Shown here: one piece after another, positions 1 to 64,000 of the stretch
Layout: the number at the start of each line of letters is the position of its first letter
How positions within the stretch are numbered: position 1 is the stretch's first letter
Assembly (NCBI RefSeq): GCF_019904295.1
Contig: NZ_CP065359.1
Coordinates: forward strand, 1,203,001 to 1,267,000
DNA from: Ruegeria sp. SCSIO 43209
GTDB taxonomy: Bacteria > Pseudomonadota > Alphaproteobacteria > Rhodobacterales > Rhodobacteraceae
Direction: 5' to 3'
DNA: 64,000 bases
The notes under the pieces: model-generated
Seen by the model: the letters and a program-made list of their open reading frames with translations, nothing else
Databases searched by the model: none
Told to the model about the DNA's origin: nothing
Made by a program: the position numbers and the translations under genes

Positions 1-533
1 CGGCCATCCATCATGTCGGACGGGCCGATGATGTCAGCTCCGGCTTCGGCCTGCGCCAGCGTCATTTTCACCAGCGCCTCAACAGTCTGGTCATTCACAA
101 TCTCGCCATCGACCACATAGCCGTCATGGCCGTTGATGTTGTAGGGGTCCAGGGCCACATCCGTCATCACCGCGATTTCGGGCGCAGCAGTCTTAATTGC
201 ACGAATGGCACGGTTGGACAGGTTGTCGGGGTTCCAGGCCTCGGCACAATCTTCGGTTTTCAGGCTCGGATCGGTGTACGGGAAAATACATATTGCAGGA
301 ATACCAAGGGCTTGCGCTTCAACCGCGGCTTTGGCGATCAGGTCGACCGAGCGTCGCACGACCCCGGGCATCGACGGGACGGGTTCTTCGATATTTTCAC
401 CGTCGCGCACAAAAACAGGCCAGATAAAGTCATTCACGGTCAAGGTGTTCTCGCGCACCAGACCCCGGATCGCCTCGGATTGGCGGGCCCGGCGGAAACG
501 GGTCCGGGGATATGGGGCGATAGTCGGTTTCAT
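1..533 (-). CDS. hemB: Delta-aminolevulinic acid dehydratase (porphobilinogen synthase), N-terminal part
   Basis: Condenses two 5-aminolevulinate molecules to porphobilinogen in cytoplasmic tetrapyrrole synthesis. Only the first ~177 residues are in the window; the gene runs off the left edge, so the catalytic lysines cannot be checked. The N-terminus (MKPTIAPYPRTRFRR), then an LVREN..LT..DFIWPVFV segment, VPSMPGVVR, and later DVALDPYNINGHDGY and ADIIGPSDMMDG are the familiar HemB pattern. The start is set by an AAGGAG Shine-Dalgarno about 9 nt upstream of ATG 533. It is divergent from the membrane protein gene at 654. Identification is firm; completeness is unknown. Confidence 0.95.
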   Translation of the reverse strand, partial: MKPTIAPYPRTRFRRARQSEAIRGLVRENTLTVNDFIWPVFVRDGENIEEPVPSMPGVVRRSVDLIAKAAVEAQALGIPAICIFPYTDPSLKTEDCAEAWNPDNLSNRAIRAIKTAAPEIAVMTDVALDPYNINGHDGYVVDGEIVNDQTVEALVKMTLAQAEAGADIIGPSDMMDG

Positions 534-653
534 GGCGCACTCTCCTTGAACAATTGCGCATTGGGTGGCATGAATTCCCGGTGGTCTCAAGGGTAACAAT
601 GGACGCATCGCTGCGATGACGGTCCCTGCGGACGTTGAACAAAGGGCAGACGC

Positions 654-1178
654 TTGGACATATACTCTTCGATTTTCGAACTCATCGACATGCGGAGTTT
701 TTCGAATCTGTGGTACTGGATCGGTCTGGCCGTTCTTTGGTCATCTGCCAGCCACTGGACGATGGGGGTGCCCTATGATCTGGTGATGCGCGCCCGTCGT
801 GTAGGTGGTCAATCAGAACAAGACCTTCTCGATGTCGCGCGGATCAACTCGAACAGAGTGTTGTACATCGTCGAAACCTCGGGTCTGGTATTGATGGCAA
901 TTTGCTGTTTTGTTTTGACAGGCCTTGCAACGTTGGGATTCTTCTACGACGTGGAATTTGCACAGGCCGTATTCCTGCTTCTGCTCCCGATGTGTTTTGT
1001 CATGATGATCAGTATTGCGGCAGCGCGTCGATTGCAGACTCAAGAAGCGACCGTAGAAAATGTTTCCAAAACGCTGACGCGCAGTCGGACCTTTACTCAG
1101 ATCATCGGTATGTTCTCGATCTTGATCACTGCGTTCTGGGGAATGTATCAGAACATTTCGATTGGTGTCCTGGGTTAG
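654..1178 (+). CDS. Small integral membrane protein, Rhodobacterales-specific
   Basis: A 174-residue protein with about four hydrophobic segments (roughly residues 18-34, 70-95, 102-122 and 150-168) and short polar loops, so an inner-membrane protein. The chosen start is TTG; an in-frame ATG at 690 (residue 13) is the alternative. The N-terminus reads MDIYSSIFELIDMRSFSNLW, a block I recall as conserved in Roseobacter and Rhodobacter homologues. Those homologues often carry the database name 'component of SufBCD complex', but nothing in this sequence supports an Fe-S role. It ends 21 bp before mfd on the same strand and could be co-transcribed with it. Confidence 0.7.
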   Translation: MDIYSSIFELIDMRSFSNLWYWIGLAVLWSSASHWTMGVPYDLVMRARRVGGQSEQDLLDVARINSNRVLYIVETSGLVLMAICCFVLTGLATLGFFYDVEFAQAVFLLLLPMCFVMMISIAAARRLQTQEATVENVSKTLTRSRTFTQIIGMFSILITAFWGMYQNISIGVLG

Positions 1179-1199
1179 TAGTCCCTGAAAGGCAAGGTA

Positions 1200-4100
1200 A
1201 TGACGGCTCCGAACCACGTAACAGTCGGCGGCGGCCCCGAGGGGTTTGATGCACAGCTTGTGCTGAATGAGATCGCGCGCTCGGGCGGTCCAGTCTGTCA
1301 TATCGCTCGCGATGACAAACGGATGGAGGCGATGCGGGCAGCGTTGGCATTCTTTGCGCCGGACATGCCCGTATTTGTATTCCCCGGATGGGACTGCTTG
1401 CCCTATGATCGGGTGTCGCCCAACGCCGACATTTCTGCTGCCCGCGTGGCAACACTGGCTGCTTTGGTGCATCAGATGCCGCAGCGGTTCGTGCTGCTGA
1501 CCACGCTCAATGCCGCGACCCAACGGGTACCCGCGCGTGCAGTGTTGCGAGAGGCCGCATTCACCGCTCGCGTAGATCAGCGCATCGACGAAGATGCCCT
1601 ACGCAACTTTCTGGTGCGCATGGGCTTTACCCAAAGCCCCACGGTGATGGAGCCCGGAGACTACGCTATCCGAGGCGGTATCATCGACATCTTCCCACCC
1701 GGTGAGAGCGGTCCCGTGCGGCTGGACTTGTTCGGGGATGTTCTGGATGGTGCACGCCGGTTTGATCCTGTCTCGCAGCGAACGACTGAAAAACTTGATG
1801 TGGTCGAGCTTGCCCCGGTGTCCGAGGTCATACTGGACGAAGCCGCCATCACCCGATTCCGTCAGAACTATCGCATCGAATTCGGCGCGGCGGGTACGGA
1901 TGATCCCTTATACGAAGCTGTCAGCGCAGGTCGCAAGCACCAGGGGATCGAGCATTGGTTGCCGTTTTTCCATGAAAAACTGGAAACCCTGTTCGACTAT
2001 CTTCCGGGGGCCTCAATCTCGCTTGACGATCAAGTCACGCCTTCTCGGCTGGCGCGCTGGGATACGATTGCGGATCAGTATGAGACGCGAAAGCTGGCTT
2101 TGGAAAACCGCTCGCGCATGGATACGGTTTATAAACCGACGCCTCCCGGTCTGCTCTATATGGACGATGCTGCATGGGAAGATGCAGTGGGCGATCGTCG
2201 CGTTTTGCAGTTCAGCCCGCTGCCGCAGGCGAGTGGTCCGGGCGTGATCGATGCAGGCGGACGGATCGGGCGCAACTTTGCACCCGAACGTCAGCAGGAA
2301 AGCATCAGCCTGTTTGGCGCTCTGGCGGCGCATATCACCGAAAAGATGAACAAGGGGCCGGTCCTCATTGCCTCTTACTCCGAAGGCGCTCGTGAACGAC
2401 TGACCGGCTTGATCGAAGATGAAGGCCTGGCCGAGGCGATCCCGGTGACCGACGGAACCCGGGTTGGAAAGCGCGGCCTGCATCTTGCGGTTTGGGCATT
2501 GGAACACGGGTTTGAAGCGCCCAATCTGACCGTGATCTCGGAACAGGACGTTCTGGGCGACCGTCTGATCCGCCAACCCAAGAAACGCCGCAAGGCCGAG
2601 AACTTCCTGACTGAAACGCAGTCGCTATCGCCCGGTGATCTGGTGGTGCATGTTGACCACGGGATCGGGCGGTATCAGGGGATGGAGGTCGTTACGGCTG
2701 CGGGGGCCGCGCATGAATGCCTGCTGCTGGAATATGCTGAACAGTCCAAACTCTACCTGCCGGTCGAAAACATCGAACTGCTTTCGAAATATGGCCATGA
2801 CGAAGGGCTGCTTGATCGCTTGGGTGGTGGCGCTTGGCAGGCAAAGAAGGCCAAGCTGAAAGAGCGCATCCGCGAAATGGCGGACAAGCTGATCCGCATC
2901 GCCGCCGAACGAGCCCTGCGGAAAGCTCCTGTCATGGACCCACCGCCGCATGCATGGGAAGAGTTCAGCGCGCGTTTCCCATATCAGGAGACCGACGATC
3001 AGTTGCGCGCGATTTCCGAGGTGATGGAAGACATGCATTCCGGCGCGCCGATGGATCGTCTGATCTGCGGGGATGTAGGCTTTGGCAAGACCGAGGTCGC
3101 CATGCGCGCAGCCTTTGTCGCCGCGATGTCGGGCGTACAGGTTGCCATTGTGGCACCGACCACGTTGCTCGCACGGCAACACGCGGCGTCCTTCAAGGAA
3201 CGCTTCCGGGGGTTCCCGCTGGAGGTCCGGCAATTATCGCGCTTTGTCTCGGCCAAAGAGGCGCAGCAAACCCGAGACGGGCTGGCGCGGGGCACGGTGG
3301 ATATCGTGATCGGCACCCATGCGTTGCTGGCGAAAGGGATACGGTTCAATAATCTAGGCCTGCTGATCATCGACGAGGAGCAGCATTTCGGCGTGGGCCA
3401 CAAGGAACGGCTGAAACAGCTGCGCTCGGACGTGCACGTCCTGACCCTGACAGCGACACCGATCCCACGAACTCTGCAATTGTCCCTGACAGGCGTGCGT
3501 GATCTGTCGATCATTGGCACGCCCCCCATCGATCGGCTTGCGATCCGCACCTATGTTAGCGAATTCGATGCGGTAACGATCCGTGAGGCGCTGCTGCGCG
3601 AGCATTATCGTGGCGGGCAGAGCTTCTACGTGGTACCGCGCATCTCTGACCTGCCTGAGATCGAGGAATTCCTGAAAGAGCAGCTGCCTGAATTATCCTA
3701 CGTGGTCGCACACGGGCAGATGGCTGCGGGTGAGCTTGATGACCGGATGAACGCGTTCTACGACGGTAAATACGACGTTCTGCTGGCCACGACGATCGTA
3801 GAAAGCGGGTTGGATATCCCGACTGCCAACACGATGGTCGTGCATCGGGCGGATATGTTTGGCCTAGCGCAGCTCTATCAGATCCGGGGGCGGGTGGGGC
3901 GCTCAAAAACCCGCGCCTATGCCTATCTGACCACCAAACCGCGCCAGCGCCTGACGGCGACGGCTGAGAAACGGCTGCGGGTTCTGGGCTCGCTGGATAC
4001 GCTCGGGGCCGGGTTCACGTTGGCTTCGCAAGACCTCGACATTCGTGGTGCGGGCAACCTGCTGGGTGAGGAACAGTCCGGCCAGATGCGTGATGTGGGC

Positions 4101-4655
4101 TACGAACTCTACCAATCGATGCTGGAAGAGGCGATTGCCAAGATCAAAGCCGGCGAGATGGAGGGGCTATCGGATGCCGATGACCAATGGGCGCCGCAGA
4201 TCAATCTGGGTGTCCCGGTTCTGATCCCCGAGGATTATGTGCCCGATCTGGACGTGCGTCTGGGCCTCTACCGCCGCCTGTCGTCACTGTCGACGAAAGT
4301 GGAACTGGAAGGATTCGCTGCCGAGTTGATCGACCGCTTCGGCAGCCTGCCGAAAGAGGTGAATACCCTGATGCTGGTCGTGCGCATCAAGGCGATGTGC
4401 AAACGCGCCGGGATCGCCAAGCTGGACGGCGGGCCAAAGGGCGCAACGATACAGTTCCACAATGATAAGTTCGCCTCTCCCGAGGGGTTGGTCGAGTTCA
4501 TTCAGAACCAACGCGGGCTGGCCAAGGTCAAGGACAACAAGATCGTTGTGCGGCGCGACTGGAAGAAGGACAGCGACAAGATCAAAGGTGCGTTTGCCAT
4601 CGCCCGTGATCTGGCCGAAAAGGTCGTGGCTGTGAAGAAAAAGGCGAAAGCCTAG
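1200..4655 (+). CDS. mfd: Transcription-repair coupling factor Mfd
   Basis: An ATP-dependent translocase that removes RNA polymerase stalled at DNA lesions and recruits UvrA. At 1151 residues it is full length. The order is as expected: an N-terminal UvrB-like region, the RNA-polymerase-interaction (CarD-like) domain near residues 475-560 starting SPGDLVVHVDHGIGRYQGME, a RecG-like helicase core with Walker A GDVGFGKTE (about residues 623-631) and a DEEQHFG motif II (about 724-730), then the RGRVGR motif VI and a C-terminal TRCF domain. The start ATG follows AAAGGCAAGG. Its stop overlaps by 4 bp the stop of the convergent SH3 protein gene. Confidence 0.98.
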   Translation: MTAPNHVTVGGGPEGFDAQLVLNEIARSGGPVCHIARDDKRMEAMRAALAFFAPDMPVFVFPGWDCLPYDRVSPNADISAARVATLAALVHQMPQRFVLLTTLNAATQRVPARAVLREAAFTARVDQRIDEDALRNFLVRMGFTQSPTVMEPGDYAIRGGIIDIFPPGESGPVRLDLFGDVLDGARRFDPVSQRTTEKLDVVELAPVSEVILDEAAITRFRQNYRIEFGAAGTDDPLYEAVSAGRKHQGIEHWLPFFHEKLETLFDYLPGASISLDDQVTPSRLARWDTIADQYETRKLALENRSRMDTVYKPTPPGLLYMDDAAWEDAVGDRRVLQFSPLPQASGPGVIDAGGRIGRNFAPERQQESISLFGALAAHITEKMNKGPVLIASYSEGARERLTGLIEDEGLAEAIPVTDGTRVGKRGLHLAVWALEHGFEAPNLTVISEQDVLGDRLIRQPKKRRKAENFLTETQSLSPGDLVVHVDHGIGRYQGMEVVTAAGAAHECLLLEYAEQSKLYLPVENIELLSKYGHDEGLLDRLGGGAWQAKKAKLKERIREMADKLIRIAAERALRKAPVMDPPPHAWEEFSARFPYQETDDQLRAISEVMEDMHSGAPMDRLICGDVGFGKTEVAMRAAFVAAMSGVQVAIVAPTTLLARQHAASFKERFRGFPLEVRQLSRFVSAKEAQQTRDGLARGTVDIVIGTHALLAKGIRFNNLGLLIIDEEQHFGVGHKERLKQLRSDVHVLTLTATPIPRTLQLSLTGVRDLSIIGTPPIDRLAIRTYVSEFDAVTIREALLREHYRGGQSFYVVPRISDLPEIEEFLKEQLPELSYVVAHGQMAAGELDDRMNAFYDGKYDVLLATTIVESGLDIPTANTMVVHRADMFGLAQLYQIRGRVGRSKTRAYAYLTTKPRQRLTATAEKRLRVLGSLDTLGAGFTLASQDLDIRGAGNLLGEEQSGQMRDVGYELYQSMLEEAIAKIKAGEMEGLSDADDQWAPQINLGVPVLIPEDYVPDLDVRLGLYRRLSSLSTKVELEGFAAELIDRFGSLPKEVNTLMLVVRIKAMCKRAGIAKLDGGPKGATIQFHNDKFASPEGLVEFIQNQRGLAKVKDNKIVVRRDWKKDSDKIKGAFAIARDLAEKVVAVKKKAKA

Positions 4656-5329
4656 TCCCCTGTCACAAAAGTGCAGAGCTGCCAGTCACCCGCTTCGGAT
4701 CTTACAAGCGCAGCGCGGTAACCGACCATTGATGCCAGAAAATCGCTGAGTAAGTAGCCCGATGTCCCATCGGTCAGTCTGATTTTCTGGTATTCCTCAT
4801 CAGGTTGATAGTCAGGGACGATCACGATTTCATGACTGATCAGCGCGAGGATGGGCGCGCCACGAGACGGTGCCTGACGTAGTGTGATGCTTTCACCCGA
4901 AACATAGAAGGCGGTGAAAGGGTCTACTGTAGCGGGAAGAATGATCCGCCAATAGTGCGGCATCCAGAATTCACCCTGATCGTCAAAATATCCCGGTTGG
5001 GAAACCGTTTGCTGCAATTGCGACCAGTAAAAATCACGTAGCTCCGCAGCCTCGTCCTTAAATTCTTCACCAAGCGTTTCCGGAGGCACAGTCAAGTTGG
5101 TGCGAAACTCTTCCGGTCCACCTGCTGTGCCGTGACTGAGATAGATGTCGGGACAAGCGGCGGCGACAACTGCATCGGTATCGCGTGCCTCGATTTTCGC
5201 CAGCAAGTCAGCTCGGAATGCGACCAGTGATGGATTTTGACCTGCCTCGTCGATAGGTGGAAAGGTCTGGCGCTGTGCCAGCGCTGGACTGGCAAGCAGC
5301 AGGCCTGCCACCAAAAGGAATAGCTTCAT
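4652..5329 (-). CDS. Exported SH3-like domain protein
   Basis: A 225-residue protein with a cleavable signal peptide (MKLFLLVAGLLLASPALAQ), so probably periplasmic. The C-terminal half (about 145-200) has the bacterial SH3 look: ITLRQAPSRGAPILALI followed by a loop and DGTSGYLLSDFLAS. Upstream is a mixed helical region with no family I recognise. The start at ATG 5329 was preferred over a longer reading because the signal peptide begins there and because it overlaps the TPR gene's stop in an ATGA junction. That translational coupling suggests the two products work together. Function unknown; a cell-wall or extracytoplasmic binding role is inference from the domain. Confidence 0.75.
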   Translation of the reverse strand: MKLFLLVAGLLLASPALAQRQTFPPIDEAGQNPSLVAFRADLLAKIEARDTDAVVAAACPDIYLSHGTAGGPEEFRTNLTVPPETLGEEFKDEAAELRDFYWSQLQQTVSQPGYFDDQGEFWMPHYWRIILPATVDPFTAFYVSGESITLRQAPSRGAPILALISHEIVIVPDYQPDEEYQKIRLTDGTSGYLLSDFLASMVGYRAALVRSEAGDWQLCTFVTGD

Positions 5330-6990
5330 TCCGCAGCCCTCATGGCGGCTTGGGCACAGAAGCACGACGCGCCGACGGTGCGGTCCGCGCGCGCCAAGGC
5401 AAGATCAAGGCGTTGCTTGATTTGGCGGATTTCTACTGTCTCGCCGCGTGCTTTCAGGCAATCATGCAAACCCTTCAAACTCCAGACATTGTCAGGGTGG
5501 ATCGAGGCGCGGCTGAGCGTGCCACCCAAGCCTAGATCTTCACGATAGACTGCCTCAGCCTCGTTCACATGCCCTTGTTCGAACAACAACGCACCAAGCG
5601 CATGGCGTGTTGGTTGCATCCAACCCCATGGCTCGTCATAGGGCAGCGTGTCATCCAATTCGACCGAGCGGCGTAGATGTGCATAGGCAATCTCGTAGTT
5701 GCCTTTGCGATACTCGATTTCTCCGCGCAGCATTTCCGCTGCGATCTCCAGAAGGTCGATGACCCGATTGTTGTGCAGGCGGCGGGTCTCGGGCACGCAG
5801 GTTTTTGCGGCAAGGAACAACAGCTCTTCGGCCTCGGCCTGCGCCACCTCATCAGTGGCTGCATGGGCGATGGCGCGAGCATAATGTGTTGTTGCTGTCA
5901 AAGTGCGATAGAGGTCAGGGTCGTCTGGCAAATTCAGTGCCTTGGCCTCTTCCCAGCGGCCAAAGCGGATCAGGATATGCGGGCCCATGGACATGTAGCT
6001 TTCAAAATAATCCGCCATCGGCGGGCTTTCGATCCGAAGCATATCTTCGGGGGTGGTATCCCACAGGCCCTGATTGGCACGCAGGGCTGGTTCCATCTGA
6101 CCGAGAAACAGAGCGCCATAGATGGTGAAGTGATAGTTGTGCTGACGATAGCCGGTATAAATGTTGAACGCGCCTTCACGCTCATAATATTTCAGATCGG
6201 CCTCGGTGGCCTTTTCGTTCCAGTAGGCAACGTTGTGATAGTGGCCGCACAGCACGTCGATATGGGTCGGCATATGCACCAGGTGACCGGCATCGGGTAC
6301 GAGTGTACGCAGGATGTCTCCGGCCTGCAGCGCCTTTTCTGGCGTCGGCGACATCTCCATCAGGTGCACATATAGGTGAAGTAGACCGGGATGAGACATC
6401 GACGCCGGGTCATTGACCATAGCGCTCTCCAAAGCGTCTTGCGCTTCAAGGGTCGCGGCACCCTCGGCCGGTTGGCCCGTTTTCAGGTCCCACATCTGCC
6501 ACGGGGTGAGGTTCATCAGCGCCTCAACATGGATCGTGCGCAGGTCCAGATCATCAGGCTGTTCGGCAAATGCGGCGCGCATGGCGTCCGCATAGTCATA
6601 GTCCCACTGGTGCATGTTTTCGGTGGGCGCGCGCTGAGGGTATCGGGCGGGTAGGGCGCGGATCAACGCTTGCTCAACCGCTGTGCACCCGTCGAGCAGC
6701 GACAGCGCCTTCTGTGTTGCATCATAGGCGATGGCCAGTGATTTGGCCCGGCCCTGATCGTCCCGCAATTCCCACGGCAGGTTATAGTTTGGGCCTGCTG
6801 CATAGGCGACGCCCCAATGGGCCATGGCGCAATCCGGGTCAATCTCGGCAGCTTTCTGAAAGCACGTGACCGCTTCGTCGTGGTTGTAGCCATACGTCCA
6901 GACCAATCCGCGATTGAACCAAAGCTGTGCTTCGGGCGATGCTGTGGTGACGGCACAGGAATACGTGCCCAGATCATAATAGTCGCTCAT
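5326..6990 (-). CDS. Tetratricopeptide-repeat protein
   Basis: A 554-residue soluble protein with no signal peptide. TPR-like helical pairs are visible near residues 20-55 (LWFNRGLVWTYGYNHDEAVT, then AAEIDPDCAMAHWGVAYAAG) and again at about 430-500 (YRKGNYEIAYAHLRRSVEL, then GALLFEQGHVNEAEAVYRED). The central part is rich in His and Trp (LLHLYVHLMEMS, GHLVHMPTHIDVLCGHYHNV), which is not typical of plain TPR scaffolds and could bind metal. Cytoplasmic; function unknown. Upstream gene of a two-gene unit with the SH3 protein (ATGA overlap). Confidence 0.8.
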   Translation of the reverse strand: MSDYYDLGTYSCAVTTASPEAQLWFNRGLVWTYGYNHDEAVTCFQKAAEIDPDCAMAHWGVAYAAGPNYNLPWELRDDQGRAKSLAIAYDATQKALSLLDGCTAVEQALIRALPARYPQRAPTENMHQWDYDYADAMRAAFAEQPDDLDLRTIHVEALMNLTPWQMWDLKTGQPAEGAATLEAQDALESAMVNDPASMSHPGLLHLYVHLMEMSPTPEKALQAGDILRTLVPDAGHLVHMPTHIDVLCGHYHNVAYWNEKATEADLKYYEREGAFNIYTGYRQHNYHFTIYGALFLGQMEPALRANQGLWDTTPEDMLRIESPPMADYFESYMSMGPHILIRFGRWEEAKALNLPDDPDLYRTLTATTHYARAIAHAATDEVAQAEAEELLFLAAKTCVPETRRLHNNRVIDLLEIAAEMLRGEIEYRKGNYEIAYAHLRRSVELDDTLPYDEPWGWMQPTRHALGALLFEQGHVNEAEAVYREDLGLGGTLSRASIHPDNVWSLKGLHDCLKARGETVEIRQIKQRLDLALARADRTVGASCFCAQAAMRAAE

Positions 6991-7048
6991 GGCGCCCCCT
7001 CCCCACGATTTGCGGGAAGGTTAGCGTGTTTCAGCGGCTCTGCACAGA

Positions 7049-8257
7049 TCAGGCGGGCAGTCTGTTTTCAATCCGGCCCATATGTAGCATCAGGCCGAAG
7101 CCAAGGATGCACATCGTTAGCACGCCGGTCGTCAGCGGTGTGATCGACCCGTCAAATAACAGCCCAATAGGGGCCGCGATGGCAGCCGCCAGAATTGTGG
7201 CGATCGAGCCAATGACCGAGGCAGCCATTCCCGCGATATGACCCATAGGTTCCATGGCAATGGCGTTCAGGTTGCCCATGGTTACACCGGCCATAAAGAA
7301 GATCGAGGTCTGCCACGCCACAAAAACAGCAAATGACGCGCCCGGTGAAAGTGGTGTCATGTTCAGGATGATGACGGCGCTTGTTATCAGAATCTGCGCG
7401 CCCAAGGCCCAGGTCACCATACGGCGCATCCCGACGCGTACGACCACGGCAGCGTTCAAAAGGCTGGCCGAACCCGAGATCAGCGCCACGAAGGCGAACC
7501 AGAAGGGAAAGCTGTCTGCCCGATCATGGATGACGTCAAAAACCGGCTGAACCATCGTTAGCATGGTGAACAGCAACCCCATGCACAGCGTCTGCACCAG
7601 GATCGAGAGGCGCACGGTGGGGTGTGCGAACATCTCATGCACTGCCGCAATCATCAGGGGCAGGCGGAAGGGGCGCCGGTTTTCGGGCGCCAAAGATTCA
7701 GGCAGGCGCGTGGCCATCCAGATCACGATGATCGTGGCGAATATGATGAAGGACACAAAGATGCCGCGCCAGCCGACCAGTGCAATAACGCCTGCGCCTA
7801 GCAGCGGTGCCACGGCGGGGACCAGAGTAAAGATCATCATCGCAATCGAGATGATGCGCGCCATCTCGCGCCCTGAAAACAAGTCGCGAATGATCGCCAT
7901 AGCCACAACGCGCGGCCCGGCCGCCCCGAGGCCCTGCGCGATGCGTGCAGCCAGCACCAGTTCAAGCGATGAGCTGGACCACGCAACAGCGCAGGCCAGT
8001 ATATAGAGAGCGGCACCACCATAAATCACCGGCTTGCGCCCGACCGCATCGGAAATTGGCCCGGTAAAGAATGTGCCGATCCCCATGCCCAGCACAAAAG
8101 AGGTCAGGATCAACTGTGCTTTGTTCAGATCGTAGGGGCTGAGCTCTGCGCCGATCTCGGGCAGGGCTGGCAGCATTGAATCGATCGAAAAGGCTATCGT
8201 GGCGAACATCATCGCGATCAACGCAATGAATTCGCCCCGGGACATGCGGTCGGCCAT
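7049..8257 (-). CDS. MFS multidrug efflux transporter, Bcr/CflA family
   Basis: A proton-driven drug exporter of the inner membrane; 402 residues, the usual size for 12 transmembrane segments. The first helix (about 10-32) carries the family's Asp in FSIDSMLPALPEIGAEL, and loop 2-3 has motif A, SDAVGRKPV (about 69-77). The start at ATG 8257 follows an AAGGAG six bases upstream. It is a single gene, 58 bp downstream of the TPR gene's start and 73 bp from the FrnE gene, and may have its own promoter. The substrate cannot be deduced. Confidence 0.9.
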   Translation of the reverse strand: MADRMSRGEFIALIAMMFATIAFSIDSMLPALPEIGAELSPYDLNKAQLILTSFVLGMGIGTFFTGPISDAVGRKPVIYGGAALYILACAVAWSSSSLELVLAARIAQGLGAAGPRVVAMAIIRDLFSGREMARIISIAMMIFTLVPAVAPLLGAGVIALVGWRGIFVSFIIFATIIVIWMATRLPESLAPENRRPFRLPLMIAAVHEMFAHPTVRLSILVQTLCMGLLFTMLTMVQPVFDVIHDRADSFPFWFAFVALISGSASLLNAAVVVRVGMRRMVTWALGAQILITSAVIILNMTPLSPGASFAVFVAWQTSIFFMAGVTMGNLNAIAMEPMGHIAGMAASVIGSIATILAAAIAAPIGLLFDGSITPLTTGVLTMCILGFGLMLHMGRIENRLPA

Positions 8258-8330
8258 GGGGAACTCCTTCCCGAATGCGCTATCACGGCGTTTCGGGTTG
8301 GACTAGATCAGAAATGCACAGAGGTATGTG

Positions 8331-8990
8331 CTATTCTGCAGGGGAAGCCTCAATCTGAGACATGATCTCAGAGATCACTTTTGCCCACAATTCAGGAGGT
8401 TGCGCGCCCGGAACGGCGTGCTGGTTTGCAACGATGTATGTGGGAACCGAATTTACGCCCATTTCGCGTGAATGGCTGTCGCGGTTACGGATATCTTCGC
8501 GGTCGGCGTCTGACTGCAGCAGTTTCAGTACGACCGCTGCGTCCATGCCGACGCTGTCCGCGACATCAGCCAACACCTCATGATCACCAATATCACGCGC
8601 CTCGACGAAGTAAGCATTAAAGAGTGCATCGACCACGGCATCCTGTTTGCTCTCAATCCCCGCCCAGTGGATCAGGCGGTGGGCATCCAGCGTGTTGGGC
8701 GTGCGTTTCATGCCTTCGAAATCGATATTCAAACCTGCGTTTTCGGCATGTTCAACAACGGGCGCGTATGCGCGAACTGCTCCGTCCTTGCCGCCGAACT
8801 TCCGTTCAAGGTATTCGCGCCGATCCATGCCCTCGTCGGGTATATCGGGGTTCAGCTGAAAGGGGTGCCACTCGATCACAAAGGGGTGGTCTGGCACTTC
8901 GGCGAGCGCTTTGTCCAGATGGGTCTTGCCGATATAGCACCAGGGGCAAATCGGATCGGACATGATGTCGAGCTTTACAGTGTGTGTCAT
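8331..8990 (-). CDS. DsbA-family oxidoreductase, FrnE-like
   Basis: A 219-residue thioredoxin-fold protein with CPWC at residues 15-18 and the cis-proline segment NSVPTYIV near 180, as in FrnE/HCCA isomerase-like proteins. It has no signal peptide, so it acts in the cytoplasm as a thiol-disulfide oxidoreductase or isomerase. It overlaps the upstream acyl-CoA ligase gene by ATGA, so the two are co-translated. The link between them is unclear; glutathione- or CoA-thiol chemistry is a guess. Confidence 0.88.
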   Translation of the reverse strand: MTHTVKLDIMSDPICPWCYIGKTHLDKALAEVPDHPFVIEWHPFQLNPDIPDEGMDRREYLERKFGGKDGAVRAYAPVVEHAENAGLNIDFEGMKRTPNTLDAHRLIHWAGIESKQDAVVDALFNAYFVEARDIGDHEVLADVADSVGMDAAVVLKLLQSDADREDIRNRDSHSREMGVNSVPTYIVANQHAVPGAQPPELWAKVISEIMSQIEASPAE

Positions 8991-10504
8991 TCGGACGTCG
9001 CCTTGAAATAGGCCGGCAGGGCGCGGCGCAGAAGTTTGCCGTTGCCTCCGGTGGGTAAGGCGGGCAGATGGACAAAGGCACGCGGCTGTTTGTAGCGCGC
9101 CAACTTGTCAGACACATAGGCGTGCAGGTCCGCCGCGTCCAGTTCTTCGGGGCCAGTGTAGAAGGCAACGATGATCGAACTGTCCTGTTTTACCTCAACC
9201 GTAGCCGCCCCGACCTGGGTGATCTCGGGATGGGTGGATAAGGCCGCCTCGACTTCGACCGGGGAAACGCGATATCCGCCCGCATTCATCATGTCGTCAT
9301 CTCGACCCAGATAAGTGATTTGCCCATCAACGGCCATCGCGCCTTGATCACCGGTCAGGAACCAATCCCCCTGCATCCGAGCTGCGGCCTCGTCGGGGGC
9401 ATTCAGATAGGTTAGCATCAGGCCCGGATCTTCGCGATGTACGGCTATTGTACCTTCCTGACCTTGTGGCACAGGGCCATCCGGCCCGAGGATGGCAATC
9501 CGACGCCCGGGCTGCGGCTGCCCCAACGCTGTACCGCGTGCCGGGTGGCTTGGGCTGGATGAGATGAAGGTCGAGCATTCGGACATGCCGTAAGCCTCAT
9601 AAAGCTCGGTGCCGGTGAACTGCACCCATTTTTCATGCAGGTGTCGCGACAGCTTTTCCCCGGCGCAAAGGCCGTGGCGCAGATCGGGAAGGCCGGGCTG
9701 CGTGTCACTTTGCATCATCTTCCGAAAGACCCCCGGTGCGGCTGCAAAGATGGTGGCACGATGTTGTTTCAACAGGGCAGGCAGATCGCGTATGTCTGTC
9801 CCGGGTTCAGGGATCAGAGCCGTTGCACCAATGGCCCAGGGGTCCATCAAGCCGGTGCCCAGCGTGTAGGTCCAATTGAATGCCCCCGCATGGCACAGCC
9901 GGTCCGAGGATTTCAGGCCATACCAGCCGTCGACCATCATCTGCCGAGCCCAGATGGCGCGGTGTGCATGCGCAACCGCACGGGGTTTGCCCGAAGTGCC
10001 CGAAGTGTAGACCACGTAGGCAAGCCGCTCGGGATCACCCATGGCAAAACTTGCAGGTGGCAGTGATCGCATCCGGGCCAGTTCAGGCAGCATGATCTGA
10101 TCCGGGTGCGGCGCGCAGGCGACCTGGGGATCTCGCAAAATGGCGGCGGGATTCAGATCGTCGATGATCTTTGCGGTCTCTTGCTCGGTCAGTTGTGATG
10201 AGGTGGGCACGGGGACCAGCCCCACGGCGATTGCGCCCAGATAGGCGATCGGAAAATCGACGGTATTGCCCAATCGCATGAGAACAATGTCTTGGGCGCG
10301 AAGGCCGCTCTGCAGCAATCCTGAACCGGTGCCCATTATCGCCGAATGCAGATCGCCATAGGTCCAGTCTGTTGCACCATCCGATCTCAGCACCGAAAGC
10401 GCGGTCTTCTCAGCTGAACTTTGCGCATGGCGCAGCACATGCGCGGCAAGATTGAATGGGCGCGGGCAGGGCGTAGGCGGCCCCTGATCAAAGATCGACA
10501 ACAT
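8987..10504 (-). CDS. AMP-dependent acyl-CoA synthetase/ligase
   Basis: Activates a carboxylic acid to the acyl-adenylate and then to the CoA thioester. The 505 residues hold the adenylation P-loop YTSGTSGKPRA (about residue 168), the A5 motif YEAYGMSE, the hinge segment YLGRDDDMMNAGGYRVSP and the C-terminal catalytic lysine in GGNGKLLRR. The sequence resembles the short benzoate/acetoacetate-type ligases rather than long-chain FadD; the substrate is not assignable. Transcribed with the FrnE-like gene, and divergent by 65 bp from an XRE-cupin regulator that probably controls both. Confidence 0.88.
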   Translation of the reverse strand: MLSIFDQGPPTPCPRPFNLAAHVLRHAQSSAEKTALSVLRSDGATDWTYGDLHSAIMGTGSGLLQSGLRAQDIVLMRLGNTVDFPIAYLGAIAVGLVPVPTSSQLTEQETAKIIDDLNPAAILRDPQVACAPHPDQIMLPELARMRSLPPASFAMGDPERLAYVVYTSGTSGKPRAVAHAHRAIWARQMMVDGWYGLKSSDRLCHAGAFNWTYTLGTGLMDPWAIGATALIPEPGTDIRDLPALLKQHRATIFAAAPGVFRKMMQSDTQPGLPDLRHGLCAGEKLSRHLHEKWVQFTGTELYEAYGMSECSTFISSSPSHPARGTALGQPQPGRRIAILGPDGPVPQGQEGTIAVHREDPGLMLTYLNAPDEAAARMQGDWFLTGDQGAMAVDGQITYLGRDDDMMNAGGYRVSPVEVEAALSTHPEITQVGAATVEVKQDSSIIVAFYTGPEELDAADLHAYVSDKLARYKQPRAFVHLPALPTGGNGKLLRRALPAYFKATSE

Positions 10505-10569
10505 GAGAACTGGCTATCCCCGTGCGAGGCGCGTTGCAAGCAGGGCATGCTCGCCCTATAGAAAGACCC

Positions 10570-11193
10570 ATGGCCACCAATGATCATAAATCTATCGTCA
10601 GAATTGCCCGCGACAATGGTATCAACACCGAGTTGGAGCCGGTCGATCTGGGCGCGCGCGTGCGCGAACTGCGTAAAGCCCGCAACTGGACGCTGGAACA
10701 GGCGGCGAGTCAGGCGGGTCTGGCCCGGTCGACACTCAGCAAGATCGAAAATGGTCAGATGTCTCCGACCTATGATGCTTTGAAAAAGCTGGCGACCGGA
10801 TTGGAGATTTCGGTGCCTCAGCTTTTTACGCCGCCACAACGCGATCAGGTGATCGGTCGAATGGCAGTGACCAAGATGGGCGGGGGGGCGGCCCATGCGA
10901 CCACCACCTACGAACATGAGTTGCTGGCAGAAACACTGACCAAAAAGCAGATGCTGCCCTATCGCGCCCGTGTACGTGCACGCTCGATGGAAGAATTTGA
11001 CGGCTGGGTGCGTCACGATGGTGAGGAATTTTTGTATGTCCTGACCGGAGTGGTGCGGTTGTTTACGGAGTTCTATGAGCCGGTCGAAATGCGCCGCGGC
11101 GACAGCGCTTATTACGACGGCAGCATGGGGCATAACGTCATTTCGGTCAGTGATGAGGATGCGACGATCCTGTGGGTGACGTCACTTGCTTAG
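10570..11193 (+). CDS. XRE-family transcriptional regulator with C-terminal cupin
   Basis: A 207-residue regulator from ATG 10570; a longer reading from 10522 adds an unconvincing leader. The helix-turn-helix lies at about residues 28-82 (RVRELRKARNWTLEQAA, then LARSTLSKIENGQMSPT), followed by a cupin barrel at about 130-200 (HDGEEFLYVLTGVVRLF, then GDSAYYDGSMGHNV), which in this family senses a small ligand. Its divergent position suggests it regulates the acyl-CoA ligase/FrnE pair. Its 3' end overlaps the convergent CsbD-like gene by 12 bp. Confidence 0.88.
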   Translation: MATNDHKSIVRIARDNGINTELEPVDLGARVRELRKARNWTLEQAASQAGLARSTLSKIENGQMSPTYDALKKLATGLEISVPQLFTPPQRDQVIGRMAVTKMGGGAAHATTTYEHELLAETLTKKQMLPYRARVRARSMEEFDGWVRHDGEEFLYVLTGVVRLFTEFYEPVEMRRGDSAYYDGSMGHNVISVSDEDATILWVTSLA

Positions 11194-11418
11194 TGCTTGG
11201 GCCGCTTCGCGGTTCAATGCTTCGGTGAACAGGAAATCCTCAAGCTCTTCGCGCGCCTCGTTTACGGTCAGGTGGTGACGCTCGGCCAGGTAAGCTTCGA
11301 ACTGTTTGCGATCTTCGCCAACGCGCGCCATATCCCTATCGCGCAGGTTCGGAAACCTACGTTTTGCACGCGCATATGACGCGTCCCAGTCTTGCGTCAG
11401 ATCAGCCCAGTTTAGCAT
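11182..11418 (-). CDS. Small CsbD-like protein
   Basis: A 78-residue hydrophilic, charged protein. The pattern W-x2-L-x2-DWD....AKRRF..L.D.DM....EDRKQFEAYLAER resembles the CsbD stress-protein motif (WKQFKGKVKEQWGKLTDDDM in the E. coli protein, from memory), which is a small, abundant stress-induced family of unknown mechanism. The start at ATG 11418 is supported by AAGGAAGG just upstream. The family assignment is by eye; a generic conserved hypothetical protein is the alternative. Confidence 0.6.
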   Translation of the reverse strand: MLNWADLTQDWDASYARAKRRFPNLRDRDMARVGEDRKQFEAYLAERHHLTVNEAREELEDFLFTEALNREAAQALSK

Positions 11419-11536
11419 CTGCGAGCCTTCCTTAGTTGGTGTTTCAGGATTGCTCTCCCCCAAGACAGCCTACGGAGCGCCGTGCGTTGCTGCAGACATG
11501 ACAAAATGTCGCAGCCGGAGTCGGGAGATAAGATGC

Positions 11537-11567
11537 AAAAAACCCGCTGCGGAGATACCGCAACGGG
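11537..11567 (-). terminator. Rho-independent terminator of the ars operon
   Basis: Read on the minus strand, a 10-bp stem (CCCGTTGCGG / CCGCAGCGGG, one mismatch) with a 5-nt loop is followed by six T. It lies about 40 bp after the stop of the aquaglyceroporin gene, the last gene of the arsenic operon. Confidence 0.85.
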
Positions 11568-11605
11568 CCCACGGACCTGCTGTAAAGTGAGTGGCGGCCG
11601 GTCCG

Positions 11606-12265
11606 TTATTCTGCTGGTTCGAATAACCAGTTCAGTATTTTGTGTCCGATAAATACAGCAATTAACTGCATAATTATGAACATCGGAATGTGCGCAGGGT
11701 ATATCCCCGCAAAGGTATCCGTAAAGCCCCTTGCGATTGTAACGGCCGGATTAGCAAAACTTGTGGAAGACGTATACCAGTAGGCGCCGGTAATATAGAG
11801 GCCCACAAGGGCTGGTACAGTGTCCGGCTTGTGCCGAATTCCGCCGAAAATCACAAAGAGCAAACCCAAAGTGGCGACAATCTCCGAAAACCACTGATGT
11901 GCCCCGGTACGATGCATCGTTTCCGAAGTTTGCAGAATCGGCAGGTCAAACATGTAATGGCTGGCCCAGACCCCCGCGATACCTCCGGCAATCTGAACAA
12001 GCATGTAAGGGGTGACCGCACGCCAGGGATGTTCACCGCGCAGCGCAAAGGCCAATGTCACTGCAGGGTTGAAGTGAGCGCCCGAGACAGGGCCGAGCGT
12101 AGTGATGATAGCGTAAAGGATGCAGCCGGTCGCAATTGCATTGGCCAGCAACGCCAGCGCGATGTTCCCGTCGGACAAGGTTTGCGCCATGATGCCTGAT
12201 CCGACAACGCCGATCAGCAGGAAGGCGGTTCCGAGGAATTCGGCAAAGTATTGGCGGGCGCTCAC
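11606..12265 (-). CDS. aqpS: MIP-family aquaglyceroporin of the arsenic operon (AqpS-like)
   Basis: A 219-residue, six-helix channel with both NPA boxes: HFNPAVT (Asn66) and FANPAVT (Asn172), the second followed by the pore Arg179. By position it is probably the arsenite exit route: in Sinorhizobium meliloti an aquaglyceroporin (AqpS) in the ars operon lets As(OH)3 diffuse out after arsenate reduction, replacing the ArsB/Acr3 pump. No ArsB, Acr3 or ArsA is in the window. Its ATG overlaps the stop of arsC (ATGA). An ordinary glycerol or water channel is possible but unlikely given the coupling. Confidence 0.85.
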   Translation of the reverse strand: MSARQYFAEFLGTAFLLIGVVGSGIMAQTLSDGNIALALLANAIATGCILYAIITTLGPVSGAHFNPAVTLAFALRGEHPWRAVTPYMLVQIAGGIAGVWASHYMFDLPILQTSETMHRTGAHQWFSEIVATLGLLFVIFGGIRHKPDTVPALVGLYITGAYWYTSSTSFANPAVTIARGFTDTFAGIYPAHIPMFIIMQLIAVFIGHKILNWLFEPAE

Positions 12266-12738
12266 AGCAGGGCTCCTATACGTTTGAGATGGGCCGAGAG
12301 TTCAACGCTGTCCATGGTTTCAATGGGCAGCTCCAGAAGTGCTTCGGCGCGGCGCCCAAGAATGTCATATGCGGTCCTAAAGGCGGTTTCCCAGTCTGAC
12401 TGAGACGCGGCGGCTGGGTCCTCGACACCCCAATGCGCGCGTACGGGCGCGCCGGGCCAGACGGGGCATGTCTCTTCGGCGGCTGAGCCGCAAACCGTGA
12501 TCACTATGTCCATTTCCGGAGCATCTTCTGCTGCAAACTCATCCCAGCTTTTAGAGCGGGCATCGCGGACGTCATGGCTTTCGGCACCAAGCAGCGTCAA
12601 GGATTGCGGATGCACCTTCCCGGTCGGGTTGGAGCCTGCTGAATAGGCGCGTACACGCCCTTCGCCGGTGTGATTGAAGAGCGACTCCAGCAGAATCGAC
12701 CGAGCCGAGTTGCCGGTGCATAGAACCAGTATGTTCAT
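12262..12738 (-). CDS. arsC: Arsenate reductase, low-molecular-weight phosphatase type
   Basis: A 158-residue protein with the LMW-PTP P-loop CTGNSARS at residues 7-14 (nucleophile Cys7, Arg13), the arsenate reductase variant of the fold. It reduces As(V) to As(III) using thioredoxin- or glutathione-type thiols. Further cysteines (VCGS and EETCPVW, about 75-87) lie where this family keeps its relay cysteines. It sits between the ArsR-ArsC fusion gene (27 bp upstream) and aqpS (ATGA overlap). Confidence 0.9.
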   Translation of the reverse strand: MNILVLCTGNSARSILLESLFNHTGEGRVRAYSAGSNPTGKVHPQSLTLLGAESHDVRDARSKSWDEFAAEDAPEMDIVITVCGSAAEETCPVWPGAPVRAHWGVEDPAAASQSDWETAFRTAYDILGRRAEALLELPIETMDSVELSAHLKRIGALL

Positions 12739-12764
12739 GGGGGTATCCTTGGATTGATCGAGGA

Positions 12765-13589
12765 CTATTCGGCCATTCGACCGATATCATCCACCTTGTG
12801 CTGTAGTGAGATGCGGTCGAGCGTTTCGAACGGGAGGCTTGCAAAGGCGGTGATACGGTTGCGCAGCAATCCGTAGGCCTGCTGGAATGCCAGCTGCTTT
12901 TGCGCGTCGGTTCCTTCAACTTTGACCGGATCGGGCAGACCCCAATGCGCGCTTATCGGTTGTCCTGGCCAAGCGGGGCAGGCCTCGTTCGCCGCGTGGT
13001 CGCAGACGGTAAAGACAAAATCCATCTTTGGGGCATCAGCAGCGGCAAATTCTTCCAGTGATTTTGAGCGGAGCGAGGTCGTGTCGTAGTCTTTTTGCTT
13101 CAAGAGTTCCAAAACGATTGAATTTGGTCCGTCCGATGGTGCCGTTCCTGCCGAATAAGCGCGAAACAAGCCGTTACCTTCATTGTTTAGGATGGCTTCC
13201 GCCATGATCGAACGGGCCGAGTTTCCGGTGCAGAGGAAAAGCGCATTCATGACGCGGTCAGGGGACGCCATAACGGGGTCATCCGAGGGTTGCATGCACA
13301 AATCAGGACGATTTTGACAGCAACCGCCCAGCAACTCATCAAACAGCCCGCGCACCGCTGGTAAGTTGGCGGCATATTGCAATGATGTCCCGCTGCGCGA
13401 CTGCTGGATCAGCCCGGCGGATTTCAATGCATTCAGGTAGGTTGACGCAGTATTGGGTTTCAGCGCTAAAGCCTCAGCTATCTGACCCGCAGCAACGGAA
13501 TCTGGATAGCGACGCATCAACAGCCGGAACAGATCCAGCCGCTTGGGATGTGCGAGTGCGTTCAGCCTGTCATGAATCTCTATTTCCAT
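12765..13589 (-). CDS. ArsR repressor fused to an ArsC-type arsenate reductase
   Basis: A 274-residue two-domain protein. Residues 1-85 are an ArsR winged helix (AHPKRLDLFRLLMRR, then AALAL-like recognition helix KPNTASTYLNALKSAGL). A CC-x6-C cluster (Cys90, Cys91, Cys98) follows and resembles the As(III) site of Acidithiobacillus-type ArsR. Residues 112-274 are an LMW-PTP arsenate reductase with CTGNSARS (Cys120, Arg126). So the sensor and an enzyme making its own inducer lie in one chain. The ATG lies inside a palindrome with no Shine-Dalgarno, suggesting a leaderless message. First gene of the operon. Confidence 0.9.
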   Translation of the reverse strand: MEIEIHDRLNALAHPKRLDLFRLLMRRYPDSVAAGQIAEALALKPNTASTYLNALKSAGLIQQSRSGTSLQYAANLPAVRGLFDELLGGCCQNRPDLCMQPSDDPVMASPDRVMNALFLCTGNSARSIMAEAILNNEGNGLFRAYSAGTAPSDGPNSIVLELLKQKDYDTTSLRSKSLEEFAAADAPKMDFVFTVCDHAANEACPAWPGQPISAHWGLPDPVKVEGTDAQKQLAFQQAYGLLRNRITAFASLPFETLDRISLQHKVDDIGRMAE

Positions 13590-13611
13590 AATTCATGAAA
13601 TATGGAAATAG
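13580..13611. promoter_or_regulatory. Palindromic operator over the arsR start
   Basis: A 32-bp near-perfect inverted repeat: CTATTTCCATA and TATGGAAATAG arms around a TTCATGAA-like centre, with a single asymmetric position in the middle. It covers the inferred -10, the transcription start and the first codons of the ArsR-ArsC gene, the usual place for an ArsR autoregulatory operator. Binding is inferred. Confidence 0.75.
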
Positions 13612-13625
13612 AAAGGACTCGTCAA
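13597..13625 (-). promoter_or_regulatory. Inferred promoter of the ars operon
   Basis: On the minus strand TTGACG (13625-13620) is separated by 17 bp from TATTTC (13602-13597). The expected start is about 13590, next to ATG 13589, so the transcript would have essentially no 5' leader. The -35 box overlaps the stop codon region of the upstream yejA gene. Confidence 0.55.
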
Positions 13626-15448
13626 TCCTGAAACCACCAGACCTGTGGCATATATTCTGGCCCATCGCCATAAATTGGCAGAGTGTCGGGTTGTTTCAGC
13701 TCTTTGACATGGGCGATACGGCCGACATCAAAGCTCCAGATAGGAATGACATAGCGACCCGCTGTCAGAACACGATCCAGCGCGCGCGTTGCCGCAACAA
13801 AATCCTCGTGGCTTTCCGAGGCCAGCATCGCGTCGATTAGCCCGTCCACGGCGGGCGAGGTCAGGCCCATAACATTCCGCGTCCCGGGAGCATTTGCGTT
13901 TTCGCTGCCCCAATACAGACGTTGTTCGTTGCCTGGCGAGAGCGACAGCGCTCGACGGAACGGGGTCATGTCAAAATCTTGCGCATCGATGCGTGAAGTA
14001 TATTGCGCGTCATCTACTTTCTCGACTGTCAACTGGATACCCAGGCGTTCGAGGGCGCGGGCGTAGATTTCCGCGATCACGCCGACATCCTGCACCACAT
14101 TCAGGCTGCCCTGGCTGATGACCAGATCAATCACAAACGGCTCACCGCTGGCGTTGCGAAGCTGGCCGTCCTGAATTGTCCATCCGGCCTCTTCTAGCAG
14201 TTTAAGCGCTTTGCGGATATTTCGACGGTTGCGTTCGGTTCCATCGCTTTGAGGCAATTCATATCCATCCAGCGTGCCCGGTGCCAACTCGGCGGCGTAA
14301 GGTTGAAGCAATTCCTCGACACGACCAGTGGCCGGTCCGGGTTGCATCCCCAATTCCGAACCCGAGAAATAGGAGGTGATCCTGGGCTGCGCGCCGCCTG
14401 TAATGGTGTCGTTGATGAACTCGAAGTTGAAGGCCAGCGTCAGCGCCTCGCGTACGCGCCAGTCATCGAATGGCACCTTGCGTGTGTTCATGACAAAGCC
14501 GGTCATGCCTGATGGTTTTTGGTGGGGAATTTCCGTCTTCACAACATCACCGCGCTGAACCGCTGGGAAGTTGTACTGCGTGTTCCATTTATCCGCGTTG
14601 AATTCACGAACGGCCGAAAGCTCACCAGCTTTGAACGCTTCAAACGCGACTGTACCGTCGCCGTAGAACTCAATCCGCATGTCATCCAGATTCATCGTGC
14701 CCTTGCGGTAGGGGATATCGGCACCCCAATAGTCAGGATTGCGACGCAGGTTCACATAGCGGCCAGCCTCATAGTCATCGATTACGTATGGTCCGGAACC
14801 GATGGGTATATCGTGTAGTTGAGCGTCAGCGAACGACTTTCCCTCCCACTGCGCTTTTTGCAGGATCGGGCGCATTCCGGCGATCAGGGCCAGTTCGCGA
14901 TCCGGTTCGTTAAAGGTGATCCGAACGCTGCGCGGTCCAGTCTGTTCAATGCTATCAATCTTGCCCCACAGCCCGCGATATCGCAGGTGGCCTTCGGTGC
15001 CCAGTGTCTCATACGACCAGATCACGTCATCGACAGTGACCGGCGATCCATCCGAGAATTCAGCATTTTCGCGCAGCGTGAATTCGACCCAGGTTCGGTC
15101 CGAATCCGTCTCAACTGATTCGGCTAACAACCCGTAAAGAGTGAAAGGTTCGTCCCAGGAGCGGCCCATCAGGCTTTCATGCGTCCAAAATCGCAACTGC
15201 CACGGCGCGGTGCCTTTTTGCACAAACGGGTTCAGACTGTTATAGCCGCCGGTATTGCCAAATACGACCTTGCCGCCCTTGGGCGCGTCAGGATTTGCGT
15301 AGGGTAGCGACACAAAATCCGGTGGTAGGGCCGGGTCACCATACATAGCTATGCCATGGGCCGATTCTGCTGACGCCATTGAGGCGGCGAAAATACAGGT
15401 GATTCCCACAATCGCGGGACGAAGGGGGCGGAGATAATCGGGGCTCAT
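13622..15448 (-). CDS. yejA: Extracellular solute-binding protein family 5, YejA-like
   Basis: A 608-residue periplasmic peptide-binding protein with a signal peptide cleaved near residue 27 (CIFAASMASAESAHG). Family 5 blocks are clear: FTLRENAEFSDGSPVTVDDV, DIPIGSGPYVIDDYEAGRYV and GFVMNTRKVPFDDWRVREAL. Length and motifs fit YejA, which in E. coli feeds the YejBEF importer (microcin C and oligopeptides). Here no permease or ATPase genes adjoin it: the ars operon lies downstream on the same strand, so it must use a transporter encoded elsewhere or be a displaced member. The exact start is uncertain by a few codons. Confidence 0.88.
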   Translation of the reverse strand: MSPDYLRPLRPAIVGITCIFAASMASAESAHGIAMYGDPALPPDFVSLPYANPDAPKGGKVVFGNTGGYNSLNPFVQKGTAPWQLRFWTHESLMGRSWDEPFTLYGLLAESVETDSDRTWVEFTLRENAEFSDGSPVTVDDVIWSYETLGTEGHLRYRGLWGKIDSIEQTGPRSVRITFNEPDRELALIAGMRPILQKAQWEGKSFADAQLHDIPIGSGPYVIDDYEAGRYVNLRRNPDYWGADIPYRKGTMNLDDMRIEFYGDGTVAFEAFKAGELSAVREFNADKWNTQYNFPAVQRGDVVKTEIPHQKPSGMTGFVMNTRKVPFDDWRVREALTLAFNFEFINDTITGGAQPRITSYFSGSELGMQPGPATGRVEELLQPYAAELAPGTLDGYELPQSDGTERNRRNIRKALKLLEEAGWTIQDGQLRNASGEPFVIDLVISQGSLNVVQDVGVIAEIYARALERLGIQLTVEKVDDAQYTSRIDAQDFDMTPFRRALSLSPGNEQRLYWGSENANAPGTRNVMGLTSPAVDGLIDAMLASESHEDFVAATRALDRVLTAGRYVIPIWSFDVGRIAHVKELKQPDTLPIYGDGPEYMPQVWWFQD

Positions 15449-15528
15449 TTTGGAAACAATCCTGCTCTGGCCTTATTTTGTTTGGGATTCACCGTAGCCA
15501 TGATTTTTCTTATTATCAAACTTTTAGC

Positions 15529-15557
15529 TTGGACGAGGGCGTGGAATTGCTTATAAA
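15529..15557 (+). promoter_or_regulatory. Candidate sigma-70 promoter of a small RNA
   Basis: TTGGAC (15529-15534), a 17-bp spacer and TATAAA (15552-15557). A start near 15564 precedes a short transcribed-looking segment that ends in a strong terminator, with no open reading frame between. Confidence 0.6.
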
Positions 15558-15563
15558 GGTTCT

Positions 15564-15640
15564 ACTGCTCGATAGGTTTCTTGCCTGTATGAAACCTGCC
15601 TCAATAACTTAACGCCCGCTTCGTGCGGGCGTTTTTTTTG
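15564..15640 (+). ncRNA. Candidate small RNA of about 75 nt
   Basis: The segment between the promoter at 15529-15557 and the terminator at 15612-15639 can fold as two hairpins. The first is AGGTTTC / GAAACCT with a 10-nt loop TTGCCTGTAT; next come an unpaired stretch containing CCTGCCTCAATAACTT and then the terminator stem. It codes for nothing and is not the leader of bdhA, which begins 100 bp past the terminator. I do not recognise its family. A terminated leader or attenuator for bdhA is the alternative. Confidence 0.55.
15612..15639 (+). terminator. Rho-independent terminator
   Basis: ACGCCCGC / GCGGGCGT, an 8-bp perfect stem with a 5-nt loop, followed by eight T. It has no protein gene upstream on its strand for several kilobases, which is what points to the small RNA. 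Confidence 0.88.
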
Positions 15641-15741
15641 GCAAAACTCGTGCGGGCGCGCGGATCAGATCATTCCCCGTTTTCTTTGCAGGTGCAGCAT
15701 GGCACTGTGTTTGAGAAACAAAAACTCATAAGGAGAGTGCC

Positions 15742-16515
15742 ATGAGTCTGTCGGGCAAAACAGCCGTCGTCACGGGGTCGAATTCGGGGATTGGGCTGGG
15801 CATCGCGCGTGAGCTGGCGAAGGCCCGGGCGGATGTGGTGCTGAATTCGTTCACCGACCGTGATGAAGATCATGCGCTGGCCACCGAGATTGGCAAAGAG
15901 ACGGGAACCAACGCGCGCTACATCAAGGCAGATATGTCCAAGGGCGATGAATGCCGTGCACTGATCGAACAGGCAGGTGCTTGTGACATTCTGGTGAACA
16001 ACGCCGGCATTCAGCATGTGGCCCCGATCGATCAGTTTCCGTCGGACAAATGGGATGCGATCATCGCGATCAACATGAATTCGGTCTTTCATACGATGGC
16101 GGCAGCGCTTCCGATGATGCGCGCGGCGGGTTGGGGGCGGATCGTGAATATTGCCTCGGCTCACGGTCTGACGGCCTCGCCCTACAAGGCGGCTTACATC
16201 GCGGCAAAGCATGGTGTCGTCGGGATGAGCAAGACCGTGGCGCTGGAGACTGCGCAGGAGCCGATTACCTGCAATGCTATTTGTCCGGGATACGTACTGA
16301 CTCCATTGGTTGAGGCGCAAATTCCCAACACGATGAAAGAGTACAATATGAGCCGCGAGGATGTGGTGAAGAACATCCTGCTGGAGCGGCAGCCGTCGAA
16401 GGAGTTTGCCACGGTCGAGCAGCTGGGCGGAACTACGATCTTCTTGTGCTCGGATGCAGCGGCACAGATCACAGGAACGACGATATCCGTGGATGGGGGA
16501 TGGACGGCATTGTGA
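15742..16515 (+). CDS. bdhA: D-3-hydroxybutyrate dehydrogenase
   Basis: An NAD-dependent short-chain dehydrogenase that oxidises 3-hydroxybutyrate to acetoacetate during polyhydroxybutyrate degradation. The 257 residues hold the cofactor motif TGSNSGIG (11-18), NNAG (about 89-92) and the catalytic Tyr152-x3-Lys156. The C-terminus (TTISVDGGWTAL) and the segment ICPGYVLTPLVEAQIP are typical of BdhA. A good AAGGAGA precedes the ATG. A patatin-like gene follows 64 bp downstream on the same strand. Confidence 0.93.
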   Translation: MSLSGKTAVVTGSNSGIGLGIARELAKARADVVLNSFTDRDEDHALATEIGKETGTNARYIKADMSKGDECRALIEQAGACDILVNNAGIQHVAPIDQFPSDKWDAIIAINMNSVFHTMAAALPMMRAAGWGRIVNIASAHGLTASPYKAAYIAAKHGVVGMSKTVALETAQEPITCNAICPGYVLTPLVEAQIPNTMKEYNMSREDVVKNILLERQPSKEFATVEQLGGTTIFLCSDAAAQITGTTISVDGGWTAL

Positions 16516-16520
16516 GGGAC

Positions 16521-16573
16521 CATGGGGGCTCTGCCCCCATACCCCCGAGGTATTTCTGGCCAGATGAAGAGGC
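16521..16573. repeat. Rhodobacterales-type intergenic repeat with hairpin
   Basis: A perfect 8-bp hairpin, ATGGGGGC-TCT-GCCCCCAT (16522-16540), is followed by a C-rich run and the tail TATTTCTGGCCAGATGAAGA. I recall this combination (C-rich run, TATTT..GGCCAGATGAAG) as a dispersed intergenic element in Rhodobacteraceae; only one copy is in this window. There is no T-run, so it is not a classical terminator. It lies between bdhA and the patatin gene. Confidence 0.55.
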
Positions 16574-16579
16574 GGAACC

Positions 16580-17605
16580 ATGAAACGGATCAATCTGGCA
16601 TTGCAGGGCGGTGGGGCGCATGGCGCGTTTACTTGGGGTGTACTGGATCGATTGCTGGATGATGAGGATATCGAGGTTGCCGCGATCACTGGGACTTCGG
16701 CCGGCGCACTGAACGGGGCAGCGTTCAAATCAGGGATGGTGCATGCAGGGCGCGACGGGGCGCGGGCGTGTCTGGATGGACTTTGGAAACGCATGGGTGC
16801 CGTCGGCGATATGCGAATTGCCCATTGGATGCGGGGCATTGAGCCTGCTCATGTTGCACAAGCGTTGGAGTACTCCGTTCCGTTCTCGATGGCCGAAGCA
16901 TGGTCGCGGCTAGTATCGCCTTACGCCTATGGGCCGTTTTATCGCAATCCGCTCACCCCGGTTGTGGATCGGTTCAACTTTGATGAGATTTGTGCAGACG
17001 AAGGGCCCGCGCTGTTTGTCTGCGCCACCTGTGTGCGCAGCGGCAAGATTCGCGTTTTCACAGGCGAGGAGATTTCGACCGATGCGATTCTGGCCTCGGC
17101 CTGCTTGCCGAACCTGTTTCAGGCGGTTGAAATCTATGACCCGAAATCCGAGCGGACCGAAGCGTATTGGGATGGCGGCTATACCGGAAACCCGGCGCTT
17201 TATCCGTTGTTCGGTGGGGATTTGCCAGATGATGTGGTGATTGTGAACATCAACCCGCTGGAACGCGATGAGGTGCCTAAAACGCCGCAGCAGATTCAGA
17301 ACCGGATCAATGAGATCAGCTTTAACTCATCGTTGTTTCGCGAGCTGCGTGCGATCAATTTCGTTCAACGGCTTCTGGCCGAAGGCAAGCTGAAGGCTGG
17401 TGAGATGAGCCGGGTGCTGGTGCATATGATCGCTGATGACGCCTTGATGAACGACCTTTCGGCGGCCACCAAGATCGTGCCAAACCCGGTTGTGCTGAAC
17501 CGGCTGAAACAGTCCGGGCGCGATGCGGCGGATCAGTTTCTGAGCGCGCATAAGGACGATCTGGGTCAGCGAAGCACGGTCGATTTGCCCGTAATGTTTG
17601 GTTGA
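16580..17605 (+). CDS. Patatin-like phospholipase / putative PHB depolymerase
   Basis: A 341-residue serine hydrolase of the patatin fold: oxyanion loop GGGAHGAF (10-17), nucleophile elbow GTSAG with Ser40, and the dyad Asp198 in DGGYTGNP. It has no signal peptide, so it is cytoplasmic. It follows bdhA on the same strand; in Rhodobacterales and rhizobia such patatins lie beside 3-hydroxybutyrate dehydrogenase and are suspected of intracellular polyester mobilisation. That role is inference; phospholipase A activity is the alternative. Its stop abuts the stop of the convergent DUF502 gene. Confidence 0.87.
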   Translation: MKRINLALQGGGAHGAFTWGVLDRLLDDEDIEVAAITGTSAGALNGAAFKSGMVHAGRDGARACLDGLWKRMGAVGDMRIAHWMRGIEPAHVAQALEYSVPFSMAEAWSRLVSPYAYGPFYRNPLTPVVDRFNFDEICADEGPALFVCATCVRSGKIRVFTGEEISTDAILASACLPNLFQAVEIYDPKSERTEAYWDGGYTGNPALYPLFGGDLPDDVVIVNINPLERDEVPKTPQQIQNRINEISFNSSLFRELRAINFVQRLLAEGKLKAGEMSRVLVHMIADDALMNDLSAATKIVPNPVVLNRLKQSGRDAADQFLSAHKDDLGQRSTVDLPVMFG

Positions 17606-18283
17606 TTATTCAGGCGGCTGGGTTGGGTCTTTGTCATTCGGGTAAACCAGACCTGCTGAGATCACCAGCTTGGCTGCATCCTCGATCGACATATCCAGCA
17701 GGATCACATCCTCTGCGGGGAAAAACAACAGGAACCCGGATGTGGGGTTTGGAGTTGTCGGGACAAACACGCTTAGCAACTCGCCCCCGGTTTCGGCGCG
17801 ATCGCTCACTTCACCGCGCGCTGTTGTCGAGACGAAGCCGATTGCCCAGATGCCCCGGCGCGGATACTGGATCAGGCAGGCTTTTTCGAAAGACCGCTCG
17901 GTCTGGGCGAACACAGTTTCCGAGATTTGCTTGATCCCGGAATAAACCGAACGGACCACGGGCATGCGGTCGACGACACTCTCGGCGAAATGGATCAGAG
18001 AACGGCCCAGAATGCCCTTTGCGATCCAGCCGACGATAATCGTGAACAGCAGGAATATGACCACGCCAACGCCGCGCAGGTTGATGCCGACATATTCCGA
18101 GGGTTGGAACCGTTGCGGGATCAGTGGCAGGACGGCGCTGTCGATCCAGCCAACCACAGACCAGATCAACCAGATGGTCAGCCACACCGGAGCAATGACG
18201 ACGATACCAGTCAAAAAGGACGCGCGTAACCGGGAGAACAGGCCGGGGCGTCGGTGGGGTTCTTCGTCAAACGGAGTGTTCAT
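17606..18283 (-). CDS. DUF502 family membrane protein
   Basis: A 225-residue protein with two transmembrane helices near the N-terminus (about 23-45 and 72-95) and a conserved cytoplasmic or periplasmic domain that includes SVVDRMPVVRSVYSGIKQ, CLIQYPRRGIWAIGFVS and FVPTTPNPTSGFLLFFP. These are hallmark segments of DUF502 proteins, whose function is unknown. Monocistronic by spacing: 63 bp separate it from psuG upstream, and it meets the patatin gene end to end. Confidence 0.88.
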   Translation of the reverse strand: MNTPFDEEPHRRPGLFSRLRASFLTGIVVIAPVWLTIWLIWSVVGWIDSAVLPLIPQRFQPSEYVGINLRGVGVVIFLLFTIIVGWIAKGILGRSLIHFAESVVDRMPVVRSVYSGIKQISETVFAQTERSFEKACLIQYPRRGIWAIGFVSTTARGEVSDRAETGGELLSVFVPTTPNPTSGFLLFFPAEDVILLDMSIEDAAKLVISAGLVYPNDKDPTQPPE

Positions 18284-18346
18284 TGCGGTCCTGAGTGGTT
18301 TGCGGAATTAGGTAAGCAGTCCGGGCGCTTGGTGCAATAGCTGGGG

Positions 18347-19261
18347 TCAGTGGGCTGATTCCGTTAGCGCACGCGCGATGACCGCTGCCAGTCGGGCGTT
18401 GTTGCGTACCAAAGCGATGTTGGCGGTAAGCGAACGGCCTTCGGTCTGTTCATAGATACGCTGTAGCAGATAAGGTGTGACGCCTTTACCTGTGATCCGG
18501 TGAGTTTCTGCATCGGCCTGTGCGGACGCGATGATCGGGGCCAGCTCCTCGGACGGGATCTGGTCGGCTTGCGGGATCGGGTTAGCGACCAACTGACCAC
18601 CCGGCAGCCCCAACGCACGCCGTGCTGCGTGGGCTTTTGCTATGTCAGCGGCATCATCCATGCGCAGCGGGGCTGCCAAGGGTGATTTTGCGGACCAGAA
18701 GGCCGGGAACTCGTCCTGTCCGTGGGCGATGACGGGGACGCCGAGCGTTTCCAGAACTTCAAGTGTTTTGGCGAGGTCGAGGATGGCTTTGGCCCCGGCC
18801 GCGACCACAGTCACCGGGGTCTGCGCGAGCTCGTGCAGGTCAGCGGAGATGTCGAAGGAGGTTTCGGCCCCCTGATGCACCCCACCGATGCCTCCGGTGG
18901 CGAAGACCTCGATGCCTGCATAATGTGCGGCGATCATTGTTGCGGCGACGGTGGTGGCCCCGGTGCCGCCTGTGGCGAGGCAGGCGGCCATGTCAGCGCG
19001 TGACAGTTTGGCGACGCCTTGCGCCTGACCCAGTGCGCTCAGCTGGTCGGCTTCGAGGCCGACGTGCAAAACTCCGTCAATAACGGCAATCGTTGCTGGA
19101 ACGGCGCCCGCATCGCGGATGTCTTGTTCAACCTGTGCCGCGACCTCGATGTTCTGGGGGTAGGGCATGCCATGGGTGATGATGGTGCTTTCCAATGCCA
19201 CGATCGGTTGGCCCGCATCCTTGGCGGCGCGGACCTCTGCAGAATAATGAATGGTGATCAC
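18347..19261 (-). CDS. psuG: Pseudouridine-5'-phosphate glycosidase
   Basis: Cleaves the C-C bond of pseudouridine 5'-phosphate to uracil and ribose 5-phosphate. At 304 residues it is full length. PsuG segments: VALESTIITHGMPYP near the N-terminus, GGTGATTVAATMI, the ATGGIGGVHQGAETSFDISA stretch with the metal-binding Asp, and AAGAKAILDL with the catalytic lysine. The ATGA overlap with the upstream PfkB-type kinase gives a kinase-glycosidase pair, the complete two-step pseudouridine degradation route. Confidence 0.93.
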   Translation of the reverse strand: MITIHYSAEVRAAKDAGQPIVALESTIITHGMPYPQNIEVAAQVEQDIRDAGAVPATIAVIDGVLHVGLEADQLSALGQAQGVAKLSRADMAACLATGGTGATTVAATMIAAHYAGIEVFATGGIGGVHQGAETSFDISADLHELAQTPVTVVAAGAKAILDLAKTLEVLETLGVPVIAHGQDEFPAFWSAKSPLAAPLRMDDAADIAKAHAARRALGLPGGQLVANPIPQADQIPSEELAPIIASAQADAETHRITGKGVTPYLLQRIYEQTEGRSLTANIALVRNNARLAAVIARALTESAH

Positions 19262-20163
19262 AGTGGGGTTTCTCCGGAAACATAGGTTGCAGCGGCGCGC
19301 AGCGCGCGGCTGAGTGCCGCGTCGCTGTCGGCACCATTCGCCTCGGCGGCGATATGGGCGGCCATGAAAGTGTCGCCCGCGCCGGTCACGCGGGTGACCA
19401 GAACCGACGGGGGTGTTTGGGTCAAGACAGCATCAGCATCCCCGACGGTGGCCGAGTTGCCGCCATCGGTCACAAGAACCCGCAACGCGCCACGGTCCAG
19501 CAGGCCTTTGGCGGCGCTCTCGGAATCGGTGAACTCGCGTTGGCAAAGCAGTCCGGCCTCTTCGAGATTCACATAGAGCGTTGCACGGGCATGTTTGAGG
19601 AAGGGCAGCAGCCGTTCTGCCTTGCCGGGCGAGGCCGGGGCGACGCGCAGGTCGGCTTTGGCAAAGGCGGGGCTTTGGGCGATCTCTTCAAGCAAGGTCA
19701 GCGTGAGGTTACCGTCCAGCGCGATGGGCCCTTCGAATGGTGTATTTTCATAACCCAGCGGACCATGCATCAAGGGACGCAGGATTTTGGCTCCGGCAGC
19801 TTCAAGCGAATGCGCATCGGCAATGGCGGCGATCAGCCCGTTGGCTCCTTCAACCGCCATATATCTGTCGGTTGGCAGGTCTTGCGAGCGATAGATGTGA
19901 TCGGTGACCATCCCCAAACGCGCGCAGGACCGGACCAATTCGTCGCCTTCAGCGTCGCGGCCAATTGCGGTCAGCAAAGTCGGGGTCATTCCGAACCGCA
20001 CCAGCGTCATGGCGATGTTCATGGCGACGCCACCCGGCAGGCGAGTAATGCGGCCGGGTACATCCGAGCCCTGTCGCATGGCGCTGGCCGAGCGTCCGAT
20101 CACGTCCCAAAGGACCGAGCCGATGCACAAAATTTCGCTGTTCTTGTTCATGCCTTGTGTCAT
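19258..20163 (-). CDS. psuK: PfkB-family pseudouridine kinase
   Basis: Phosphorylates pseudouridine to the substrate of PsuG. The ribokinase fold is shown by LCIGSVLWDVIGR at the N-terminus, PGGVAMNIAMTLVRFG, and the C-terminal PfkB signature RVTGAGDTFMAAH with the catalytic Asp. The substrate is assigned from coupling to psuG. The start is uncertain: ATG 20163 has a G-rich stretch at suitable distance, ATG 20151 lies four codons later, and the longer TTG reading from 20187 is unlikely. Confidence 0.85.
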   Translation of the reverse strand: MTQGMNKNSEILCIGSVLWDVIGRSASAMRQGSDVPGRITRLPGGVAMNIAMTLVRFGMTPTLLTAIGRDAEGDELVRSCARLGMVTDHIYRSQDLPTDRYMAVEGANGLIAAIADAHSLEAAGAKILRPLMHGPLGYENTPFEGPIALDGNLTLTLLEEIAQSPAFAKADLRVAPASPGKAERLLPFLKHARATLYVNLEEAGLLCQREFTDSESAAKGLLDRGALRVLVTDGGNSATVGDADAVLTQTPPSVLVTRVTGAGDTFMAAHIAAEANGADSDAALSRALRAAATYVSGETPL

Positions 20164-20206
20164 GCCGCAGCCCCGACGCGGGTGCAAGGGTTAACGCTCG
20201 CATCCC

Positions 20207-20827
20207 TCAGCGCATTGCGGCAATCAGAGAGTTCAGCGCCTCCAACGGGTTATCTTGCGACCAGATTTCCTCTCCGATGCCGAAGAAATCGGTGCAGGGG
20301 GTGAGGTCTCGGATCAGATCGGACGTCAGGCCGCCCTCGGCCACGACGGGAACCTCGATCATTTCGGACCACCATTGGAACAGGTCCTTTTCGGCCTGAG
20401 TACCATCGCCCAGCGTGGCGGAACCAACCGGGCCAAAGGCCACGTAATCCGCGCCACTTTCACCAGCAGTCATCCCGTCATGGCTGGAAGACCCGCAAAA
20501 ACTGCCGACAATCGCATCCGCGCCCAGCTCCTTACGGGCTGCCCTGACAGACCGCGCGCCGTCATCCAGATGCACCCCGTCCAGACCCAACCGCTGCGCC
20601 AGCAATACATGGTTGGAAATCACGATGGCTACATCGCGCGCATGCGCAACTTCGCGGCAAGCATCGGCGGCGCGCGCGATGGTATCTTCGTCGCTTCCAG
20701 CCAAGGCGAGGCGGATACATGCAATTTCAGCCCCGTCCAATACGTGACCCAATTGATCAGGGAATGTACTCAGCGCGATGGTCGGAGGCGTGATCAGGTA
20801 AATCTGCGGCTGCTCGGGGGTGTCCAT
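20207..20827 (-). CDS. thiE: Thiamine-phosphate synthase-like protein
   Basis: A 206-residue TIM barrel of the ThiE family, which joins the pyrimidine diphosphate and thiazole phosphate halves of thiamine. Visible blocks: IYLITPPT, VVISNHVLLAQRLGLDGVHLD, and GESGADYVAFGPVG followed by VPVVAEGGL. The SDHxxL-type and GPVF-type motifs are recognisable but divergent, so a TenI-like or family-specific variant is possible. The start at ATG 20827 is supported by AAGGA; longer readings run into the promoter of trmJ. Same strand as psuKG, 44 bp upstream of it. Confidence 0.75.
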   Translation of the reverse strand: MDTPEQPQIYLITPPTIALSTFPDQLGHVLDGAEIACIRLALAGSDEDTIARAADACREVAHARDVAIVISNHVLLAQRLGLDGVHLDDGARSVRAARKELGADAIVGSFCGSSSHDGMTAGESGADYVAFGPVGSATLGDGTQAEKDLFQWWSEMIEVPVVAEGGLTSDLIRDLTPCTDFFGIGEEIWSQDNPLEALNSLIAAMR

Positions 20828-20991
20828 GGCGCGTCCTTCGGGTTTGTCATCTTTCGCGCGGTTTAGCGGATTGCGCGGGGGAAGCAAACTTTTATGCCGG
20901 CTACGTACCCTTTTGCGAACAGAAGACGCCGGGCCGACTTGCCCTCGACCCATGCGGCCATTAGAGCAAGCGGAGTTTTTCGGAGTTAGCC

Positions 20992-21735
20992 ATGCCCAGC
21001 GATACATCACAGCCGTCTTTTGTTCTGGTGCGCCCTCAGATGGGTGAGAACATCGGTGCTGCCGCGCGGGCGATGTGGAACTTTGGGCTGGATCGGATGC
21101 GGATCGTGGCACCGCGCGACGGCTGGCCCAACCCCAAGGCGGTGGCGATGTCCAGCGGGGCCGGGCGGCTTTTGGATGAGGCGCAGTTATTTGACGATCT
21201 GGCGGGCGCGCTGGAGGACACCACCTTTGTCTTCGCCACCACAGCGCGGCAACGTGGGTTGACCAAGCCTGTCTATAGCCCGGAGCGCGCAATGCAGCTT
21301 GCATCGCAGAAAGTGGCGGCGGGCGAAAAGGTCGCTGTTCTATTTGGCCCGGAACGGGCAGGGCTTGAGAATGAGGATATCGCCAAGGCCAATGCGATTA
21401 TCTCAGTGCCAGTGAATCCGGAATATGCGTCGTTGAACCTCGGGCAGTGCGTTCTGCTGACCGCCTATGAATGGATGCGCCAGACCGGGGATGTCGTGCA
21501 TGAGGCAACTGATCTGGGCAAGGGCGATTGGGCGACCGGGATCGAGGTTGAAAAGTTGGTCGAGCATTATGAGGACCGTCTGGAACAGGCCGGGTTCTTT
21601 TATCCGCCGGAAAAAGCCGAAGGAATGAAGGTGAACCTGCGCAATCTGTGGTCGCGGATGCGGATGACACGGGCCGATGTACAGATGCTTCACGGGATCA
21701 TGCGGCAGATGGTCCGCTGGAAAGACAAAAGCTGA
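20992..21735 (+). CDS. trmJ: tRNA 2'-O-methyltransferase, TrmJ type
   Basis: A SPOUT-class methyltransferase that methylates the 2'-OH of residue 32 in tRNA anticodon loops. The 247 residues include the N-terminal FVLVRPQMGENIGAAARAM, the SAM-knot segments VLFGPERAGLENEDI and NPEYASLNLGQCVLLTAYEW, and a C-terminal extension as in TrmJ. Divergent from thiE; possibly first gene of a plus-strand run with ctaA (59 bp downstream). Confidence 0.9.
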   Translation: MPSDTSQPSFVLVRPQMGENIGAAARAMWNFGLDRMRIVAPRDGWPNPKAVAMSSGAGRLLDEAQLFDDLAGALEDTTFVFATTARQRGLTKPVYSPERAMQLASQKVAAGEKVAVLFGPERAGLENEDIAKANAIISVPVNPEYASLNLGQCVLLTAYEWMRQTGDVVHEATDLGKGDWATGIEVEKLVEHYEDRLEQAGFFYPPEKAEGMKVNLRNLWSRMRMTRADVQMLHGIMRQMVRWKDKS

Positions 21736-21794
21736 GGCTGGACCTATCTTCCGCCAAACCATAGCTTGCGACGAAATCAGGACATGAGGACAGC

Positions 21795-22940
21795 ATGAGC
21801 GGTAAGCGCAGCATCTTCGAAGAGGTCTCGGACAGCGAAAAACAACAGGCCGTCCAACCCGGTATGATCGACCGGGGGCGTGGCGGTGCGCGGGCCGCGA
21901 TCCGGGTTTGGCTGATGATCCTGTTCGCGCTGGTCGTGATCATGATTGCCGTGGGCGGGCTCACGCGGCTGACCGACAGTGGACTATCGATCACCGAATG
22001 GCGACCTATTACGGGTGCGATCCCACCGATGAACGCCGCCGACTGGCAAGCCGAATTCGACAAATACAAGCAGATTGACCAGTGGCGCATTCAGAACCAA
22101 TGGATGGAGCTGGATGATTTCAAAACCATCTATTGGTGGGAATGGGGCCATCGCCAGTTGGGCCGCGTGATTGGATTGGTTTGGGCCGTTGGATTTATCG
22201 GTTTCCTTGTGGCTCGCAAAATTCCGACAGGATGGGCTGGTAAGCTGCTGATCCCCGGCTTGCTTGGCGGTGTTCAGGGTGCTGTAGGCTGGTGGATGGT
22301 CGCCTCGGGCGTCACACAGGGTGAAGGCATGACCGCCGTTGCCAGCTATCGTCTGGCAACGCATCTTGGCTTGGCCTTCGTGATCCTCGGCTTTCTTGCC
22401 TGGTACATCTTTGAACTTGGCCGTGACGAACGTGACCTGATGCAGGCCCGCCGTGCGAAAGAGGCTAAGCTTTTCTCGATATCGACCGGACTGCTGCACT
22501 TCACCTTCCTGCAAATCCTCATCGGTGCGCTGGTGGCCGGGATCGACGCGGGGAGGTCCTACACTGACTGGCCTCTGATTGGCGGTCAGTTGCTGCCGCC
22601 CGATGCGGCCATGCTGGAACCGATGTGGCGTAACTTCTTTGAAAGTCCCGGTCTGGTGCAGTTTATCCACCGTTGCGTCGGCTATCTGCTCTTTATTTTC
22701 GCCATCATAGTCTGGCGGCGCGGTGGCAGCAGCGCGCACCCACAGACCCGCTTTGCCTTCAACGCCATGTTCGCGGCTTTGTCACTGCAAGTGGTCGTGG
22801 GCATCATCACAGTCGTCTATGCGGCACCTTGGCAGATCGCCATTTTCCACCAGTTCATGGCCGTGGTCGTCTGGACACTGATCCTGCGCGCCCGCTTCCT
22901 GACAGCTTACCCTATCGCAACATCTGTGCGCGGAGCATGA
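21795..22940 (+). CDS. ctaA: Haem A synthase (COX15/CtaA)
   Basis: Oxidises the C8 methyl of haem O to give haem A for aa3-type cytochrome oxidase. The 381 residues form eight transmembrane helices in two four-helix halves, with the haem-ligand histidines in context: WWEWGHRQLGR, THLGLAFVI, LVQFIHRCVGYL and IFHQFMAVVVW. The N-terminal GGLTRLTDSGLSITEWRPITG is the COX15 signature. Four bases separate its stop from the next start, so it is probably co-transcribed with the peptidase gene. Confidence 0.95.
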   Translation: MSGKRSIFEEVSDSEKQQAVQPGMIDRGRGGARAAIRVWLMILFALVVIMIAVGGLTRLTDSGLSITEWRPITGAIPPMNAADWQAEFDKYKQIDQWRIQNQWMELDDFKTIYWWEWGHRQLGRVIGLVWAVGFIGFLVARKIPTGWAGKLLIPGLLGGVQGAVGWWMVASGVTQGEGMTAVASYRLATHLGLAFVILGFLAWYIFELGRDERDLMQARRAKEAKLFSISTGLLHFTFLQILIGALVAGIDAGRSYTDWPLIGGQLLPPDAAMLEPMWRNFFESPGLVQFIHRCVGYLLFIFAIIVWRRGGSSAHPQTRFAFNAMFAALSLQVVVGIITVVYAAPWQIAIFHQFMAVVVWTLILRARFLTAYPIATSVRGA

Positions 22941-22944
22941 TCCC

Positions 22945-24414
22945 ATGACAGCATACAATGACCTGATGGCCTTTCAGCGCGAAACCTCGGCCCTGGGCCA
23001 GATTGCCGGTAGGCTCGGCTGGGACCAGGAAACGGTGATGCCGCGCGGTGCCGCGCCGCAACGGGCCGAGGAAATGGCAGCGATCGAGGCTGTATTGCAT
23101 GCTCGCCGCTCTGACTCTCGCGTTGCCGAATGGTTGGAGCAGGCCGCACCGCAAGATGAGGTCGGCAAGGCACAACTGCGTGAGATACGCCGCGCCTATG
23201 ACCGCGCGGTGAAGGTGCCCGCCGATCTGGCGACGGCGATTGCACGCGTGACATCCGCCGCGCAGGGCACATGGGCCCAGGCGCGAGCGGACGAAGATGT
23301 CTCAGCCTTCCTGCCGGTGCTGGAAGAAGTTGTCTCGCTGAAACGGCAAGAAGGTGAAGCGCTGGCACAGGGTGGCGACGTTTATGATGCGATGGTTGAG
23401 GATTACGAGCCCTACACAACCGGCGCTCAGATCGCCGCGATCTTTGACGAAATGCGCCCACGTCTGGTGGCTCTTCGCGCCGCAGTTCTGGATCGCCCGG
23501 AACCTGCCGCGCTGACCGGCAACTTTGACGAACTGACCCAGATGCGCCTGACGCAGAAACTGGCAACGACATTCGGCTATGACCTGAACAATGGCCGCGT
23601 CGACAAAGCGGTGCATCCGTTCAGCTCGGGCAGTGGGCTGGACGTTCGGATCACCACCCGCACCAGCGAGACCGATCCGTTCAACTGCTTTTACTCGACC
23701 ATTCACGAGGTTGGACACGCCGCCTATGAGCAGGGCATCGACCGCGATTACCTGCTGACCCCGCTGGGACGTGGTGTGTCGATGGGTGTGCATGAAAGCC
23801 AAAGCCGGATTTACGAAAACCAGCTGGGCCGCTCGCGCGCCTTTACCGGATGGCTGTTTGACCAGATGAAAGAGGCGTTCGGTGATTTTGGCATCACCGA
23901 TGCAGATGCGTTCTATGCCACCGTCAACCGCGTCCACAACGGCTATATCCGGACCGAGGCGGATGAGGTGCAGTACAATCTGCACATCATGCTGCGGTTT
24001 GATTTGGAACGCGCACTGATGGCCGGTGACTTGCAGGTCGGCGACCTTGAAGCCGCCTGGAACAACCGCTTCAAAGCAGATTTTGGTTATGCGGTCGACA
24101 AGCCCTCGAATGGATGCTTGCAGGACGTACACTGGTCGGTTGGCCTGTTTGGCTATTTCCCGACCTATTCGCTGGGCAATGTCTACGCGGGATGCCTGTA
24201 TCAAGCACTGCGCGCAGCAATTCCCGGGCTTGAGGGGCAATTGGCAGCTGGCGATACTTCCGGGGCGACCGGTTGGCTTCGAGAGCATGTGCAGCAACAT
24301 GGAGGACTGTACGCGCCCCGCGAAATCATTCAGCGCGCCAGTGGGGTGGAACCAGGGCCGGAGCCGCTGTTGGCTTATCTGGAGCAGAAGTTCGGGGCGT
24401 TGTACGGGCTTTGA
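22945..24414 (+). CDS. Carboxypeptidase Taq, M32 family
   Basis: A cytoplasmic zinc metallocarboxypeptidase of 489 residues. All M32 signatures are present in order: HPF (about 225), DVRITTR, the zinc site HEVGH within STIHEVGHAAYEQG (about 253-266), HESQSR, IRTEADE and CLQDVHW. It releases C-terminal residues from peptides; the physiological role is general peptide turnover. It follows ctaA by 4 bp. Confidence 0.95.
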   Translation: MTAYNDLMAFQRETSALGQIAGRLGWDQETVMPRGAAPQRAEEMAAIEAVLHARRSDSRVAEWLEQAAPQDEVGKAQLREIRRAYDRAVKVPADLATAIARVTSAAQGTWAQARADEDVSAFLPVLEEVVSLKRQEGEALAQGGDVYDAMVEDYEPYTTGAQIAAIFDEMRPRLVALRAAVLDRPEPAALTGNFDELTQMRLTQKLATTFGYDLNNGRVDKAVHPFSSGSGLDVRITTRTSETDPFNCFYSTIHEVGHAAYEQGIDRDYLLTPLGRGVSMGVHESQSRIYENQLGRSRAFTGWLFDQMKEAFGDFGITDADAFYATVNRVHNGYIRTEADEVQYNLHIMLRFDLERALMAGDLQVGDLEAAWNNRFKADFGYAVDKPSNGCLQDVHWSVGLFGYFPTYSLGNVYAGCLYQALRAAIPGLEGQLAAGDTSGATGWLREHVQQHGGLYAPREIIQRASGVEPGPEPLLAYLEQKFGALYGL

Positions 24415-24437
24415 GGCGTGTTCGTGGCGCTCCGGCG

Positions 24438-25106
24438 TTACATTGGCCCTGACGGTACCATTTCGATACGCAAGGCAACAGCGGCGAAGAAAAGGCCGCT
24501 TCCTGCCAATACAAATACGTGCCAGATGGTGTTGTGGTAGGGCAGCCAGTCCAGAAGGTAGAATACCACGCCTGCGGTATAGATGAGGCCTCCGGCGATC
24601 ATCAAAGTAAGGGTAAGGGGTGAGAGTTCGGCCAACATGGATTGTCCGGCCCAAACCGCGGCCCATCCCATCAGAAGATACAGCGCCAGCCCGAACCAGC
24701 GGAAGCGGTTCGGGTCGATCATCTTCAGAACAGAGCCCAGCGTCGCAGAAGACCACAACCCCAGCAAAAGCCCCGGAGGTTGCGAAGCCGAGAGCAGCAG
24801 GAACGGCGTATAAGTTCCTGCGATCTTCACGTAGATACCCGAGTGATCAAGGCGGCGCAGAAACTCTGCCCACTCATCATGCTCGATCATGTTGTAGAGC
24901 GCCGAGAACGTCAGCATCAAAACCAGAGTTATTCCATAGATCGAGGCGCCCAAAACCGCCGCCGGGTCTGACCGATAGAAGACTGTCATGATGATCAGCA
25001 TAGGCGCTGCGATCACCGCCGAAGAAACACCCAGCACATGAACAACACCGTCACTTATTCGCTCAGCACGGCTGTAGGCAGGTCGGATATGGGCGAATGA
25101 CCACAT
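24438..25106 (-). CDS. Haemolysin III / PAQR-family membrane protein
   Basis: A 222-residue protein with seven predicted transmembrane helices. The conserved His/Ser pattern is present: SDGVVHVLGV in helix 1, FSALYNMIEHDEW, LDHSGIYVKIAGTYTPF, and the helix-7 motif YHNTIWHVFVLAGSGLFF. This is the bacterial relative of adiponectin receptors and may be a metal-dependent membrane hydrolase; the true substrate is unknown and the haemolysin name is historical. It starts 74 bp past the gyrA terminator. Confidence 0.9.
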   Translation of the reverse strand: MWSFAHIRPAYSRAERISDGVVHVLGVSSAVIAAPMLIIMTVFYRSDPAAVLGASIYGITLVLMLTFSALYNMIEHDEWAEFLRRLDHSGIYVKIAGTYTPFLLLSASQPPGLLLGLWSSATLGSVLKMIDPNRFRWFGLALYLLMGWAAVWAGQSMLAELSPLTLTLMIAGGLIYTAGVVFYLLDWLPYHNTIWHVFVLAGSGLFFAAVALRIEMVPSGPM

Positions 25107-25179
25107 ATCGAAATGCTAGGCGTGCCGGGTCTGCTGGGGCAAGCCCACCCTCGTGCCGTTGGCAGGAACGTGACCCTGA

Positions 25180-25215
25180 GTAACAAAAACGCCCGCAATA
25201 CGGGCGTTTTGTTAC
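25180..25215 (-). terminator. Strong bidirectional-looking terminator after gyrA
   Basis: A perfect inverted repeat: GTAACAAAAACGCCCG and CGGGCGTTTTGTTAC arms with a 5-nt loop, so T-rich tracts flank the GC stem in either direction. It lies 18 bp past the gyrA stop and before the haemolysin III gene. Confidence 0.88.
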
Positions 25216-25232
25216 ACTTCTGTAGTGCTTTG

Positions 25233-27956
25233 TTATTCCTCGGCTTCTTCGTCACCCTGGTCGGCGATCCAGGCCACACTGACGACTTCTTCGCCTTTAC
25301 CGGTGTTGAATACACGCACACCACCCGCGCTGCGGGAGCGGAACGAGATGCCCTCGACCGGCACCCGGATCGATTGGCCCTTCGAGGTAGCCAGCATGAT
25401 CTGATCGTCGATTTCTACGGGGAAGGAGGCAACCAGTTCGCCGCCGCGCATGGCTTTGTCCATGGCTGCAACGCCCATGCCACCGCGACCGCGGACAGGG
25501 TAGTCGTGACTGGAGCTCAGCTTGCCCGCGCCGCCCGACGTGATGGTCAAGATCAGGTTCTCGGCTGCCGACATCTCGGCATAGCGTTCCTGCGTGATAC
25601 TGCCAGGCGCGGCTTCGTCCTCGTCCGTTTCGCCGTCATCCGCAATGCCCGCGACTGCGCGGCGCATCTTGAGGTAGGCGGCGCGTTCGTCCGGGTCGGC
25701 CTCGAAATGGCGAATTACGGACATCGAGACGACACGGTCGCCATTGCTCAGCCTGATGCCGCGCACACCGGTAGATTCGCGCGAATTGAAAACGCGCACA
25801 TCAGTGGTCCGGAAGCGGATCGCACGGCCCGAATTGGTGACCAGCATCACGTCTTCATCTTCTGAACAGATGCGGGCGTTTACCAGTTCCACATCCTCGG
25901 GCAGTTTCATCGCGATCTTGCCATTGCGGCGAACGTTCGTGAAATCTGACAGACGATTGCGGCGGACATCACCTGCACTGGTGGCGAAGACGATTTGCAG
26001 GTTCTCCCACTCTTCATCCGGCACATCCACGGGCATGATCGCCGCGATCGAGACACCGGTCGGGATCGGAAGAATGTTGACGATCGCCTTACCCTTACCG
26101 GTCCGGCTGGATTGCGGCAGACGCCAGGTCTTGAGCTTGTAGACCATGCCTTCGGTGGTGAAGAACAGCAGTTGCGTATGCGTGTTCGCCACGAAGAGAT
26201 TGGTGACAACATCCTCTTCCTTGGTCTGCATACCCGACAGGCCTTTGCCGCCACGCTTTTGCGCCCGGAAATCGGCCAGCGGGGTGCGTTTGATGTAGCC
26301 GCCTGAGGTGACAGTCACGACCATATCTTCGCGTTCGATCAGGTCTTCGTCTTCCATATCACCGGACCAGTCAACGATCTCGGTGCGGCGGTCGACGGCG
26401 AACTGCTCGCGCACGCTGCGTAGCTCATCGGCGATGATGCCCATGATGCGCTCACGCGAAGACAGAATATCCAAGTATTCCTTGATCTTGTCGGCCAGTT
26501 CTTCCAGTTCGTCCGTGACTTCCTTGACACCTAGTTGGGTCAGACGCTGCAGCCGCAGTTCGAGAATGGCGCGGGCCTGTACCTCGGTCAGGTTATAGGT
26601 GCCGTCGTCATTCATCTTGGACAGCGGATCGTCGATCAGGCGTAGATAGCCTTCGATCTCGGATGCAGGCCAGCGGCGGGTCATCAGTTTCTCGCGCGCT
26701 TCAGCAGCGTCTGCCGACGAGCGGATCGTGGCAACCACTTCGTCAACATTCGAAACGGCCACGGCCAGACCACACAGAATGTGACTGCGCTCACGCGCCT
26801 TGCGCAAGTCATAGGCTGTGCGGCGGGCAACAACATCTTCGCGGAAGTCGATGAACGAGGTCAGGAAGCGGCGCAGGGTCAGCTGTTCAGGCCGACCACC
26901 GTTCAACGCCAGCATGTTGCAACCAAATGAGGTCTGCATCGGCGAGAAGCGGTAGAGCTGGTTCAGCACCACTTCGGGCGTTGCATCGCGTTTCAGTTCG
27001 ACCACGACACGCACACCATTGCGGTCGGATTCGTCCTGTACGTGGCTGACGCCTTCGATGCGTTTTTCACGCACGGCTTCGGCGATCTTTTCGATCATCG
27101 AGGCTTTGTTCACCTGATAGGGGATCTCGTCGACAACGATGGCGTAACGATCCTTGCGCAGCTCTTCTACGCGGGTCTTGGCGCGGATGATAACGCTGCC
27201 ACGGCCTTCAAGGTACGCTTTGCGCGCACCTGAGCGGCCCAGCATCACACCGCCGGTCGGGAAATCGGGGCCGGGCACATATTCGATCAGTTGTTCTGAT
27301 GTCAGATCCGGGTCGTCGATCAGCGCCAGCGTGGCATCGACCACTTCGCCTAAGTTATGCGGTGGGATGTTGGTTGCCATACCCACGGCAATACCACCGG
27401 CACCATTGACCAGCATGTTCGGGAAACGGGCGGGTAGGACGGTCGGCTCTTTGTCTTTGCCGTCATAGTTGTCCTGAAAATCGACGGTCTCTTTTTCGAT
27501 ATCGGCCAATAGGGACGCGGCGGGCTTGTCCATCCGTACTTCGGTGTAACGCATCGCCGCCGGGTTATCGCCGTCCATTGAGCCAAAGTTGCCCTGACCA
27601 TCAAGCAGCGGCAGCGACATCGAGAAATCCTGCGCCATCCGCACCAGCGCGTCATAGATCGCACTATCACCATGCGGGTGATACTTACCCATCACGTCGC
27701 CAACCGGACGGGCCGACTTACGATAGGACTTGTCATGAGTGTTCCCGGTCTCATGCATCGCGTAGAGAATACGCCGATGCACCGGTTTCAGCCCATCGCG
27801 CAGATCGGGGATCGCACGGCTGACAATGACCGACATCGCATAGTCCAGATAGGACGTGCGCATTTCGGATTCGATGGATACCGTCGGGCCGTCATAAACG
27901 GGGCGCTCGGGCGGGGTTTCGTCCATGTTTTCAGGGATTTCTGGCGTATCGCTCAC
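25233..27956 (-). CDS. gyrA: DNA gyrase subunit A
   Basis: Breaks and rejoins DNA in negative supercoiling. The 907 residues are somewhat longer than the E. coli protein's 875. The catalytic Tyr137 lies in [10 protein letters not shown]; the quinolone region [18 protein letters not shown] has Ser98 and Asp102, the wild-type residues equivalent to Ser83 and Asp87 of E. coli. The GyrA box QKRGGKG, at the start of the DNA-wrapping domain, confirms gyrase rather than ParC. The C-terminus ends in an acidic tail (DQGDEEAEE). Terminator 18 bp downstream. Confidence 0.98.
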
Positions 27957-28064
27957 GTAGGCTGCCCGTGTCTTGTTCTTGATCTATATCTTGTGGATAC
28001 ACTTTATCAGACCCGGCATATAAGGTGCAAGCAAGCAACCGTTCCCCGGCCAAATTAGGTCGGT

Positions 28065-28128
28065 AACACCTGAGTAACATGTTGTTATCTAAGTATTAGG
28101 ACAGTTCCGTGTTACTCTGACTAGACCT
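28065..28128. promoter_or_regulatory. Inverted repeat upstream of usg
   Basis: GAGTAACA (about 28072-28079) and TGTTACTC (about 28110-28117) form an inverted repeat with about 30 bp between, within the 194-bp gap between divergent gyrA and usg. It could be an operator or a leader hairpin for usg; no clear promoter boxes were found. Confidence 0.3.
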
Positions 28129-28150
28129 TGTAACAAATTTGGAGGTCTGC

Positions 28151-28420
28151 ATGGCGCAAAGTGAAACTGAACTCATGCTTAAGGGGTACGGGCTGACCAC
28201 GGCGGAATTTTTCTACCACATGCCCGACTATATTCACGTACTGAACACGTTTATTTGGCAGGATTACGACCTTGCTCCGGACCATCCGAAGCTGTTCGAA
28301 TTCGTAGAATTCTGGCAGAAAGAGATTGAAGGTCCGCTGCACTCGGTCAGGTTCACGCACCGTAAAATGATCGCGCCGGGGGAATGGCGCAACATGGTGG
28401 GTGAGTTTCGGGTAAATTAG
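28151..28420 (+). CDS. usg: Usg family small protein
   Basis: An 89-residue soluble protein of the alphaproteobacterial Usg family. The family hallmark runs ETELMLKGYGLTTAEFFYHM, FIWQDYDLAPDHPKLFEFVEFW, then EIEGPLHSVRFTH. Older literature suggests a link to tryptophan biosynthesis, from usg lying near trpF in some species; here it is alone. The start at ATG 28151 follows a clear GGAGGT. Function remains unproven. Its stop is 3 bp from the stop of the convergent radical SAM gene. Confidence 0.88.
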   Translation: MAQSETELMLKGYGLTTAEFFYHMPDYIHVLNTFIWQDYDLAPDHPKLFEFVEFWQKEIEGPLHSVRFTHRKMIAPGEWRNMVGEFRVN

Positions 28421-28423
28421 CCC

Positions 28424-29377
28424 TCAGGCCGAACAGCTCGCGCCGCCCAATACACAGAATTTGGCGCAATGCGGGTGGTTCAGATGCACGTCGGCCTCGG
28501 CCTCTTTAAGGGTTTCGCCCAATTCAAACTCCGGCGAATAAGGCAGCAGCGTACAGGCCAGCACCACCGGACGCTCGGCGCCTTTGCGTTTGACGACCAT
28601 ACGCGAGCTGGCGCACATCACCGCATCAGGGGCTTTGTCCAGGATGCCCCAGCAAGCGGTTGTGATTTCAGGAACTTCAACTGTTTCGTCCATCTCGGGA
28701 AACAAAACTGTTTGGCCCGGATTTTGCGCATCGATGTCAAAGCCGTGCTTGGCAAAGAATGCTGCATACCCCGCGCGGCTTTCAGCGTCGCTATCCCCCC
28801 AGACTGAGCGCCCGGCAATTGCCATCCTAAAGCCGTTGTCCCGCAACCACTCCATCCCCGTCAGAGTTTTGGCAAAACTGCCTTTGCCGCGTTCTTCGTC
28901 ATGCAGATCGGGGCGGTAGTGGTCGACGGAGACACGCAGCGTCAGTTTTTCTGCGTAGTCGCGCTGTAATTCCAGCAAACCCTCGCGCATTTTGCGGCGC
29001 ATCATCGGCCGCATTGCATTGGTCAGGATCAAAACTTCGTACCCGCGCTCTAGCGCAACGCGCGTCATCTCGATCATCTCGGGGTTCATGAAGGGCTCAC
29101 CACCTGTAAAGCCTATCTCGCGGATCGGCCATTGGCGCTGTTCGATCTGATCCAGATAGTCGCGGACTTCGTCGGCGGTGATGTAAACCAGAGCATCGTT
29201 GGTTGGGCTGCTGGCGATATAACAGTTTACGCACTCGATGTTGCACAGCGTTCCGGTGTTGAACCAAAGGGTTTCGGGATGAGTCAGCGCGACGGACGCG
29301 CGCGTTTGCCCGTCTGCTGTCACTAAACTGTTCTGAAACTTCCCGATATTCGCAGCCTGTTGGGCGTTGTCTTTCAT
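28424..29377 (-). CDS. Radical SAM protein of unknown function
   Basis: 317 residues. The [4Fe-4S]/SAM cluster motif is CxxxCxxC at Cys45, Cys49 and Cys52 (CNIECVNCY), with GFTGGEPFMNPE as the SAM-binding GGE motif about 40 residues later. The C-terminal tail, HPHCAKFCVLGGASCSA, holds three further cysteines that could bind a second cluster, as in SPASM-like proteins, though it is shorter. It could be a peptide- or cofactor-modifying enzyme; no precursor peptide gene was found nearby apart from the convergent usg gene. Confidence 0.85.
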   Translation of the reverse strand: MKDNAQQAANIGKFQNSLVTADGQTRASVALTHPETLWFNTGTLCNIECVNCYIASSPTNDALVYITADEVRDYLDQIEQRQWPIREIGFTGGEPFMNPEMIEMTRVALERGYEVLILTNAMRPMMRRKMREGLLELQRDYAEKLTLRVSVDHYRPDLHDEERGKGSFAKTLTGMEWLRDNGFRMAIAGRSVWGDSDAESRAGYAAFFAKHGFDIDAQNPGQTVLFPEMDETVEVPEITTACWGILDKAPDAVMCASSRMVVKRKGAERPVVLACTLLPYSPEFELGETLKEAEADVHLNHPHCAKFCVLGGASCSA

Positions 29378-29540
29378 TCCGGCATCCGGTTCTGTGCTTG
29401 TGCCAAACCGACTTAACCGTTTGTGCCGGTTTAGTTAAGAGTATCTACCCCTCGCTGACAGAGTTTTGATGTGGGAAGAAAGTTGCTGATTGGTTGCGCT
29501 AACATTGGACATGCCCCAAGCGGCAAGGTAAGGAAAAGCC

Positions 29541-30995
29541 ATGGTTTCTCGTGTCATACCTGTTGACCCATTTGATCTGGTCATATTCGGCGGAACCGGC
29601 GATCTGGCACAGCGCAAGATCGTTCCGGCCCTGTTTCGGCGTTACTGCGCCGGGCAGTGGCCCGAGGCCACCCGGATCATCGGCGCAGCGCGGGGCGCTC
29701 TGAGCGTTGATGGCTTTCGCGAGATGGTGGCCGAATCGTTGCGGCAGCACGCACCGAAGCGGGCAAATGATCAGGAGGCTGTGAACGGTTTTCTGCAGCG
29801 TGTGGAGTATGTCCCGCTTGACGCATTGTCCGAAGATGGTTGGGCCCAGTTGGCCGAAATGCTGAATGCGGATCGTATCAGGGCCTTCTATTTCTCGGTA
29901 GGCCCCCGATTGTTTGGCCCGCTGGCCGAACAGATCAGGGCGCACAATCTGGCCACCCCGCAAACCCGTATCGTCGTCGAAAAGCCTTTTGGGCACGATC
30001 TGGAAAGTGCTCGCGCGTTGAATGCGACACTGGCGGCGCATTTTGACGAAGGGCAAATCTATCGGATCGATCATTATCTGGGTAAGGAAACCGTTCAGAA
30101 TCTTATGGCCGTTCGGTTCGGCAACATGCTGTTCGAACCGCTTTGGAACAGCCAGTATGTCGATCACATTCAGATCACTGTGGCCGAGACCGTCGGCATT
30201 GACGGTCGTGAAGAGTATTACGAGCGCGCTGGCGCCATGCGCGACATGATGCAGAACCATCTGATGCAGCTTTTGTGTCTGATCGCGATGGAACCACCCG
30301 CAAAATTTGATCCGGACGCGGTGCGCGATGAGAAACTCAAGGTCATACGCGCGTTGGATTCGGTTGAGCCGCACCATATCGTGCGAGGTCAGTTTGCAGG
30401 CGGTGCCGATGGCCGAGGGTATCGTCAAGTTGTCGGCAATCAAAGGTCGACGACGGAAAGCTACATCGCATTGCGCGCACATATCAGCAATTGGCGTTGG
30501 GCGGGCACACCGTTCTATCTGCGCACGGGCAAAGAGCTGGTGGCGCGGTCCTCGGTCATCAATGTGATGTTCAAGGATGCTCCGCATTCGATTTTTGGCG
30601 AAGAGGCCGGGCGTCATGCGAATGCCCTGTCGATCCGGTTGCAGCCCAATGAAGGCATCACTTTGAAAGTGACAATTAAAGAGCCGGGGCAGGGAGGCAT
30701 GCGTCTGGTTGACGTTCCGCTGGACATGAGCTTTGCCGAAGCGCTTGGGCCTGAAAACCAGGACCCACCCGACGCTTATGAGCGGCTGGTGATGGATGTC
30801 ATTCGCGGCAACCAAACCCTGTTCATGCGCGGCGATGAGGTAGAAGCCGCATGGGCCTGGACCGATCCGATTATCGCGGGCTGGGAGGCGCGTGGTGATG
30901 TTCCCAAACCCTATGAAAACGGCAGCACCGGCCCGGGCGACGCTGAGTTGCTGATGAAACGAGACCACCGCCGCTGGCAAGGAATAAATCCATGA
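29541..30995 (+). CDS. zwf: Glucose-6-phosphate 1-dehydrogenase
   Basis: Oxidises glucose 6-phosphate to 6-phosphogluconolactone with NAD(P)+. At 484 residues it is full length. The nucleotide loop FGGTGDLAQRK lies at 16-26 and the substrate/catalytic block YRIDHYLGKE at about 173-182. An AAGGA precedes the ATG. First gene of zwf-pgl-pgi; the pgl start overlaps its stop (ATGA). Together they feed the Entner-Doudoroff route, the main glycolytic path in roseobacters. Confidence 0.96.
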   Translation: MVSRVIPVDPFDLVIFGGTGDLAQRKIVPALFRRYCAGQWPEATRIIGAARGALSVDGFREMVAESLRQHAPKRANDQEAVNGFLQRVEYVPLDALSEDGWAQLAEMLNADRIRAFYFSVGPRLFGPLAEQIRAHNLATPQTRIVVEKPFGHDLESARALNATLAAHFDEGQIYRIDHYLGKETVQNLMAVRFGNMLFEPLWNSQYVDHIQITVAETVGIDGREEYYERAGAMRDMMQNHLMQLLCLIAMEPPAKFDPDAVRDEKLKVIRALDSVEPHHIVRGQFAGGADGRGYRQVVGNQRSTTESYIALRAHISNWRWAGTPFYLRTGKELVARSSVINVMFKDAPHSIFGEEAGRHANALSIRLQPNEGITLKVTIKEPGQGGMRLVDVPLDMSFAEALGPENQDPPDAYERLVMDVIRGNQTLFMRGDEVEAAWAWTDPIIAGWEARGDVPKPYENGSTGPGDAELLMKRDHRRWQGINP

Positions 30996-31663
30996 ATATC
31001 AAAGAATATGCCGATCGCGACATGCTGGCGATTGATGTCGCGAATGCATTGGCCGGAGACCTTGAGGCCGCATTGCTACATCATGATACTGTCTCGTTGG
31101 CCGTTCCGGGCGGAACCACACCGGGGCCGATCTTTGATGGATTGTGCGCTGCGGATCTGGAATGGGATCGTGTGCACATACTGCCGACCGATGAAAGATG
31201 CGTGCCGGGTGATCACGAGCGTTCGAACGAGAGGTTGATCCGGGAACGGTTGCTGACCAGTCGCGCATCCATTGCACAATACATGCCGCTCTATGTTGCG
31301 GAACATGAGCCTGAGGCGGTTTTGCCCGAGATCGAAAGCCTGATTAACCCGCATCTGCCGCTATCGGTTCTGGTGCTAGGTATGGGTGAGGACATGCATA
31401 CCGCCTCGCTCTTTCCGGGGATGCAGGGCTTGTCTGCTGCTCTGAACAACAACGCCCCGACACTGGCGGTAGCGCGGACCGACGTGCAGCCCGAAGCGCG
31501 TATCACGCTGACGGGTCCGGTTCTGGACGGCGCTTTGTCCAAGCATCTCGTCATATTCGGAGAAACTAAACGGAATGTCCTGGATCGTGCCATGTCACTG
31601 CCACCCGAGGAAGCTCCGATCGCGGCCGTGCTCAGCGGCATGACCGTACATTGGGCGGAGTAA
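30992..31663 (+). CDS. pgl: 6-phosphogluconolactonase
   Basis: Hydrolyses 6-phosphogluconolactone to 6-phosphogluconate. The 223 residues show the DevB/Pgl blocks [39 protein letters not shown] and [17 protein letters not shown]. Translationally coupled to zwf by a 4-bp overlap; the pgi ATG follows 3 bp after its stop. Confidence 0.95.
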
Positions 31664-31668
31664 TCACG

Positions 31669-33279
31669 ATGCAGCTGGATCAATTGAACTCACTCGCAGC
31701 CACACAGACGGGCCGTCGGATACTCGATCTGTTTGACGCCGATCCAAACCGGGCGCAGGGTTTCTCGGCTTTGACCGGAGATCTGCTGTTTGACTATTCG
31801 AAGACACAAATCGACGAAGATATCCGCACGGCACTGATCCAGCTTTGCGATCAAGTCGAATTGGCAGAGCGTCGGGCCGCGATGTTCTCCGGTGAAAAGA
31901 TCAACGAAACCGAAGGCCGGGCTGTATTGCATACCGCGCTACGCAATCTCGACGGAGGCCCGGTCGAGGTCGATGGTCAGGATGTAATGCCGGACGTACT
32001 GGGCACTTTACAGCGAATGCGCGTCTTTGCCGAAGAAGTGCGTGGCGGGGCGATCAAAGGGGCAGGGGGCAGCTTTACGGATGTGGTCAACATTGGCATC
32101 GGTGGCTCGGACCTTGGGCCGGTGATGGCGACGCATGCCTTGGCACCTTATCACGACGGGCCAAGGCTGCATTATGTCTCCAACGTGGATGGTGCGCATA
32201 TTGCGGATACGCTGCGCCCGCTTGATCCGACACGGACTCTGGTGATTGTCGCTTCGAAGACCTTTACGACCATCGAGACGATGACCAATGCACGCACGGC
32301 GCGGGCTTGGATGGTCGATGGTGGTGGTGATCCGGCGCGGCAATTCGCAGCGGTCTCCAGCGCTGTTGACAAGACTCAGGCCTTCGGGATTCCCGAGTCG
32401 CGGGTGTTTGGCTTCGCGGATTGGGTCGGCGGGCGGTACTCGGTCTGGGGGCCGGTCGGACTGCCGGTAATGATCGCCGTTGGCTCGAACGCGTTTGACG
32501 CGTTTCTACGCGGCGGTCAGGCGATGGATCTGCACTTTCAATCCGCCGAATGGGCAGAAAACCTGCCAGTTATGCTGGCGCTTGTGGGGGTCTGGCATCG
32601 TCAGGTGCTTGGGCATGCCAGCCGCGCAGTTCTGCCATATGATCAGCGTCTGCTGCGCCTGCCTGCCTATTTCCAACAGCTTGAGATGGAATCGAACGGC
32701 AAATCCGTCGCGATGGATGGCAGCGCGCTGACCATGCCTTCAGGTCCGGTTGTCTGGGGCGAACCCGGCACAAATGGGCAGCATGCATTTTATCAGTTGA
32801 TCCATCAGGGCACCGATGTGATCCCCTGCGAATTCATGGTGGCGGCAAACGGGCATGAGCCGGAACTGGCCCATCATCATCGCCTTCTATTGGCCAATTG
32901 CTTGGCCCAGTCCGAAGCGCTAATGCGGGGTCGGTCGCTGGATGTTGCACGCGCACGCATGGCCGAAAAGGGCCTGACAGGCGACGAGTTGGAGCGTCAG
33001 GCACGCCATCGTGTGTTTTCGGGCGACCGCCCGTCAACCACGCTGATCTATCCGCAGCTTACCCCGTTTGTGCTGGGTCAAATCATTGCGCTTTATGAAC
33101 ACCGTGTGTTTGTCGAAGGCGTGCTGCTTGGAATCAACTCGTTCGATCAGTGGGGTGTTGAGCTGGGCAAGGAACTGGCAACGTCTCTGGGACCGATCGT
33201 GGACGGTGAGGTCAACGCCGATGGCAAAGATGGCTCGACCTCGGCGCTGGTTGGATACGCATTGCGACATCGCGGTTGA
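31669..33279 (+). CDS. pgi: Glucose-6-phosphate isomerase
   Basis: Interconverts glucose 6-phosphate and fructose 6-phosphate, which lets fructose-derived sugar enter through zwf. 536 residues from ATG 31669 (GGAG 8 nt upstream); the TTG at 31651 inside pgl is less likely. Signatures: [26 protein letters not shown] and the C-terminal [13 protein letters not shown]. Last gene of the zwf-pgl-pgi unit. Confidence 0.96.
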
Positions 33280-33385
33280 CGCGGCACCCTGCCGCACTCT
33301 CTTATTGTCAGACAATTGAATTCTTGGCAGGGTTGTTGCCAAGACATAACGGCGCGGCCAAGCGCTGACGATGGGAGGAATGTCC

Positions 33386-35005
33386 ATGCTGGGACAGATG
33401 ATGACGCAGCCTTTGCTGATTTCGTCGCTGATTGAACATGCTGAACGTTATCACGGGCAGACCGAGATCATCTCGGTCGAAACCGACGGAACCGTGACCG
33501 AGACCAACTGGTCCGGGATCGCGCAGAACGCCCGACGGATGGCTTCGGCGTTAGAGAAACTGGGGCTGCAACCGCAGGATCGCGTGGGCACGCTGGCCTG
33601 GAATAACCGCCGCCACCTTGAGATCTACTATGCGGTGTCCGGCGCGGGCTTTGTCTGCCACACGATCAACCCGCGTCTGTTTCCCGAACAACTAACCTAT
33701 ATCATCAACCACGCGCAGGACCGTGTCCTGTTCTTCGATGCGACTTTCCTGCCATTGGTCGCCGCGCTGCAAGAGCATCTGACCGAGGTGCAGTACTATG
33801 TGCTGATGGGTGCGCGGGACGAGGCTGCGCTGTCTCAGGTGCCGGGGTTGGTTTTTTATGACGAGCTCATTGAAACCGGTGATACAGACTACGCGTGGCC
33901 CAGCTTTGATGAAAACACTGCCTCCAGCCTCTGTTATACTTCGGGTACCACTGGGAACCCCAAAGGCGTTCTCTATTCCCACCGCTCTACAGTTCTGCAT
34001 AGCTTCGCGTCGAACACGCGCGACGTAATCGGCTATTCCGCCATGGATGTGGTGATGCCGGTGGTGCCAATGTTCCACGTCAACGCTTGGGGCTCGCCCT
34101 ATGCCAGCGCTATGTCTGGTTCGCGAATGGTGATGCCGGGGCCGGGATTGCATGGCGAGGCATTGGTCAATCTGATCGACACATATGGCGTCACGCTGGC
34201 GATGGGCGTACCGACCATTTGGCAAGGTCTGCTGGCCCATGCCGCGACATGCGGGACCAAGTTGAAAAGCCTCAATCGTACTGTAATCGGTGGTGCGGCA
34301 TGCCCGCCCTCAATGATTGAAACGTTCCGCGAAACCTATGGCGTCGATACCGTCCACGCCTGGGGCATGAGCGAAATGAGCCCGCTGGGCACGACGAATT
34401 ATCCGATGGCCAAACATCTGGACATGCCCATGGAAGCACAGCACAAGCTGCGCGAAAACCAAGGCCGCCCGCCCTTTGGGGTTGAACTAAAAATAGTCGA
34501 TGATGATGGCAGAGATCTTCCCCATGACGGTGAAACGCAGGGCGATCTGATGGTGCGCGGCCATTGGGTTCTGGACAGTTATTTCCACATGCAGGACGAG
34601 GACTTGTTGCAAGATGGCTGGTTCGCGACTGGCGACGTTGCAACACTGGACCCAGATGGGTTCATGACCATCCGCGACCGGTCGAAAGATATCATCAAAT
34701 CGGGGGGTGAATGGATCAGCTCTGTCGAGTTGGAGAATATCGCCGTCGCACACCCTCAACTCGCGACGGCTGCCGTTGTGGGTGTGCCGCATCCGAAATG
34801 GGACGAACGCCCGCTCTTGGTAGCAGTGAAGGCCGAGGGCGAAGAACCGACCGAGCAGGATTTGTTGGCATTCTTCGACGGCAAAATCGCAAAATGGCAG
34901 GTACCCGACAAGGTCGTGTTCGTTGATGCCTTGCCCCTTAACGCGACCGGAAAGGTCCTGAAACGCACGTTGCGCTCGGATTTCAGTGATGCGCTGATGG
35001 GATAA
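33386..35005 (+). CDS. Acyl-CoA ligase, DmdB-like (3-methylmercaptopropionyl-CoA ligase family)
   Basis: Adenylates a short or medium carboxylate and makes the CoA thioester. 539 residues from ATG 33386, five bases after GGGAGGAA. Motifs: P-loop [15 protein letters not shown] (about 187-201), A5 [30 protein letters not shown] and catalytic Lys in NATGKVLKR. The N-terminus [20 protein letters not shown] closely matches my recollection of Ruegeria DmdB, the second enzyme of DMSP demethylation; DmdA, DmdC and DmdD are not in the window. A general fatty acid-CoA ligase is the alternative. Confidence 0.85.
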
Positions 35006-35023
35006 GTGCCAGTCTGGGAAGAA

Positions 35024-35098
35024 TGGCTCCGGCGGTAGGGATCGAACCTACGACCAATTGATTAACAGTCAACTGCTCTACCGCTGAGCTACGCCGGA
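35024..35098 (-). tRNA. tRNA-Asn (anticodon GTT), copy 1
   Basis: A 75-nt cloverleaf including an encoded CCA. On the minus strand: acceptor TCCGGCG / CGCCGGA, D arm TAGCTCAGCGGTAGAGC, anticodon arm TTGACTGTTAATCAA with GTT, T arm GTAGGTTCGATCCCTAC. Identical to the copy at 41987-42061. Confidence 0.97.
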
Positions 35099-35110
35099 AC
35101 TGAGGGGCGT
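35024..35110. repeat. 87-bp direct repeat, left copy
   Basis: The tRNA-Asn gene plus 12 bp of its 5' flank (ACTGAGGGGCGT) is repeated base for base, in the same orientation, at 41987-42073. The match ends abruptly on both sides. The two copies bound the frc sugar-transport module. Confidence 0.95.
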
Positions 35111-35445
35111 GTATCAACAGGTAAAGTGGAGGTCCAGATGCAAAAACGTTTTTTTGTGGGTGAAGTGCACGGCCTCTCATCTAATTCGGAGGCGACTCAG
35201 TGTGGACCTTCCCTAATAGCGTAGCCAACGGCCTATTTGAGCCCGCTTCGACCAATGCTGCGCGATGCTCCAATGACATCAATGCGCAGGAAGCCGACGT
35301 CGGCCGCTTTCGAGGCGGCCTAAAGCAGTGCACTGTTACCCAATTGGATGGCTACCTGCAGTTGAGTCAGAGCGGCCGTTCTAAGGCCCCCAAATTGAGT
35401 AGGAGCGGTTCTTACTTGATTAAGACTGCCCCCTATGAGTTTCGA
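35111..35445. other. Gene-poor left end of the island
   Basis: 335 bp without a convincing gene. Two similar segments, GAGCGGCCGTTCT (about 35370) and GAGCGGTTCTTAC (about 35402), and a GGCCGCTTTCGAGGCGGCC palindrome-like stretch near 35301 look like decayed intergenic repeats. No promoter or RNA gene identified. Confidence 0.5.
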
Positions 35446-36657
35446 CTACATCCCAGAAAGCCCAGCATTAGTGTTCAATAGAAACTGGCGGAAAATCGGG
35501 CTGCTTGCCGCCCCAATCCCGCGGGCGTTTTCTCCGACAGCCGCAGCTTCTACAACCGGAGGAATCAAACCGCGTTTATCTTGGTTGACTAGGTAACGAC
35601 GAACCCGTGAGACCAGCTCCTCACGTATTTCAGATGGGAATGCGCCGTCGATAAAAATTGCCTCAAAGTCGATGACCGCGCAAATAGACAGCGCAGCTTT
35701 GGCCAGTTCCTGCGCGGTGGTACCGATCCATGGTTCGACATAGCGCGAAATGCCGCTCCAGTCCTGCGGCTTTTTCCACAAAATTCCCGGATCAACACCC
35801 GCTTCTATCAACCTGTCCTCGAGCAGGAACAGCGATGCAGTGTCAATCAGTTGCTGGCTTTCACCCAAAGGACCCGTCGTCCGCATGGCACCCAAGGCAC
35901 CGGCATTGCCTTGGTTGCCCTCAAATACGGTGCCATTCAATGCAACGCCTCCGCCAATCATTGAGCCTATGAAGAAATAAAAATAGTCTCGATACTCAGC
36001 CCCGCGGCCATAGAGGTGCTCCGCGTGACACGCGGCAGTAGCATCATTGACCACAAAGACCGGCAGTTCGCTGAACTTGGCCACCTCGGAAAAGAAGTTC
36101 ACGTTTCTCCAGGACCTGAATTTCTGAGCCGCAAGCCCAGAAAGGTCGTGCCACTTCCACAGCTCGAACGGTGTTCCGATTCCAATCCCGCATACACGGT
36201 CCCGAAGTTTCTGGGGTTCATTGGCCAGAAGCTCTTCCAATCCTACCTCCAGAAACCCGAACACTGCTTCGGGTAGCGGGTAGTCATAAGTCGTCGAGAG
36301 CTGTTGGCGTGGCTTACCGGTGAAGTCGATCAAAAGAAGATCGGCGCTGCGGCGACCGATCTTCATTCCCACCGACAGAATGCCTTCGGGATTGAGCTCC
36401 ATGGGGATCGAAGGTTTCCCAACTTTGCCCTTCAACGGCGTCCCACGTTTGAGAATCTCGTCCTTTTCGAGCTTACGCAGAATGATCGACACGGTCTGGG
36501 GTGACAGGCCCGTCAGCCGCGCGACGTCCGCCCCGGCAGCAGGTCCATGCCGTTGTAAAACCGTCAGAATGAGGCGTTCGTTATGATCACGAACACCGCT
36601 TTGGCTTACCCCGCCGGTTAGTATTTTCAACGCCTCTCTTTCCATAACCTTAAACAT
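35446..36657 (-). CDS. ROK-family transcriptional repressor of the sugar operon
   Basis: About 403 residues. An N-terminal winged helix (LILTVLQRHGPAAGADVARL, then SPQTVSIILRKLEKDEIL) precedes a ROK sugar-kinase-like domain (VVNDATAACHAEHLYG, then GSMIGGGVALNGTVFEGNQG). The kinase-fold cysteines of the usual ROK zinc motif are not obvious, so this looks like a sugar-sensing regulator rather than an enzyme. Divergent from frcB, it probably represses the transporter until its sugar is present, as for NagC/XylR-type proteins. The start is unclear: GTG 36663, ATG 36657 (AAGGTG just upstream) or ATG 36645. Confidence 0.85.
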   Translation of the reverse strand: MFKVMEREALKILTGGVSQSGVRDHNERLILTVLQRHGPAAGADVARLTGLSPQTVSIILRKLEKDEILKRGTPLKGKVGKPSIPMELNPEGILSVGMKIGRRSADLLLIDFTGKPRQQLSTTYDYPLPEAVFGFLEVGLEELLANEPQKLRDRVCGIGIGTPFELWKWHDLSGLAAQKFRSWRNVNFFSEVAKFSELPVFVVNDATAACHAEHLYGRGAEYRDYFYFFIGSMIGGGVALNGTVFEGNQGNAGALGAMRTTGPLGESQQLIDTASLFLLEDRLIEAGVDPGILWKKPQDWSGISRYVEPWIGTTAQELAKAALSICAVIDFEAIFIDGAFPSEIREELVSRVRRYLVNQDKRGLIPPVVEAAAVGENARGIGAASSPIFRQFLLNTNAGLSGM

Positions 36658-36697
36658 AAACACCTTGTTTTCTTATGAAAAGATACGTGGGCAAATT

Positions 36698-36718
36698 AAT
36701 AAATAAACTTTATTTATT
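36698..36718. promoter_or_regulatory. AT-rich palindrome, probable ROK operator
   Basis: AATAAATAAA-C-TTTATTTATT is a perfect 10-bp inverted repeat in the frcB promoter region, 40 bp from the regulator's start. A TTGACA at 36721 directly adjoins it and TAGAAT lies at 36734, though their spacing to each other is wrong for one promoter. NagC/Mlc-type ROK repressors bind similar TTATTT/AAATAA sites. Confidence 0.6.
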
Positions 36719-36831
36719 TATTGACACAGAGGCTAGAATCACGGTTTCTTGAACGGGACCTTCATTGGAGGATGGAGGCCCGCCTTGTCGCTATTCCGCG
36801 CGGGGCCACAACAATTTTCTGGGAGGACAAC

Positions 36832-37851
36832 ATGAGAAATCTACTCAAGCTCGCCGCATCCGCGACTGCGCTGACTTTGGCCGCTGCATCCGCGCAAGCG
36901 GCTGGTGAAACCGTCTGCCTGATTACCAAGACCGACACCAACCCCTTTTTCGTTAAGATGAAGGAAGGCGCAACCGCCAAGGCAGAAGAGCTGGGCATGA
37001 CGCTCAAGGCGTTTGCCGGCAAGGTTGATGGCGACCATGAAACTCAGGTTCAGGCCATTGAAACCTGCATTCTCGATGGCGCAAAAGGCATTCTGCTGAC
37101 AGCATCCGACACCAGCTCAATCGTTCCTGCGGTCAAACAGGCGCGGGATGCGGGGGTTTTGGTCATTGCGCTGGATACTCCGCTTAGCCCGATTGACTCA
37201 GCGGACGCGACATTCGCGACGGACAACTACAAGGCCGGCCTTCTGATCGGTCAATGGGCCAAGGCCAAAATGGGCGACGCCGCAGCCGATGCCAAGATCG
37301 CGACGCTGGATCTGAACGTCAGTCAGCCGACAGTAGACGTTCTGCGCAATCAGGGTTTCCTCGACGGGTTCGGCGTGGACCTGGCGGACCCGAATGTCAT
37401 CGGTGACGAAACCGATGCGCGTCTGGTTGGCAGTGACGTGACCGACGGCAATGAAGAAGGCGGGCGCCGCGCGATGGAAAACCTTTTGGCCAAGGATTCA
37501 TCCATCAACGTTGTTCACACGATCAACGAACCGGCTGCTGCGGGCGCATATGAGGCGCTGAAATCCATCGGGCGTGAAAACGACGTACTGATCGTTTCGG
37601 TCGACGGGGGGTGCCCCGGTGTCCAAAACGTCGAAGCCGGTGTGATCGGGGCGACAAGCCAACAGTACCCGCTGTTGATGGCCTCGCTTGGGGTTGAGGC
37701 CGTGAAAAAATGGGCCGAAGAGGGCGTGAAGCCCGAAAACACACCCGGCAAAGACTTCTATGACACGGGTGTGGCACTCATCACCGACCAGCCGGTTGAT
37801 GGGGTCGAGTCGCTGTCTGTCGCAGAAGGCCTGGATCTCTGCTGGGGCTAA
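36832..37851 (+). CDS. frcB: Sugar ABC transporter substrate-binding protein, FrcB-like
   Basis: A periplasmic binding protein that captures fructose-type sugars. 339 residues with a signal peptide ([18 protein letters not shown]). The fold is the ribose/xylose-binding type: [43 protein letters not shown] and [11 protein letters not shown]. The order of genes and sequence match the rhizobial FrcBCAK system as I recall it. ATG 36832 is preceded by GGGAGGA. A hairpin follows the stop. Confidence 0.9.
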
Positions 37852-37867
37852 AGGCAGCTCTATTAGG

Positions 37868-37889
37868 TGAGGCGCGCCGCAGCGCCTCA
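37868..37889 (+). other. Intercistronic hairpin between frcB and frcC
   Basis: TGAGGCGC-GCCGCA-GCGCCTCA, a perfect 8-bp stem with a 6-nt loop, 17 bp past the frcB stop and with no T-run. Such elements protect the 5' mRNA and allow more binding protein than permease to be made. Confidence 0.6.
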
Positions 37890-37968
37890 TCAATCCTTTC
37901 ACCAGCAAACCTAAACTTCCTGTAAACTGATTTCGTGGACGCGATGCCAGCCACGAAAAGGGGGAGAG

Positions 37969-39039
37969 ATGTCTGAAGCAAACCAAAACGCCCAGGAATT
38001 CGAAACCGCCGCCAACGCGTCAGAAACCGTAGCGGAATTTGAAGATCACCGTCGTGGTGTTCTGGGGAAGTTGCAGCATCTTCTCCATGTCAACCCTTCC
38101 TTTGTGCCGTTGATCGTTCTGGTTGGCGCCATCGTAATTTTCGGTCTGCTGCTGGGGTCCAAGTTCTTCTCACCCTTTGCGATGACGCTGATCTTGCAGC
38201 AAGTTCAGATCGTGGGCATCGTGGCCGCAGCGCAAAGCCTTGTCATTCTGACCGCCGGCATCGACTTGAGCGTCGGTGCGATCATGGTGTTTTCATCCGT
38301 CATCATGGGTCAGTTCACCTTCCGCTACGGTATCCCGGTGCCCATTGCTGTGATGTGCGGGCTGGCAATGGGAACGCTGATCGGGGCTCTCAATGGCTGG
38401 CTGGTCAGTCGCGTAAAGCTGCCGCCCTTTATTGTCACGCTCGGCATGTGGCAGATCGTTCTGGCGACAAACTTCCTGTATTCCGCAAACGAAACAATTC
38501 GCAGTCAGGATATCGAGGCCAACGCCCCGTTCCTGCAATTTTTTGGCACCAAATTCAGCGTCGGTGGCGCGACCTTCACGGTTGGCGTGATATTCATGCT
38601 CGTACTGATTTTCGTGTTGGCTTACGCGCTCAAACATACGGCCTGGGGCCGGCATGTCTATGCGGTGGGGGATGACCCTGAGGCGGCTGAACTATCCGGT
38701 GTGAACGTGCACAGAACGCTGATGTCCGTTTATATGTTATCCGGTTTGATCTGTGCATTTGCAGGCTGGGCCCTGATCGGGCGTATCGGGTCGGTTTCAC
38801 CTACATCCGGTCAGTTGGCCAATATCGAAAGCATCACCGCGGTAGTGATCGGGGGCATCTCTTTGTTCGGCGGGCGGGGATCCATCCTGGGATCGCTGTT
38901 TGGCGCGCTGATTGTTGGCGTGTTCACTTTGGGGCTAAGGCTTCTGGGCGCAGACGCACAATGGACCTTCTTACTTATCGGACTTCTCATTATCGCTGCG
39001 GTTGCCGTCGACCAGTGGATTAGAAAGGTATCGGGCTAA
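37969..39039 (+). CDS. frcC: Sugar ABC transporter permease, FrcC-like
   Basis: The inner-membrane channel of the importer; 356 residues with roughly ten transmembrane segments, of the RbsC/AraH family. Signature stretches: GIDLSVGAIMVFSSV (about 96-110), LPPFIVTLGMW, GISLFGGRGSILGS and the EAAxxxG-like AAELSGVNV loop that meets the ATPase. The N-terminus is polar and unusually long (about 40 residues). Its TAA overlaps the frcA ATG by one base. Confidence 0.92.
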   Translation: MSEANQNAQEFETAANASETVAEFEDHRRGVLGKLQHLLHVNPSFVPLIVLVGAIVIFGLLLGSKFFSPFAMTLILQQVQIVGIVAAAQSLVILTAGIDLSVGAIMVFSSVIMGQFTFRYGIPVPIAVMCGLAMGTLIGALNGWLVSRVKLPPFIVTLGMWQIVLATNFLYSANETIRSQDIEANAPFLQFFGTKFSVGGATFTVGVIFMLVLIFVLAYALKHTAWGRHVYAVGDDPEAAELSGVNVHRTLMSVYMLSGLICAFAGWALIGRIGSVSPTSGQLANIESITAVVIGGISLFGGRGSILGSLFGALIVGVFTLGLRLLGADAQWTFLLIGLLIIAAVAVDQWIRKVSG

Positions 39040-39821
39040 TGTCAGACTCAACTCCAGTCGTCCAAGGCCGCGGGATCGTAAAGCGTTATGGCCACGTTAC
39101 CGCCATCGACCATTCCGACTTTGAACTGCGCCAGGGGGAAATCCTGGCAGTGATCGGAGATAATGGCGCGGGCAAATCATCCATCGTGAAGGCGATCTGC
39201 GGCGCCACAATCCCGGATGAAGGCGAGATTCTGATCGAGGGCAAAAAGGTTAACTTCAGCTCTCCGATCGATGCGCGGAATATGGGGATCGAGATTGTCT
39301 ATCAGCAGCTCGCCATGTCTCCTGCCCTTTCGATTGCGGACAACATGTTCATGGGGCGCGAAATCCGCAAGCAGGGGTTCATGGGCAAATACATGCGTAA
39401 GCTTGACCGTCCAGCGATGGAGAAGTTTGCCCGAGAAAAACTGACCGAGCTTGGGCTGATGACTGTACAGTCGATCAATCAGGCGGTTGAGACTCTTTCT
39501 GGTGGCCAACGCCAAGGTGTTGCCGTTGCTCGTGCCGCTGCCTTTGCAACCAAGTTTATCATCATGGACGAACCGACGGCTGCTTTGGGAGTCAAGGAAA
39601 GCCGAAAGGTGCTCGAACTGATCCAGGACGTGCGTGCCCGCGGCATTCCGATCATCCTGATCAGCCACAACATGCCTCATGTTTTTGAGGTTGCCGACCG
39701 CATTCATGTGCATCGGTTGGGCAAAAGGCTCTGCACAATTGATCCCAAGGATTACACGATGTCCGATGCAGTCGCCTTCATGACCGGTGCCAAGGAACCC
39801 CCAAAAGAGGACGCAGCGTGA
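39039..39821 (+). CDS. frcA: Sugar ABC transporter ATPase, FrcA-like
   Basis: The single-domain ATPase of the importer: Walker A GDNGAGKS (40-47), signature LSGGQRQG (about 151-158), Walker B IIMDEPTAALG and the switch His in LISHNMPH. At 260 residues it is half the size of two-domain RbsA/XylG ATPases, as in FrcA. Overlaps frcC by 1 bp and frcK by a GTGA. Confidence 0.94.
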   Translation: MSDSTPVVQGRGIVKRYGHVTAIDHSDFELRQGEILAVIGDNGAGKSSIVKAICGATIPDEGEILIEGKKVNFSSPIDARNMGIEIVYQQLAMSPALSIADNMFMGREIRKQGFMGKYMRKLDRPAMEKFAREKLTELGLMTVQSINQAVETLSGGQRQGVAVARAAAFATKFIIMDEPTAALGVKESRKVLELIQDVRARGIPIILISHNMPHVFEVADRIHVHRLGKRLCTIDPKDYTMSDAVAFMTGAKEPPKEDAA

Positions 39822-40489
39822 TCGAGCAGGACGTACAGCGCGTTTGCGACCTGATCTCCTCCCGGCGGCAAGTTGGAGTCCGGACGATTATCGCAATCGC
39901 CGGTCCCCCTGCATCCGGAAAGTCGACCTTAGCGGATGCCGTTGTGCAATCGCTGAACACGCAACAGAGCTCGGCGGTTCCCTCAGCCACACTTGTACCA
40001 ATGGATGGTTACCATTTGGACAACTGCGTGCTGGAAACGCGTGGATTGCTGGCGAGAAAAGGCGCGCCAGAGACTTTCGACGGGGTCGGGTTTTGCGCTG
40101 CAATCAGAGAGCTTCAATTTACGCGCCACGAGTCCTTTCATCCCAAATTCGACCGCACAATGGACCTCGCTATTGCCAACGCCATTGCGGTTCACCCGGC
40201 AACTCCGGTCGTCGTCGTTGAGGGTAACTATCTTCTGATGGACAGCGACCCGTGGAGAAACCTGACGGATGTCTATGCCGCAACGGTTTTTATCAGCCCA
40301 ACTTTGGAAGAGCTTGAAAACAGGCTGCAAAACCGCTGGATCAGCCATGGCTTTGACCCGCAAACCGCGCTGCAACGCGCAATAGCGAACGATCTGCCAA
40401 ACGCTGAACGTGTCATCCGTGATAGCCGGAAAGCCGATCTTATACTGAGCCAGAACTACACTGAATTCGGGATGCGCAACGCATTCTGA
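39818..40489 (+). CDS. frcK: FrcK-like P-loop kinase
   Basis: A 223-residue P-loop kinase of the uridine-kinase/pantothenate-kinase-like group: Walker A AGPPASGKST (28-37), the DGYHLD motif near 65-70 and VVVEGNYLLM. FrcK is encoded with the fructose importer in Sinorhizobium, where its own substrate is not settled; phosphorylation of the incoming sugar is the obvious inference. It begins with GTG inside the frcA stop (4-bp overlap). Confidence 0.88.
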   Translation: MIEQDVQRVCDLISSRRQVGVRTIIAIAGPPASGKSTLADAVVQSLNTQQSSAVPSATLVPMDGYHLDNCVLETRGLLARKGAPETFDGVGFCAAIRELQFTRHESFHPKFDRTMDLAIANAIAVHPATPVVVVEGNYLLMDSDPWRNLTDVYAATVFISPTLEELENRLQNRWISHGFDPQTALQRAIANDLPNAERVIRDSRKADLILSQNYTEFGMRNAF

Positions 40490-40582
40490 ATCTGCGCACT
40501 GGCTTCAGCCAACCCTTGATACAGTGCCTCTAGGCAGCCTCAGGTGCAACCCAAGTCACCCCTTACGCAATGAGGAAACCTC

Positions 40583-41236
40583 ATGAAATTCTTCGTGGAC
40601 ACCGCAGAAGTAAACGACATCAAAGACCTGATGGGTTTCGGATTATTGGATGGCGTGACCACCAATCCAAGCTTGATCGCCAAGTCCGGTCGCGATTTCA
40701 AAGAGGTCATTGCAGAAATTTGCACTCTGACGGATACGCCAGTATCGGCAGAGGTTGCAGCGTCGGATGCTGCGGGAATGATCGCAGAGGGAGTGCACCT
40801 CGCGGCGATCGCAGACAACGTCGTTGTCAAACTGCCGCTGACATTGGATGGCCTCAGGGCCTGTGCTCATTTCAAAAGTGAAGGTATCAGAACAAACGTC
40901 ACACTGTGCTTTTCACCCAATCAGGCTCTCTTGGCGGCAAAGGCTGGCGCTACCTATATATCTCCGTTCATTGGCAGATTGGATGACATCAATCTGGACG
41001 GAGTCAATCTGATCCGTGACATCCGTAGCATTTACGACAACTATAGTATTGAAACTGAAATCATTGCGGCATCCGTCAGAAGCCCCAATCATATTACAGA
41101 GGTGGCACTGGCCGGTTCCGACATCGCCACGATCCCGCCGTCCGTTATTCGCAAACTGATCATGCATCCATTGACCGATATCGGCATCGAGAAGTTTCTC
41201 AATGATTGGAATTCGACTGGGCAATCGATCCTTTGA
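40583..41236 (+). CDS. Short transaldolase / fructose-6-phosphate aldolase-like
   Basis: A 217-residue TIM barrel. The Schiff-base lysine is Lys83 in [10 protein letters not shown], and the N-terminal [13 protein letters not shown] and [13 protein letters not shown] are typical of the small TalC/Fsa group. It either transfers dihydroxyacetone units (transaldolase) or cleaves fructose 6-phosphate; residues that separate the two cannot be judged by eye. 93 bp after frcK, with its own GAGGAAA, it probably completes the fructose-use cassette. Confidence 0.88.
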
Positions 41237-41986
41237 TGGATTGCCAACTCGATTGGGGAGGAGCGACCTGTCCCAAATGATTTACCTCTAAGCGGCACTG
41301 CTGCATTTTAAGAAATAAGGTCTCAAGGAGAGTCTTTCTGCTTTGTCAAGTACGTCGAGCTTTGTGGAAAACCGTCGTCACTCCTCACTATTGGCGGGAT
41401 GAACACTAAGGCAACGGCAGACCAATATAAGGTCAACGGTAGGAAAATGGCTAGAGCAATCGGCGAGGTCGCGGCGAAATTCCGGTTTGACCTTGGCAGC
41501 CAGGCGCCTTCATTTCATAGTGTCATCTTCCCGTAAACGTCCGCTTTCACTCCCGTGCCAATTACCTTTGGCGTCTCCAGGGAATAACAGCTTTCCGTCC
41601 GCCGTATTTGTTGCCTCGGTCGCAAAGTGCACAAAGCGGACGTTCCGCCGGAAAACTTTGACAGCAGCTTTGTCGGCAAAGTAGCCCTCCGCTCGGGCGA
41701 AAGTAAACGACCGGCTTCCTCGTTTCCAGATGTTCGCGAAAGGTGCCGCAAACATCAGCTTTGAGGTAGCCTATGATCGATTGATCTCGAATCAATTGAC
41801 CTACCGATTTGCTCTGCCTGAAAATCAAGCAATAACAGCCGGTTGCTGGCTGAATGGTGGTTTTGCTGGGAGCTGTTGTCACTTCATTGCCACCTGATTC
41901 TTGGCAACAAACTGGCAACACGGCCCTACATTCCTTCCCCTAAATGCGAGGCTTTCCATTAAGTCTATGATCTAAATGTGGAAAAT
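41237..41986. other. Gene-poor right end of the island
   Basis: 750 bp with no convincing gene. An 11-bp inverted repeat, ACGTCCGCTTT (41537-41547) and AAAGCGGACGT (41633-41643), lies in the middle. Near the tRNA, TTGGCAACAAACTGGCAACA (about 41900-41921) repeats GGCAACA, the sort of repeat seen at integrase arms. Short open frames here match nothing I know. It may be the debris of an integration or a decayed gene. Confidence 0.5.
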
Positions 41987-42061
41987 TGGCTCCGGCGGTA
42001 GGGATCGAACCTACGACCAATTGATTAACAGTCAACTGCTCTACCGCTGAGCTACGCCGGA
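41987..42061 (-). tRNA. tRNA-Asn (anticodon GTT), copy 2
   Basis: Identical over all 75 nt, with encoded CCA, to the copy at 35024-35098. Its 3' end faces the island, whereas copy 1 presents its 5' end to it, as expected for a direct repeat. Confidence 0.97.
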
Positions 42062-42073
42062 ACTGAGGGGCGT
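41987..42073. repeat. 87-bp direct repeat, right copy
   Basis: Second copy of the tRNA-Asn plus ACTGAGGGGCGT repeat. Beyond it the flanks resemble each other only weakly (GTATCAACAGGTA versus ATAACAACCCGTA), which hints at an old, larger duplication of the tRNA promoter. Confidence 0.95.
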
Positions 42074-42134
42074 ATAACAACCCGTATTTTCGGCGTCCAG
42101 AGGGGAAGCGCACGGGCCGCCAATTTTTTCCGAT

Positions 42135-43049
42135 TCACGCGATGCGCTTGAAACGAGACGCAACTGACAGATCCCCCAAGGGCGCTACACGGGATCTGCC
42201 GGTCAGATCAACCAGATGGGCGAAGACATTACGCTCGGCCGCGGGAAGCAGCGCGGCGGGGGTTTCGATATAGATTCGCTGGGCAAGCTGTTGGGCCGTT
42301 TCTGGGCCATTTTCCAGGGCGTCGAGTATCTGTGATTCCCGCTGCAATCGGTGGTCTATCAGCCAATCCAGGCGCTTGGCAGGATTCGTGATAGGGGCAC
42401 CATGGCCCGGATGAAAAACCGACCACTCGCGCGCACGCAGGCGGCGACAGGCCGCCATGAAATCCGTCAGGTCTCCGTCCGGGGGCGAGACCAGAGAACT
42501 GGCCCAACCCATGACGTGATCAGCCGTAAAGCAGACATCCCCCCAGGCCAGCGCGATATGGTTGCCCAGATGGCCGGGTGTGTGGATCACTTCGAGTTGC
42601 CAGCCTTCTGCCGCGACGCGTTCACCGTCTTCAAGCTCGATATCAGGGCGGAAATCGGCATCGATTCCCTCACCACCTCCGGCAAGCCCGTTCTGGGCCA
42701 GCTCGGTCATGACTTCGCTGCGTCCAGCTTGCGGACCACCAAAAGCCAGAACCGGAGCGCCGGTGCGGGATGCGAGCGGGGCGGCCAAAGGCGAGTGATC
42801 CAGATGGGTGTGCGTAACAAATATGTGGCTGATCCGCTGCCCGGGTTCCAGCGCATCAACTATGGCTTGCAAATGGGCATCACTCAATGGCCCAGGGTCG
42901 ATGACAGCAATGTCCTTGTCGCCTAGAAGGTAGGTATTCGTACCACGATAAGTCATTGGCGAGGGATTGGGCGCAAGAATGCGCCTTAGCCCCGGGGCAA
43001 GCACGGCAACCTGTCCAGGGAGAGGGTTGAAATCGTCGGGGGCTTGCAT
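42135..43049 (-). CDS. Metallo-beta-lactamase-fold hydrolase, LACTB2-like
   Basis: A 304-residue hydrolase with the zinc motif HTHLDH (residues 80-85), further ligands in HTPGHLGNHI and the late Asp/His of FTADHVMGW and VFHPGHGAPI. The C-terminal helical extension after the MBL core (about 215-290) is as in LACTB2-type nucleases/thioesterases. Cytoplasmic; substrate unknown. Divergent from the histidine kinase by 44 bp. Confidence 0.88.
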   Translation of the reverse strand: MQAPDDFNPLPGQVAVLAPGLRRILAPNPSPMTYRGTNTYLLGDKDIAVIDPGPLSDAHLQAIVDALEPGQRISHIFVTHTHLDHSPLAAPLASRTGAPVLAFGGPQAGRSEVMTELAQNGLAGGGEGIDADFRPDIELEDGERVAAEGWQLEVIHTPGHLGNHIALAWGDVCFTADHVMGWASSLVSPPDGDLTDFMAACRRLRAREWSVFHPGHGAPITNPAKRLDWLIDHRLQRESQILDALENGPETAQQLAQRIYIETPAALLPAAERNVFAHLVDLTGRSRVAPLGDLSVASRFKRIA

Positions 43050-43093
43050 TCTGACCTCTTCCTCTTGCCCGGGCAGCCCGCTAGGTTTAGCGC

Positions 43094-44413
43094 ATGTCGA
43101 CCCAATGGCTCAAACCCTATATGCCGCGCAGCCTATATGCGCGTGCCGCACTCATTCTGGTACTGCCGGTCATTGTCGTGCTTTTGGTGGTGGCGATTGC
43201 CTTTTTGCAAAAACATCTTGAGGAAGTGACCGCCCAAATGACCCGCACGGCGGCGCGCGAGGTGACGCTGGTGCTGGACGTGATGGAGAGTGCGGAAACC
43301 CAGCAGCAGGCATTGGCAGCTGCGCGGCAGGACTTGTCGGTCTTGAACATGACCGCCCGCTTTCTGCCGCCGAATGAACAGCCGAAAAACAGTCCGCGTC
43401 GATGGTACGATTTCATTGCCCCGCAGGTGGATGCGGAATTGCGCAGCTTGTTGCCTGAAACCCAGTATGTGGCTCTGCCAAATGGACAGGAAGTGAGTCT
43501 TTTTCTGGCAACCAATCTGGGCATGCTTGAGCTAGAGTTTGATCGCCGACGCCTGTCGCCGACTGCACCGCATCAGCTGATTGTGACGATGGTGTTCTTT
43601 GCGGCTCTGATGACAACGATCTCGTTTCTCTACATGCGCAATCAGTTGCGCCCGATCACGCGCCTTGCGGACGCGGCGCAGGCCTTTGGTCGCGGGCGGG
43701 TCGTGCCTTATTCACCCGGTGGCGCAATCGAGGTACGCGCTGCGGGCAATGCCTTCGTTGACATGCGCGCCCGAATCGAGCGGCAGATTGAGCAGCGCAC
43801 GCTCATGTTATCGGGGGTCAGCCACGATCTGCGCACACCTCTGACGCGTCTGAAACTTGGATTAGCTATGTTGCCCGAGGACGAGGCCGCACCGTTGTTG
43901 CAAGACGTGGACGAGATGCAATCGCTGCTGGATGCATTCTTGGACTTCTCGCGTGGCGCTGCAGAGAGCGCACCCGAAGAGATTGAACCCGAAAATTGGC
44001 TGAGCCAAATCGTTGACGATGCACAGCGCGCGGGCCAGCACGTTGAACTAATCTCGGTCGAGGGGCGTGGAACGGCAATGCTGCGCCCATCGGCCATGCG
44101 CAGGGCAGTAGAGAATCTGATTGGAAACGCGAATCGCTATGGTTCACGCGCCGAGGTCAGCCTTTCGATGACGCCAAAGTCACTACGCATTCGGGTTGAA
44201 GATGACGGCCCCGGTATCCCGGTCGAACAACGCACCGAGGCCGTCAAACCCTTCACGCGACTTGATCCGGCGCGAAACCAGAATCAGGGCACCGGCGTGG
44301 GATTGGGCCTTGCGATTGTTGCCGATATCGCCCGCGTACATGGTGGTATTCTGCGACTGGGCAGCAGCGAAAGGCTGGGCGGATTATGCGCGGATATCGT
44401 GATTGGACGGTGA
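43094..44413 (+). CDS. Sensor histidine kinase, EnvZ-like
   Basis: A 439-residue membrane kinase: TM1 about 18-39, periplasmic sensor to about 155, TM2 about 157-178, HAMP about 179-232, H box SHDLRTPLTR with phospho-acceptor His244, N box NLIGNANRYG, and G boxes DDGPGIP and GTGVGLGLAI. This layout fits EnvZ-type osmo/redox kinases that pair with OmpR-like regulators. No response regulator is adjacent. The 17-bp tRNA-end repeat begins 1 bp after its stop. Confidence 0.92.
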   Translation: MSTQWLKPYMPRSLYARAALILVLPVIVVLLVVAIAFLQKHLEEVTAQMTRTAAREVTLVLDVMESAETQQQALAAARQDLSVLNMTARFLPPNEQPKNSPRRWYDFIAPQVDAELRSLLPETQYVALPNGQEVSLFLATNLGMLELEFDRRRLSPTAPHQLIVTMVFFAALMTTISFLYMRNQLRPITRLADAAQAFGRGRVVPYSPGGAIEVRAAGNAFVDMRARIERQIEQRTLMLSGVSHDLRTPLTRLKLGLAMLPEDEAAPLLQDVDEMQSLLDAFLDFSRGAAESAPEEIEPENWLSQIVDDAQRAGQHVELISVEGRGTAMLRPSAMRRAVENLIGNANRYGSRAEVSLSMTPKSLRIRVEDDGPGIPVEQRTEAVKPFTRLDPARNQNQGTGVGLGLAIVADIARVHGGILRLGSSERLGGLCADIVIGR

Positions 44414-44414
44414 A

Positions 44415-44431
44415 TTGGTAGGCCCGGAGGG
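44415..44431. repeat. Displaced 17-bp tRNA 3'-end repeat (att-like), left copy
   Basis: TTGGTAGGCCCGGAGGG is identical to the 3' end, including CCA, of the CAT-anticodon tRNA gene at 46671-46747. The rest of the tRNA is absent here, the classic mark of site-specific integration into a tRNA 3' end. Confidence 0.85.
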
Positions 44432-44922
44432 TCTGTCAGGAATTAGGTTTTGCCCTTTATTATCAACGTGGGTGTCCCAGGCTGGAATACCGCTTTGCTC
44501 AGCTTTCCAATCCATCCTGGCCTGTTTTGATGCCCCCATTCCAACCAGTCTCATCCGTTCAACCCTTTCAGTATTTGCCTGGGCGCGCTCGTGAATGGAC
44601 ATGATCTCGCATAGAGTAACTCCACGAAGGACGAGAAGGTGATGGATCGCCTTATGAATCATCGAGGGCTACTGGTGAGGGTCTCGTCAAAGTGAAAGAG
44701 CTGTGTAGTCGAGCAGTTCGTCTGAAGCGGCCGGCGAGGGCCGGTCGATAGCTGAAGTAGCCGGATCATCTATGGGAATATCGACAGCTAGCGGTGCTGT
44801 TCCTTCCGATCTGTCGACAATGCGTTTTGATGCCGAGGTTGCAGGATCCTGCGCTCTCAAGTTTCCAAAGCCAGAACATGGCGTATACCGGTCAACCATC
44901 CCGAATTATGGAGAGATGTCGC

Positions 44923-45096
44923 ATGACAATGATTTACAAAGACGTCTCATTTAACATGCTCGTGCCGGATACGGACGAGGTGACAAGCGATCCACAGGAT
45001 TTAAACGACGTTGCCAACAATGATGTCGTAGCTTTTGTGGGGCGTGATTACAAAAGTGTTGTCTGGCAACGATCAAGGTTCCTTATCGTGTACTGA
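44923..45096 (+). CDS. Possible small hypothetical protein
   Basis: A 57-residue frame (MTMIYKDVSFNMLVPDTDEV...) preceded by GGAGAG at workable distance. The acidic middle (DEVTSDPQDLNDVANND) and an FVGRDYKSVVW segment do not resemble a family I know. It lies inside the AT-rich insertion and may not be expressed. Confidence 0.3.
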   Translation: MTMIYKDVSFNMLVPDTDEVTSDPQDLNDVANNDVVAFVGRDYKSVVWQRSRFLIVY

Positions 45097-45387
45097 CCGA
45101 AACAAAACCGTGTCGTTTGACGAATCATGGGGAGGCTCACACTCACAAAATAATGGACAACCGCGAAGTTCTGCCGTCATCCCCATTCGGAAATCACGCA
45201 AGAAGTGTGTTGCTGTCGACAGATCGCTATATTACGTTCGTAAATTGGGAGAACGTTGCTTCAGCAAGCCAAAGAATACCCACCGTGTCGACAATACCGT
45301 GGAATGCAACCTAGTCTTATCGACATCAAATCGATCCGTCTCTGGTTGCGCCACTTGTCAACACGACCAAACCAAACAGCGCTATTT

Positions 45388-46488
45388 CTAGAGAAAGCCA
45401 GCTCTCTCAAGCTTCTGACTTATTCGCTGTCCGGTTGATGTCGGCAAAAAATACCCCGTTCGCTCTGCAAGATAATTCTGCAAATCACTATGAAACGTAT
45501 CCTCGGTACAAAGTCGCCAGAGAATGTCCAAAGCCTCCTCACTGTGGTCGTACGTTCCAGGATACGCAGAACCAAGTTGTTCGTCACGAACCGCATTTCG
45601 CCGGGTGACAATGGGGGTTTTGGTTGCCATTGCATCCAGCAGTTTCCCAGACCCCAAATAATCGCTGTCTGCGCACATTTGCCCAAGTGTCCCGCGGCAG
45701 GCTGCAAGCGCTCCGGGTACTTCTCCATAGGGAATGTGACCTAAGGACAATGCTGGCATGGGTAATGTTGTGCGGATGCTTCCAGCAAATGCGGCCAACG
45801 GATTAGTTGAAGAGCCAAGCCGTTCTCGGACAATGCTGAGGTTGTCGATCAACTCAATTGGAATTGTCTCTTTGGTAACACGCCCAAAGAATCCAAAAGA
45901 CTTAGAACCAGTCATCTTTGCGTGCCAAATGAATTTCGACTTGGAAGAGATTGGTTGAAGAAAAAGGGGATCGATAGCTTGCTGGATGTTTAGGATCATA
46001 TCGGGCAGCACGATCTTGTCGGGATACCATTTGGATAGTTTTTTTCGTACTGCAGCACTGGTGGAATGCTCATACAACAAATTCTGCCACGCCTCTGTCG
46101 TGACCACCAGAGCATCGGCTACACGAAAGGCTTCCGGGTCGTAAGGATATGCTAGCGTTATCTTAGGGTGGGGAAGGCTTTTGAACAACTCTGGGTTCGC
46201 CCGAACATAATACAGATCATAGTCGCGCGTCGGTGTTCTCAAGCCTCCCGGATCACCTATGATTCCGCGTTCCCAGTCAATGAGGACGTCGTTGTAGTAA
46301 ACATCTGCAAAGCTGGAGAGACTTCGGTAGAATCGCATTTCGTTTATACGATCCCCAGACAAAGGCTCCATGACAGGGCGATCAAGAAATTGGCAGTAAA
46401 TTTTGGGACGCTTGGAATTCACGCTGTCAGCCTGTTTTGTTTTGATTGGAATGAGGATGACGCTAACTGCCTCGCTCGGTTCAATCAT
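45388..46488 (-). CDS. Glycosyltransferase-like protein (GT-B fold) in the tRNA island
   Basis: About 366 residues with no signal peptide. The C-terminal half looks like a GT-B/GT1 nucleotide-sugar domain: FGFFGRVTKETIP, PYGEVPGALAACRGTLG, then DSDYLGSGKLLDAMATKTPI with the usual G-K/E-A-A-x-P context. The N-terminal half (YYNDVLIDWERG, YDLYYVRANPELF) would bind the acceptor. Codon use is more AT-rich than the neighbours, in line with acquisition by transfer. It would modify a surface polysaccharide or similar glycan. The start is uncertain (ATG 46488 or TTG 46494); no good Shine-Dalgarno. Confidence 0.65.
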   Translation of the reverse strand: MIEPSEAVSVILIPIKTKQADSVNSKRPKIYCQFLDRPVMEPLSGDRINEMRFYRSLSSFADVYYNDVLIDWERGIIGDPGGLRTPTRDYDLYYVRANPELFKSLPHPKITLAYPYDPEAFRVADALVVTTEAWQNLLYEHSTSAAVRKKLSKWYPDKIVLPDMILNIQQAIDPLFLQPISSKSKFIWHAKMTGSKSFGFFGRVTKETIPIELIDNLSIVRERLGSSTNPLAAFAGSIRTTLPMPALSLGHIPYGEVPGALAACRGTLGQMCADSDYLGSGKLLDAMATKTPIVTRRNAVRDEQLGSAYPGTYDHSEEALDILWRLCTEDTFHSDLQNYLAERTGYFLPTSTGQRISQKLERAGFL

Positions 46489-46669
46489 ACCCAACTATGC
46501 GGGTCAAGTCCGCGCATGATAGTTTGTGTTGACAAGTGTGACGGCGTATTGGCTGGCGAAATTTTTTTTGTTGAAGCTCTGTCTTTTTTTGTCCCATTGG
46601 AATCACGTGAGGGTACTATCAATAGTTCTTGGGGCAATTTGGCGTTGATTTATATGGAAAATGGCGGTT

Positions 46670-46686
46670 TTGGTAGGCCCGGAGGG
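46670..46686. repeat. 17-bp att-like repeat, right copy in the tRNA 3' end
   Basis: TTGGTAGGCCCGGAGGG, the intact tRNA 3' terminus plus one flanking T, identical to 44415-44431. The sequences diverge at the next base on the tRNA side. Confidence 0.85.
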
Positions 46687-46747
46687 ACTCGAACCCCCAA
46701 CCAAAGCGTTATGAGCGCTCTGCTCTAACCAATTGAGCTACAGGCCC
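46671..46747 (-). tRNA. tRNA with CAT anticodon, probably tRNA-Ile2 (lysidine type)
   Basis: A 77-nt cloverleaf with encoded CCA. Minus strand: acceptor GGGCCTG / CGGGCCT, D arm GTAGCTCAATTGGTTAGAGC, anticodon stem AGCGCTCATAACGCT with CAT, T arm GGGGGTTCGAGTCCCTC. The acceptor and D arm resemble bacterial tRNA-Ile(GAT), which favours tRNA-Ile2, read as AUA after TilS modification. Elongator Met tRNA is the alternative. Confidence 0.9.
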
Positions 46748-46854
46748 GCCTGAGGGCTTTGCCTATCACGATGGCAGCCCGCGTCAAGCCTGACCGTTGC
46801 AACATGGCCCACAATCGAATAACCCGCGCGCAAAGCACTCATGAGGGATTGGCC

Positions 46855-47901
46855 ATGACAGCGGGCAAGAACGGAATCACCTATGCAGACGCAGGTGTGG
46901 ATATCGATGCAGGCAACGCTCTGGTCGATCGGATCAAGCCTGCGGCCAAGCGCACCAACCGTTCGGGCGTGATGAGTGGGCTAGGCGGATTTGGCGCTCT
47001 GTTCGACCTGAAAGCGGCTGGCTATCAAGACCCGGTTCTGGTGGGCGCAACCGATGGTGTGGGCACCAAGCTGCGGATCGCAATTGATACCGGCGTTGTC
47101 GATGGCGTGGGAATCGATCTGGTGGCGATGTGCGTCAACGATCTGATCTGCCAAGGTGCTGAGCCGCTGTTTTTCCTGGATTATTTTGCCACCGGTAAGC
47201 TGGACACCGATACTGCCGCGCGGATTATCGAAGGAATTGCCGAGGGGTGTGTCCAATCTGGCTGCGCCCTGATTGGTGGTGAAACCGCCGAGATGCCGGG
47301 TATGTACCCTGACGGCGATTTCGATCTGGCCGGTTTCTCGGTTGGCGCCATGGAACGCGGGACCGCATTGCCCGAGGGCGTTGAACAGGGTGATGTCCTG
47401 CTGGGGCTGGCTTCGAACGGGGTGCATTCCAACGGCTATTCGCTAGTGCGCAAGCTGGTCGAGATCTCGGGGTTGGGCTGGGAGGAAGAGTCGCCTTTCG
47501 GTGGCGGAACCTTGGGTGAGGCTCTACTGACCCCCACGCGGCTGTATGTGAAACCAGCGCTGCAGGCGATCCGGGCTGGCGGCGTTCGCGCGCTTGCCCA
47601 TATCACCGGCGGCGGCCTCACCGAAAATCTGCCGCGCGTATTGCCCGAAGGGCTCGGGGCCGAGATTGATTTGAATGCTTGGGACTTGCCGCCTGTGTTC
47701 AAATGGATGGCCGAGACCGGTGGGATCGCCGAATCCGAGATGTTGAAGACCTTCAACTGCGGCATCGGCATGATTGTTGTTTGCGCTGCAGATCAGGCGG
47801 ATGAGCTTACAACACTGCTTGCAGAGGCAGGCGAATCCGTTGCGCGCATCGGAACGGTCACCGCAGCGCCGGGTATGGCCTATTCAGGCAAACTGCTGTG
47901 A
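46855..47901 (+). CDS. purM: Phosphoribosylformylglycinamidine cyclo-ligase (AIR synthetase)
   Basis: Fifth step of purine synthesis, ATP-dependent ring closure to aminoimidazole ribotide. 348 residues from ATG 46855, preceded by GAGGGA; longer readings start inside the tRNA region. Signatures: [48 protein letters not shown] and [15 protein letters not shown] overlap with purN gives a purMN operon. Confidence 0.97.
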
Positions 47902-48494
47902 GCCACAAGCGCGTCGCGATCCTGATCTCCGGGGGCGGATCGAACATGCTGTCGCTGGTCGACAGCATGAATGGCGATCATCCCGGTCGGCCATGTCTGG
48001 TATTGTCGAACGATGCAAATGCCGGAGGGCTGAAGAAAGCTGCACAGCGCGGAATTCCGACCGCAGCCGTCGACCACAAGCCCTTTGGCAAAGATCGCGC
48101 TGCGTTTGAGGCAGAACTGCTTAAACCGCTTATGGCAGCCCAGCCGGATGTTGTCTGTCTGGCCGGTTTCATGCGTGTATTGACGGGTGAATTTGTATCG
48201 CGTTTCCAGGGCCGGATGCTGAACATCCACCCATCGCTTTTGCCTAAGTACAAGGGTTTGAACACCCATGCCCGCGCCATTGAAGCAGGCGACGCCGAAC
48301 ATGGCTGCACCGTTCACGAAGTTACTGCAGCGTTGGATGACGGGCCGATTCTGGGTCAGGCGCGCGTGGGTGTACGGGTAGGGGACACGCCTGAGGAGCT
48401 CGCCGCCCACGTGTTGACCTGGGAGCACAAACTCTACCCTGCCGTGCTTCGCCGTTATTGTATGGGCAACAAAGACCCAGTTCTTCTGCCCTAA
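47898..48494 (+). CDS. purN: Phosphoribosylglycinamide formyltransferase
   Basis: Transfers a formyl group from 10-formyl-THF to GAR. 198 residues: ISGGGSNM phosphate loop (about 10-17), catalytic Asn-His-Asp set in [14 protein letters not shown] and [17 protein letters not shown] start within the purM stop region. The active-site loop and length are normal. Confidence 0.96.
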
Positions 48495-48603
48495 CGCGGC
48501 GGGTGATTTACACGCAAAGGTTATTCGTCTTATGGTCGCATATCGCTCGGGACGAGGACGGCACGGGCAGTCACAATAACCAAAAGCAAGAACAGCACCG
48601 CGC

Positions 48604-49761
48604 ATGAAAACCCTGACGACGACGCAAGAGCTGGCCGCATTCTGCTCGGCTGCTGCACAATATCCTTATGTCACTGTAGATACCGAATTTCTGCGCGAAC
48701 GGACCTATTATTCGAAACTCTGTCTGGTGCAGCTTGCAGTGCCATCGGAAGATGAAGACAGCGCCGTTCTGGTTGATCCATTGGCTGACGGCATGTCGCT
48801 GGAGCCTTTGTACCAGCTGTTCTGCGACGAAAGCGTGGTTAAGGTTTTCCACGCCGCGCGGCAGGATCTTGAAATTTTTTGGGTCGACGCGGGAGTCTTT
48901 CCGACTCCGTTGTTTGATACTCAGGTCGCTGCGATGGTCTGTGGTTTTGGTGAACAGGTTGGCTATGAGACTCTGGTCCGGAAGATTTGCAAGGAAGGGG
49001 TCGATAAAACTTCTCGCTTCACCGACTGGTCACGGCGCCCTCTGACGGAAGCGCAGAAAACATACGCATTGGCAGATGTAACCCATCTTCGGAAAATCTA
49101 TGAGCATCTGGCTGCAGAACTTAAGAAGTCGCGCCGGGATCACTGGGTCGCAGAAGAGCTTCGCATACTGACCCGACCCGAGACATATGACATTCGCCCG
49201 GAAGAGGCGTGGCGGCGGGTCAAAACGCGGACCAACTCTGCCAAGTTTCTGGCCGTGGTTCGAGAGCTGGCGCAGTTCCGCGAGGCCTATGCGCAAGAGA
49301 ACAATGTGCCACGAAGCCGTGTGTTCAAAGACGATGCGTTGATCGAGATGGCCTCGACCAAGCCCAAGACGCCCTCTGATCTGGGCGGATCGCGCTTGTT
49401 GCTGCGCGAAGCGCGCAAAGGGGCGATCGCAGAAGGCATTCTGGAGGCGGTAAAACGGGGCGTAGGTTGCCCGCAAGACCGATTGCCGAAAATTGACAAC
49501 AGCCGCGACAAGCTGAAGGTCAACCCTGCACTTGCAGATTTGCTGCGCGTTCTTTTGAAATCAAAGACCGAAAGCGCAGGCGTTGCCGCAAAATTGATCG
49601 CCTCCAGCGCGGAATTGGATCAGATCGCTGCAGGAGAACGAGAAGTTCCCGCCATGTCTGGTTGGCGGTTCGAGGTTTTTGGCGAGGACGCGCTGAAGCT
49701 TTGCGAAGGCAAGATTGCTTTGGCCGCCAAGGGACAGGCCGTGCAGGTTGTCTCGCTTTAA
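48604..49761 (+). CDS. rnd: Ribonuclease D
   Basis: A 3'-5' exoribonuclease that trims tRNA and stable RNA precursors. 385 residues: DEDD exonuclease motifs with Asp26/Glu28 in VTVDTEFLRERTYY, FHAARQDLEIFW, and YALADVTHL, then a HRDC domain at about 210-290 (AQFREAYAQENNVPRSRVFK). A separate promoter is likely, as 109 bp separate it from purN. Its stop overlaps that of the convergent lipoprotein gene by 4 bp. Confidence 0.95.
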   Translation: MKTLTTTQELAAFCSAAAQYPYVTVDTEFLRERTYYSKLCLVQLAVPSEDEDSAVLVDPLADGMSLEPLYQLFCDESVVKVFHAARQDLEIFWVDAGVFPTPLFDTQVAAMVCGFGEQVGYETLVRKICKEGVDKTSRFTDWSRRPLTEAQKTYALADVTHLRKIYEHLAAELKKSRRDHWVAEELRILTRPETYDIRPEEAWRRVKTRTNSAKFLAVVRELAQFREAYAQENNVPRSRVFKDDALIEMASTKPKTPSDLGGSRLLLREARKGAIAEGILEAVKRGVGCPQDRLPKIDNSRDKLKVNPALADLLRVLLKSKTESAGVAAKLIASSAELDQIAAGEREVPAMSGWRFEVFGEDALKLCEGKIALAAKGQAVQVVSL

Positions 49762-50282
49762 CGGCGACGGGATTCCAACGCGTTCTGCTGGCCTTTGACC
49801 CGAACTAAACGAATACCTTCCAGTTCTTTCCGGCTTACATTGACGGCCTCTGAAACCATCCGCGACCGTTCGGTGCCCTGCGCAGTGGCGTAGTCCGGGT
49901 AATCCACGCGGAAGGTGAATTCCATAACGCCATTTTTGCTGAGTTCTTCAGATCTTACGCGCGCGAGCTGCGCGTTGAACGCACCCTGTCGAATGGCTGT
50001 GCCAGCCGCATAGATGATTGCACCCGTCGAGGTTGGGTCGATCCGCAATTCGTTGATCACGGCGATTGGAACGCTATTATCCTCGGCGTCCGGACGCTCG
50101 AACAGGCCTTTTTTGTCGGCATTTTCGGGAACCAAGGCATTAGCGTCATCGGCTGATACTTCGGATGGGCTGGGTGTGCTGCTGCCAAACCAGTTCGATG
50201 GATTCGCGCTTGAGTTGCTCCAGTTGCTACAAGCGGACAGAGCCATTGTGGAGATCATCAGAACAGGCAGAGTTTTGTGCAT
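49758..50282 (-). CDS. Putative lipoprotein
   Basis: 174 residues with a lipoprotein signal: hydrophobic run ISTMAL followed by the lipobox LSAC, Cys18 being the expected lipid-modified residue. A Ser/Pro-rich linker (about 20-60) leads to a folded domain (VPIAVINELRIDPTSTGAII, then VMEFTFRVDYPDYAT). I recall related Rhodobacterales envelope proteins annotated DUF3576-like or hypothetical. It ends convergently with rnd. Confidence 0.72.
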   Translation of the reverse strand: MHKTLPVLMISTMALSACSNWSNSSANPSNWFGSSTPSPSEVSADDANALVPENADKKGLFERPDAEDNSVPIAVINELRIDPTSTGAIIYAAGTAIRQGAFNAQLARVRSEELSKNGVMEFTFRVDYPDYATAQGTERSRMVSEAVNVSRKELEGIRLVRVKGQQNALESRRR

Positions 50283-50423
50283 GGACCCAGTACTTTGTGC
50301 AACTTTACCTGCATCGGGTTAACGCAAATTCGATCGTTTGAAAAGCCACGCTGGGGACTGGACAGTTGGTAGCGCTGAGCATAGTTCACAATTGTGAATG
50401 CGTAACGCAAGGACGGACCCGAT

Positions 50424-50834
50424 ATGGCAACGCCAGCCTTCGAAGAGATAGTCGAGGATTTCGAGTTCCTGGAGGACTGGGAAGACCGCTATCGCCATGT
50501 GATCGAGCAGGGCAAAGCGATGGAGCCTCTGGATGATGCATTCAAAGTCCCTGCGACCAAGGTGAATGGTTGCGCCAGTCAGGTCTGGCTGCATCCAACC
50601 ATTGAGGGCGGTCAATTCCGCTTTGACGGTGACAGCGATGCCCTGATTGTTCGGGGCCTGATTGCGGTTCTGCGTAGCCTGTATAACGGCTTGCCGGTGG
50701 CCGAGGTGCCCAGTGTTGATGCCGGTGGAGAACTCGCGCGACTGGGGTTGCAGGATCATTTGTCTGCCCAACGTTCGAACGGGTTACGCGCTATGATAGA
50801 ACGTATTCGCGAAGTGGCATTGGCCAGCGCCTGA
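50424..50834 (+). CDS. sufE: Cysteine desulfuration protein SufE
   Basis: Accepts persulfide sulfur from SufS for Fe-S cluster assembly. 136 residues, usual for the family; the acceptor Cys50 lies in VNGCASQVWL, with the conserved GLIAVLRSLYNG helix after it. The rest of the suf genes are elsewhere. ATG 50424 follows GGACGGA. Meets the DUF1638 gene end to end with 3 bp between stops. Confidence 0.94.
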   Translation: MATPAFEEIVEDFEFLEDWEDRYRHVIEQGKAMEPLDDAFKVPATKVNGCASQVWLHPTIEGGQFRFDGDSDALIVRGLIAVLRSLYNGLPVAEVPSVDAGGELARLGLQDHLSAQRSNGLRAMIERIREVALASA

Positions 50835-50837
50835 CTT

Positions 50838-51503
50838 TTAGGTGGATTTGCGCGCTGCCCAGTCAGCAAGCGTGGTTTCCAAATCGCCATAGCCGGTTTG
50901 CCGACGTTCGAATTCCAGCCCCATCCGATCAGCGCACTCCTGCGCGCGACGGGTCAAGTCGGGATCATCGGTTTGCGCCTGATAAACGAGCTTGGTGTAA
51001 TTGCCGAAATACATCTCTCGCAATTCAGGATGATGGTCCAGACCCAGCGGTTTCCAGACAAACGCATCAAACTGCCGCGCAAGGAAATCTGTCAGATAAA
51101 AAGCGGTGGTTTCATCGTCGCCATGCGCTGCAAAGGCCAGATTGCCCTCGAAGAAGGAATAGCAATGGGGCCCTTGGATCATCTCGACCCCCAGTCGCTT
51201 GCACGCTGCCTGTAGCAACCCACCGGTTCCGCAATCGGCATAGACAACGTAGATGCGGTCGTATGAGTCTCGATGCTTGGCAACCGCATCCTCGACCGCC
51301 TGTGTGATCTTTTCCGGGTGCACATGCAAAATGGCGGGCAGGCAAGTCAGGGCCATGTGATCCCAGCCGTTCCGTTCTTTCAGGTCCAGAATCTCGCGGG
51401 CCAGTGCACCACATGCGATCAGAAGAATCGACTCGGCGCTGTGCGCTGCGACATAGCCCTGACGGGTCAGGCTGTCATCGTCTGGGATCTGTGAGTCGGT
51501 CAT
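50838..51503 (-). CDS. DUF1638 protein
   Basis: 221 residues, cytoplasmic. The DUF1638 pattern is visible: SILLIACGALAREILDLK, LPAILHVHPEKITQAVED, VVYADCGTGGLLQAAC and HCYSFFEG. The conserved Cys and His residues (ACG, ADCG, GPHCY) could bind a metal or corrinoid. It lies next to a corrinoid-binding protein on the same strand, an association I recall from many Rhodobacterales and methyltransferase operons. Function unproven; a role in corrinoid methyl transfer or reactivation is inference. Confidence 0.8.
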   Translation of the reverse strand: MTDSQIPDDDSLTRQGYVAAHSAESILLIACGALAREILDLKERNGWDHMALTCLPAILHVHPEKITQAVEDAVAKHRDSYDRIYVVYADCGTGGLLQAACKRLGVEMIQGPHCYSFFEGNLAFAAHGDDETTAFYLTDFLARQFDAFVWKPLGLDHHPELREMYFGNYTKLVYQAQTDDPDLTRRAQECADRMGLEFERRQTGYGDLETTLADWAARKST

Positions 51504-51552
51504 CTGATCTCTCTGGCTGGTCTTTAGCTATATATGTGCCCGAGGTTCGGAC

Positions 51553-51581
51553 AAAAAAGGCCGCCCCAAAAAGGACGGCCT
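51553..51581 (-). terminator. Terminator after the corrinoid protein gene
   Basis: Minus-strand stem AGGCCGTCC / GGGGCGGCCT with a T-rich loop and a six-T tail, 24 bp past the stop of the B12-binding protein gene. It separates that gene from the DUF1638 gene, so the two need not be one transcript. Confidence 0.75.
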
Positions 51582-51604
51582 GTCTCACGATATGATCTCG
51601 CGCC

Positions 51605-52303
51605 TTAGCCGGCCAGTTGGTTGTGCTTGCGCGACATGAAGTCCTTGGCCATTTCCACCGCCACGGCTGCGTCGCGGCAATAGCCGTCAGCGCCGATCGC
51701 CTTGCCGAACTCTTCGTTCAGCGGAGCGCCGCCAACCAGAACGGTGTACTCATCACGCAGGCCTTGTTCGACCAACGTGTCGATTACGACCTTCATATAA
51801 GGCATCGTCGTCGTCAGCAGAGCGGACATGCCCAGAATGTCGGGCTGTTCGTTTTCCAGCGCTTCGAGGTAGTTCTCGACCGGGTTGTTGATGCCGATAT
51901 CGACAACTTCGAACCCGGCGCCTTCCATCATCATCGCAACAAGGTTCTTGCCGATGTCATGGATGTCGCCCTTGACGGTGCCGATCACCATCTTACCAAC
52001 GCGCGGAGCACCAGTTTCAGCCAGCAGAGGCTTCAGGATCGCCATACCGCCTTTCATGGCGTTGGCCGCCAGCAGAACCTCAGGCACGAACAGGATGCCG
52101 TCGCGGAAGTCATGGCCGACAATTGTCATGCCGCCAACCAGCGCTTTGGTCAGGATGTCATAGGGTTGCCATCCGCGCTCGAGCAGGATGTTCACACCTT
52201 CTTCGATCTCTTCCTTCAGGCCGTCATAAAGGTCATCGAACATCTGTTCGACGAGTTCGTCGTCATTCAGTTCGGACAGGACGATGTCTTCTTCATCAGA
52301 CAT
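51605..52303 (-). CDS. Corrinoid (cobalamin)-binding protein, MtbC/MetH B12-domain type
   Basis: 232 residues: an N-terminal helical cap (about 1-100) and a Rossmann-like B12 domain with DIHDIGKN (Asp113-Asn120), Ser/Thr and GGAPLNEEF loops that hold the nucleotide tail. The lower axial ligand is His115. It carries a methyl group between partners, as in MtbC/MttC or a stand-alone MetH B12 module. In Phaeobacter a three-protein split methionine synthase has been reported, and this gene has that look. Its methyltransferases are not in the window. Confidence 0.9.
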   Translation of the reverse strand: MSDEEDIVLSELNDDELVEQMFDDLYDGLKEEIEEGVNILLERGWQPYDILTKALVGGMTIVGHDFRDGILFVPEVLLAANAMKGGMAILKPLLAETGAPRVGKMVIGTVKGDIHDIGKNLVAMMMEGAGFEVVDIGINNPVENYLEALENEQPDILGMSALLTTTMPYMKVVIDTLVEQGLRDEYTVLVGGAPLNEEFGKAIGADGYCRDAAVAVEMAKDFMSRKHNQLAG

Positions 52304-52618
52304 GGGTATTTCCCTGAGCTGTGCGGGCCTGCGGCCCGTGGTGGCATTTTCACCGTTTTGGCCATTTCGTCGCAGGTCTACTGTGACGATTGCGACCTAG
52401 GTCGTTCTGAGACCGACCTATAGGCCGAATATTCGCACTCAGCGACATCGAATTTTGCAAGATCATCCTGCATTGGTTTCATTAGCCACGGTAAATTCAC
52501 CTGCAGTCTAATGCGTCGCCTGTTTCGAGCATCTGATGATTTTTGGAAATCGAAACATGAATCTTGCCAGTGAAACTGGTTTTAATTACATCTAGTGATA
52601 GGAACAAAAAGCGAACAA
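52304..52618. other. Intergenic region between divergent corrinoid and radical SAM genes
   Basis: 315 bp. Near 52394-52424 the GACCTAGGTC palindrome and GACCGACCTATAGG form a short hairpin (GGTCG / CGACC on the minus strand) upstream of the corrinoid gene. No B12-box riboswitch was found, and no SAM riboswitch core could be recognised. Promoters not assignable. Confidence 0.4.
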
Positions 52619-53686
52619 ATGACTGCTGCCATCAAAAGCCCTGGGCGCGGAGCAACCTCAAACGAAGCAGGTCGATTCGAGAGGTTTACAACCGAGTTGA
52701 CCGAAGATGGCTGGGATTTGCCAGAGGAACTGCCCCCGTTGCGGACCGAAGTTCGGGAAGAAATGGCGCGCAATCTGATCACCTATAACAAGTCGCCGGA
52801 CCTACCTTTTGACCGATCCATAAACCCATATCGGGGCTGCGAGCATGGATGCGTGTATTGCTTTGCTCGGCCAACGCATGCGTATCTGGGGCTGTCTCCG
52901 GGTTTGGATTTCGAAACCCGCCTTGTTGCGCGACCCAATGCGGCTGAGCTATTGCGTCGCGAACTCTCAGCACGTTCTTACAAGGTGGCCACGATTGCAC
53001 TGGGAACCAACACCGATCCCTATCAACCGATCGAAAAAAACCGCAAGATAACAAGAAGCTGTCTAAAGGTTCTGAGAGATTTTCAACATCCGGTCGGTAT
53101 TGTGACCAAGGGGACTCTGATCGAGCGTGATCTTGATATTCTGGCACCGATGGCCCGCAATGGCCTTGTCCGGGTTGGCATCTCGCTGACCACATTGGAC
53201 CGCGATCTTTCCCGACGGATGGAACCCCGGGCGCCTTCACCGCAGCGCAGGCTCGGAATGATCCGCAACCTGACCGAGGCTGGCGTGCCTGTGCGCGTTA
53301 TGACGTCTCCGGTGATTCCCGGTTTAACCGATCATGAATTGGAAATCCTGTTGGAGGCCGGAAAGCAGGCTGGCGCCGATGCTGCAAGCTGGATCATGCT
53401 GCGGCTTCCCCGTGAAGTATCCGCGCTCTGGCGCGAGTGGCTGATCGAACATCAGCCGGGCAGGGCTGAGAAGGTGATGGCACGGCTGCGCGAAATGCAT
53501 GGGGGTAGGGAATATGACCCCCGGTGGGGCCACCGCATGCGGGGCGAGGGGACCTATGCCGAGATGATTGCGCAACGGTTCAAGGCCGCAGTCAAACGTC
53601 TCGGGCTGTCGACAGACATGCCGCCACTGAACTGTGCGGCGTTTGCACCTCCACCCCAGCCCGGTGATCAACTGGCTTTGTTTTGA
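52619..53686 (+). CDS. PA0069-type radical SAM protein (spore photoproduct lyase-like)
   Basis: 355 residues from ATG 52619 (GTG 52595 is the alternative; neither has a good Shine-Dalgarno). The radical SAM cluster is CEHGCVYC at Cys74, Cys78 and Cys81, within NPYRGCEHGCVYCFARPTH, the hallmark of the PA0069/SplB-like family. GTNTDPYQP and the later MTSPVIPGLTD fit too. The family's reaction is not known; DNA repair is suggested by distant similarity to spore photoproduct lyase, but this is weak. Confidence 0.88.
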   Translation: MTAAIKSPGRGATSNEAGRFERFTTELTEDGWDLPEELPPLRTEVREEMARNLITYNKSPDLPFDRSINPYRGCEHGCVYCFARPTHAYLGLSPGLDFETRLVARPNAAELLRRELSARSYKVATIALGTNTDPYQPIEKNRKITRSCLKVLRDFQHPVGIVTKGTLIERDLDILAPMARNGLVRVGISLTTLDRDLSRRMEPRAPSPQRRLGMIRNLTEAGVPVRVMTSPVIPGLTDHELEILLEAGKQAGADAASWIMLRLPREVSALWREWLIEHQPGRAEKVMARLREMHGGREYDPRWGHRMRGEGTYAEMIAQRFKAAVKRLGLSTDMPPLNCAAFAPPPQPGDQLALF

Positions 53687-53695
53687 AGCCTTGGT

Positions 53696-54637
53696 TCAGA
53701 AACTAATGCCAATACCGGCCGAGAATCCGTTGACGGTATCGCTGCCGTAGTAGCGGACCATAAACCGTGTCGTTGATACCCAAGGCACCCATGTGTCAGA
53801 CAGATCGACCTCGATCCCACCACCTACGCGGGCCAGCCAGTCGGTGCCCAATACAAGTGACTGATCCCCGATCAGATAGGACAGGGACAGATCGCCCACC
53901 CAGCGGACCGGGCGACCGAACATGCGTTTTCCAGTTGGAAAGCGGTAGCGTGACCACAGAACTGCATTTGCGGCAGTTGATTCAACCAACAGGTCCTCGT
54001 TGTCTCCGATAGGCCAGTATTCGATATGGGTATAGCGCAGGCTTGCCTCGAATTCCCGGTCGTTGGACAGAGCTTTCTCGTACGAGACCGTCATCGATCC
54101 GCCTGCGCCACCAGCCCAGATGCCGCCGCTTTCGAGAAAGTCTCGATCAAGCCCCAGGCGGTTGGCTATGGCTTGCGCACCGACAGATGCGTCGGATTGC
54201 GTACGTCCGACCGAGATATGGGCCATCGGGGTCATTTTCCAATACTCGCCGATGTCGAACTGATAGCCGACACCGCCGGTCAGGGCGAGGCTGGTCCATT
54301 TCAGCGGTATACGCGTGGTATCTCCGGTGCCGCTGAAGGTCAGAACGGGGTCATAGCGCGCGTAGCCTATATACCCCTCAAGATAGATCGGCACGCCCTC
54401 AGCAAGGCGAAACCCGCCGCCCAGCTGGGCGGATTTGAAATCGTAATCGCGATTGTCAGTATTTGATTGCAGTGAGATTGCGCTGGCAGAATCGTCCGGG
54501 ATGCCTGCCAACCCCAAGATTGCCAACGACCCGGCGGCGTTTTCCTGCTGCTGCTTCTCAAAAGCACGCTCCAGCACGCTTTGAGCGGATGCCGATTGCG
54601 CAAGTAGCAACATAATGAACAAGAAGATGAAACGCAT
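53696..54637 (-). CDS. Outer-membrane beta-barrel candidate
   Basis: 313 residues from ATG 54637, with a signal peptide (FIFLFIMLLLAQSASAQS). Alternating hydrophobic strands (VGYQFDIGEYWKMTPMAHIS, FEASLRYTHIEYWPIG, WVGDLSLSYLIGD) and a C-terminal Phe after SAGIGISF are what outer-membrane barrels show. I do not recognise the family. Convergent with the radical SAM gene by 10 bp. Confidence 0.68.
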   Translation of the reverse strand: MRFIFLFIMLLLAQSASAQSVLERAFEKQQQENAAGSLAILGLAGIPDDSASAISLQSNTDNRDYDFKSAQLGGGFRLAEGVPIYLEGYIGYARYDPVLTFSGTGDTTRIPLKWTSLALTGGVGYQFDIGEYWKMTPMAHISVGRTQSDASVGAQAIANRLGLDRDFLESGGIWAGGAGGSMTVSYEKALSNDREFEASLRYTHIEYWPIGDNEDLLVESTAANAVLWSRYRFPTGKRMFGRPVRWVGDLSLSYLIGDQSLVLGTDWLARVGGGIEVDLSDTWVPWVSTTRFMVRYYGSDTVNGFSAGIGISF

Positions 54638-54757
54638 GAGAACCAAACAATATTCGCCGGACGCGGCAACATTAGGCGGACTGAGGCAGTGCGGAAAGAT
54701 GCATCGAAACAGTCATTTACGATTGGTTTCGAACGGTCTCATTTTGGTAACGCTACG

Positions 54758-54787
54758 GAAAAAAAGACCCCGGATAACCGGGGTCTT
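54758..54787 (-). terminator. Terminator of gltA
   Basis: On the minus strand AAGACCCCGG / CCGGGGTCTT, a perfect 10-bp stem with a 4-nt loop, then a run of T. It lies 21 bp after the citrate synthase stop. Confidence 0.9.
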
Positions 54788-54808
54788 AACATCGATATTG
54801 TGTGTGGA

Positions 54809-56104
54809 TCAGCGGTTTTCGATGTCCACGTAATCGCGGTTGGTCGCGCCCAGATAAAGCTGACGTGGGCGTCCGATCTTATTCTGTGGATCGGCAATCA
54901 TTTCTTTCCACTGGCTAACCCAGCCAACGGTACGTGACAACGCGAAGATTGGCGTGAACATCGAGGTCGGGAAGCCCATCGCTTCCATCACGATGCCCGA
55001 ATAGAAGTCGACATTCGGGAACAGTTTCTTCTCGATGAAATACGGATCTTCCAGAGCCTGTTTTTCCAGCGCCTTCGCGACCTGTAGTTTGGGATTGTTT
55101 TCCACGCCCAGCAGGTCAAGTACTTCGTCTGCCGATTGCTTCATCACTTTCGCGCGTGGATCGAAGTTCTTGTAGACGCGGTGGCCAAAGCCCATCAGAC
55201 GGAACGGGTCATCTTTGTCTTTGGCGCGCTCGATAAACTCGGGGATGCGGTCCACGCTGCCGATCTCTTCCAGCATTTCAAGGCAAGCCTGGTTCGCACC
55301 ACCATGGGCCGGACCCCAGAGACAGGCGATACCGGCCGCGATACAGGCGAATGGGTTTGCACCCGAAGAAGATGCCAGACGCACCGTCGAAGTCGAGGCG
55401 TTCTGTTCGTGATCCGCCTGCAGCATGAAGATACGATCCATGGCGCGTGCCAGAATCGGGTTCACCTCGTAATCTTCGGCAGGAACGGCAAAACACATGC
55501 GCAGGAAGTTTGACGCATAGTCCAGGTCGTTGCGCGGGTACACGAAGGGCTGACCGATATGGTATTTGTAGGCCCAGGCCGCGATGGTCGGCATTTTTGC
55601 GATCAAACGGTGCGAAGCTACTTCACGCTGACGCGGGTCCGCGATGTCGGTCGAATCGTGATAGAACGCGGACATGGCACCAACCACACCCACCATGATG
55701 GCCATCGGATGCGCATCCCGGCGGAATCCGCGATAGAAATACTGCATCTGCTCGTGCAGCATCGTGTGGCGGGTGATTGTGGTCTCGAAGTTCTCCAGAT
55801 CCTTCGCCGAAGGCAGCTCGCCATACAGCAGCAGATAGCTGAGTTCGAGGAAATGCGACTTCGAGGCGATCTGTTCGATCGGATAACCGCGATGCAGCAA
55901 CTCGCCCTTGTCACCGTCGATGAATGTAATGGTGCTGTCACAGCTTGCGGTGGACGTGAAACCCGGATCATAAGTAAAGACGCCAGCCTGACCATAGAGC
56001 TTGCGGATATCGATCACATCGGGCCCAGCGGTCGGAGAAAACACCGGCAGATCATAGCTTTCGCCGTGGACAGTCAGTTTGGCTGATTTTTTGCTCTCGG
56101 TCAT
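54809..56104 (-). CDS. gltA: Citrate synthase
   Basis: Condenses oxaloacetate and acetyl-CoA at entry to the TCA cycle. 431 residues from ATG 56104, nine bases after AAGGGA. The catalytic His-His-Asp set is in [18 protein letters not shown] and the FDPRAK region. Type II hexameric size. Own terminator downstream; gltX is the next gene upstream on the same strand, 114 bp away. Confidence 0.97.
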
Positions 56105-56218
56105 GTTTGTCCCTTCTTCATTCGTGCGCATGCCGGATCGCTGTCCGACAAAGCAGGCAACGACTGCGTTCCGTCGCGCAGTCCGTTCTTAACGGAGCAG
56201 CGTTACCCTTATGTGAAA

Positions 56219-57625
56219 TCAGGCCGGGTTCGCTGCATCAGAAAGCCGCGCCAGGGTTTCATCGCGCCCAAGCACAAGCATCATGTCAAATACCGAAGGT
56301 GTAACTGCCCGGCCCGCTAGTGCCGCCCGCAGCGGACCAGCCAATTTGCCGAACTTAACCCCATTCGCCTCTGCGAACGAATTCAGGGTCTCCTCCAGTT
56401 CGTTCCGGGACCAGCTAGCATTTTGCAGCTGCGGCGTCAATTCTTTCAGTATACCGTCGGATACAGATGCCAGCGCCTTTGCGGCCTTTTCATCTGGCTG
56501 GATAGGTCGCGACGTAAGCACAAAATGAGCTTTTTCAATGAGTTCTGGGAACGTGCGTGCGCGGTCCTTGAGGCAATACATCGCACGGACCAAATCACTG
56601 GATTGTGTTTCGGAAAGCGGCGGCAAACCAGCTGACTTCAGATATCCCTGAATTTCATGCTGCAGCGCGGCATCTTCCCCGACGGCAATATGTTGTCCAC
56701 AAAGGTTTTCAAGCTTCTTCACATCAAACCGCGCCGGGCTTTTGCCAATGCCATCCAGATCGAACCACTCTTTAGCTTGGGCATCGGTAAAGAACTCATC
56801 ATCCCCATGGCTCCAGCCCAGCCGAGCCAGATAGTTGCGCATTCCGGATGCCGGATATCCCATGGCCTGATATTCTTGCGCCCCCAACGCACCGTGACGT
56901 TTGCTGAGCTTTTTTCCATCGGGTCCATGGATCAAAGGGATATGCGCCCAGACTGGTACATCCCAACCCATCGCCTCGTAGATCATCATCTGACGGGCGG
57001 CGTTGTTGAGGTGATCGTCGCCCCGGATCACATGAGTCACGCCCATATCATGATCGTCAACCACAACGGCCAGCATATAGACCGGAGTCCCATCCGAACG
57101 CAGCAGGATCATGTCATCCAACTGATCGTTGCGAATGGTGACATCGCCCTGCACCTGATCGCGGATCACAGTGGCACCGTCTTGCGGAGCCTTGATGCGG
57201 ATCACGTAAGGTGCGTCGGGATGTATGGCAGGGTCAGCCTCGCGCCACGGGCTGCGAAACAGGGTCGACTGCCCCTCGGCCCGCGCCTGTTCACGGAATG
57301 CAGCGATTTCTTCCTGCGTCGAAAAGCACTTGTATGCCTTGCCGTCGGACAGCAATTGATGCGCGACCTCTGCATGTCGAGGGGCACCCTCGAATTGGCT
57401 GACCACCTCACCGTCATGATCAAGCCCTAGCCAGTCCATGCCTTGCAGTATGGCCGCTGTTGCTTCCGGCGTGGAACGTTCCCGATCGGTATCCTCGATC
57501 CGCAACAGGAACTGGCCGCCGCGACCCCGCGCATAAAGCCAGTTGAACAGAGCAGTGCGGGCGCCACCGATATGCAGAAATCCGGTGGGAGAGGGGGCAA
57601 AACGGGTGACGACCTGATCGGACAT
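56219..57625 (-). CDS. gltX: Glutamyl-tRNA synthetase
   Basis: Charges tRNA-Glu. 468 residues from ATG 57625; the longer frame upstream runs into comEC's promoter. Class I signatures: [14 protein letters not shown] (HIGH-type) and KKLSKRHGA (KMSKS-type), with the GluRS-specific [12 protein letters not shown]. In this group the same enzyme may misacylate tRNA-Gln, which an amidotransferase then corrects. Divergent from comEC. Confidence 0.96.
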
Positions 57626-57703
57626 GGTGTGGATTAACCTTTTGGTAACCTTAGCGGGCATAGTTTGGCGACTATCTACCCAGCCCGAAGGACGGGGGCA
57701 ACC

Positions 57704-59731
57704 ATGCGTGTTCTGACACGGGTCGAGACCGCATTGCTGACCCAGCGGGGACACTTGTTTCCGTGGTCCCCGATCTGCCTGGCGGTCGGGATTGGTTGGT
57801 ATTTCAGCCTCAGGTTCGAACCCGAGGTTGAGCTCTATGTCGGCGTCCTGGCGCTTGCCTTGCTGGCGCTTGCCTCCACCCGTTTCATGGGGGCCGCGTG
57901 GTCACCGCTAGCCACTGGCTTAGCCCTGATCGCGATGGGGTTCGCTCTGGCCGGGGCGCGGGCACATATGGTTGCGGAGCCGGTCCTGCAATGGCGTTAC
58001 TATGGCCCGGTCGAGGGGAGGGTCGTAGCGCTAGACCGCTCTGCGTCGGATGCGCTGAGGGTGACATTGGATCAGGTGCGGATCGGGGACGTTCCTGCTG
58101 ATCAAAGACCCCGGCGCATCCGGCTGTCTATTCACGGGGAGTCAGTTGCGCTGTCCCCGGGTCAGCGGATTATGACCACAGCACATCTTTCGCCGCCGCA
58201 AGGGCCAGTTGAACCCGGAGGTTTTGATTTTCGCCGCCACGCCTGGTTCCAGCAACTCGGCGCTGTTGGATACACTCGGGTTCCGGTCCTGACGTCGGCT
58301 GCGGCGCAAGATGGTTTGGACGGAGTGCGTATCACGGCCTGGCGCATGGAGATCTCGGATCGGGTGCGCACGATCCTGCCGGGCGAAGTCGGGGGCTTTG
58401 CCGCCGCCGTAACTACCGGTGATCGCAGCGGGATGGGGCAGGCCTCGTTAGAGGCGTTGCGCGCGTCCAACCTGGCTCATCTTCTGGCGATTTCGGGCCT
58501 TCACATGGGTTTGTTGACCGGTTTCGTTTTTGTGGCGTGCCGCATGGGGTTCTCAATGGTACCTGTCATCGCGCTTCGCATGCCCGTACGCAAGGTGGCC
58601 GCGCTCTGTGCGTTATTCGCGTCGACAATCTACCTGCTTCTGTCTGGTGGGAACGTCGCGACTGAGCGCGCCTTTGTGATGGTCTGCGTTATGCTGGGGG
58701 CCGTATTGTTGGACCGGCGCGCGATTTCATTGCGGGCGGTGGCCATGGCTGCGCTGATTGTTCTTACCTTGCGCCCGGAAACTCTATTGAGCCCCGGATT
58801 TCAGATGTCTTTTGCTGCTACAACCGCCTTGGTCGCAGGGTTTGGCGCGTTGCGGGACTATGGCCCAATGCCAGGCCCAAAATGGCTGCGGCCTGTGCTG
58901 GCCTTGTTGACATCCTCGGCGATCGCGGGGATCGCGACAGCTCCGATCGGGGCGGCGCATTTCAACGCTATTTCGCACTACGGGTTGCTGGCAAATCTCG
59001 TCTCCGTGCCCGTCATGGGAACGCTGGTCGTTCCAAGTGCGGTTGTCGCCGCCCTTCTTGCACCTTTTGGGCTTGAAGCGATTGCATTGCACGTAATGGG
59101 TCTTGGGCTGAGATGGATCCTTACCGTTGCCAATTGGGTCGCGGGACTGGAGGGCGCGCGCGGGTACGTAGTAAGCCCAGACTATTTCGTATTGCCTGTT
59201 CTGGCTCTGTCTCTTCTGTGGCTAATGCTGTGGCAAGGGCACGCACGGTGGCTCGGCATCGCCCCGGCGGCATTGGCGATAGCGCTGTGGGGTCAGGGAA
59301 GCCGCCCAGACGTGCTGATCGCCGATACCGGCGGGCTGGTCGGAGTGATGACTGAACACGGGCGCGCGCTGAGCAAACCGAAAGGCAGCGGATTTGTCGC
59401 GTCGGTTTGGCTGGAAAATGACGGGGACGGGGCAGATCAACCAAAGGCCGCTTTGCGATGGCCAGAGGCATCAGCGGGAATTCAACGTTTTCTTCTGGGA
59501 GACAAAGAGCTTGTCCACTTGACTGGCAAGCGGGCTGCGAGCGCCTTTCAGGAATGCAGGAAAGATCAGATCATTGTCGCCCCGGTGTCGTTGACTTTGA
59601 CCGGTGAATGCAGCGTTTACGATACGGAATTTCTGCGGAAGACAGGCAGTCTTGCGTTATCCAAGGGGCGTTTGTTCGCGAGTTCTGATATCTCAGGCCG
59701 CCGCCTATGGTCCCCCAAGCTGCCTCAGTAG
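57704..59731 (+). CDS. comEC: ComEC/Rec2-type DNA-uptake channel without nuclease domain
   Basis: 675 residues from ATG 57704. An N-terminal DUF4131-like region (about 30-190), then the multi-spanning Competence domain with [18 protein letters not shown] (about 258-275), [13 protein letters not shown] and LSPGFQMSF. The C-terminal ~140 residues are soluble but lack the HxHxDH of the metallo-beta-lactamase domain found in Bacillus ComEC. I believe this is usual for alphaproteobacteria. It would pass single-stranded DNA through the inner membrane. Convergent with lexA, stops overlapping by 7 bp. Confidence 0.9.
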
Positions 59732-60423
59732 CTTCGGATCAAGCCTACCAGGCGGCCCTGAACTTTCACCTTGTCCTCTGGCAGCACGCGGGTCTCATAG
59801 GCCGGATTCGCCGCTTCCAGCGCAATGGCCTGACCTCGGCGGAAAAACCGTTTCAGCGTGGCTTCCTGATCTTCCACCAATGCCACCACGATGTCACCGT
59901 TGTCAGCGGCCGTTGTTTCGCGGATCACCACGACATCGCCATCGTTGATACCGGCGTCGATCATCGAGTCGCCACGAACCTCAAGCGCATAATGTTCACC
60001 ACGGCCCGAAACCATCGAGCCCGGTACAGCGACACGGTGCGACACATGGCTGATCGCTTCGATCGGTACACCGGCAGCAATCCGGCCCATAACAGGCAAT
60101 TCCATCGCATCAACTGTGACGGGTTCAAAGTTCGCGGGGCGTGGACCTTCAGGGCGATCGCCTTCAATCACACGCGGTTTGAAACCTGCCGTGGGCTCTC
60201 CCCCAAGGCTTTCTGGCAGCTTGACAATTTCGATGGCACGGGCTCGATGGGCAAGGCGGCGGATAAAGCCACGTTCTTCCAGCGCGGTGATCAGTCGATG
60301 AATCCCGGATTTTGACCGTAGATCCAACGCGGCCTTCATCTCATCAAAACTGGGCGGAACACCGTCCGCTTGCACGCGTTTGTGGATGAATTCCAGCAAA
60401 TCCAATTGCTTCTTGGTCAGCAT
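59725..60423 (-). CDS. lexA: LexA repressor
   Basis: Represses SOS genes and cleaves itself when RecA is active. 232 residues: winged-helix DNA-binding domain (1-65, with [18 protein letters not shown] as recognition region), the Ala117-Gly118 cleavage site in RIAAGVP, and the Ser153/Lys191 dyad in RGDSMIDA and ATLKRF. Longer than E. coli LexA (202) through a linker, typical of alphaproteobacteria. Its own box is at 60457-60471. Confidence 0.96.
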
Positions 60424-60456
60424 TGCTCATACCTCGTCGCTCATGCGTTTTCTTTT

Positions 60457-60471
60457 GTTCTACGCATGTTC
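60457..60471. promoter_or_regulatory. LexA box (GTTC-N7-GTTC)
   Basis: GTTCTACGCATGTTC lies 34 bp upstream of the lexA ATG, an exact match to the direct-repeat SOS box known from Rhodobacter and other alphaproteobacteria. It implies lexA autoregulation. Confidence 0.9.
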
Positions 60472-60493
60472 ACGTTTTGTGTCAACGGATTTG

Positions 60494-61666
60494 CTAGATC
60501 GGCAGGTAAAGGACCTCATCCCCGGCCTCGCGCGCGGGATCGTGGGGTTGGCGTACCAATAGTGCATTGGCTTGCGCCAAAACACTTAGCAGCGAGCTGT
60601 CCTGATCATCACAGGCGCGGATGCCGCCGTTGTCCAACACCGCCCGCATATAATGCTCACGCGGGCCATTTTTTCCGAGCGGGGCAGAAAGGCGGGCGCG
60701 TTGGAATGGCTGTAGGGCCTGTTCAATCCCCAACATGCGGCGCACCATTGGGATGAGGAACAGGTAACCGCACACCATGGCACTGACCGGGTTTCCGGGT
60801 AGACCGACCATTGCAGCACCCCCAAGCCGCCCGGCCATCAGAGGTTTACCCGGTCGCATGCGAATCTTGTAGAACGATTGCTTCAACCCAAGACCTTCCG
60901 AGACATCCGCAACCAGGTCGTACTCGCCAACCGACGCCCCTCCGATTGTCACCACAAGGTCAGCGCCCTGTGCCAAGCCAAAAGCTGTTTCTAATGACGC
61001 TAAGGTATCTTGTGCGATAGGAAGTACACGAACTTGTGCGCCAGCGTTTTCCAGTAACGCCTTAAGACCAAAGGTATTTGAGGCGATGATCTGATCGGGG
61101 CCGGGTGTTTCTCCGGGCATCACCAGTTCGTCACCGGTTGAGATTAGTGCAACCACGGGTTTGCGGTTCACAGGGACCGAAGCGATGTTCATCGCTGCCA
61201 TTAATGCGACATCTTCGGGTCTGAGCTGGCGTGGGGCCGTGATCTGCGTACCGATGCTGAAATCGATCCCCGCAGGGCGGATATTGGCCTTTTCACCGGG
61301 GGCGTCGGTTATGCTGATCAGATCACCGCGTCGGTCGACATCTTCCTGTATGACGACGAAATCTGCACCATCCGGCACAGGCGCACCAGTGAATATCCGC
61401 ACAGCTTGGCCGGGTCCGACGCTTCCAGCAAAGCGACGTCCGGCCGCAGCTTCGCCAACCACTTTGAACATTGCATGCAGTTCGACTTCGGCCGCCTTGA
61501 CGGCGTACCCATCCATCGATGACGCAGCAAAGGGCGGCTGATCACGCGTTGCTGCAACGTTTTCTGCCAGGATACGACCGGCAGCCTCGGCAAGGGCAAC
61601 CGTTTCTGCGGGCAGCGGTGAGACCAGATCGAACAGCAGAGCCCGCGCTTCTTCAACCGAGATCAT
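60494..61666 (-). CDS. moeA: Molybdopterin molybdenumtransferase
   Basis: Inserts molybdate into adenylated molybdopterin. 390 residues, the usual size: [30 protein letters not shown] and [12 protein letters not shown] motifs, with a C-terminal domain IV. It overlaps moaC by ATGA, so both cofactor genes sit at the tail of the trp operon. A separate lexA promoter follows. Confidence 0.94.
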
Positions 61667-62136
61667 GATGCCTCGTAACGCCCTGATTTTCCGCCGTCTT
61701 TCAGTAGAACACGAATACCGCCGATCTCCATCGATTTGTCCACGGCCTTCGCCATATCGTAAACCGTCAGTGCGGCTGTCGAGACTGCTGTCAGCGCTTC
61801 CATCTCTACGCCGGTCTGGCCGGAAGTCTTTACAGTCGCTTCAATCTGAACGCCGGGAAGGTCCGGGTCTAAGCTCAGTTCAATGGCGACTTTGGTCACG
61901 GGTAGCGGATGACACAGAGGTATCAGGTCAGGCGTTTTCTTGGCGCCCATTATGCCCGCAAGTCTGGCAACACCAAGAACATCGCCTTTCTTAGCGCGTC
62001 CTTCTGAAATGATATCAAAGGTTTCCTTCGCCATCTTGATGTATCCAGATGCAACCGCAACCCGGTCGGTGACAGCCTTGTCGGACACGTCCACCATATG
62101 GGCCTCACCTTTGGCATCAAAATGGGTCAGCGGCAT
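61663..62136 (-). CDS. moaC: Cyclic pyranopterin monophosphate synthase accessory protein
   Basis: Forms cyclic pyranopterin from the MoaA product. 157 residues from ATG 62136, whose A is shared with the trpC TGA (TGATG); GGAG lies 8 nt upstream. Signatures: [15 protein letters not shown] and the C-terminal [20 protein letters not shown]. Translationally coupled on both sides. Confidence 0.95.
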
Positions 62137-62948
62137 CACATCACTCCGGGAATGAGCGGGTTGGCGAGCAGTGCTCGAGTTGCCGAAGCTACATCATCCT
62201 GACGCATCAGGCTCTCACCAATAAGGAAACAGCGCGCACCGTAGCGGGCGATATCGGCGAGGTCCGCCGGAGTGCTCAGGCCGCTCTCGCAGACGATCGT
62301 GCGATCCGCTGGAACCAGCTTTGACAGATGACGAGTTGTATCAAGAGTCGTCTCGAACGACTTGAGATTGCGGTTGTTTATCCCGATCAGCGGGCTTTTC
62401 AGCTGCGATGCGCGCGCAAGTTCATCGGCGTCATGGACTTCGATCAGAACATCCATGCCCCAGTCAAACGCGGTTTGCTCAAGCTCGGCGGCCTGTGCAT
62501 CGCTGACCGAGGCCATGATGATCAGGATGCAATCCGCACCCAATGCACGCGCTTCGACCACCTGATAGGGGTCGTACATGAAGTCCTTCCGCAATGCTGG
62601 CAACGAACAGGCCGCGCGAGCTTCGGTCAGAAAGGACTTGTCACCCTGAAAGCTAGGCGTGTCCGTCAGAACCGACAGGCAAGCCGCGCCGCCCTCTTCA
62701 TAAGCTTTGGCAAGCGCGGGCGGATCGAAATCAGCGCGAATCAGACCTTTGGACGGGCTGGCCTTTTTGACCTCGGCGATCAATCCGTACCCCTTGCGCA
62801 TAGCCGAATGCAGGGCTTCGGCAAAACCGCGTACCTCGGGTGCGTTCCGTGCCTCAGATTCTAGTGTTTCCAGAGGCTTATGCGCCTTATCCGCAGCGAT
62901 CTCTTCCAGCTTGTACGCTTTGATTTTGTCCAGAACGGTCTCGGTCAT
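62136..62948 (-). CDS. trpC: Indole-3-glycerol phosphate synthase
   Basis: Closes the indole ring in tryptophan synthesis. 270 residues, a TIM barrel with [41 protein letters not shown] and [11 protein letters not shown]. No fused TrpF domain. ATGA overlap with trpD. Confidence 0.96.
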
Positions 62949-63964
62949 GCGGCTTCCTGTGTAATGCGCGCCAGCGCGGTGATCTTTTCACGGGCCTTGC
63001 CGCTATCAATGCTTTCTGTGGCCATCGCAACGCCCTCGCGCAGATCGTTTGCCGCATCTGCAACGACCAGCGCCGCGGCAGAGTTCAGCAACACCGCGTC
63101 GCGGTAAGCTGAGGGTGCGCCATCCAGCAGGGCGCGGAAGGCAACCGCGTTCTCTTCGGGCGTGCCGCCGATGATATCTTCGAACGGATGCACAGGCAGG
63201 CCGGCGTCTTCGGGGTGAAGCTCGACCTCTTTGACAACGCCATCCTCAACCGATGCGATCCAGCTGACCCCGGTGATCGTAAGCTCATCCGTACCGTCTG
63301 AGCCGTGAACCAACCAGGCATGTTCAGTTCCAAGCAGGCCCAAAGTTTCGGCCATCGGGCGGATCAGGTCACGGCTGAACGCACCGGTCAGTTGGCGCTT
63401 CACTCCGGCGGGGTTGGTCAGGGGGCCCAGAATGTTGAAAATCGTGCGCGTACCCAGTTCTTGCCGCGAGGGCATGACATGGGCGATCGCCGGGTGGTGC
63501 ATCGGGGCCATCATGAAACCGATACCAACTTCTTTCAGCGCTTTTTCAACGATTTCCGGGCCGACCATTACGTTGATACCTAGCTGCCCAAGAGCATCTG
63601 CTGCGCCGGATTTCGAGCTCAGGTTCCGATTACCGTGTTTTGCAACGGTGACACCGGCGCCTGCCGTCACAAAAGCCGTGGCTGTCGAGATATTGAGTGT
63701 TCCTTTGCCGTCGCCCCCCGTACCAACGATGTCCATCGCGCCAGCGGGAGCTTTCACTGCATTGCATTTCGCGCGCATTACGGCAGCGGCGGCGGCGTAT
63801 TCCTCGACCGTCTCGCCGCGCGTGCGCATTGCCATCAACAACCCTCCGATCTGGCTGGGCGTGGCGGCCCCATCAAAGAGGATGCCAAAGGCCTGTTCAG
63901 CCTCGGCACGGGTCAAAGGTCGATCGGCCGCAGCACCGATCAGCGGTTTCAGAGCGTCGCTCAT
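62945..63964 (-). CDS. trpD: Anthranilate phosphoribosyltransferase
   Basis: Adds phosphoribosyl to anthranilate. 339 residues: the PRPP loop [14 protein letters not shown] (about 81-94), [15 protein letters not shown] and [15 protein letters not shown] overlaps at both ends, with trpG upstream and trpC downstream. Confidence 0.96.
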
Positions 63965-64000
63965 GCGGGGACTTTCATTTCGTTCAGGAAGTTCTTGAGC
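63961..64000 (-). CDS. trpG: Anthranilate synthase component II, C-terminal end only
   Basis: Twelve codons ([12 protein letters not shown]) and a TGA that overlaps the trpD ATG. A helix of this type is the usual C-terminus of TrpG, and the gene order agrees; the rest is beyond the right edge. Confidence 0.7.

Follow-up and report, generated by a model that had tools for sequence, protein, structure and literature searches.

Genomic islands linked to tRNA genes carry tyrosine integrases, and the 3′ end of the tRNA serves as their attachment site. The locus described in this study is also an insertion at a tRNA gene, and true islands of this kind occupy the same tRNA-Asn pair in other Ruegeria genomes (G006, G067, and G070). 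However, in the genome studied here (G000) both tRNAs are whole, no 45–48 bp remnant of the 3′ end is left, the interval has no integrase, and the second tRNA carries a foreign promoter.

Replacement-type flexible genomic islands at tRNA genes were reported in PMC10872708, which describes strain-variable intervals with conserved neighbours and recombination in the flanks. Our locus has an interval of this kind, and its border at the second tRNA would fit such recombination, but one and the same tRNA forms both flanks and itself contains the border. In its part on the tycheposons of Prochlorococcus and Methylophilaceae, the same source describes a tRNA at the border and cargo for nutrient uptake. 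A whole tRNA-Asn stands at both borders of the G000 segment, in line with the tRNA border of tycheposons, whereas the tyrosine recombinase given there as their hallmark is lacking in G000 and is represented only by a fragment in the DNA occupying the interval of G062. Small variable segments flanked by direct repeats were described in PMC2884548, which also noted variation in runs of tRNA genes; most of the repeats there are shorter than 30 bp, whereas the repeat of G000 measures 87 bp and encloses a 6-kb operon. As for the cargo, it shares with the frc fructose ABC transporter of rhizobia the order of frcBCA and the ROK gene at 71% DNA identity (one record is annotated frcC/frcB/frcA), but the G000 block has an fsa gene after frc. 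What sets the locus apart from these known kinds is the proposed exchange between two whole tRNA genes in tandem, together with one tRNA promoter. Ruegeria, genomic island, and tRNA-Asn were not found together in the papers searched, which gave only general relatives, and an earlier description of the site may still exist.

Results

The window is the whole stretch of DNA that was analysed, 64,000 nucleotides long, and corresponds to positions 1203001–1267000 of contig 1 of the 4.6-Mb genome G000. Two tRNA-Asn(GTT) genes were predicted on its minus strand by ARAGORN, with which Rfam concurred (Table 1). The maximal exact repeat is 87 bp long (35024–35110 and 41987–42073) and includes in each copy the whole tRNA-Asn and 12 bp upstream, which confirmed both the coordinates and the 12-bp 5′ flank given in the first-pass annotation. 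Such an exact repeat is not due to chance. The annotation had also taken the DNA outside the repeats to be non-identical; the flanks do differ, but they are partly related, as the similarity continues past the repeat (122 nt at 90%) because the promoter regions of both copies are related. The MBL hydrolase adjoins copy A in all 53 genus genomes with the locus, and the CoA ligase is found at the locus in 51 of 53, although in some of them additional insertions precede it or it lies on another contig.

Table 1. Features of the tRNA-Asn locus of G000 (window coordinates)
Feature	Position	Strand	Evidence
CoA ligase, conserved flanking gene beyond the second copy	33371..35005	+	Pfam AMP-binding
Second tRNA-Asn copy, upstream foreign, downstream native	35024..35098	-	ARAGORN; chimeric flanks
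Right end of foreign segment, with C-type tRNA promoter (~35108-35137)	35099..35244	-	146 bp upstream of second tRNA: G062 84%, G061 82%, G008 75% over 76 bp
frc cassette homology block (cargo)	35446..41412	+	89% to R. conchae plasmid NZ_CP081104 and G015
ROK-family regulator	35446..36663	-	Pfam ROK and HTH_24
frcB-like sugar-binding protein	36832..37851 (ORF from 36721)	+	Pfam Peripla_BP_4
frcC-like permease	37969..39039	+	Pfam BPD_transp_2
frcA-like ATPase	39039..39821	+	Pfam ABC_tran
frcK-like kinase, PRK family	39818..40489	+	Pfam PRK at cut-off (22.0 of 22.0)
Fructose-6-phosphate aldolase/transaldolase (fsa)	40583..41236	+	TIGR00875, 299.7 bits, cut-off 245.95
Left end of foreign segment, next to copy A	41667..41986	-	G061 73% over 310 columns; G062 72% over 126 bp
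Imperfect palindrome resembling the middle of tRNA-Asn, left end	41770..41821	.	Score 18.0 vs. maximum 12.5 in 5 shuffles
Three recombinase-arm-like repeats (TTGCCA, TTGCCA, TGGCAA), left end	41887..41918	.	No second cluster of three such repeats within 36 nt anywhere in the 64-kb window
tRNA-Asn(GTT) copy A, native	41987..42061	-	ARAGORN; A-type leader like relatives
Native promoter region of copy A	42062-42131	-	A-type leader like relatives
MBL-fold hydrolase, conserved flanking gene upstream of the pair	42135..43049	-	Pfam Lactamase_B

The interval holds an Frc-type set in which the ROK regulator, binding protein, permease, ATPase, and kinase are all present. Its gene content had been proposed to form one coherent sugar-uptake unit with ROK, frcBCA, kinase, and transaldolase genes, and the Pfam and NCBIfam results agreed with this. 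The transporter subunits match sugar ABC families and passed none of the substrate-specific cut-offs among the NCBIfam families shown; fructose is the putative substrate according to the annotation of relatives. The start of the frcB-like gene is probably at 36832, as picked by its ribosome-binding site. The ends of the cassette are indeed gene-poor, as the annotation had noted, the one ORF tested at each end (41562–41921 and 35200–35481) having no Pfam match. No integrase or recombinase domain was detected by Pfam in the six cassette proteins or in these two ORFs.

At 89% identity, a 787-kb plasmid of Ruegeria conchae and G015 match the cassette across the whole block, and the two have common surroundings around frc; among the 21 frc loci compared, more than 8 kb is shared only by these two. 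G005 is equally close (89.5% across 35371–40517), while the remaining 18 loci compared with the cassette reach 75–83% and five further loci 74–87%. Of the 54 genus genomes, 37 encode relatives of FrcA (E up to 1e-90), and those of the 36 other genomes are on other contigs or far away from the tRNA-Asn pair. FrcA at the pair is known only for G000, the frc genes of G062 being on a separate 22.7-kb contig with its interval not closed. The alternative considered in the annotation, that all relatives have frc between the two tRNAs, was not observed, as the fetched tRNA-Asn regions of the other 52 genus genomes gave no Frc match (with the interval of G062 unclosed). A search of the G000 genome for the plasmid neighbourhood of the cassette revealed no scar of a plasmid move and gave only 72–76% stretches elsewhere and one 47-bp match at 83%.

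A tRNA-Asn query matched all 54 genus genomes, G028 only weakly; this genome (89% complete, with only an 81% tRNA-like match) was left out of the counts over 53. The locus was fetched from the 52 other genomes and compared with the proteins of the window. Most genomes retain the succession of histidine kinase, MBL hydrolase, tRNA A, interval, tRNA B, CoA ligase, and isomerase. Between these conserved neighbours the interval is variable: it is empty in 36 of the 53 readable genomes, occupied by other DNA of 0.8 to ~28 kb in 15 (including the frc cassette of G000), and rearranged in two (G017 and G025), where the copies are ~272 and ~167 kb apart on opposite strands. The empty sites have two tandem tRNA-Asn genes with a short spacer, which measures 117–142 bp in 34 genomes; the other two are G010, with an interval of 130 bp and a further tRNA copy across an N gap, and G016, in which the second copy is cut by the contig end. 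The first-pass annotation had predicted an empty site with a single tRNA-Asn and a duplication of the tRNA on arrival of the cassette, and both predictions were contradicted: the empty sites already carry two copies, and therefore the cassette did not make the repeat. The tandem pair is old in the genus and predates the insert. In the family draw, the exact close-pair pattern matched two of 384 genomes, one of them Ruegeria, so within the reach of this exact pattern the tandem pair may be nearly limited to Ruegeria.

The leaders of the two copies differ in most genomes. That of copy A ends in CGCCCCTCAGT or close forms, and that of copy B in most genomes in CGGCGCGAACCGT or close forms; a B-like leader is also found on copy A in G010, G013, G016, G027, G031, and G035. 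Some empty-site genomes have inserted DNA beyond copy B, namely the integrase islands of ~15 kb in G006 and G067 and ~2 kb in G035 and G036.

The interval between the tRNAs looks like a hot spot or swap site for accessory genes, which differ by species. The occupant of G004 is a glycine-betaine-type ABC set with CNNM, SMP-30, and HxlR proteins. According to Pfam, other occupants encode a methyltransferase (G002), an amidohydrolase (G008), a Hint-domain protein (G061), and a DUF4156 protein (G074), while those of G001, G011, and G015 have ORFs without a Pfam match. G070 harbors a 14.8-kb integrase island with a 45-bp tRNA 3′ end, and the occupant of G062 extends over ~27.6 kb up to a contig end plus 359 bp on another contig, the two not being joined. 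The occupants of G011 and G024 are 89% alike, and both are 75% alike to that of G026 over 591 bp. In G015 and G077, the sisters of G000, the native second promoter is present and the cargo is a different one, in which the two are 80% alike over 971 bp. A tree of the three neighbouring proteins was made by a quick method with SH-aLRT support (G017 and G031 lacked the CoA ligase, and G006, G017, G031, and G067 the isomerase), and on it the occupied and empty states are separated by eight changes.

The downstream tRNA of G000 is not the native second copy. Its promoter is of a third type (C-type), which was found in four of the 54 genus genomes in place of the promoter of the native second copy. 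The C-type pattern gave the same four matches in the genus (G000, G061, G062, and G008), each at the tRNA-Asn locus, and the right end of the segment has no match in the remaining 50 genomes. In a genome-contig collection, from which the genome's own entry may be left out, the pattern was found in three relatives only. The native second promoter is absent from G000, G062, and G008, and also from G061 within the reach of its two overlapping contig ends; the C-type copy is directly followed by the CoA ligase in G000, G062, and G008, and likewise in G061 across a 55-base contig overlap. These four carriers are scattered on the tree and require four changes, and the next kin (G003, G007, G014, and G068) have the native second promoter, like the sisters.

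The flanks of the tRNAs were compared with 50 genomes for the upstream side of copy A and with 49 for each of the other two. The 60 bp downstream of the second tRNA of G000 are most similar to those of the sister G077 (88%). The 100 bp upstream are most similar to those of G062 (87%) and G061 (85%), the median of the 49 genomes being 58%. This puts the boundary of native and foreign DNA at the second tRNA. The flank upstream of copy A is nearest to G003 and G068 (87 and 86%) but also to the unrelated G002 (86%), with a median of 76%, and is less informative. The annotation had proposed that a tRNA copy travels with the unit; judging from the right end and the chimeric flanks, a tRNA-Asn end with its own promoter region seems to come with the segment.

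At the other side, the left end gave no match in G008 or elsewhere in the 54 genomes apart from those to G061 and G062 in Table 1; the inner part of this query also showed ~35-bp matches in G067 and G014 and the cassette tail in G015. Among the carriers the ends align over 146 and ~310 bp, while little more than the promoter is retained in the spacers of empty sites, and G000, G061, and G062 combine conserved ends with differing interiors. On the R. conchae plasmid, frc lies between two blocks that recur in the occupant of G062 (2.8 kb at 90.5% and 2.4 kb at 88%); this occupant also contains a 3.1-kb block (82%) that adjoins frc in G020. It is suggestive that parts of a single accessory neighbourhood are thus present in two of the four C-type occupants.

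Traces of a recombinase were searched for in the segment. The TTGCCA/TGGCAA repeats of the left end are putative recombinase arm sites. For the tRNA-like palindrome, 5 shuffles were made for long and 20 for short stretches; it scored 17.5 vs. 10.5 in G062 (20 shuffles) and 13.0 vs. 14.5 in G061, which is not above the shuffles. The G062 occupant also contains a seemingly broken phage-integrase-type fragment (26.4 bits vs. the cut-off of 27.1), the DNA relatives of which are annotated tyrosine recombinases on Phaeobacter and Sulfitobacter plasmids. No recombinase domain was found in the tested ORFs of the G061 and G008 occupants. The G000 interval has no partial copy of the tRNA 3′ end, its best scores being 18.0 and 17.5 against 45–47 in G006, G067, and G070, whose integrase islands have tRNA-Asn 3′ ends of 45–48 bp at the same tRNAs.

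A donor replicon with the segment ends was not found in the family draw, viral contigs, or listed plasmid and phage matches. In the other 393 genomes of the family draw no ends were detected with two candidates scored per genome, a depth at which weak relatives might escape detection; G440 gave a 25-bp match that was taken as chance. The C-type promoter pattern was not found in viral contigs, and none of the plasmid and phage matches listed, which cover the tRNA only, included the ends.

Discussion

In this study, we found that the tRNA-Asn locus of G000 is an old pair with a variable interval, native outside and foreign inside, with the border at the second tRNA and a right end common to four scattered genomes. 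We lean, with some reserve, towards the explanation that the native interval and the promoter of the second tRNA were replaced by a transferable segment with its own tRNA-Asn promoter through crossovers inside the tRNA genes of the old pair. The segment carrying frc, which ends in its own tRNA-Asn promoter, would have displaced the native interval together with the native promoter of the second tRNA. The crossovers would lie inside both tRNA genes, the identical bodies of which would act as homology arms, and both tRNAs would stay whole and their count at two. The agent would be homologous recombination by double crossover, and the cassette may have entered the segment from another replicon such as a large Ruegeria plasmid. 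The double crossover is favoured because of its economy, as one step covers the native downstream DNA, the foreign promoter, and the two copies. On the other hand, a homology of 75–87 bp is short for efficient recombination, which counts against homologous recombination. Also on the opposing side are the recombinase traces (repeat cluster, tRNA-like palindrome, and G062 fragment), the absence of the left end from G008, which has no more than the promoter part of the right end in common with the others, the little information in the A-side flank, and the failure to find a donor replicon with the ends.

These traces lead to another explanation, possible but in our judgement rather doubtful, in which the segment is an integrative element that carries a tRNA. 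On its circle, recombinase binding sites would follow a complete tRNA-Asn that has a promoter of its own, and a tyrosine recombinase, own or borrowed, would have inserted it into copy A or B; recombination between neighbouring copies would later have dropped one tRNA and a spacer, and the recombinase gene would be gone in G000. The conserved ends around differing interiors in three carriers, the repeat cluster and palindrome of the left end, the G062 fragment with its plasmid tyrosine recombinase relatives, and the integrase islands at the same tRNAs all agree with such an element. However, no recombinase domain was found in the G000 cassette proteins, the tested end ORFs, or the tested ORFs of G061 and G008, the palindrome of G061 does not exceed its shuffles, and a further deletion is needed in each of the four genomes, which makes two steps instead of one. 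An element by origin that is now spreading by recombination would fit both this explanation and the double crossover.

Vertical inheritance accounts for the data less well. If the C-type second promoter and the ends were ancestral in the genus and lost in 49 other genomes, only the cargo would have changed in G000; the divergence of 16–28% between the ends of the carriers would allow the necessary age. We regard this as improbable, since the four carriers are scattered on the tree of the three neighbouring proteins, the sisters and next kin (G015, G077, G003, G007, G014, and G068) have the native second promoter, and empty spacers keep little beyond a promoter while the ends align over far longer stretches. 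Still more improbable, to the point of hardly deserving consideration, is the full-length duplication of a single ancestral tRNA-Asn at the insertion of the cassette, with the repeats as the cassette's own boundaries. The exactness of the 87-bp repeat and the leader CGCCCCTCAGT, in which both copies end upstream, speak for it. Nevertheless, duplication by the cassette was rejected, as the empty sites of 36 of 53 genomes hold two copies and their second promoter is distinct. The shared leader is no fresh copy in the kin either: the second copies of G008 and G061 have leaders unlike those of copy A in the same genomes, and local copy A was rejected on this ground as the source of the second promoter.

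Conclusions

A cassette flanked by an exact tRNA repeat is not necessarily bounded by a duplicated attachment site; the pair in G000 is older than its insert. More tentatively, and with doubt prevailing, mobile segments free of a recombinase and ending in a complete, promoter-bearing tRNA-Asn may swap the whole interval between the tandem tRNA-Asn genes of Ruegeria, which would make the pair a natural cassette-exchange site without tRNA cost to the host. If this is true, the tandem tRNA pair in a common marine genus would be a chromosomal swap site at which tRNA dosage is kept, and metabolic cassettes, such as sugar uptake in G000 and the glycine-betaine-type ABC set in G004, would come and go at the pair.

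Variation at the tRNA-Asn Pair in Ruegeria

The two tRNA-Asn genes that bracket the frc cassette in Ruegeria sp. SCSIO 43209 are also the sites of integrase islands in the Ruegeria genomes G006, G067, and G070, and these islands are accompanied by tRNA 3′ ends of 45–48 bp. The G067 island encodes a C-5 cytosine methylase. The interval between both tRNA-Asn genes of another genome, G004, holds a glycine-betaine-type ABC transporter set with CNNM, SMP-30, and HxlR proteins, and is a second transport cassette at this site, besides frc. The CoA ligase beside the pair scored only slightly below the cut-off of its NCBIfam profile; therefore, the first-pass name "DmdB-like" was fair.

Features at the tRNA-Asn pair and related loci
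Feature	Location	Size or spacing	Remarks
Interval between both tRNA-Asn genes	L036:2695-9873 (G004)	7.4 kb	
Integrase island	L038 (G006)	~15 kb	at tRNA-Asn gene, with tRNA 3′ end
Integrase island	L081 (G067)	~15 kb	at tRNA-Asn gene, with tRNA 3′ end
Integrase island	L084 (G070)	~15 kb	at tRNA-Asn gene, with tRNA 3′ end
frc-flanking blocks of the R. conchae plasmid	L124 and L125 (G062)		NhaC-GlxA; NAD(P)H-binding-EamA-MarR
CoA ligase	33371-35005 (window)		NF005426, 3-(methylthio)propionyl-CoA ligase, 814.1 bits (cut-off 822)
tRNA-Asn copies A and B	G017, contig 11	~272 kb apart	opposite strands
tRNA-Asn copies A and B	G025, contig 1	~167 kb apart	opposite strands

The wide spacing and opposite strands of copies A and B in G017 and G025 suggest an inversion, one of whose breakpoints lies at the tRNA-Asn pair. 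In G010 (L043), tRNA-Asn is present in three copies. Nothing but a run of Ns from scaffolding lies between two of these, and this arrangement may be an assembly artefact.

The DNA that occupies the tRNA-Asn pair of G062 carries both blocks that border frc on the Ruegeria conchae plasmid (NZ_CP081104), one of them inverted, and frc itself is absent alongside them. The surroundings of the frc cassette (L031:8001-13971 and further frc loci) differ in nearly every Ruegeria genome compared, and this sequence comparison indicates that the cassette is mobile within Ruegeria as a single unit.
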